From the IMG/VR virus record IMGVR_UViG_3300036046_000036, positions 1 to 22,094 of that record: DNA of 22,094 bases; one strand, written 5' to 3'. A program made the position numbers and the translations under genes. Positions 1 through 22,094 of the stretch are shown here, piece by piece (the first letter of the stretch is position 1; the number at the start of each line of letters is the position of its first letter). Source of the DNA: a virus. The notes below the pieces were generated by a model. The model saw only the letters and a program-made list of their open reading frames with translations. It searched no databases and was not told where the DNA came from.

Positions 1-246
1 AGTGGTAGCGGCCGATCCGCTGCCGGTGAAGTACGGCACGCGGTCCGCCTCGGGCGTCAGTGCGCCGAGCGCGCCCAGGCTGGGCGTACCGACCAGCAGC
101 GTGCCGCTGGCATCGGGCAGCTCAATGGCGCGCGCCGAACTGAGCGCGCTGGCGCCCAGGGCGGCCAGGCCAATCAGCAGGGCATCGCCTGCAGGCAGCA
201 GCTTGCGCCGGCCACCTACCTGGACGAGAGGACGCAATGCAGCCAT
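1..246 (-). CDS. Tail-fibre-like structural protein, N-terminal part (cut by window edge)
   Basis: The reading frame is open from an ATG at 246-244 to base 1, giving 82 visible residues starting MAALRPLVQVGGRRKLLPAG and reaching a segment VPYFTGSGSAATT. The start overlaps the previous stop as TAATG. N-termini of this sort (a short 'RPLVQVGG..LLPAGD' opening, Ala/Gly-rich spacer, then 'PYFTGSGSA') are typical of phage tail-fibre or other appendage proteins whose C-terminus binds the host. The receptor-binding part would lie to the left, outside the window. Placement directly after three small structural genes fits a fibre or appendage. The family call rests on recognised composition and motif, not on a complete domain. 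Confidence 0.7.
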   Translation of the reverse strand, partial: MAALRPLVQVGGRRKLLPAGDALLIGLAALGASALSSARAIELPDASGTLLVGTPSLGALGALTPEADRVPYFTGSGSAATT

Positions 247-764
247 TACAGGGTCACCACGTCGCTATCGGTGGTGACCAGCTCGGTGGCGCTCTTGGCA
301 TAGCCCAAGTACTGACTGAGCTTGCCCGCATTGCCGGCGTTGGTTTCATCCAGGGCGGGCGTCACTACGCCACCAGCTGTGCCCAACCAGTAGTCGCTAC
401 CTACCGTCAGGCCAGTCAGTGCGCTGTTGATCTGGTCCAGCGGGTAGACCTCGCCAACAGCGGCGTTGGCCACCGCCACCAGGACAAAGCCGTCGGCGCG
501 GCGGCCGTTGCTGTTGTCGGCCAGGCGCATGGAAAAGGTGCCGCCGTTGTCGTGGAAGTTTACGAACTTGCCCGCGCCGATGGCCTCGGTAGCCGTTGCC
601 GGTTGAGAGTTGGCCCCTACACCGGCCGGCATCATGGTCATGCTCAGACGGCCGTCCGCACCCAGGGCGGGAATCTTGCCTGCATCGGCCGCACCGGCCG
701 AAGAGACCAGACCTTCGATCAGCCGCTTTACCCCGCCAACCAGGGCCATGAATTTCTGTGCCAT
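246..764 (-). CDS. Small structural protein (172 aa), unknown; fibre/decoration-like
   Basis: I start this at ATG 764-762, which has AGGAG about 7 nt upstream; the longer open frame to 896 would run through the neighbouring gene. After a short helical opening (MAQKFMALVGGVKRLIEG) the protein is Gly/Ala/Thr/Asp-rich and likely beta-structured (GKFVNFHDNGG, DGFVLVAVANAAVGEVYPL, DYWLGTAGG). This composition is common in phage capsid-decoration, tail-fibre and baseplate appendage domains. It sits between the 164-aa gene and the fibre-like protein and overlaps the latter by one base. No catalytic motif is visible. I regard it as a virion structural component without a firm family name. Confidence 0.72.
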   Translation of the reverse strand: MAQKFMALVGGVKRLIEGLVSSAGAADAGKIPALGADGRLSMTMMPAGVGANSQPATATEAIGAGKFVNFHDNGGTFSMRLADNSNGRRADGFVLVAVANAAVGEVYPLDQINSALTGLTVGSDYWLGTAGGVVTPALDETNAGNAGKLSQYLGYAKSATELVTTDSDVVTL

Positions 765-769
765 TGCGA

Positions 770-1264
770 TCACTCCTGAAAAATTGGCGCCTCTAGGCGC
801 ACGTACAGCCGTTGTGGCCCGAGGGCCGATCCGATGCGCAGCAGCGCTCCCGTCTCGGGCGGGATCTGGGTCAGCATCCCGTCCAGGCCCAGCCAAACCG
901 GGCCGGGCTGCCAGTTCCAGCCGGCGTCTTCCGCTTCGCCCAGGGGAAGCACCGTCACGTCGTCGCCGGCCTGGCCAGCGCTGAGCGTGAGCCCCAGGGC
1001 CTGATCGATATGCGCCAGGTCGTCATGGCCCAGCAGCGCAACCTCGCCATCCAGCTCCCACACCAGGCGCAGTGCACTGATGGCGGTGCCGGCCTTGCGC
1101 ACCACGGCTAGACCGCCAACCGAGCGGACGAACTGCACCAGCACCGGGCTGGCCTGCACCGTCACCCGGTGCTGAACACGCGGGGCGATGACCAGGCGCT
1201 CGCCTGACTGCACCTGCACGACCAGGCTGCGGCGCTGGCCGAGTCGGGCCTGCACGCCTGTCAT
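770..1264 (-). CDS. Structural protein of unknown function (164 aa)
   Basis: The start is ATG 1264-1262, overlapping the upstream stop as ATGA, so the longer frame to 1315 is rejected. The N-terminal two thirds are beta-rich. The C-terminus contains GLTLSAGQAGDDVTVLPLGE, then NWQPGPVWLGLDGMLTQIPPE, ending RLYVRLEAPIFQE. A closing segment of this type (a 'PGPVYLG..G.LTQ..P' module before a final strand) recurs at the ends of phage tail and fibre-associated proteins. The gene is translationally coupled to the 126-aa gene before it and followed after 5 nt by the 172-aa gene. It is probably a tail or appendage component; no more precise role can be read. Confidence 0.7.
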   Translation of the reverse strand: MTGVQARLGQRRSLVVQVQSGERLVIAPRVQHRVTVQASPVLVQFVRSVGGLAVVRKAGTAISALRLVWELDGEVALLGHDDLAHIDQALGLTLSAGQAGDDVTVLPLGEAEDAGWNWQPGPVWLGLDGMLTQIPPETGALLRIGSALGPQRLYVRLEAPIFQE

Positions 1265-1641
1265 CGAATGCCGCCCTGGATGACCTGCACCGGGCCGTAA
1301 AACGCACTCCACCAATCCGCACCAGGTAGACGGATCTGCAGCTCGTAGCTCATCTCACACGCACCTGGTGCCAGCGCCGCCGTCTGGACCGCTGACAATT
1401 GCAGCGCTAAATCACTGCCCTGCAGGGTGATGCCGGCCAGCTCGGTCAGACTGACCAGGGCGGTCGGGGCACTGGCCGTGCGCCGGATCTGGAAGCGCGC
1501 CTCGGCGCCGGTCAGATCAAGCGGCGTGCTCAGCTCGTCCCCGTCAACCAGGCTCCAGTCGCCCAGGACAAAAGCCCAGGCACTGCCGGTGCGGATGGCA
1601 GGCAGGCGCAGCTCGCTGGATGGGTATTCGGCGAGGCTCAC
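1261..1641 (-). CDS. Structural protein of unknown function (126 aa), probable beta-sandwich
   Basis: The start is GTG at 1641-1639, overlapping the gp37-like stop as GTGA. The sequence is beta-rich, with DLTGAEARFQIRRTASAPTA, an 'ITLQGSDLALQLSAVQTAAL' strand-turn-strand, and a closing YELQIRLPGADWW. The pattern 'DLTGA.AR.Q.R......L' followed by 'L.L...T..L..G...Y.L.' resembles N-terminal domains of baseplate or neck-associated phage proteins of the BppU type. The gene follows gp37 and precedes two more small structural genes in one overlapping chain, so it is probably a virion component. The family comparison is from memory of motif shape and is not exact. Confidence 0.72.
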   Translation of the reverse strand: MSLAEYPSSELRLPAIRTGSAWAFVLGDWSLVDGDELSTPLDLTGAEARFQIRRTASAPTALVSLTELAGITLQGSDLALQLSAVQTAALAPGACEMSYELQIRLPGADWWSAFYGPVQVIQGGIR

Positions 1642-2237
1642 AGCTGCACTACCTCTTCTGCGTCGGGTAGACCCGGCACGGGGATTTCGTTGGCCAGCGC
1701 CTGGCGGTCTGCCTGGCTGGCATGGGGTGGCAGATCGATGCTGGCGTGCACCACCTTGAAATCAGGTAGCGCGTCCAGGTCGGTGGCCGAGGGCGTGCTG
1801 CAGACGCCGGCTAGGATGGCGGCGCCGACCACCACGCCCAGCTCAGCAGCGCGCTTACCTGGTGCGCCGTCCAGCCAGCCGAACCCGTCCTGGTAGAGGT
1901 TGACCAGGTCGGTCGCAATGCCATTGGCGCTGGCCACAGCCAGATGCCAGGCCATGGCATTGAGTCCGAGCAGGCCGGCGCCGCCGTAGCGCGCCGTGTC
2001 CTGGCCCGCGCCTGTTGGGCTGGTCAGGATCACCTCCCAGGCCAAGCCAGTACGCCCCTGGGCCAGCGTCATCGGCGCGATGCTCACGTAGATAGCTGGT
2101 GCGGTGCTGGCAAACAGCGCAAGCACATCTTCGGTATCCAGGGCAGGCATGCCCTGCACCGGCACGCCCGGGAAAAAGCCCTGGAGCGCGGCGATCAGCT
2201 GCTGCTCGGTCTTCGAGATCGGATCGATGGCCAGCAT
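1638..2237 (-). CDS. Mu gp37-like tail/neck protein (DUF1834)
   Basis: A 199-aa protein opening with MLAIDPISKTEQQLIAALQG, followed by a domain with APAIYVSIAPM and a central DTARYGGAGLLGLNAMAWHL. This matches the DUF1834 family (Mu gp37), encoded just after gp36 and thought to act in head-tail connection or tail formation. ATG 2237-2235 overlaps the gp36 stop by one base (TGATG), and the gene's own stop overlaps the next start, so it is tightly coupled to both neighbours. In Mu the following genes are gp38 and the sheath gene L. Here the chain continues with unrelated small structural genes, which is unusual. Confidence 0.83.
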   Translation of the reverse strand: MLAIDPISKTEQQLIAALQGFFPGVPVQGMPALDTEDVLALFASTAPAIYVSIAPMTLAQGRTGLAWEVILTSPTGAGQDTARYGGAGLLGLNAMAWHLAVASANGIATDLVNLYQDGFGWLDGAPGKRAAELGVVVGAAILAGVCSTPSATDLDALPDFKVVHASIDLPPHASQADRQALANEIPVPGLPDAEEVVQL

Positions 2238-2665
2238 CAGATAAAGCCCTTGCTGTCCTGGCGATCCCAGACACGTCCACCGCTGACCATCTGCGCGCCC
2301 TGGGCGGCAGGGGCTGGCTTGTTGCCCTGGATGTCCAGGCCCAGCGTGACCTTGCCGCTGGCAAAGCTCTTGAGCATGTCGCGCGCGGCGTCGTAACGCT
2401 TTTGCACGGCCTCGGGCACGGTCTCGCCGTGCAGGCGATACCAGGCGATATCGGCAGCCAGGCGGGTGATGATTTCCGGGACGGCGCTGAGCGGCATGGC
2501 TACCCGGCCCTCCAGGTAGGTGCTCACCTCAGCCACGGCATCGTTGATGGCCAGATTGATCTTGGCCACATCGAGCGCGCCGCTTACACGGTCGCTGGCC
2601 AGCTGCTGCAGCTTCAGCTCGGTGTAACGGGTACGCAGTCCGGCCAGGGTGAGCATCTCGGTCAC
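2237..2665 (-). CDS. Mu gp36-like head-tail protein (DUF1320)
   Basis: The 142-aa product has the DUF1320 layout: a short helix (MLTLAGLRTRYTELKLQQL), a segment with DVAKINLAINDAVAEVSTYL, then ITRLAADIAWYRLHG and a tail on RYDAARDMLKSFASGKVTLG. This family (Mu gp36) is all-helical and probably forms the head-tail connector. The GTG at 2665-2663 is chosen because GGAGG lies about 10 nt upstream and it overlaps the gp35 stop as GTGA; an internal ATG at 2656 is possible and would give the more usual N-terminus of the family. It lies in the standard gp35-gp36-gp37 order. Confidence 0.88.
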   Translation of the reverse strand: MTEMLTLAGLRTRYTELKLQQLASDRVSGALDVAKINLAINDAVAEVSTYLEGRVAMPLSAVPEIITRLAADIAWYRLHGETVPEAVQKRYDAARDMLKSFASGKVTLGLDIQGNKPAPAAQGAQMVSGGRVWDRQDSKGFI

Positions 2666-3027
2666 GATGCGTCATCCTCCAAGACCACATGAAGCGCCGG
2701 CTCATTGAGCAAGGCGGCCTGGACGTCCTCATCCAGATCGGAAAGCAGCAGGCGAGTCGGCTCAGTCGTGAAGGTGTGGCCAGCACGGCGAAAGCGGTCT
2801 CCGCGCGCAGTGACCAGGATGGCCATGGGCTTAGCAGCCTTGCCTTCTTCGAAGCCGTTATCGTCTCTGTGGCCAGCCGGCTTAGGCTGCTCAACCGGCG
2901 TGGCTTGCTCAACCGGCTTGGCCTGCTCAACCGGCTTGGCCTGCTCAACCGGCTTGGGCAAAACCCGCGACGCTTGCGCGCCGCGAGGTTTTGCCGCTGC
3001 CTTCGGGGTGGTAGCGGTCTTGGTCAT
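2662..3027 (-). CDS. Mu gp35-like protein with a repeated Pro/Glu/Gln linker
   Basis: The 121-aa protein lies directly after the major capsid gene, the position of Mu gp35. It has three parts: a basic Lys/Ala-rich N-terminus (MTKTATTPKAAAKPRGAQAS), a tandem hexapeptide KPVEQA repeated about four times (residues about 26-48), and a C-terminal domain of about 60 residues (AILVTARGDRFRRAGHTFTT..TRLLLSDLDEDVQAALLNEPAL) that matches Mu/FluMu gp35-type proteins. The repeat probably forms an extended flexible linker. The role of gp35 is not well established; a minor head or head-tail function is likely. The gene is coupled to gp36 by a 4-nt overlap. Confidence 0.8.
   Translation of the reverse strand: MTKTATTPKAAAKPRGAQASRVLPKPVEQAKPVEQAKPVEQATPVEQPKPAGHRDDNGFEEGKAAKPMAILVTARGDRFRRAGHTFTTEPTRLLLSDLDEDVQAALLNEPALHVVLEDDAS
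2888..2959 (-). repeat. Four tandem 18-bp repeats inside the gp35-like gene
   Basis: The motif TGCTCAACCGGC (plus strand) recurs at 2888, 2906, 2924 and 2942, an exact 18-bp period. Each unit encodes the hexapeptide KPVEQA or a close variant (TPVEQP in the divergent copy). The two central units are nearly identical and the copy at 2888 is the most diverged, as expected for slippage-driven expansion. The period is a multiple of three, so copy-number change alters only linker length. Confidence 0.9.
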
Positions 3028-3029
3028 GG

Positions 3030-3947
3030 TCAGGCCACCGTACCGTCCGAGCCCCAGGCGAGCTGCCAGAAGCCATAGCCACCGGCCGCACGTGCTTCTG
3101 CGCCGAACTTGAATTTCTTGCGGCTGAACACATCGTCAGCCTGTGGGTCGGTCTGCTCGACAAAGACCGGGGCCTTACGCTCCTGGTAGATGAAGGGCTT
3201 CACCGCCTTAGTGGTATCCAGCAGGAACCACTGTTCGCCCTCAATCCAGTCCGCCACCACCACCTTGCACTTGTTGCGGTAGAGGTTGACCTTGCCGTCT
3301 TCGAGACGCTCCGAGGTCATCAGCGCGTTGGCGGTGTCTTCCAAGGCAGGGCCGACCAGCAGGACGTTCGGCTTCACTTTAAGCGGACGGCCTTCATCAT
3401 CCTTGAAGGAACGCATCGCGGTATGCGCAGCGCCGAAGCTCGCCTTGGCAGCGGCCAGGGTATCGATGGACAGCTTCTTGGTGCCGCGATTGGAAACCGA
3501 GACCGGGGCGCTCTGTGGACCGACCGGGTGGTCGGTATCGAAGAAGTACTGGCCGTCGTAACAAACGGTGCTGAAGCCGGCCACCACCAGGGCGAACACG
3601 ATCTCGTCCGGCAGCTGCTTGGCGCTTTCACCGGCCATCTCTGCTTGCGGGCGGTAGATGCCCAGGTTGTCGTCTTCGATGTCGTTACGGTCGACCTCGA
3701 CGGTGGTCTCCCAGTCATCGTTCTTGATCGAGTACTTGGCGGCTTCCAGCGCCTTGACGTTCTTTTCCCCGACCCACTTACGCATCTTGGGGAATTTGGA
3801 CAGCCAAGCGTAATCATTGCTGGCCGTGGTCGAGGTCACCTTCATCGCGACTTGTTCCCACTGGCTGGGCGCGGCCGCAAAGGCGTTGTGGAAGATGGTG
3901 TTCAGCGCGACAAAGATCGTGCTCAGGTTCTGCTTGTTGATCAGCAT
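3030..3947 (-). CDS. Major capsid protein, Mu gpT family
   Basis: The 305-aa product is a clear Mu T-type major head subunit. It begins LINKQNLSTIFVALNTIFHNAF, followed by WLSKFPKMRKWVGEK, the 'VEVDRNDIEDDNLGIYRPQ' region and the internal YFFDTDHPVG segment, all typical of the family, and it ends with FKFGAEARAAGGYGFWQLAWGSDG. The length matches Mu T (about 305 aa). It assembles as the icosahedral shell after processing or loss of the I-derived scaffold. The ATG at 3947 is preceded by AGGAG about 11 nt upstream. It lies between the decoration protein and gp35, as in other Mu-like phages. Confidence 0.95.
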   Translation of the reverse strand: MLINKQNLSTIFVALNTIFHNAFAAAPSQWEQVAMKVTSTTASNDYAWLSKFPKMRKWVGEKNVKALEAAKYSIKNDDWETTVEVDRNDIEDDNLGIYRPQAEMAGESAKQLPDEIVFALVVAGFSTVCYDGQYFFDTDHPVGPQSAPVSVSNRGTKKLSIDTLAAAKASFGAAHTAMRSFKDDEGRPLKVKPNVLLVGPALEDTANALMTSERLEDGKVNLYRNKCKVVVADWIEGEQWFLLDTTKAVKPFIYQERKAPVFVEQTDPQADDVFSRKKFKFGAEARAAGGYGFWQLAWGSDGTVA

Positions 3948-3962
3948 GGTGGTTTCAGCTCC

Positions 3963-4367
3963 TTAGCGAATCCAGACGCCATCGGCTTCCACGCCGAGGA
4001 CGATGCCAGCGGGCGAACGGGTGTTACCGCCGTTCGTGGCCGCCACGGTTTGGTTGTCGACGATGTAGGCCGGCTTGCCGAGGCTGGCCTGGGTGACCAG
4101 GTCGGCGCCGAAATTGGCGAATTTGAAGGCCCGCTCACGGCGCACGATTACCTGCCGGGCACCATCCGCACCGCCTGTGTTTTCGGCAGCCTCATCGGCC
4201 ATGCCCAGGTAGGTCAGGCCGACTGCGGTTGCGCCGTTGGTGGCGTAGCCGGCCGCATTGGCCACCACAATCACGCCGGCCGGGATGACCACGCCAGCGG
4301 CCATAACAACCGGCAGCAGCTCGGTACCTTTGTGGACGGTGTTGCGATCCTTATTGGTTGCAGCCAT
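3963..4367 (-). CDS. Capsid decoration (cement) protein, DUF2190 type
   Basis: A 134-aa protein between protease/scaffold I and capsid T. It has an opening MAATNKDRNTVHKGTELLPV, a small beta-barrel core (GVVIPAGVIVVANAAGYATN, GLTYLGMADEAAENTGG), a charged strand QVIVRRERAFKFAN, and a closing VDNQTVAATNGGNTRSPAGI then VEADGVWIR. This is the DUF2190-like capsid-cement fold common directly upstream of major capsid genes; such proteins bind the outer capsid surface and stabilise the expanded head. AGGAG lies 8 nt before the ATG. The order I-decoration-T matches BcepMu-like phages. Confidence 0.85.
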   Translation of the reverse strand: MAATNKDRNTVHKGTELLPVVMAAGVVIPAGVIVVANAAGYATNGATAVGLTYLGMADEAAENTGGADGARQVIVRRERAFKFANFGADLVTQASLGKPAYIVDNQTVAATNGGNTRSPAGIVLGVEADGVWIR

Positions 4368-4370
4368 GGC

Positions 4371-5432
4371 TTAGGCTCCTTGGATTTTCTGGATATCAGC
4401 GGGCGCAAGGCCCAGCTGGGAACAGATGGCCAGCGCATCGCCGGTCACTTCGGCAGGGCCGCCGCCCGTCTTGGTGTCACGGCCAGCCGACTGCTGGCTG
4501 CTGAGGGCGGCGATCTTGGGGACGGCCTCCAGGTAGTTCTTGAAGCCTGGCAAATCCTTCTTGCCGAAATCGCGCGCCCAACTCTCCAGGGCAGGCGTCA
4601 GGCGGCCATCGCTGAGCGCAGCAGTCACCAGCTGCTCCAGCTCACCCGCACCGGCGCTGGACTTCAGCTGGGCCATTTCCGTCTGGAGGGCCGTCAATGC
4701 GGCAATGGGCACGTACTTGGCTGGGTCCGGGGCAGCATTGACTTGTGTCGACAGCGCCGCGACCTGGCTGGTCAGCGCGGCGGCCTGCCCGGCTTGGGTG
4801 TTGAGGGCGGCGATCTTGGCGTTGATCTCTTCATCGCTAGCCGTCTCCGGCAGGCCAAGCGCCTTGCATAGGGCTACTTTGTCCACGGTGTTCTCCGAGG
4901 TGGGTTGTTCAGGGGTGAATTGGTACGAGGCAGCCGCCAGGTTGAGGTCCTGGAGGTTGTCGAGGGCGGGGGTGTTGGTGATGGCGACGTGCAGCAGCGC
5001 GAGGACGTCGCCGGTCTTGTCGTCGTAGGCAAATACCGGGGACTGGTATTTGTATTCCTTGGCCGCGATGTAGCCGCTGGCCTTATCGGTCCAGGTGACC
5101 GCGCCATAGAGACCACCGGGTTCGCCGTCGGCCGGCTCTTTCCAGGTGAGCGAGGCCGGGGCAATCCAGCCTGCAGCGGGGGCAGGCTGCCCGTTCTGGG
5201 CGGCCTTCATGGTCTGGTGCTCGTAGTCCACCACGTACTGCACGTGCTGCGCTGCAGCGGCGGCAATGATCTTGGCGGCGTTCTTGGCCGTCATACGCCA
5301 GGCAGGCACCTCGGTCGGTCGACCGTCACGCGCCCTGAATTCGCCAGCAGGCAGGATGTGCAGCAGCCCGTCCTCACGCGGGGTGATTTCGAGGCTGAGG
5401 GCTGCGATTTGGGGGGCGGTTTTGCGAGACAT
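4371..5432 (-). CDS. Head maturation protease / scaffold, Mu gpI family
   Basis: The 353-aa protein has the two-part layout of Mu gpI. Residues about 10-165 form the protease domain, with a conserved VVDYEHQT segment (His72) and EYKYQSPVF (Ser131), the likely catalytic His and Ser of this serine-protease family. Residues about 180-353 are Ala/Gln-rich and helical (AALTSQVAALSTQVNAA), as expected for an internal scaffold. In Mu a shorter scaffold (Z) is made from the 3' part of I; a similar internal start is possible but not clear here. The ATG at 5432 has no convincing Shine-Dalgarno and lies next to a hairpin, and the shared late element lies 27 nt upstream, so this gene probably opens its own transcription unit. 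Confidence 0.93.
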   Translation of the reverse strand: MSRKTAPQIAALSLEITPREDGLLHILPAGEFRARDGRPTEVPAWRMTAKNAAKIIAAAAAQHVQYVVDYEHQTMKAAQNGQPAPAAGWIAPASLTWKEPADGEPGGLYGAVTWTDKASGYIAAKEYKYQSPVFAYDDKTGDVLALLHVAITNTPALDNLQDLNLAAASYQFTPEQPTSENTVDKVALCKALGLPETASDEEINAKIAALNTQAGQAAALTSQVAALSTQVNAAPDPAKYVPIAALTALQTEMAQLKSSAGAGELEQLVTAALSDGRLTPALESWARDFGKKDLPGFKNYLEAVPKIAALSSQQSAGRDTKTGGGPAEVTGDALAICSQLGLAPADIQKIQGA

Positions 5433-5449
5433 GCCGCCATGGTGGCGGC
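5433..5449 (-). promoter_or_regulatory. 7-bp hairpin touching the start codon of gene I
   Basis: The plus strand reads GCCGCCA-TGG-TGGCGGC, a perfect 7-bp stem with a 3-nt loop that begins one base upstream of the gene I ATG, where a ribosome binding site would be expected. An out-of-frame ATG lies in the loop. A structured, Shine-Dalgarno-less start could limit translation of the protease, but it may be chance in GC-rich sequence. Confidence 0.4.
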
Positions 5450-5459
5450 GGCCTCGCGT

Positions 5460-5483
5460 GGGGTCGTTTGAACTGGTTCAGAA
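5460..5483 (-). promoter_or_regulatory. Late-operon element, copy 1 (upstream of gene I)
   Basis: This 24-bp stretch matches 14198-14221 at 22 of 24 positions. Its core on the plus strand is TGAACTGGTTCA (5469-5480), an inverted repeat with 5-bp arms TGAAC/GTTCA, flanked by GGGGTC on one side and GAA on the other. It lies 27 nt before the gene I start. In Mu a late promoter (PI) precedes gene I and is switched on by the C activator, so this is a candidate activator-binding site or promoter. The rest of the 187-nt gap between G and I holds an AT-rich patch with the palindrome GTTTATAAAC (5546-5555) and no gene. Confidence 0.6.
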
Positions 5484-5619
5484 CAAATTCACAGCTGGCG
5501 CCGATATTGCGAGGGCGACAGACGGAACGCTCCGGCACGTAAACCGTTTATAAACCGATTTCGCCCATTAACAGGGGTGACGACAAGCAAGGGTGGCAGC
5601 AAAGGGGCGTGGTCGGCGT

Positions 5620-6192
5620 TTAGCCCGCTAGTGCGCCTTGCAGTTCTCGCGTCAGTTTGCCCAGGATCACATGTCGATCATCGTTCGAGATACCGAGGTA
5701 TGGCCGGGCCGGAATGTTCACTTCGTGCTCGCCTATCGTCACCCACTGCGCGAAGTTGGATTTGCTCTTCTTCACGAACAGGTTCGAGACCGTGCCGCTC
5801 TTCTCGTCGTACTTGAAGTAAGCCCGCTGGCTGCGCGCCGCGTGCTTGATGGCGCCGCCGAACTGATGGATAGCCGCATAGGGTTTGGTGACCTGACCAG
5901 GGCCGAACAGCAGCACATCGTCGCTGGGCTGCTGGTAGGTCATGCTGTCGCGTAGGTTTAGCGTTTCGCCGTGCAGGGGCTTATTGATGCCGAACTTGGG
6001 TGTGCGTGGGCTGTTGGCCGCCCAGGGCACGCCGTCCGAGCTGACGGCATCGTCGAAGCGTTTGCGGTGCGAGAGGATCAGGTACTCGCCGATCTCGGCC
6101 ATCACCGGACGCGTGTTATGCAGCGTATCGATCAGGCGGCGCAGCGCCTGTCGAACCTGCTGATCCTCATACTGGATATCGACGTCGATCAA
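5620..6192 (-). CDS. Virion morphogenesis protein, Mu gpG / tail completion family
   Basis: The 190-aa product matches the phage virion morphogenesis family (Pfam Phage_tail_S; Mu gpG): a helical N-terminus (QVRQALRRLIDTLHNTRPVM), then EIGEYLILSHRKRFDDAVS, SSDGVPWAANSP, the 'LHGETLNLRDSMTY' segment, YAAIHQFGG, and IPARPYLGIS near the end. It is needed for tail completion or head-tail joining. The start is a TTG at 6192-6190: an in-frame TGA lies two codons upstream, the next ATG is at residue 31, and AAGGGA lies about 7 nt before the TTG. The gene is separated from F by a 112-nt gap in which I see no gene. Confidence 0.9.
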   Translation of the reverse strand: MIDVDIQYEDQQVRQALRRLIDTLHNTRPVMAEIGEYLILSHRKRFDDAVSSDGVPWAANSPRTPKFGINKPLHGETLNLRDSMTYQQPSDDVLLFGPGQVTKPYAAIHQFGGAIKHAARSQRAYFKYDEKSGTVSNLFVKKSKSNFAQWVTIGEHEVNIPARPYLGISNDDRHVILGKLTRELQGALAG

Positions 6193-6304
6193 TTGTCAGT
6201 CCCTTACACCTGGTGCAATAATCAAATTCGAGTAGCACCCTAGCTCCACCTGATCGGAGGGGCCGTCGAGCTGGGGGCGGGACGCCTGACCGATCAAGGG
6301 CGGC

Positions 6305-7555
6305 CTACTCATCACTGCCATCCTGGCGCCGATACAGGCGCACACCCTGCCGGTTCCGGCGCAGCAAATCCTCCATCGTGGTGCCCTCGTCGCGGACGTG
6401 CGATGTCACGCCCAGCCAGCCATCCGGCCCCCAATCGAATACCGAGATACCGGCCTGCTCGCCTTCGCCCACCGCCCATTGGGCGATATAGCGTCGGCGC
6501 AGCACAAAGCGCTGCAGCACGCCGTGCCACTCCAGCTTGGCCCATACCTCGTCCGGCTCCTGGATCGAGATGGCCAGCATGGGCAGGTACGCCTCGCGCC
6601 CGGCCTTCTGCACCTTCCAGTTGCCGTTCTTGCGCTTCTTGAACAGCTCCTCATTGATCAGCAGCGGTTCACCCGTCACATCGGTATGGACAACCGGCTT
6701 GCCGATGGCCGCGCCGAACTCGCCCAGGAAGGCATCCACATACGCCTCGTCGGCCAGACCGGGCGGCAGCAGAGAGTCGGCCGGGAAGCGCCGAGGTGTG
6801 GGCAGGGCATCGCTGGCCAGCTTGGCCGGGATGGACGGGATCTGGCTGGGCCAGCCGTCCAGTTGCTCGGGCGTCATACGCTTGAGCCAGGCCGCACCTG
6901 GGCGATGCTGGAAACCAGGATCAACGCCCATGGGCAGCTCGGTCACTTCACCCGTATCCCGGTCGGTGTACTCGTACGTACCGTCATCGGGTGTGGCGTC
7001 TGGCCCATCCTTGCCCAGCAAGCGCAGCTCGTCGGGGCCAATGGCAAATTTCTTGCACTTGCAGCCGTAGCCATTCATGGGCGAGTGCGTATCCCACCAC
7101 GGGTCATCAGCACGCAGCACCTTGCCGTCCCAGCTCTTATGCAAGGGGCGGAAGCGCTCGGCACCGCTATGCCGGTACTGCAGGTAAGGCATGCGGCGGC
7201 GGAACTCGGGGTCGGCGAACTGCGCCTCCCGGCCAGCGTTATAGGTCTGGCGGACATTGGTTTCGTAGATCACCTTGGCCCGCCAGCCTGGCTTGCCCCT
7301 ATAGCTCCAACCATGCCTGGCCACGATGCTGTCGAATTCCTTACGGAAATCGCCCAGGGTGCGGCCCTCGCGGATGGCGCGGTCAACGGCAGTGCGGAAG
7401 TCTTCCAGGACATCCATCTTGGTGGCGCCGGCCACCACAAAGGCGTGGTCGTGCGCGGCGGACTCGATGTCGTTCCAGGCATTGGTGGGCAGATTCACCT
7501 TGCCCCGGAAGAAGTCCAGCTGCTCGGCAAACGGGAGTGTGGCAAAGCTAGGCAC
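6305..7555 (-). CDS. MuF head-morphogenesis protein with C-terminal PBECR2-like nuclease domain
   Basis: The 416-aa protein begins with a Mu F / SPP1 gp7-type minor head domain (about residues 30-175): helices around ETNVRQTYNAGREAQF and the closing motif WDTHSPMNGYGCKCKKF with C165 and C167. After a linker (about 180-280), residues about 285-410 carry KPVVHTDVTGEPLLINEELF, then ISIQEPDEVWAKLEWHGV, RFVLRRRYIAQW and a final RQGVRLYRR. I recognise this as a phage Barnase-EndoU-ColicinE5/D-RelE-like nuclease domain of the PBECR2 type, often fused to MuF. Such domains are predicted RNase-fold toxins carried in the virion. The GTG start at 7555 overlaps the portal stop by 8 nt. The MuF part is certain; the toxin activity is inferred. 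Confidence 0.88.
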   Translation of the reverse strand: MPSFATLPFAEQLDFFRGKVNLPTNAWNDIESAAHDHAFVVAGATKMDVLEDFRTAVDRAIREGRTLGDFRKEFDSIVARHGWSYRGKPGWRAKVIYETNVRQTYNAGREAQFADPEFRRRMPYLQYRHSGAERFRPLHKSWDGKVLRADDPWWDTHSPMNGYGCKCKKFAIGPDELRLLGKDGPDATPDDGTYEYTDRDTGEVTELPMGVDPGFQHRPGAAWLKRMTPEQLDGWPSQIPSIPAKLASDALPTPRRFPADSLLPPGLADEAYVDAFLGEFGAAIGKPVVHTDVTGEPLLINEELFKKRKNGNWKVQKAGREAYLPMLAISIQEPDEVWAKLEWHGVLQRFVLRRRYIAQWAVGEGEQAGISVFDWGPDGWLGVTSHVRDEGTTMEDLLRRNRQGVRLYRRQDGSDE

Positions 7556-9113
7556 CGTTCAGCACCTCATAGCGCCCGGCCAGTGTGGCGGCCTGCAGGG
7601 CCGCCGCCATCACCGCCTGGAACTGGCTGGCATCCATCTGGGCATAGGCACCCATCAGCCCGTCCCGCAGCTCTTCCAGGCTGTTGGCCTTGGCGACCAG
7701 GTCGGCAATCGGGGCGATCAGCGCGTCCTGGGCGGCCTCGCCAAGTAGGCGCTGCATCTGCAGCTCGGGCGTGTCGGCCTCGTCGGTCTGGGCCAGCTGC
7801 AGGCTCAGGGCTGCCAGCTTGGTACGCAGCTCGGCCACGGGCGTATCGCTGGCCGGTGGGGTGACCTGACGGCCGAGCAGCTTGGCGCCGGCCTTGGGTG
7901 TAGGAATGCGTAGCTTGCCGCGTACCCATTCCTCTTCGATCTCGACGCCCATGTCCACCAGGCCAGGCAGCGCATCGGCGTACAGCTTGAGGTCTTCCGC
8001 CTCGCCCAGATCAAACACCAGGCGTGGCACCCGCTTGGGGTCGGCCCCGGAGCGGTTGATGGCCAGCATGGGCCACAGCACCTGCATGCGCAGGGTGCGG
8101 GCGATCTGTCGGGCATCGCTCTCGGCAATATCCAGGCGCACCTCGTTGTGCACATTGCCCAGGGCATTGGTGCTGCTCTTGCCGTCGGCCTGGGTGGTCA
8201 GGGTCTGGCCGAGAATGACTTTGGAGACGGTCTTCTCGCACCAGGACACCATAAATTCGAACGGGTCGTGCGTCCCAGCTGCGGCTGTCTGGAAGTCAAT
8301 CTCCATGCCATGCGGAACGATCCCGGCCGCCGAGTGGCCGATCTGCATCACCGCGCGCAGCAGCGTCAGCTTCTCGTCGTCGGTGGCGCCTGCAGGGTAT
8401 TTGCCCAGGCGCAGTGGCAGGCCATAGATCTCCAGGAACTCGGCCAGGTCGCGCAGGCTGAAGTTCTTGAACAGATAGGGCCAGGCCAGCGTGCGGTGCA
8501 GGCCACCGCGCGCCACGTAGCCGGACTTGGAGCGATGCACATGCATCACCCAGCCGAACACGTTCAGTTCTTCGGGCTGGCCACCGAGGTTGAGCAGCAG
8601 CTTGTTCGGGTCATCGACATGGGTGGTGAACCAGGACTGCGGCCGACTGGTGAAATACGGCAGGCGCGCTTTGCCCTCCTGGCGCCATTCAATCTCATGG
8701 GCGGCGAAGCCATGGCCAATCGCATCCAGGCTGTCGAAGAGCAGGTCTTCGAAGTCGATGGATTCCAGGTGCTCCTTCAGCCACTCGGCATCGGCCTTCT
8801 CCCTGGCCGAGGCATCCTCGGGCGGAAAGATGTCCCAATCCACGCCAGTCAGCGCACCCTTGCGCTTGGACATCTCGGTCAGGATGTGGCCGTCCTTTTC
8901 CTCCATGTCGCGGAACAGGTCGTGTTGATCGACCAGGTTGCCGCGCTCTGCATTCAGGAGGATGCGCGCCAGCTTGGCCGGGGTCAGCCCGGACGAGGGA
9001 TGCTCCTCGTAGATGCGCCGAAAGCTGCCCAAGCGGGCGGTCTGCTTGTCATCCAGGGCCGCGCGCTCGAATGGCCGGCCGAATTGGTCAACGATTTGCA
9101 TGTGATTTGTCAT
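7548..9113 (-). CDS. Portal protein, Mu gp29 / DUF935 family
   Basis: The 521-aa product is a DUF935 (Mu gp29-like) portal protein, the dodecameric ring at the capsid vertex through which DNA enters and leaves. Typical segments are SSGLTPAKLARILLNAERGN, a 'DMEEKDGHILTEMSKRKGAL' helix, 'DAIGHGFAAHEIEW', LRDLAEFLEIYGLPLRLGKY, and 'VSKVILGQTLTTQADGKSS'. The C-terminal third (DEADTPELQMQRLLGEAAQD onward) is helical and acidic, matching other portals. Length is normal for the family. ATG 9113 is two bases from the terminase stop; an alternative ATG five codons in is possible. Confidence 0.95.
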   Translation of the reverse strand: MTNHMQIVDQFGRPFERAALDDKQTARLGSFRRIYEEHPSSGLTPAKLARILLNAERGNLVDQHDLFRDMEEKDGHILTEMSKRKGALTGVDWDIFPPEDASAREKADAEWLKEHLESIDFEDLLFDSLDAIGHGFAAHEIEWRQEGKARLPYFTSRPQSWFTTHVDDPNKLLLNLGGQPEELNVFGWVMHVHRSKSGYVARGGLHRTLAWPYLFKNFSLRDLAEFLEIYGLPLRLGKYPAGATDDEKLTLLRAVMQIGHSAAGIVPHGMEIDFQTAAAGTHDPFEFMVSWCEKTVSKVILGQTLTTQADGKSSTNALGNVHNEVRLDIAESDARQIARTLRMQVLWPMLAINRSGADPKRVPRLVFDLGEAEDLKLYADALPGLVDMGVEIEEEWVRGKLRIPTPKAGAKLLGRQVTPPASDTPVAELRTKLAALSLQLAQTDEADTPELQMQRLLGEAAQDALIAPIADLVAKANSLEELRDGLMGAYAQMDASQFQAVMAAALQAATLAGRYEVLNGA

Positions 9114-9115
9114 CC

Positions 9116-10753
9116 CTACCAGGCACCGGCACCGAAGCCGCTGCCGAAGTGTTCGTCGTGTTCAGCACGGGCCGCCCGGCCCGCGTCCATGTAGCCGATC
9201 TCGGCCGCGAGGTTGTAGCTGGCGAAGTTGGCCAGGCAGAGCCCGATGGCGAAGTCGCCGTGGCGCAGCAGATCGGGGTCTTTGATGTCCTTAGTACGGA
9301 TGGCCGGCACCATGGGGATGCCGTTGACCTCCTCGATAGCGCGCAGATCGCCGGTCAGGTCGGCGTCGGCCGGCATGTCGATCATCCCGTCCTGGAACAG
9401 GTCGATCATCTTGGGCATCCACAGCCCGTACCACGCCTGGCTGAGCGTGACCTGGTGCACGTGGGTGGCGCCGAACTCGTCGGCGGTGTACTCAGCCAGG
9501 GTCTGTCCGGAGCCGGTGGCGTCGATGGCCACGCCGCTGAAACGCGGCAGGCCACGGATCAGTGCCCACAGGATCTGCTCCTGCTGGCGGGTCGGCACCT
9601 TGTGCAGCTCAATGGCGAAAGGCACGTCGCGGCGCAGGGATTGAGTGATCGCCATCGGTGCGATCTCGCTGAAGTCGCGGTGGCGCGCATAGTCCATGCC
9701 GCCCACGTGGCGCAAAGTCTTGTCCAGCCGGAGCAGCTCGGGCTTGAGGTTTTTTTCGATCCAGCCATCGGCCCAGGCACGGCGCTCCAGGTCGGGCAGC
9801 TTGGCGAAGTCGTCATCCAGTGCCAGGCGCAGCACCGTGCGCCCCTGGCGGGCGGCGTTCTCAATCCACACACCAGGCAGGCACACGCCATTGCCTTCCC
9901 GTGGGATGGCATCCAGCTCCTCGCGCATGGCGGCCTTGCGCACGCCATAGCCGTTGCGGATTTTGGCGTACCACTTCTTTTTGTCCTCGGTGGTGGGCGT
10001 CCAGCCGCGCATCATGCACACGCGCTCGTACAGGCCATTGGCCACCGCGTCGTCGAAGGTCACGGTAAACACCGCCGCGTCATCCCCGTACTTGCCCGAC
10101 TCGATATCCTTCACCAGCTGGTTGAACGGGTTGCGGCTGCCGTTGTGCGAGGAGATGACCACGATCTCGCCGCCCCAGATCAGCAGCGCGGTGGCTGCAT
10201 CGAGCACGCCCTGGACGTCGCTATGGAAGGCCGCCTCGTCGATCACCACCTTGCCCTGCAGGCCGCGAATATTGGCCGGCCGGCTTGAGAGGGCCGTAAC
10301 CTGGAAGCCGCTACTAAAGCGGATGCGGTAGCTGGTGATGTGTTTGGTCTTACCGTCCGCATCCTGGTCTTCGAACAGGAACTCCTCAATCTGCGACACG
10401 CCCTGTTCCTGGGCGCGGGCGATCACGCGGGCGAACTTGGCGCAATAGCCAACGAATTCCAGGCCCTTTTCCTTGGTGTCGCCGATGTAATAGATGTTGT
10501 CGCCGCCAGCGCTCTTGCGCGAGGCGGCCTTGATGGTGTCATCCAGGGCTTCGCAGAAGGTGATGCCGGTACGGCGGCCCTTGGGCGCGACCTTGATGGA
10601 CGCCTTGATGGCGAGGAAGGCGGCCTGGTGGCGCATCAGAACGCCCTCGGCCAGCGGGTTGAAATTGTCCGGCACCTCGCGCGCGCTGGGCGGCAGCTCG
10701 TCCCATTCGACCACGCGCAGCGTGCTGGCCAGCGGTTTGACCACGGCGGCCAT
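9116..10753 (-). CDS. Terminase large subunit, Mu gp28 family
   Basis: The 545-aa product is a Mu gp28-like large terminase, the ATP-driven motor and nuclease that packages phage DNA. The ATPase part has a divergent Walker A at about residues 54-64 (KVAPKGRRTGI) and a Walker B at 169-173 (VVIDE, D172/E173), followed by the 'ISSHNGSRNPF' coupling segment. The C-terminal RNase H-like nuclease domain shows acidic positions in GGMDYARHRDFSE (D354), VAIDATGSGQTL (D411) and LRHGDFAIGL. In Mu-type phages it cuts host DNA beside the integrated genome during headful packaging. The ATG overlaps the small-subunit stop by one base (TAATG). Confidence 0.95.
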   Translation of the reverse strand: MAAVVKPLASTLRVVEWDELPPSAREVPDNFNPLAEGVLMRHQAAFLAIKASIKVAPKGRRTGITFCEALDDTIKAASRKSAGGDNIYYIGDTKEKGLEFVGYCAKFARVIARAQEQGVSQIEEFLFEDQDADGKTKHITSYRIRFSSGFQVTALSSRPANIRGLQGKVVIDEAAFHSDVQGVLDAATALLIWGGEIVVISSHNGSRNPFNQLVKDIESGKYGDDAAVFTVTFDDAVANGLYERVCMMRGWTPTTEDKKKWYAKIRNGYGVRKAAMREELDAIPREGNGVCLPGVWIENAARQGRTVLRLALDDDFAKLPDLERRAWADGWIEKNLKPELLRLDKTLRHVGGMDYARHRDFSEIAPMAITQSLRRDVPFAIELHKVPTRQQEQILWALIRGLPRFSGVAIDATGSGQTLAEYTADEFGATHVHQVTLSQAWYGLWMPKMIDLFQDGMIDMPADADLTGDLRAIEEVNGIPMVPAIRTKDIKDPDLLRHGDFAIGLCLANFASYNLAAEIGYMDAGRAARAEHDEHFGSGFGAGAW

Positions 10754-11301
10754 TACCCGATCCCCAGCACTTGCTGACGCCAGAACAGCACCTGGTCTTC
10801 CGACATGCCCTGGGCGCGCGCGTGCTTGTCCAAGTTGGCTTCCTGCTCGCGCAGCAACTTGTCTCGGGCGGCCTGCTCGATCACCTGACGCTCCTTGATG
10901 GACATGGTGCGCGCCTGCATGGCCGAGCGGGCGGCACGGGCCAGCTCGCCGACTTCCTTGATGCTGATCTCGTCGTTTTCCATCCCGCGCAAGGCAGCAT
11001 TCGCGGCCAGGGTGGTCACGGCCTGGGCCAGCAGCGCGCCTGACTTGTCGCCCATGCCCTCACCCAGTTCGCCCACGATGACGGCCGCGCCGGCCTCAAT
11101 CTCGCGCATGCGCCCGGCCATCTCTTCAAAGCCGATCTTGTAGCGATGCAGGCCCGAGCGGCTGGGCAACTCCTCGGCCGGGAAGGCGGCGCGGATATCG
11201 TCCAGCATCTCGTCCAGGGTCAGCCGGTCCTCGCGCAGTAGGCGCTCGATATGCTTACGCGCCTCCGGGCTGAGGCGCTTCACGCTCGATTGGCGGGCCA
11301 C
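10753..11301 (-). CDS. Terminase small subunit, Mu gp27 / DUF3486
   Basis: The 182-aa protein carries the DUF3486 signature: 'RQSSVKRLSPEARKHIERLL', 'LTLDEMLDDIRAAFP', 'LPSRSGLHRYKIGFEEMAGR', followed by a long helical C-terminus (AARSAMQARTMSIKERQVIE). The N-terminal helix-turn-helix recognises the packaging site and recruits the large subunit. The start is GTG 11301-11299 with GGGAG about 6 nt upstream, because no in-frame ATG precedes it. It lies directly between gp26 and the large subunit, as in Mu and BcepMu. Confidence 0.92.
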   Translation of the reverse strand: MARQSSVKRLSPEARKHIERLLREDRLTLDEMLDDIRAAFPAEELPSRSGLHRYKIGFEEMAGRMREIEAGAAVIVGELGEGMGDKSGALLAQAVTTLAANAALRGMENDEISIKEVGELARAARSAMQARTMSIKERQVIEQAARDKLLREQEANLDKHARAQGMSEDQVLFWRQQVLGIG

Positions 11302-11302
11302 A

Positions 11303-11596
11303 TCAAGCTCCCGGCTTCTTCACGCCTGGCACGCTGGCGCGGCCCTTGGCCACATCGCTGCCGCGCTCGGTCAAGGTGGCCACCACCACCGGCCCCAGGT
11401 CTTCGCACTTCACCAGACCCTGCTCGGCCAGCCAGTGCAGCTCGGTCTTCACTTGGTCGCGGGTCGGGGAGTGGCCAATCCGGTCCAGGCCGGCCACGAG
11501 CACGCTGCTGTTCGCCTTGTAGGCCGGCATCTCGCCAAGCAGGCGCAGGATCACCAGGCGCATGTCCTCGCGCAGGTATTCGGCAAAATCGCCCAT
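11303..11596 (-). CDS. Mu gp26-like winged-helix protein (VpaChn25_0724-type)
   Basis: A 97-aa protein with a compact winged-helix look: 'EYLREDMRLVILRLLGEMPAY', a second helix 'NSSVLVAGLDRIGHSPTRDQ', the recognition-like helix VKTELHWLAEQGLVKCEDLG and a wing VVVATLTERGSDVAKGR. Small ArsR-like proteins of this sort precede the small terminase in many Mu-like phages (Mu gp26 position; annotated as VpaChn25_0724 family). The role is not established; involvement in packaging or late regulation is plausible. GGGAG lies 7 nt before the ATG. Confidence 0.85.
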   Translation of the reverse strand: MGDFAEYLREDMRLVILRLLGEMPAYKANSSVLVAGLDRIGHSPTRDQVKTELHWLAEQGLVKCEDLGPVVVATLTERGSDVAKGRASVPGVKKPGA

Positions 11597-11606
11597 TACG
11601 GTCTCC

Positions 11607-12035
11607 CTATGTTCTGTTCAGCAGATAGTCGTTAACGCGATCCATGCTGCGTACCAGCGGATCAAGCGCCCCATTGAACTCACCGCGCAGGCTGTGCAGC
11701 TCTTTGGCCACCATATCCATGCGCTCATGAATGCGATTCAGGTCTTCCTTGTTGGGCGCCCCTGCGACGATCTTTTCCAGTTCGCCGACCCGGTCGGCCA
11801 GCTTCTCGTCCTCATGGGTCAGCTGGCCGATCTTCTGGTCGACCTGGTCAAAGCGCTGATCGATCTTGCCCTTCGATTCCGATTCCGCCTTGTCACGGGT
11901 TTCGAAGCGCTCGGTCAGCAGCCGGTCGTATTGCTTCGCAGTCACCTGGGCTACAGCCCAAAAGCCGCCGACGACAACGATCAGACCCGCGCCCAGGGCG
12001 CTGAGCAGTTGCCAGAATTCGATTTGCAGGGTCAT
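11607..12035 (-). CDS. Small membrane-anchored coiled-coil protein, DUF2730 / Mu gp25-like
   Basis: I start at ATG 12035, overlapping the upstream stop as ATGA, giving 142 aa; the longer frame to 12083 is rejected. Residues about 8-30 form one transmembrane helix (LLSALGAGLIVVVGGFWAVA). The rest is a charged coiled coil with heptad-like spacing (KIDQRFDQVDQKIGQLTHED, VGELEKIVAGAP, IHERMDMVAKELHSL). This fits DUF2730 proteins found between the lysis genes and terminase in Mu-like phages (Mu gp25 position). The function is unknown; an inner-membrane accessory of lysis or head assembly is possible. Confidence 0.82.
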   Translation of the reverse strand: MTLQIEFWQLLSALGAGLIVVVGGFWAVAQVTAKQYDRLLTERFETRDKAESESKGKIDQRFDQVDQKIGQLTHEDEKLADRVGELEKIVAGAPNKEDLNRIHERMDMVAKELHSLRGEFNGALDPLVRSMDRVNDYLLNRT

Positions 12036-12292
12036 TCGTAGCGTCTCCGCAGTACGGGGTTTTTCTCGATACGTGCCTGGCACACCACGCAGAAGCGGCA
12101 GCCCGGCTCTGCCTCACGGCGGCCTTCGGGGATCGGGGCGCCACAGTCGGCCAGCTCGCAGAACTCGGCCGAGACCGGGTGCTCAAGCTGGCGGCGGGCC
12201 TTGGCTTCGCGGATCTGGGCCAGGGTGGTGTTTTCAGCCAGGGCGCGGAATTCGGCGTCCAGCTGCTGCGCTTCATCAAATTGGTCGGTCAT
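12032..12292 (-). CDS. DksA/TraR-type C4 zinc-finger protein
   Basis: Start at ATG 12292 (overlapping the Rz stop as ATGA) gives 86 aa. An N-terminal helix (AEFRALAENTTLAQIREAKA) is followed by the zinc finger: C45 and C50, then GAPIPEGRREA, then C65, C68 and C71. The segment CGAPIPEGRR..PGCRFCVVCQ is the standard DksA/TraR finger, although the first pair is spaced CELADC where the family normally has C-x2-C. Host DksA binds the RNA polymerase secondary channel; short phage versions of the TraR type may do so without ppGpp. It is placed in the lysis-to-head operon, so it would be made late. Confidence 0.88.
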   Translation of the reverse strand: MTDQFDEAQQLDAEFRALAENTTLAQIREAKARRQLEHPVSAEFCELADCGAPIPEGRREAEPGCRFCVVCQARIEKNPVLRRRYE

Positions 12293-12927
12293 TCGGCGGC
12301 TTTGAAATCGGTTAATCGGTCGCGCTGCTGCTCGATCTGCTGGCACCAGGTGCCGACGTCGATGGCGTGCTGGAGGAGGTCGAGCTGGGTGACACCGCTA
12401 TCGGCCAGTTCGTCTGCCCATAGCCCGGAACCAGCGGTCCCGGCTTGGTCGGCTTGCTGCCCAGGGCTGGCGGTATCGGTACCGGCTGGCTCGGCTCGCA
12501 GGCCGAAGGCGGCGTTCCAGTCGCGCACGAAGCCAGCGGTAAAGACAGTGCGAGGGATAGGCACAGGCTCAGCGCTTGGCGCAGGCCGGTAGACTGTCGT
12601 GACATGGGTAGCTCTCCGTTGCAGTTGCAGGCGCAGCTGCTCGATCTGCACCCGGTGATCAATGACGGCCTGGGCCAGCTGGTCAGCCTGCTCGACCTGG
12701 ACGCGGTAGCGGCTGAATGCACGCTGGCTGCTCTCAGCCTGGTGTAGCGCGGCATCGCGAGCAGCCGTGGCCAGCTCGGCCTGGCCGAGGGCGGTGGCAT
12801 GGGCCGCCCCATAGCGCCAGCCGAGGAAGCCAGTGACGACGGCCAGGCACAGGGCGGCAAAGCAAAGCCAGCCGACCAGCTTGGCGACCGTGCTGCGGTA
12901 GGTAATCAGGGGGGCGGCCGGAATCAT
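12289..12927 (-). CDS. Rz-like inner-membrane spanin
   Basis: The 212-aa product has an N-terminal transmembrane helix (residues about 15-37, LVGWLCFAALCLAVVTGFLG) followed by a long periplasmic helix (AELATAARDAALHQAESSQR, VEQADQLAQAVIDHRVQIEQ), the layout of an i-spanin. It directly follows the endolysin (ATGA overlap) and contains an Rz1-like lipoprotein gene in another frame, which secures the call. With Rz1 it would span the periplasm and fuse inner and outer membranes in the last step of lysis. The C-terminal half (after about residue 115) is longer than in lambda Rz and codes Pro/Gly-rich sequence, partly because it shares DNA with Rz1. Confidence 0.88.
   Translation of the reverse strand: MIPAAPLITYRSTVAKLVGWLCFAALCLAVVTGFLGWRYGAAHATALGQAELATAARDAALHQAESSQRAFSRYRVQVEQADQLAQAVIDHRVQIEQLRLQLQRRATHVTTVYRPAPSAEPVPIPRTVFTAGFVRDWNAAFGLRAEPAGTDTASPGQQADQAGTAGSGLWADELADSGVTQLDLLQHAIDVGTWCQQIEQQRDRLTDFKAAE
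12312..12605 (-). CDS. Rz1-like outer-membrane lipoprotein spanin, nested in Rz
   Basis: This 97-aa gene lies wholly inside the Rz gene in a different frame. The start is ATG 12605, with GGAG about 8 nt upstream. It encodes a lipoprotein signal (RQALSLCLSLALSLPLASC) with lipobox L-A-S-C and lipidation at Cys27. The mature part begins with a Pro-rich stretch (PPSACEPSQPVPIPPALG), the mark of Rz1 o-spanins, and ends in a Ser/Thr-rich tail. It would sit in the outer membrane and bind the Rz periplasmic helix. The long Ser-rich C-terminus is constrained by the overlapping Rz frame and may be dispensable. Confidence 0.87.
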   Translation of the reverse strand: MSRQSTGLRQALSLCLSLALSLPLASCATGTPPSACEPSQPVPIPPALGSKPTKPGPLVPGYGQTNWPIAVSPSSTSSSTPSTSAPGASRSSSSATD

Positions 12928-13601
12928 GCGCAGACCCCTGCACCAAAACCGGCCGCGATATAGCGCGGCTCATGCCGCTTGAGGATGCGTTGCGGATATC
13001 CGCGGTTCTCGGTCCAGGCCGCCCTGGAGCGGCCAGCGTTGACGGCCTCAACCGAGCCGAACCACACCAGCGGGTCGGCGCCCTTCGCCGATGCCAAGCG
13101 CTTGTCGCGGATCACCCAGCCCAGGCCGCCGTTGTAGGCAGACAGCGCAAAGGCCCATTGCTCGCAGGGCGTGCGTCCCTTCACCCGCTGCAGCAGCCAA
13201 CGGTCGTACACCACCAAGGCGCGGATATCCCAAGCGGGCTGCATCACGGCCCAGGTGCCTGGGCGGGCTTTGAGCGAGGGGTCGACCGTGGCAATCCAGT
13301 CTGCGGTGGCGGGCATGAATTGCGCCATGCCACGCGCCCCGACCGGGCTGAGCGCATTACTGCGCCAGCCGCTCTCCTGGTGCAGCTGCGCGGCCATGGT
13401 GGCGATGGGCGGATTCATGCCCATCAAGGCGCGTGCCTCGCGCACCAGGGCGCGCTTGTGCTGGTAAGCACCCGCAGGCAGATCGGCCGCTTTGACGCTG
13501 AGTGCCAGGCCCAGCAGCACGCCGATCACCAGCGCGGCGCGCAGCATGACCACCAGGAACGGCCGGTACATGGCGAAAAGGATTTTGAGGATAGAGGACA
13601 C
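12924..13601 (-). CDS. Endolysin: SLT-type lytic transglycosylase
   Basis: The 225-aa protein carries a soluble-lytic-transglycosylase domain. The catalytic Glu is in AAQLHQESGWRSNALSP (E76), followed by the typical GARGMAQFMPATADW and later ALSAYNGGLGWV. It would cleave the MurNAc-GlcNAc bond of peptidoglycan. Residues about 12-38 are strongly hydrophobic and end at SVKAAD, a signal peptide or signal-arrest-release anchor, so export may not need a holin hole. I choose GTG 13601 because GGGG lies about 8 nt upstream and it starts 3 nt after the holin stop; the ATG at 13571 lacks a ribosome site. Confidence 0.92.
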   Translation of the reverse strand: MSSILKILFAMYRPFLVVMLRAALVIGVLLGLALSVKAADLPAGAYQHKRALVREARALMGMNPPIATMAAQLHQESGWRSNALSPVGARGMAQFMPATADWIATVDPSLKARPGTWAVMQPAWDIRALVVYDRWLLQRVKGRTPCEQWAFALSAYNGGLGWVIRDKRLASAKGADPLVWFGSVEAVNAGRSRAAWTENRGYPQRILKRHEPRYIAAGFGAGVCA

Positions 13602-13603
13602 GG

Positions 13604-13975
13604 CTACATCCCCAGGCTGACGCCAAGGACGCACATACCGACGATCAGCGCGCGCCGTAGCTGCGCCACAGCGAACAGCATCTCGGCACCCGCGATCACC
13701 GGAAAGTCCACCTGGATGTCCGAGCCGACATTGTCGGGCTGCCAGTCGGCATGGCCGTCCTGCAGGAAGCTGTCAGGGCGGGCATAGGGGAACAGCACGC
13801 AGTCGATCACATAGGCCACGCAGGCGGCCAGCATGACCAGGGTGATCTTGTAGAACGCGATATGCAGCGGGTTCGGCGCGGTAGTTACCGTGGCCGGGGC
13901 AAGCATGTGCAGGGTAAACAGCAGGCCGGCCGTGGTGAACAGCCAAAGCATGCGCCAGACGACATTGCGGGTCAT
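13604..13975 (-). CDS. Putative holin with three membrane segments
   Basis: Start at ATG 13975 with GGGAGG 6 nt upstream gives 123 aa. Three hydrophobic helices are visible: residues about 8-27 (RMLWLFTTAGLLFTLHML), 43-62 (KITLVMLAACVAYVIDCVLF) and 108-123 (RALIVGMCVLGVSLGM), with a polar loop between the second and third. Size, topology and position just before the endolysin match the putative holins of BcepMu-like phages (Phage_holin_8 type). It would form the timed lesion in the inner membrane. Its ATG overlaps the stop of the Cys-rich gene as ATGA. Confidence 0.82.
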   Translation of the reverse strand: MTRNVVWRMLWLFTTAGLLFTLHMLAPATVTTAPNPLHIAFYKITLVMLAACVAYVIDCVLFPYARPDSFLQDGHADWQPDNVGSDIQVDFPVIAGAEMLFAVAQLRRALIVGMCVLGVSLGM

Positions 13976-14169
13976 TTCGCACCTCCCAGGGGGCGTGGTT
14001 GGAATCGGGAGGGAACAAGCCCGCAAGGGCGTCGGGCCGAAAAATACCGGCCGTGGCTGTCAGCGATCTGGCAAAGAAAGGCGCCTTCCATACGAGCGTC
14101 GGATGGCGCTGTTGCGTTGCTGCAGAAACTGCAGCCTTTGGGATGGTCGACGGTCAGGGCTTGTTCCAT
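13972..14169 (-). CDS. Small Cys-rich protein, first gene of the late/lysis operon
   Basis: A 65-aa frame starting MEQALTVDHPKGCSFCSNAT and ending RPLGGAK. It has a CxxC pair (C13, C16) and later Cys at KGAFLC-type and RRPCGLVPS positions, which suggests metal binding. Evidence that it is real: coherent codon use, an ATGA overlap with the holin start, and a start codon 28 nt from the conserved late element, the same spacing as at gene I. Against it: no Shine-Dalgarno before the ATG, as at gene I. The function is unknown; a late regulator or lysis accessory is possible. Confidence 0.6.
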   Translation of the reverse strand: MEQALTVDHPKGCSFCSNATAPSDARMEGAFLCQIADSHGRYFSARRPCGLVPSRFQPRPLGGAK

Positions 14170-14197
14170 GACCGCGAGTTTGGAGGGGTGCCGTTCG

Positions 14198-14221
14198 GGG
14201 GTCTTTTGAACTCGTTCAGAA
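14198..14221 (-). promoter_or_regulatory. Late-operon element, copy 2 (upstream of lysis operon)
   Basis: This matches 5460-5483 with only two differences. The core on the plus strand is TGAACTCGTTCA (14207-14218), with inverted 5-bp arms TGAAC/GTTCA, flanked by GGGGTC and GAA. It lies 28 nt before the first late gene, the place of the Mu Plys late promoter. The two base changes leave both arms of the inverted repeat intact, which argues for selection on a dimeric protein site. No good sigma-70 hexamers are seen around it, as expected for an activator-dependent promoter. Confidence 0.6.
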
Positions 14222-14297
14222 GCGCTTCGCGCGCGCGTGGGCGTACATTGCGTGGGCTGAGTGACCGTTCTGAATCACCCCCCCACGGAGGCACGCC

Positions 14298-14309
14298 ATG
14301 AAGTTCTAA
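14298..14309 (+). other. Mini-ORF MKF-stop with a strong Shine-Dalgarno
   Basis: ATG AAG TTC TAA at 14298-14309 is preceded by GGAGG (14287-14291) at a good 6-nt spacing, and is followed 30 nt later by the 14340-14361 hairpin. It is either the leftover start of a gene cut off by recombination, or a translated minigene or leader on a short plus-strand RNA. No clear plus-strand promoter is visible. The rest of the 14170-14398 gap holds the late element, this mini-ORF and the terminator, with no other gene. Confidence 0.35.
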
Positions 14310-14339
14310 TCCCAGATTGACCTAGCTGTGTGCAGTAAA

Positions 14340-14361
14340 AAACGGCCCAAATGGGCCGTTT
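14340..14361 (-). terminator. Intrinsic terminator of the lysogeny operon (possibly bidirectional)
   Basis: A perfect 10-bp stem AAACGGCCCA / TGGGCCGTTT with an AA loop. Read leftward it ends in a run of T (six consecutive A on the plus strand at 14337-14342), a textbook rho-independent terminator. It lies 37 nt after the stop of the 243-aa gene, so it ends the repressor transcript before the lysis genes. Read rightward it is followed by TTTCGTTTT and could also work. Confidence 0.9.
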
Positions 14362-14398
14362 CGTTTTGCATTTTAACAATCGATTATCTGCATTAAAC

Positions 14399-15130
14399 CT
14401 AAGCTGGGGCAGCGATGAACCATACTCCAGCCCTATCGTCAGCAATCAGGCTGAATCGTACCCCGTTGACGATCTCCGCTGCGGGGGCTCCATGCTGCGT
14501 TGTGGCGCGTCGTTCAAGACGACCCAACATCTCAGCGGCATCTGCGTGCGGCATCTCTACCAGAGCGGTGATCCAAACACGGCAAAGCATAAGGAAGTCA
14601 GCACCACGAAGCTCACTTTGATCTGTTCCAGAGGCCAGAATGACGGAAACATCATTTACCAGTCGATCATCTTTGCCAATTGTGGCGACTATGGCATGCC
14701 TGAAGATACCTGTCTTAGCACGTATCATGTCCCGTTCCGCACCCTCAACCATGGTATGCGACCGAATGATGTAGGCCGCATCAATCGTCTCGCGCTGCTT
14801 GTCCGGGGCTTCTATCACTGACATCAGATCTAGACGGCTCAACTCGTAGCGAGCAAAAAGCTCTTCAGCGGGGATGTTCAGACTGGCAATCGTTTTCTTC
14901 GGTGAAACATGGCTGCCAGTAGGCATAGGGGATTTAACGGCAACCGGTTCCTTGGCAGGTTTGGGTCTGCTGTCTACCCAAATGCTCAATCCCAAGCCAA
15001 AGATCGCAACAGTTATCAGGAAACCACCTCCTCCCGCGATGATATGCGTCGCACCTCTTTTCCTGGCGAATACCCATACCCCAGCCCAAATGCCAGTGAA
15101 AGCAGCCAAAACACCTAGTGCGATATACAT
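14399..15130 (-). CDS. Predicted membrane protein of unknown function (lysogeny operon, 243 aa)
   Basis: Two N-terminal transmembrane helices (residues about 2-22, IALGVLAAFTGIWAGVWVFA, and about 31-51, IAGGGGFLITVAIFGLGLSI) are followed by a Pro/Lys-rich linker and a soluble domain of about 170 residues (LNIPAEELFARYELSRLDLM, GIFRHAIVATIGKDDRLVND, GADFLMLCRVWITALVEMPH). GGAG lies 5 nt before the ATG. I do not recognise the family. It overlaps the 216-aa gene by 16 nt and is the last gene before the terminator, so it would be expressed with the repressor in the lysogen. A role in superinfection exclusion or host-membrane modification is inferred from position only. The region looks less GC-rich than the late genes. 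Confidence 0.82.
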   Translation of the reverse strand: MYIALGVLAAFTGIWAGVWVFARKRGATHIIAGGGGFLITVAIFGLGLSIWVDSRPKPAKEPVAVKSPMPTGSHVSPKKTIASLNIPAEELFARYELSRLDLMSVIEAPDKQRETIDAAYIIRSHTMVEGAERDMIRAKTGIFRHAIVATIGKDDRLVNDVSVILASGTDQSELRGADFLMLCRVWITALVEMPHADAAEMLGRLERRATTQHGAPAAEIVNGVRFSLIADDRAGVWFIAAPA

Positions 15131-15765
15131 AAACGCTCCAGCACTACTCTGACTCGTCGCGCAGCCATGACTGGCCGTGCCATATGTATGGCCGTCATCA
15201 TCAGGCTAATGCCCATGGCAATCATGGCCGCAATCCATGCGAGTTGCTCTGGTGTAGCACTGGAGCCCTTGAGCGCCTGCGGTAAGCACGCGCCGAACAA
15301 GAGCACAGCTGCGCCAATCACGGCGGTCAGCATCGGGAAAAAGATGTCGTACCAGGCGATTTTGACGGCTAATCGGCCATCCTTCTCCAGTACCAGGTTC
15401 AGGTTATTCCAGGCCCGTGTGATGTCGTCCGGTCGGATCGAACCATCGCCGAACAGCAGATACAGCTGTTCCCGCTCTTTGCGATAGGCGCGCATTCTGG
15501 TGCGCTCATAAAACTGTTCATAACGGAACTGTTCTTCCAGCGCATCGGCGTGCAGATCACGGATCGGCACCTCCATGGTTGCCAATACCCGCACCTGTTC
15601 CCGCATCTGGTCGCGGGCACCGCCAGCCAGGGAACTCAGGCCGAGCTGCTCACCACTGACATGCAGATTAATCTTTTCAATGTTGTAGTGAGTTATCGGC
15701 CCATGGTTGTTGATGTCGCGCCATGCGGCTTGGCTACCCTTTGTTGCCTTTACTTCCCTGCTCAT
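15115..15765 (-). CDS. Predicted membrane protein with coiled coil, unknown function (lysogeny operon, 216 aa)
   Basis: Start at ATG 15765, with GGGGG about 5 nt upstream, inside the 3' end of the repressor gene (32-nt overlap). The N-terminal 40 residues (REVKATKGSQAAWRDINNHG, THYNIEKINLHVSG) resemble the repressor's own tail. Residues about 55-120 are a charged helix (EQFRYEQFYERTRMRAYRKE), and two transmembrane helices follow at about 139-161 (WYDIFFPMLTAVIGAAVLLF) and 175-195 (LAWIAAMIAMGISLMMTAIH), with a short basic C-terminus. No known family is recognised. The operon position with the repressor suggests a lysogenic-conversion or exclusion protein acting with the next membrane protein. 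Confidence 0.82.
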   Translation of the reverse strand: MSREVKATKGSQAAWRDINNHGPITHYNIEKINLHVSGEQLGLSSLAGGARDQMREQVRVLATMEVPIRDLHADALEEQFRYEQFYERTRMRAYRKEREQLYLLFGDGSIRPDDITRAWNNLNLVLEKDGRLAVKIAWYDIFFPMLTAVIGAAVLLFGACLPQALKGSSATPEQLAWIAAMIAMGISLMMTAIHMARPVMAARRVRVVLERLCISH

Positions 15766-16180
15766 CTTTCCCCCTGGTTTCAATATTGAAGACACCGCCC
15801 CAGGCGGCTTGTGCACCGCTCTTCGCCTTTACGACTTGTTTTGTTGATCCTGATGGCTGGGTAGTGTTTTCACCACCCAACATCATGAATGCCAGCATCC
15901 GCTTCTTGGTGGCCGCGTCGAGTGCGCGGTAGCCGTCCAATAGCACCTGTTCATCTGCAGATAGCAGCTCCGCGCTGCCCACTCCTGAGCCAGTTAACAC
16001 CCAGGCCGGGTCCACCTTAAATATCTCTTTCAAGGCGAGCAAAGACCCTCCGTCTGGAAGAGCCTCATCACTCTCCCAGCGTGTAATCGTCTTGCGATTC
16101 ACCCCAAGCAATTCTGCGAATTCACCTACTCCGCGCGTGCCGCGAGTGTGGCGAATACGTTGCCCAACCGTTTGGGACAT
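15734..16180 (-). CDS. Lysogeny repressor, XRE-type helix-turn-helix
   Basis: Start at ATG 16180 (AGGGG about 5 nt upstream) gives 148 aa. A longer frame to 16225 would place the operator palindrome inside the gene and is rejected. Residues about 5-60 are a lambda-repressor-like domain (GQRIRHTRGTRGVGEFAELL, GVNRKTITRWESDEALPDGG), then ALKEIFKVDPAWVLTGSG, the typical close of Cro/CI HTH domains. The C-terminal half is short and lacks an S24 peptidase Ser-Lys pair, so SOS-triggered self-cleavage is unlikely. It sits beside the palindromic operator and divergent to the early operon, so it most likely represses early transcription and may regulate itself. Confidence 0.9.
   Translation of the reverse strand: MSQTVGQRIRHTRGTRGVGEFAELLGVNRKTITRWESDEALPDGGSLLALKEIFKVDPAWVLTGSGVGSAELLSADEQVLLDGYRALDAATKKRMLAFMMLGGENTTQPSGSTKQVVKAKSGAQAAWGGVFNIETRGKDEQGSKGNKG
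16172..16179. promoter_or_regulatory. Extra repressor half-site overlapping the repressor start
   Basis: TTGGGACA here repeats the arm of the 16195-16216 palindrome in the same orientation and covers the repressor start codon. Together with CCCAA at 16163-16167 it forms a second, outward-facing dyad CCCAA-CCGT-TTGGG. It may be a weak secondary operator for autoregulation. Confidence 0.45.
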
Positions 16181-16189
16181 AAAAACCCC

Positions 16190-16218
16190 TTTACATTGGG
16201 ACATTTGTGTCCCAATAT
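16190..16218 (+). promoter_or_regulatory. Possible rightward early promoter
   Basis: TTTACA (16190-16195; 5 of 6 to the -35 consensus) is followed after 17 bp by CAATAT (16213-16218; a weak -10). The operator palindrome fills the spacer, which would make repression direct. This is a weak promoter match, and the resulting leader before the first early gene would be about 160 nt. I see no better early promoter nearer to 16386. Confidence 0.35.
16195..16216. promoter_or_regulatory. Repressor operator, 22-bp palindrome
   Basis: ATTGGGACA-TTTG-TGTCCCAAT: perfect 9-bp arms around a 4-bp centre, located 15 bp upstream of the repressor start codon. The size fits a dimeric XRE-family repressor. The same half-site recurs at 16172-16179. 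Confidence 0.75.
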
Positions 16219-16300
16219 TCACCACATCGAAACGCGGATCACCTCGTTAGACCACAAAGCAAAGCGCCATGACTGCCATCACAGAACGCCCTGCTGCTAC

Positions 16301-16325
16301 ATCCGCTCCGCCGAGGTGAGCGGAT
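16301..16325. repeat. Inverted repeat in the early leader
   Basis: ATCCGCTC and GAGCGGAT form perfect 8-bp arms around a 9-nt loop, in the untranslated stretch between the operator and the first early gene. It is not followed directly by a T-run, so it is not a normal terminator. It could be an operator for an early regulator or an RNA hairpin. The rest of 16217-16385 shows no gene. Confidence 0.4.
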
Positions 16326-16385
16326 CGCCCATCGCAACTCATTCAGCTTTTTCTAATAACTTCAATTTACCACAGGCCAGCGAGC

Positions 16386-16619
16386 ATGAAACACCCACAG
16401 GAACTGCCCGTTATCCCATATCCCCAAACCCCGAAAACCGCGCATGCCTGGTTCTTCAGCCACGGTATCTGCATCAGCGACTGGTGTCGGGCACACCAAT
16501 TGGAACGTATGGCGGTAGTGGATCTGCTGCGCGGCAAGCGCAAGGGTTGCCGTGGCAATGCTCACCGCGCTGCCGTGGCACTGGGCCTGAAGGCCGCCCC
16601 TGAAAAACTGGCCGCATAA
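16386..16619 (+). CDS. BcepMu gp16-family DNA-binding protein
   Basis: The 77-aa product has a signature of the phage-associated BcepMu gp16 family: 'FFSHGICISDWCRAHQLERM' followed by VVDLLRGKRKGCRGNAHRAA and VALGLKAAP, a helix-turn-helix with a basic 'GRRKG.RG.AH.AAVALGLK'-type end. It is the first early gene and is divergent from the repressor, the place of Ner/Cro-type regulators, so it may turn down the repressor or early promoter. The Shine-Dalgarno before the ATG is weak. A longer overlapping plus-strand frame from 16148 crosses the operator region and is not credible. Confidence 0.85.
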   Translation: MKHPQELPVIPYPQTPKTAHAWFFSHGICISDWCRAHQLERMAVVDLLRGKRKGCRGNAHRAAVALGLKAAPEKLAA

Positions 16620-16663
16620 GGGGTTGAACATGGCTAAGCCAATTCCTCAGCCCGGTTTTGACA

Positions 16664-16924
16664 TCACGGGCTTTCTGCTGGGTGCGCTGCCATTGGGCGC
16701 AGGTTTCGCGCCTCATCCAACTGCCCAGCCAGGAAGCACAGCGTCTCCTGAGCGGCTTGGCGGCAAGGCACTGCAGGAAAACTATCCGCTCTCTGTGCCA
16801 GCAGCCCGCATAGCGTCTGCCCATCAATCACCCCCTGCATCTCCAGCAGCGCAACTAGGCGCAGATACGCATCCGCCAGGCCAGCGATCTGGCCGGGAAG
16901 TTGATTGAAGTCGTGATCGTTCAT
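16664..16924 (-). CDS. Antisense 86-aa helical protein inside the early region, unknown function
   Basis: The minus-strand frame from ATG 16924 has AGGAG 8 nt upstream and encodes MNDHDFNQLPGQIAGLADAY, LRLVALLEMQGVIDGQTLCG, LLAQRADSFPA and ETLCFLAGQLDEARNLRP. This is a regular amphipathic all-helical protein with no low-complexity shadow character. It fills a gap in the plus-strand early operon, where the only opposing ORF (16630-16908) has Pro/Ser-rich, shadow-like content. It would be transcribed against the early operon. The family is not recognised with certainty; small helical proteins of this look occur in related prophages. Confidence 0.68.
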   Translation of the reverse strand: MNDHDFNQLPGQIAGLADAYLRLVALLEMQGVIDGQTLCGLLAQRADSFPAVPCRQAAQETLCFLAGQLDEARNLRPMAAHPAESP

Positions 16925-17032
16925 GTCGGTGCTCCTGTTTTCGATGGGTGCATTGTCATCACGGCCACGTCGGCCCGATAGGCCGAAAGCGGATTTTTGA
17001 TTGGAAGCGGTAAGGAAAAGGGACTTCCAGAG

Positions 17033-17503
17033 ATGAAGACAAATTGGAAAACAGTGCAGCCGAACAGCTTGCTGCATGCCCTGCGCCTGTCGAAAGACTT
17101 CGCCCGCGAGCGGCACAACCTCTCGGTTGAACGCATTGCGGACAGGATGGGTATCGGCGCAGACCTGCTCTACAAGTGGCTGGCAAATGGCCGCCTTCCG
17201 GCCATCCTCATCCCCAACTACGAGACGGTGTGCGGCTGCCACTTTGTCAGCCAATGGCTGGCCATGTCGGCCGGAAAGCTGGTGATCGACATCCCGGCTG
17301 GCCGCAATGCCGGCGCCCGCGATGTGCATCGCCTGCAGGGCCTGCTGAACGACGCAGCCGGCCAGATCATCAAGTTTGCCGAAGGCGCGAGCGATGCCGC
17401 CACGACCCTGGCCGCCATCCTGGCGGGCATGGCCGGCCTGGCCTGGCACAAAACCAACATCGAAAAGCATGTCCAGCCCGAGCTGGCTTTTACGGAGGAA
17501 TGA
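17033..17503 (+). CDS. Phage CII-like regulatory protein (Phage_CP76 type)
   Basis: ATG 17033 gives 156 aa; a TTG at 16997 is possible but adds an unlikely tail. The N-terminal half has a helix-turn-helix (LSVERIADRMGIGADLLYKW, then LANGRLPAILIPNYETVCGC) followed by HFVSQWLAMSAGKLVIDIPA, the typical core of the phage regulatory protein CII (CP76) family. The C-terminal half is helical (RLQGLLNDAAGQIIKFAEGA, AAILAGMAGLAWHKTNIEKH). It is likely a transcription regulator of the lysis-lysogeny choice or early genes. It ends with an ATGA overlap at the next gene, and that gene's GGAGG lies inside its last codons. Confidence 0.82.
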   Translation: MKTNWKTVQPNSLLHALRLSKDFARERHNLSVERIADRMGIGADLLYKWLANGRLPAILIPNYETVCGCHFVSQWLAMSAGKLVIDIPAGRNAGARDVHRLQGLLNDAAGQIIKFAEGASDAATTLAAILAGMAGLAWHKTNIEKHVQPELAFTEE

Positions 17504-17505
17504 GC

Positions 17506-17697
17506 ATGTCGCCCGATTTCATCATCAGCCACGCCTACGCCAGGCACGTACCGGACATGGAGCGCGGCTTCACCATCCAGACCAACTATGGCGATCTGAC
17601 CATTGAGTCCAGCGAAGCCGAACCGTTTCAGACCCTGCTGCGCAAGACCCTGGAAGCCCGTTTGACCAAGCTGAACGCCGAGACCGGCAATGAGTAA
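17506..17697 (+). CDS. Small early protein of unknown function (63 aa)
   Basis: ATG 17506 is preferred to ATG 17500 because GGAGG (17494-17498) is then 7 nt away. The product (SPDFIISHAYARHVPDMERG, FTIQTNYGDLTIESSEAEPF, QTLLRKTLEARLTKLNAETG) looks like a small alpha/beta fold. It overlaps the following gene by 8 nt, so the chain is probably translationally coupled. I do not recognise the family. Confidence 0.75.
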   Translation: MSPDFIISHAYARHVPDMERGFTIQTNYGDLTIESSEAEPFQTLLRKTLEARLTKLNAETGNE

Positions 17698-17998
17698 GGG
17701 CCAAACCATCAGCAGCGGCATCCGCATCCTGCGCGTCTTCAAAGCCCTGGGCGGCCATGCAATCACCGGCATCAGCGTTACCGAGCTGGCCAACCTGGTC
17801 GGCGATTCGCCCACAAACGTGGTGCGTGCGCTGAACACCCTGCTGGAAGAAGGCATGGCCACCAAGCTGGACAACGGCCGCTATGCCCACAGCGTGGCCG
17901 TGCTGCAGATCGCCTTCCGTCACTCCGAACATATCAACCGCCTGCAAGGCCGTATCGGTGAGCTGCAACAGCGCATCGCAGCCGGCGCACAACATTAA
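17690..17998 (+). CDS. IclR-like winged-helix DNA-binding protein
   Basis: A 102-aa protein with an IclR-type N-terminal domain only: 'SSGIRILRVFKALGGHAITG', 'ISVTELANLVGDSPTNVVRA' (helix-turn-helix), then LNTLLEEGMATKLDNGRYAH (wing), followed by a C-terminal helix 'HINRLQGRIGELQQRIAAGA' that could dimerise. It lacks the effector-binding domain of host IclR regulators. Stand-alone domains of this sort occur in the early operon of Mu-like phages. Its target is unknown; early gene or transposase control is likely. Confidence 0.82.
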   Translation: MSKGQTISSGIRILRVFKALGGHAITGISVTELANLVGDSPTNVVRALNTLLEEGMATKLDNGRYAHSVAVLQIAFRHSEHINRLQGRIGELQQRIAAGAQH

Positions 17999-18007
17999 GA
18001 GGTCAAC

Positions 18008-18955
18008 ATGGCTCGTAAACCGCTTCCACCCATAGAGCACATTGCCCCCACCGACGCTGGCATCAGCCTGCCTGAAATGGCCGCCCAGGATGTTCGCGTC
18101 CGTCAAGCCATCAGCGCACAGGATGCCACCATCCGCGCAGTAGCCACCCAGCTCGGCTACCAGCTGCCGGCCGACTGCACCGACCCTGACCTGATTCAGC
18201 GTGACATTGCAGCAAATATGCGTCGCAGTGTGGAAGCCTGCCTGGAAGTGGGGCGCGGCCTGCGGGTGCTAAAAGAAGCCTGTGAGCACGGGCAGTTCAT
18301 GACGCGGTTGGAGGTTCTGGGAATAGAAACCCGCGTGGCGCAACGGTTCATGGCATCTGCAGTCAAGTTTGCAAATGCGGCGTCAACGCCGCTTTTGAAG
18401 GCTGTCGGCAACCAGACCAAGCTGTTCGAGATGCTGGTCCTCGACGATGAGCAGATCGAAGAACTGGAGCTGCACGGCCAGACCGGCGAACTGAAGCTCG
18501 ACGATATTGCCACCATGAGCGTGAAGGAGCTGCGCGCCGCCCTACGCACCGAGCGCCAAGAGGCCCAGGAAAAGCAAACCAACATCGAACGCCTGATTGA
18601 GCAGAAGCAGCTTCGCGCCGATCAACTGGCCGACGAGCTGGACCAGATCAAGGCAGGCGGTAAGGACGCGGAAGCAGCACTGCAGCTGGCCACCGAGGCC
18701 GACTTCCAGAACCGCCTGTTTGCCGCGCAGCAGCAGGTGCTGGCCGCCCATCGCGAGCTGGCCCAGGTGGTGGCCGACTGCCTGGTCGAGCCGACTGAAA
18801 GCCGCCAGACCCTTGCCGAAACCACCGTGCAGTGGGTGTTCCAGAACATCAACGAGATCGCCCTCACGCACGAAATCCTCGTCGATTTCAAGGCCATCGT
18901 CGTCCCTGAATGGATGCGCACGCTGTACGGCCTCGACCAGCCGGTGGAGGCATAA
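18008..18955 (+). CDS. DUF3102-like coiled-coil protein, early operon (315 aa)
   Basis: The N-terminal half (about residues 70-125) has RRSVEACLEVGRGLRVLKEA, CEHGQFMTRLEVLGIETRVA, QRFMASAVKFANA, a pattern like DUF3102 and related phage proteins ('G..L...K....HG.F..W.......R....ym'). Residues about 180-260 are a long coiled coil (ELRAALRTERQEAQEKQTNI, EQKQLRADQLADELDQIKAG). The gene comes directly before transposase A, so a role in replication or transposition, perhaps as a DNA-binding organiser, is plausible. AGAGG lies 5 nt before the ATG. Confidence 0.8.
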   Translation: MARKPLPPIEHIAPTDAGISLPEMAAQDVRVRQAISAQDATIRAVATQLGYQLPADCTDPDLIQRDIAANMRRSVEACLEVGRGLRVLKEACEHGQFMTRLEVLGIETRVAQRFMASAVKFANAASTPLLKAVGNQTKLFEMLVLDDEQIEELELHGQTGELKLDDIATMSVKELRAALRTERQEAQEKQTNIERLIEQKQLRADQLADELDQIKAGGKDAEAALQLATEADFQNRLFAAQQQVLAAHRELAQVVADCLVEPTESRQTLAETTVQWVFQNINEIALTHEILVDFKAIVVPEWMRTLYGLDQPVEA

Positions 18956-18957
18956 CC

Positions 18958-20742
18958 ATGAGCGCGGAATTGGCTGAACTGGACACCCTGCGCGAGCTGG
19001 CCACCAAGCTGGCCACGGCCGGGCATGGTCAGAAGGGCGAGCTGGTGAGCCGTGTGGCCAAGCTGCTCAACTACTCGGTGCAGGAGGTCTATCGCCGCCT
19101 GGAGCGCGCCGGCTTTGATAGCGGCCGCAAACCCCGAGCGGACAAGGGCAGGACAAAAGTCTCTGAGACCTTGGCACGCAAGGTGGGCGGCATGGTGCAT
19201 GTGGCCACTCGCGCCAACAGCAAGAAGACGCTCGCGATCAAGACGGCCCTGACCATCCTGACCGAGGACGGCCGGCATGGCGAGGCCAATCCTGAGACGG
19301 GCGAGATCATGCAGATCGAAGTCAGCGCCAGCACGGTATCGCGCGCCATGCGTCGCTATCGCTGCCACCCGGAACAGCTGAGCGTTCCCACGCCCCATGT
19401 CAGTCAGCGCAGCCTGCACCCCAACCATGTGTGGCAGATCGACGCCTCGGTCTGCGTGCTGTTCTACCTGCCCAAGGGCGGCCTCTCGGTGATGGAGGAG
19501 AAAGAGTTCTACAAGAACAAGCCGCAGAACATCAAGAAGGTCGAAAACGAGCGCGTGATCCGCTACGTGATCACCGATCACTACAGCGGCTGGATTTTCC
19601 TGTGGTACGTGCATGGCAGCGAGGACACCGCCAACCTGATCGAGGCTTTCCTGGCCGCTATCCAGTACCGGGGCGCCACCGACCCGATGCACGGTGTGCC
19701 GCTGATTCTGATGATGGACAAGGGCTCGGCCAACGTCAGCGGCCTGTTCCTGAACCTGCTGAAGAACCTGCATGTGGAAGCCATCGTGCACGGTGTCGGC
19801 AACCCGCGCGCCAAAGGCCAGGTCGAGAACGGGCAGAACCTGGTTGAAACACAGTTCGAAGGCCGCCTGCCATTCCTGCGCATCAACAGCCTGGCCGAAC
19901 TGCAGGCCGCCGCAGACCGCTGGCGTATTGCCTACAACGCGACCGCCAAGCACTCGCGCTACGGCAAGCCGCGCAATGCCATGTGGCTCACCATCCGGGA
20001 AGACCAACTGCGCATTGCGCCGCCGCTGGCCCTGCTGCGCGAACTGGTCAACACCCAGCCGATGCCCGCCACCGTGCGCGGCAATCTGACCATCAGCCAC
20101 AGCACGAAGGGCTACGGCAGCCAGGATTACGACCTGCGCCACATCCCTGGCATTCATCCCAAGGAGAAGGTCCAGGTCATCGTCAACGCGTACCGCGCGC
20201 CGGCCATCGACGTCGTGATCACTGACCTGGGCGGTGTTGAGGCGACATACACGGTGGAGCCGATGCAGGTGGATCTGGCTGGCTTTCCCGCGACGGCTCC
20301 GATCATCGGTGCCAGCTACGCCGCCCAGGCCAAGGACGCCACCGAGCGCAGCCGTGAGGCCATCCGCCAGTCGGCTTACGGCGTATCGACAGAGCGGGAG
20401 GTGGACGCCCAGCGCAAGCAGCGCGTGACCGCCTACGAGGGCCAGATCAATGCCATGGCCGACGTCGACAGCGTCTCAGTACCCACCTATCTGCCCAAGC
20501 GGGGCAGAGACCTGGCCGTCGAATCCCGCGAACGCAATATCCAGCCGCTCAACCACATTGAGGCCGCCAAGCGCATCCGGCAGGCCATGGGCGAGGCTTG
20601 GACCAAGGGGCATTTTCAGTGGCTTACGCAGCGTCATCCAGACGGCGTGGCGGAAGACCAGATCGAGGCGATTGTCGCCGAACTCAGCGGGCCGAAAGCC
20701 CAGCACAAAACGCCGCTGCGCTTAGCGGTAGGAGGTGAGTGA
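18958..20742 (+). CDS. Transposase A, Mu A-like DDE recombinase
   Basis: Start at ATG 18958 (GGAGG about 7 nt upstream) gives 594 aa. An N-terminal helix-turn-helix region (GQKGELVSRVAKLLNYSVQE, VYRRLERAGF) and a linker lead into the rve-type core. Catalytic residues are D162 (HVWQIDASV), D254 (LILMMDKGSAN) and E290 (KGQVENGQN), with exactly 35 residues between D254 and E290. A Mu-type beta-barrel follows (HPKEKVQVIVNAYRAPAIDV), then a helical C-terminus where Mu A binds its ATPase partner. It cuts phage ends and joins them to target DNA in integration and replicative transposition. Intact and adjacent to the B gene. Confidence 0.96.
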   Translation: MSAELAELDTLRELATKLATAGHGQKGELVSRVAKLLNYSVQEVYRRLERAGFDSGRKPRADKGRTKVSETLARKVGGMVHVATRANSKKTLAIKTALTILTEDGRHGEANPETGEIMQIEVSASTVSRAMRRYRCHPEQLSVPTPHVSQRSLHPNHVWQIDASVCVLFYLPKGGLSVMEEKEFYKNKPQNIKKVENERVIRYVITDHYSGWIFLWYVHGSEDTANLIEAFLAAIQYRGATDPMHGVPLILMMDKGSANVSGLFLNLLKNLHVEAIVHGVGNPRAKGQVENGQNLVETQFEGRLPFLRINSLAELQAAADRWRIAYNATAKHSRYGKPRNAMWLTIREDQLRIAPPLALLRELVNTQPMPATVRGNLTISHSTKGYGSQDYDLRHIPGIHPKEKVQVIVNAYRAPAIDVVITDLGGVEATYTVEPMQVDLAGFPATAPIIGASYAAQAKDATERSREAIRQSAYGVSTEREVDAQRKQRVTAYEGQINAMADVDSVSVPTYLPKRGRDLAVESRERNIQPLNHIEAAKRIRQAMGEAWTKGHFQWLTQRHPDGVAEDQIEAIVAELSGPKAQHKTPLRLAVGGE

Positions 20743-21935
20743 TGTTGAAGCTGAAACACACCCTGGAAGACCTGGGCAAGAAGCAGACCGAGCTGGCCGC
20801 GCACCTGTCGCTCAGCAAGGCGGCTGTGGCCCAGCTGGTCAACCACGGCCAGTGGCCCAAGACCATCCAGCAAACCGACCTGAAAGACCGCATCGCCAGC
20901 TGGCTGGTGGCGGCAGGTGCAGCACAAGACAGCGTGCAAACCGCATTTGAAGAGTGGGTGCAGCCAGGCGGCAACCTGGCCACACCCGATGCCCAGTCCC
21001 AAGAGTCCAACCAAGAAACGGAGCACGAAAACATGTTACTACGCTGCCAGCCTCTCCTTCCTGAAGCACGCCGCCACTTTGAGCTTTTTTCCGACCCATT
21101 CCTGGAAGACCTGAAGGGGCCCGAAGACCTGTGGACCTCGCCCGAGCTGCGCTATGTCCGTGAGGCCATGATGCAGACGGCAACTGGCGGCGGCATGCTG
21201 GCGATTGTGAGTGAATCTGGTGCAGGCAAGACCACGCTGCTGATCGACCTCGAAGACCGCATCTGTCGTGAGAAAAAGCCCGTCATCCTCATCAAGCCCT
21301 ACATGCTGAGCGCAGAGGAAACCGACCAGAAGGGCAAGACGCTCAAATCGACCCATATTGCCGAGGCCATCATGGCCGCCGTGGCACCTAACGAGAAGCC
21401 GAAGAGCAGCCCCGAAGCGCGCTTCCAGCAGCTGCACCGCGTACTAAAGGACAGCGCAGCAGCCGGTAATCGTCACTGCGTGGTGTTCGACGAAGCGCAC
21501 AGCCTTCCCCTGGCAACTATCAAGCATCTGAAGCGCTACACCGAGCTGAAGCTGGGTTACAAGTCGCTGATCAGCATCATTCTGATGGGCCAGACCGAGC
21601 TGCAGGTGAAGCTCAGCGAGCGCGATTCCAAGGTGCGGGAAGTAGTCCAGCGGTGCGAGGTAGTTCAGCTACTGCCCCTGAGCGCAGCCGAGCTACAGCA
21701 GTACCTGCATTTCAAATTCAAGCGCCTGGGCAAGCAGCTGGGCGAGATCATGAACGAGGAAGCGCTGGATGCACTGCGCGCTAGGCTGACCATTTCGACG
21801 CGCAACAGTGCGCAACAGGATCAAGTCTCGCTGCTTTATCCGCTCGCCGTTGGCAATGTCGTTAAAGCTGCCATGAACATGGCTGCAGAGCTGGGCGTGC
21901 CTGTCATCACCGCCGACCTGATCAAGGGGGTCTGA
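20742..21935 (+). CDS. Transposition protein B, AAA+ target-DNA ATPase
   Basis: ATG 20742 (GGAGG 6 nt upstream, overlapping the transposase stop by one base) gives 397 aa. An N-terminal helix-turn-helix (KKQTELAAHLSLSKAAVAQL, residues about 12-35) binds DNA. An AAA+ core has Walker A GAGKTT (K163) and Walker B VVFDEAHS (D250, E251), followed by an ILMGQTELQVKL segment as in ExeA/MuB-like ATPases. The C-terminal helical part includes QVSLLYPLAVGNVVKAAMNM. By analogy with Mu B it coats target DNA, activates transposase and steers it away from its own genome. Confidence 0.93.
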   Translation: MLKLKHTLEDLGKKQTELAAHLSLSKAAVAQLVNHGQWPKTIQQTDLKDRIASWLVAAGAAQDSVQTAFEEWVQPGGNLATPDAQSQESNQETEHENMLLRCQPLLPEARRHFELFSDPFLEDLKGPEDLWTSPELRYVREAMMQTATGGGMLAIVSESGAGKTTLLIDLEDRICREKKPVILIKPYMLSAEETDQKGKTLKSTHIAEAIMAAVAPNEKPKSSPEARFQQLHRVLKDSAAAGNRHCVVFDEAHSLPLATIKHLKRYTELKLGYKSLISIILMGQTELQVKLSERDSKVREVVQRCEVVQLLPLSAAELQQYLHFKFKRLGKQLGEIMNEEALDALRARLTISTRNSAQQDQVSLLYPLAVGNVVKAAMNMAAELGVPVITADLIKGV

Positions 21936-21936
21936 C

Positions 21937-22083
21937 ATGGCCGCGCTAGCCCTCCTACGACCGACCATCCCCGCTCATAGCACTGCGCCGACGGTTTTCA
22001 CCGAGGCGGTGATCGAACGTATGAGCACCCTTACCCAGGCACTCCGCAAGGTGCGCGACGAGCTGCACTGCCAGCTGCGATGA
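21937..22083 (+). CDS. Small early protein (48 aa), unknown function
   Basis: ATG 21937 with AAGGGGG about 6 nt upstream, two bases after the transposition B stop. The 48-aa product (MAALALLRPTIPAHSTAPTV, FTEAVIERMSTLTQALRKVR, DELHCQLR) has a short hydrophobic opening and a helical, basic end. It is the right size and position for the small genes that follow B in this phage group, but no function can be read. Confidence 0.65.
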   Translation: MAALALLRPTIPAHSTAPTVFTEAVIERMSTLTQALRKVRDELHCQLR

Positions 22084-22094
22084 CCTGGCAGTGC
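22065..22094. repeat. Inverted repeat at the window edge
   Basis: GCACTGCCAG (22065-22074) and CTGGCAGTGC (22085-22094) are perfect 10-bp arms around a 10-nt loop holding the stop of the 48-aa gene and a possible next ATG. The arms may extend beyond the window. It could attenuate or couple translation; chance is possible. Confidence 0.5.
22080..22094 (+). CDS. Possible start of the next early gene (cut by window edge)
   Basis: ATG at 22080 overlaps the previous stop as ATGA, and the first five codons read MTWQC. The overlap is typical of this operon, but no Shine-Dalgarno is evident and too little is present to judge. Confidence 0.3.

Follow-up and report, generated by a model that had tools for sequence, protein, structure and literature searches.

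The window analysed here, the whole of a 22-kb virus record (22,094 nt) of a transposable phage, carries the terminase, portal, protease and major head protein genes on the minus strand. The plus strand encodes transposase A and the transposition ATPase. The window phage is a B3/BcepMu-like transposable phage. Gene I, encoding the head maturation protease/scaffold, lies at 4371–5432 (minus strand) with no in-frame start codon upstream of 5432. The holin gene (13604–13975, minus), the first recognised gene of the lysis operon, has a strong Shine-Dalgarno sequence, and its start is overlapped by a 65-aa open reading frame (13972–14169, minus). Further upstream, the repressor operon (15816–14399, minus) is parted from the lysis region by a hairpin terminator at 14340–14361, which is followed by a T run on the minus strand. 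The early operon is cut off by the end of the window, within which no Mor/C-family gene was found.

Two copies of a 24-bp element, at 5460–5483 and 14198–14221, are identical at 22 of 24 positions and lie on the same strand, each consisting of the arms TGAAC/GTTCA around a 2-bp centre. They stand 27 and 28 nt before ATG codons at 5432 and 14169. Since the minus strand encodes the late genes, the functional reading of the element is TTCTGAACNAGTTCAAANGACCCC, which on that strand precedes gene I (head protease) and the lysis operon. Predicted activator dyads of the late promoters PI and Plys thus have their centres between 5475 and 5474 and between 14213 and 14212, respectively. A −10-type hexamer is found past each of them on the minus strand, CACCAT (5439–5444) for PI and CAAACT (14177–14182) for Plys, in both cases with its first base 31 nt past the dyad centre. 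Both hexamers are weak, and a generic sigma-70 scan called a promoter at neither dyad site. A sequence-only reading of this DNA had drawn attention to the repeat, its inverted arms, its spacing to the start codons and the lack of a Shine-Dalgarno at both, and our scan bears out each of these points, the pairing at the two starts being weak (−4.8 and −2.4 kcal/mol, compared with −11.5 kcal/mol for the holin). Its placing of the lysis-side copy also holds, but the first lysis gene that it named there is the 65-aa frame, which may not be real: it has no PHROG or Pfam match, and no homolog was found. Its ATG is at +2 of the predicted Plys start, and it could instead be a leader that is not translated. 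The frame, which is situated between Plys and the holin gene, contains cysteine.

That there are just two copies in the window might suggest a leftover duplication or a chance repeat. We give this explanation virtually no credence and regard it as refuted, as no copy with up to 3 mismatches arose in 100 dinucleotide shuffles of the window (the window itself holds none at this threshold beyond the two described), and the same paired arrangement, in other sequences, is found in many relatives.

Relatives were gathered with TerL (75 loci from bacterial genomes, plus phage records), which served better than gene I alone, a query that returned few and distant relatives from viral contigs. A search for the exact window element gave no match in 2.9 million viral contigs. 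The scan for the same letters that the sequence-only reading had advised fails because the letters vary among phages, while the position, the symmetry and the 31-nt spacing to the −10 stay constant. Within each phage we compared the sequences on either side of TerL. In B3/BcepMu-like relatives, a near-identical dyad pair of phage-specific sequence occupies the same two places, with CTCTTTAAACCCGATTAAAAG in Pseudomonas, AATCGGAAGCCTTTCCGCC in Acinetobacter, TATCTGCCCGAGGGCAGATTAC in enterobacterial phages, TGCCCTCGGCCAAAAGACC in Comamonas, ATTTTCGGTCCGCCGAAAAGCC in B3, GTGAACCCGTGCAAATGACC in phiSHP3/Bhz63 and TTTTGCCCGCGTTCAAAAGAC in Bordetella. The best 22-mer identity reached at least 19 in 23 of 72 loci within the phage, compared with 7 of 288 cross-phage pairings used as the control; as pairs were chosen by identity and dyad, this within-phage identity is partly selected. 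The −10, the extra copies, the correlation with Mor and the position of the start codon played no part in the selection. By the strict test about two thirds of the TerL loci have no clear pair, a shifted gene I or a replaced module accounting for part of them, and several alpha-proteobacterial pairs (L061, L071, L072 and L075 among them) were excluded as GC-rich hairpins that are possibly terminators. Comparison with the relatives thus supports a putative late-regulon signal at the places of Mu Plys and PI, conserved upstream of the lysis and I genes in place and build though not in letters. A search of open papers other than the original genome reports of B3 and BcepMu turned up no description of such sites in B3/BcepMu-like phages.

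Alignment of 41 non-redundant copies on the dyad centre revealed a second conserved block, CANNATGG, at +31, separated from the dyad by a gap free of signal. A −10-type hexamer, with A and T in the −10 register, is present at +31 in 29 of the 41 copies, while the best other offset accounts for 5 of 41. In 46 viral contigs examined afterwards under the same pair rule, many of them close relatives, about 31 top pairs by our own count have a −10 at each of the two copies, its position varying by −1 to +2 nt. A dyad centre near −43, together with a −10 and without a usable −35, is a feature of Mu-type Mor/C promoters that the copies described here share. At Mu Pm, which has no −35, its place is taken by a 16-bp Mor-binding dyad with 5-bp arms and a 6-bp spacer, centred at −43.5 (PMC4390567; PMC4287176). 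Upstream of Mu com/mom we find the dyad ATTATGCC/CCAATAAC with the hexamer TAAGAT about 32 nt past its centre. The geometry also bears on whether the element might act in RNA, as a 5′ hairpin or a protein-binding site before the start codons, as its partial self-complementarity and its nearness to those codons could suggest. Given the −10 at +31, however, the dyad is upstream of the predicted start and hence absent from the predicted PI and Plys transcripts; furthermore, the dyads diverge without keeping a strong RNA hairpin, and the hairpin at the −10 is a separate one. A role in RNA is extremely unlikely.

The sequence-only reading had supposed an otherwise unknown activator whose gene may lie outside the window. 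Its location is supported by the relatives, but the activator is not of an unknown kind, since they encode a Mor/C-family protein with whose helix-turn-helix (HTH) the dyad co-varies. Mor is encoded in 46 of the 47 genomes or records behind the loci, usually 11–17 kb upstream of TerL on the opposite strand and mostly at the end of the early operon. In two loci, L007 (6161–6478) and L009 (326–646), it precedes the lysis region on the late strand, and the L028 genome (Mor locus L127) has two tandem Mor-like stretches in one open frame. One Mor, searched by sequence against solved structures, gave no match. Element distance correlates with that of the Mor HTH (r = 0.69) and with that of TerL (0.45); in partial Mantel tests the value for Mor HTH given TerL is 0.60 (p = 0.0005), compared with 0.17 for the TerL counterpart, and the dereplicated partial for Mor HTH is 0.53 (p = 0.0002). 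The element follows TnpA distance as well (partial 0.35 given Mor), so that shared descent explains part of the co-variation signal.

Two other kinds of regulator can be weighed against the same distances. If the dyads were operators of the phage repressor (XRE, 15734–16225), silencing the late operons in the lysogen, a palindrome adjoining the start codons would be expected, repressor operators being usually palindromic. However, no copy with up to 3 mismatches is present in the repressor/early intergenic region, the fixed distance to the −10 suits an activator, and element distance is hardly correlated with that of the repressor (r = 0.18, partial 0.16 given Mor, compared with 0.68 for Mor); we consider this reading very unlikely. 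The activator might instead be another regulator of the early operon, either the IclR-like PHROG 1368 (17690–17998) or the CII-like PHROG 101 (16997–17503), both of which are DNA-binding families with distances that follow the element (r = 0.51 and 0.55). These correlations drop to 0.30 and 0.23 given Mor HTH, whereas Mor retains 0.57 and 0.37 given them. The CII-like protein is also found in only 16 of 31 phages, and the known promoter architecture that matches belongs to the Mor family rather than to either PHROG. It is therefore improbable that one of these two proteins is the activator.

The correspondence between Mor and the dyad extends to classes of recognition helix. Mor helices of the form SxxxxY pair in most cases with TTTAA-N6-TTAAA sites (L016 and L070 being looser), and TExxxRK helices pair with other sites. 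Among enterobacterial phages, L021 has SxxxxY and TTTAA-N6-TTAAA, whereas its neighbours have TExxxRK and another site. The Mor class also led us to single sites in L010, L023, L030, L032 and L057 and to pairs in L037 and L039. By transposase, the nearest relative is L158, which combines an SLQWIY helix with a TTTAA-type site, while L174, found by its transposase, has a TERG helix and a site like those of the window's class. Because the window site falls in the TExxxRK class, we infer that the window phage has a Mor of the T-E-x-x-x-R-K helix type. Co-variation in the relatives supports an activator specificity that matches the dyad, an argument that is indirect for the window phage.

As in Mu-type Mor/C-dependent late promoters, where dyads measure about 16–18 bp, the dyads occur at more than one late operon, with two in the window and three or four in several relatives. 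Where a third or fourth copy occurs, it is on the late strand and stands ahead of tail or baseplate genes: the tape-measure gene in B3 (26826) and Fc02 (25614), a tail protein in some Pseudomonas loci, and baseplate wedge genes in L008, L016, L033 and L081. The genes behind these copies are the counterpart of the Mu P operon. A third copy ahead of the tail operon, which the sequence-only reading had suggested looking for, is thus present in relatives, but for the window phage that place lies outside the window. Fc02 has copies before the holin, the protease and the tape-measure gene. RNA-seq of this phage is reported to show three late clusters, the first starting at the holin-endolysin and the second, of virion genes, ending at a terminator; mor closes its early operon (PMC9936078). 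At the level of clusters, the three dyad copies fit the three late RNA clusters.

Taken together, it is highly probable that the dyads are Mor/C-family activator sites of the late promoters Plys and PI. The gene of this activator would close the early operon outside the window; a dimer of its product would bind the dyad, centred near −43 and standing in for the −35 element, and would allow host sigma-70 RNA polymerase to start at a −10 of the CANNAT type. Since dyad and activator change together, each phage line would have a private late regulon. In Mu, C activates the late promoters Plys, PI, PP and Pmom. The arrangement described here resembles these promoters in having copies before the lysis genes, gene I and, in relatives, tail genes, in the replacement of the −35 by a dyad, and in its predicted dependence on one Mor/C-family activator; it differs in that the dyad letters are not those of Mu and vary among phages, and in that the ATG of gene I coincides with the predicted transcription start. 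A strict Mu C regulon was rejected, as the TGAAC-NN-GTTCA of the window lacks the TTAT and ATAA arms of the C site TTAT-N-ATAA. The resemblance to Mor at Mu Pm lies in the protein family and in the form of the Pseudomonas TTTAA-N6-TTAAA class, which shares the 5-bp arms and 6-bp spacer. However, Mu Mor turns on the middle operon that produces C, whereas here a Mor-family protein appears to act on the late operons directly; in the inspected relatives Mor ends an early operon opposite to the late genes, while in Mu both Mor and then C are on the late strand. Mu is the textbook case of Mor/C activation, with few mapped sites. With the natural activator/site specificities described here, at least six in number and all of one geometry, the code by which Mor-family proteins recognise DNA can be tested, and late regulons can be annotated in a large group of phages and prophages.

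With +1 placed seven nt after the −10, the predicted PI transcription start in the window is the A of the gene I ATG (5432, minus strand); the gene has no upstream in-frame start and a weak Shine-Dalgarno. In a set of 70 gene I copies that have a −10, taken without dereplication, an ATG that opens a frame of 60 codons or more is at +1 in 21, at +2 in 8 and at +4 in 1, compared with 0.8 per cent in the control window, and 22 of these 30 starts, by our own count, have no in-frame ATG or GTG upstream before a stop. This suggests that PI RNA would begin on the ATG, and that in the window phage and many relatives the mRNA from which gene I is translated is probably leaderless. The start codon at the predicted 5′ end recalls the leaderless phage mRNAs of lambda cI (from pRM) and P2 gene V; unlike these, the predicted case concerns a head-operon gene in many phages, with the start codon just past a hairpin that holds the −10. 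In the window this inverted repeat, GCCGCC-ACCAT-GGCGGC (5433–5449, minus), surrounds the PI −10 directly before the ATG (RNA fold z = −4.9). Most phages with a predicted leaderless gene I have such a hairpin with the −10 in its loop, and most Pseudomonas and enterobacterial phages without a leaderless start do not. RNA reading through from Plys would fold the hairpin, holding the former −10, right before an AUG that has no Shine-Dalgarno. It is conceivable, although we hold it only tentatively and as rather less than probable, that in much of the group gene I is translated solely from its own late-promoter mRNA beginning at AUG. PI would then double as a translation gate, making head assembly depend on the Mor-type activator. 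A −10 enclosed in a hairpin just before a gene I start predicted to be leaderless suggests that promoter choice and translation are linked.

At the lysis promoters of L027, L041, L042 and L043, the predicted late start coincides with part of a terminator-like hairpin that has a T run. Transcripts reading through could thus end at this point, whereas those initiated at the promoter would lack the full first arm. A further palindrome, TTTATAAA, has its sole copy in the window at 5547–5554, preceding the PI dyad centre by 80 nt. Of 34 relatives, 14 have one copy at a distance of 80–93 or 115 nt before that centre, often as the sole copy of the locus and never upstream of Plys, with spacings that step near a helical turn. 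The palindrome is located in the G–I gap, where Mu has its strong gyrase site.

Follow-up and report, generated by a model that had tools for sequence, protein, structure and literature searches.

A short tag shared by a lysogeny repressor and a membrane protein may serve as a switch in B3-like transposable phages

We describe a short peptide, here called the tag, that occurs both at the C-terminus of a phage lysogeny repressor and at the N-terminus of the membrane protein encoded by the next gene, and that recurs at the same position in related transposable phages. In the reading that we prefer, to which we give a rough probability of 0.48, this homotypic and possibly cross-beta tag would couple the repressor to its membrane partner, and a switch for induction or immunity would be its most likely role. 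The initial annotation of this DNA overlooked the peptide common to the repressor and the 216-aa membrane protein, and took the latter and its 243-aa neighbor for a candidate unit of superinfection exclusion or phage defense; the unit that proved robust across phages is the repressor together with its next gene.

The repressor operon of the window

The window, that is, the whole stretch of 22,094 bases analyzed here, comes from a virus record and has a GC content of 0.629. Its genes mark it as a piece of a B3/BcepMu-like transposable phage: genes for transposition of the MuA/MuB type adjoin a divergent repressor, and the MuA-type transposase (18910-20742; phrog_310, E 1.4e-99) shares 39% identity with the MuA of B3. 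A leftward operon of three genes sits between the holin and the divergent early genes, and its features, with the neighboring lysis genes, are as follows.

12924-13634: transglycosylase endolysin (profile matches)
13604-14026: holin (profile matches)
14340-14361, bidirectional by sequence: hairpin AAACGGCCC-AAAT-GGGCCGTTT, putative operon-closing terminator (hairpin scan and minus-strand T-run)
14399-15130, minus strand: optional third gene, 243 aa, two N-terminal transmembrane (TM) helices and a C-terminal domain (ORF call)
15115-15765, minus strand: tagged membrane partner, 216 aa, two TM helices (ORF call, repressor overlap)
15187-15243, minus strand: TM helix 2 of the 216-aa protein, residues 175-193 (Kyte-Doolittle scan)
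15289-15345, minus strand: TM helix 1 of the 216-aa protein, residues 141-159 (Kyte-Doolittle scan)
15706-15753, minus strand: N-terminal tag of the 216-aa protein, VKATKGSQAAWRDINN, residues 5-20 (local alignment with the repressor C-terminus)
15734-16180, minus strand: HTH repressor with C-terminal tag, 148 aa from ATG (HTH_3 and PHROG matches, position)
15785-15832, minus strand: C-terminal tag of the repressor, VKAKSGAQAAWGGVFN, residues 117-132 (local alignment with the 216-aa N-terminus)
16172-16179, plus strand: third exact operator half-site, TTGGGACA (sequence match)
16196-16215, upstream of the repressor: probable operator, perfect palindrome TTGGGACA-TTTG-TGTCCCAA (1 found, 0.04 expected)

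The three genes probably form one operon because they overlap, by 32 nt between the repressor and 216-aa genes and by 16 nt between the 216-aa and 243-aa genes. The hairpin behind them was listed on the plus strand by the scan, and on the minus strand a T-rich stretch comes after it; therefore, it can also terminate the leftward operon. Overlaps and hairpin together support the repressor-linked leftward transcript that had been proposed earlier. Promoter-like sites in the operon region were not above chance (2 found, 1.6 expected), and an Rfam search of the window gave no match. The palindrome and the additional half-site likely constitute an operator. On the other side, the divergent early genes on the plus strand encode a small HTH protein (phrog_925, 16386-16619) and a CII-like regulator (phrog_101, 16997-17503), the expected counterpart of the window repressor. 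The low GC content and accessory position noted in the initial annotation were also confirmed, with values of 0.531 for the 243-aa gene, 0.559 for the 216-aa gene and 0.548 for the repressor, the lowest of the window, and with the minimum among 732-nt segments (0.515) starting at 14301. RNA-seq of the lysogen of the relative Fc02, as described in its published account, revealed a transcript of approximately 1,900 nt that includes the repressor together with the accessory gene following it (PMC9936078); since this parallel exists, the operon genes of the window are probably expressed in the lysogen, in line with what had been suggested.

The window repressor matches HTH_3 of Pfam (E 9.2e-7), a DicA-like subfamily (under the cutoff of that subfamily) and repressor PHROGs (down to E 6.6e-11); its gene adjoins the divergent early genes and MuA, and Pfam found no C-terminal Peptidase_S24 domain in it. 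The Kyte-Doolittle scan agreed with the topology first described for the two following products, in that a charged domain precedes the two hydrophobic helices of the 216-aa protein, and the helices of the 243-aa protein, at residues 3 and 30, are followed by its domain. Both had been called unrecognized and remained so in Pfam, NCBIfam and PADLOC searches, where no match was significant (best PADLOC E 0.018); the 243-aa protein gave a weak PHROG match (phrog_23546, E 0.22). No relative of the 216-aa protein was found among phages, plasmids, viral contigs and genome contigs, and none of the 243-aa protein among phages or viral contigs in a direct search. For the 216-aa protein, AF2 gave an unusable model (pLDDT 48.9), and the model of the 243-aa protein (pLDDT 56.5) had no PDB match at E <= 0.001.

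The repressor end reads ...VKAKSGAQAAWGGVFNIETRGK... and the 216-aa protein starts with MSREVKATKGSQAAWRDINNHG..., and their local alignment has a score of 46, with 9 of 16 residues identical. This score was reached in 3 of 20,000 shuffles when the first 45 residues of the 216-aa protein were shuffled and compared with the last 45 of the repressor, in 24 of 5,000 shuffles of the whole protein and by none of 796 control adjacent gene pairs. Among the 87 clusters of the survey described below, the window repressor places its own partner first, and the partner likewise places its own repressor first. Adjacent, overlapping genes with a common short terminal motif are the layout of the bacterial amyloid signaling pairs of the BASS type. 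The window tag is atypical, in that it contains W, a residue that other tags avoid. Membership in the commonest, AGRD-type, class was not supported, as with the profile of this class the 216-aa protein scores only E 0.19, behind a non-gene ORF at 21653-21784 (E 0.008); by alignment, the nearest tags are those of loci L003 and L086. These points count against our preferred reading, as does the failure to find a homolog of the 216-aa protein with which tag conservation could be compared. Because no relative of the 216-aa protein was found, we examined the equivalent position in phages related to the window.

Recurrence of the tag behind phage repressors

MuA-based scans gathered loci L003-L179, in which MuA was present in 177 loci, a repressor was found in 161 and a next ORF in 155; of the 16 loci lacking a repressor, nine have over 3.5 kb of sequence upstream of MuA, and seven have less. 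The 155 loci and seven named phages (JBD67 was left out) yielded 162 pairs, which were merged by similarity into 87 clusters. With a cutoff of 38, which was picked after viewing the score list and with which thresholds of 30-50 agree, 28 of the 87 clusters are tagged, compared with 7 of 796 control adjacent pairs from the same loci (Fisher 3e-24); at least 13 further clusters below 38 that appear tagged by eye, and loci L073, L099, L079 and L028, recovered in another frame, are not included in this count. In L073, approximately 90 nt behind the repressor, a near-identical 21-residue tag (KQVNINANAAGSRAVGKIVNK / KQVNINANAAGTSATGKTVNK) lies only in an alternative frame, and therefore longest-ORF calling misses some partners.

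Across the 87 clusters, the mean score of a repressor tail was 32.3 against its own neighbor versus 22.0 against other neighbors, and the former was matched in none of 10,000 permutations (highest 25.0). Within the 28 tagged clusters, own partners scored 53.2 and swapped partners 26.5, with the own partner strictly best in 15. On the evidence of shuffles, swapped partners and the 796 control pairs, chance was rejected as the source of the match. Repressor and partner tags read, for example, NHGYINQGRHKGEVNFG / NHGYINQGTHEGDVYFG in L138, RIKSKGKKSQAGFNI / RIKSKGENSQAAFNI in L128, FHGSVGQVGGGDINN / FKGPVDQVAGGNINN in L176 and VKGSGNRTAGRDYHE / VEGSNNRVAGRDYIE in L100; in the median, a tag is 19 residues long, ends 4 residues before the repressor end and starts at partner residue 4.5. 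A comparison of composition that uses no alignment gave a Spearman correlation of 0.57 (p 8e-9) between repressor tails and partner starts in their N/G/Q/H content, and no correlation between tails and partner bodies (-0.11). At the 290 identical residues with degenerate codons in the 28 tags, the same codon is used 129 times, and 130.3 are expected from codon usage; therefore, the match is not a recent DNA copy, and duplication of this kind was rejected. The tag match is maintained at the protein level, with synonymous sites randomized.

Two separate sets were searched with partner queries that include the tag region and are therefore blind to the tag on the repressor side only. The partner body family phrog_5825 had matches in 8 of 199 Pseudomonas genomes; 8 of the 11 loci were read (L190, L191 and L199 were left out), L192, of the helical type, gave no match, and all six new readable loci (L193-L198) have an upstream repressor with a matching tag (scores 40-59). 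A partner query (A4) against viral contigs returned 34 loci, four of them near-duplicates. An upstream ORF is present in 30, and all of these except L231 (29 of 30) match at a score of at least 36; MuA is present in 26 of 33 loci tested, and in the remaining seven the contig extends less than 3 kb upstream.

The 243-aa protein behaves differently from the tagged partner. An iterated HMM placed it in a family with products of 236 aa in L003, 245 aa in L036 (N-terminal part) and 264 aa in L138; such genes were found in only these three loci and the window, each time behind a tagged pair, and most tagged repressor/partner pairs lack one. The 216- and 243-like genes thus form no regular pair, and the functional unit that the initial annotation had seen in them was not supported. 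As evidence against that unit, it had named one gene regularly occurring without the other and away from repressors: the genes do occur apart, and no partner away from a repressor was seen, with L231 a possible exception.

Among named phages, B3 carries the tag at the end of its repressor ORF18 (VTGDGNRTAGRDFHERKE) and at the start of ORF20 (VNIEVTGSNNIVAGRDFIE), a 195-aa protein with two TM helices, and Ps59 resembles B3 in having it on both proteins. B3 shares with the window the operon position, the tagged repressor with a tagged two-TM protein and a related MuA, but its tag belongs to another class (VTGDGNRTAGRDFHE / VTGSNNIVAGRDFIE), and no similarity between ORF20 and the 216-aa protein was found. 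In PM105, KP12, phiSHP3, JBD25 and Fc02, neither the repressor nor its neighbor has a tag, and tag-like repressors without a tagged neighbor (Komp_PAO1_1, L058 and L034) count against our preferred reading. With regard to partners and ALTERNATIVES, an internal TM helix is found in 18 of 28 tagged partners versus 11 of 52 neighbors scoring below 30 (Fisher 2e-4); the 10 of 28 tagged partners with no predicted TM helix are a further point against. Partner bodies vary, from zinc-ribbon-like (by eye) with two TM helices, through ORF6C-like, in some cases with a C-terminal TM helix, to helical with two TM helices, as in the window.

Six clusters whose repressors have a helical C-terminus are untagged, which also counts against our preferred reading; at least three partners of helical-type repressors (L174, L167 and L134) contain a tag-like stretch, as judged by eye. 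A second mode of pairing is apparent in L068, L174, L177 and L045, where repressors with a conserved helical C-terminus ending in ...VERILKLVVNR are followed by partners with an N-terminal helical stretch and then a tag-like KxKGNxGxINxG motif. None of the seven clusters with S24-like repressors is tagged (S24 was verified by Pfam in one, L030), and in six of the seven the next product is N-terminally hydrophobic and lipoprotein-like. More generally, untagged repressors, either of S24 type or short, regularly precede small lipoprotein-like genes, an equally constant neighbor (L101, L111, L116 and similar loci; JBD25, L180; Fc02, L002).

Tag character, known systems and fusions

In composition, the tags show an excess of N (3.5x), G (2.3x), H, Q, V and I and a shortage of L, W, Y and P. 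The RHIM-like BASS3 peptide of Frankia, which has been reported to aggregate (PMC8086366), scores 48 against the repressor tail of L159, 47 against L156, 38 against L059, 37 against L063 and 35 against L178; a score of at least 28 is reached by 9 of 87 repressor tails and by 13 of 1,658 control C-termini. A BASS3-core pattern occurs in 5 of the 87 tails, in 6 of the 87 partner starts and in none of the bodies. The tags that match this peptide are those of relatives (among them L159, L059, L063 and L178), and the window tag is not among the matches.

The resemblance to BASS1-10, the NLR/Bell pairs, extends to adjacent or overlapping genes, a common short G/N/Q-rich terminal motif and a membrane-type effector, and both systems can be found by local alignment of neighbors, with several phage tags resembling BASS3. 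Unlike in those pairs, the sensor candidate in the phage is a 148-aa HTH repressor rather than an NLR (NB-ARC/NACHT), the motif is C-terminal on the sensor candidate and N-terminal on the partner, which is the reverse order, and the window partner has no Bell, CHAT or TIR domain in Pfam, NCBIfam or PADLOC. Searches of titles and abstracts and of open-access literature found no published description of amyloid signaling motifs in phage repressors, and the main text of a deep-learning scan for such motifs mentions neither phage nor repressor (PMC12261475). S24 (LexA/CI-like) repressors take the same locus and HTH role in relatives, but they have a self-cleaving C-terminal domain where the tag stands, and their next gene is mostly lipoprotein-like.

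In some relatives, repressor and partner parts are joined in one chain. The family phrog_17822 aligns with the HTH of the B3 repressor at positions 4-73 (E 3e-8) and with the body of the L003 partner at 120-266 (E 3e-38), and the L003 partner matches, at 41.5%, the CI-like repressor of phage Gregale, which consists of an HTH (E 1.9e-6), a tag-like linker (SAVSISGGNFAGFVGTAQTGSTVHMIN) and ORF6C (E 1e-5). These are the parts of the L003 repressor and partner, but in a single polypeptide in which no membrane helix was found; L133 appears, from its C-terminus and by eye, to be a fusion of the same type. In L005 (6690-7283, minus strand) and L069 (6635-7345, minus strand), a single chain combines the repressor HTH with two C-terminal TM helices; by predicted helices, these products are membrane-anchored repressors in two different phage loci. 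As read from their sequences, the fusions support a direct link between repressor and partner and between repressor and membrane.

A proposed switch and its alternatives

We propose that the 216-aa protein would be a membrane partner of the lysogeny repressor, that both would be produced from the repressor transcript in the lysogen and that both would carry one homotypic tag, at the repressor C-terminus and at the presumably cytoplasmic N-terminus of the partner. The tags would most likely bind by beta-strand stacking, as in bacterial amyloid signaling sequences; the membrane partner, once triggered or clustered, would capture or co-assemble the repressor, and a membrane or infection signal would thereby lead to loss (or localization) of the repressor and an altered lysogeny decision. 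The tag would occupy the place of the RecA-responsive S24 peptidase domain of other repressors. The computations establish the tag match, its recurrence, co-occurrence and upkeep at the protein level, the membrane helices and the fusions in relatives; the binding, the cross-beta structure, the direction of the switch and the signal are what we infer. A wider model is possible but more tentative: temperate transposable phages might use NLR-independent amyloid signaling, in which a RHIM-like or BASS-type motif on the repressor would allow templated co-assembly with the membrane partner, a prion-like all-or-none switch between lysis and lysogeny and many orthogonal tag specificities.

The main rival, which we consider unlikely, is that the tag triggers killing, the partner being a membrane-permeabilizing, Bell-like effector that is restrained or triggered by the repressor, such that the cell would die upon repressor loss or superinfection (abortive infection or addiction). 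BASS pairs do link a sensor with a membrane-targeting effector, according to the review text (PMC7889193), the partners are small proteins with one or two TM helices, and ORF20 of B3 has a sub-threshold holin-family match (E 0.059); however, the HTH-ORF6C fusion of Gregale and the HTH-two TM fusions of L005 and L069 better suit regulation or tethering, and 10 of 28 tagged partners lack a predicted TM helix. Two features lead us to favor a regulatory switch over killing: the repressor HTH is joined in relatives with either the partner domain or TM helices, and the tag stands where an S24 induction domain would.

It is distinctly less probable that the tag, although a genuine motif for homotypic or shared interaction, is not cross-beta and serves, for instance, as a beta-strand pairing element or as a shared adaptor or protease tag that ties the two protein levels together. 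The amyloid nature of the tags is putative, the window tag is atypical and some pairs use the helical repressor C-terminus instead, but several tags match published amyloid signaling peptides (the L159 score and the excess over control C-termini given above), and the BASS3-core pattern is confined to tails and partner starts. The earlier proposal that the 216/243 pair excludes superinfecting phages, without involvement of the repressor, has become improbable: membrane proteins within a repressor operon at an accessory locus would suit it, prophage exclusion proteins are likewise small membrane proteins made in lysogens, and other beetrevirus genes near the switch do exclude phages, but in the Fc02 account this activity belongs to olg1 and gene 10 (PMC9936078). 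Exclusion would also leave the common tag unexplained, the two genes form no regular pair and Pfam, NCBIfam, PADLOC and PHROG searches gave the window proteins no significant homology to known defense or exclusion proteins. We know of no superinfection-exclusion membrane protein that shares a tag with a repressor. Finally, a duplication or recombination scar at the module boundary without protein function, or chance, is largely refuted and very improbable. The slot behind the repressor is indeed a mosaic, low-GC site and 38 of 69 nt are identical in the window, but same-codon use is at random expectation and tagged clusters far exceed the controls (28/87 vs 7/796).

Bacterial amyloid signaling has so far been known from NLR/effector gene pairs, and the published review asks whether signaling amyloids occur outside NLR pathways (PMC7889193). 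If the proposed switch is correct, motif-bearing repressors and their membrane partners, in phages as well studied as B3, would answer this question and make it accessible to tests in a tractable system. The switch would also suggest an induction route for repressors without an S24 domain, offer numerous independent tag pairs with which to examine how specific short assembly motifs are and give a function to the 'hypothetical' genes behind the repressors of many transposable phages, in which dormancy may be wired to the membrane via a common tag.
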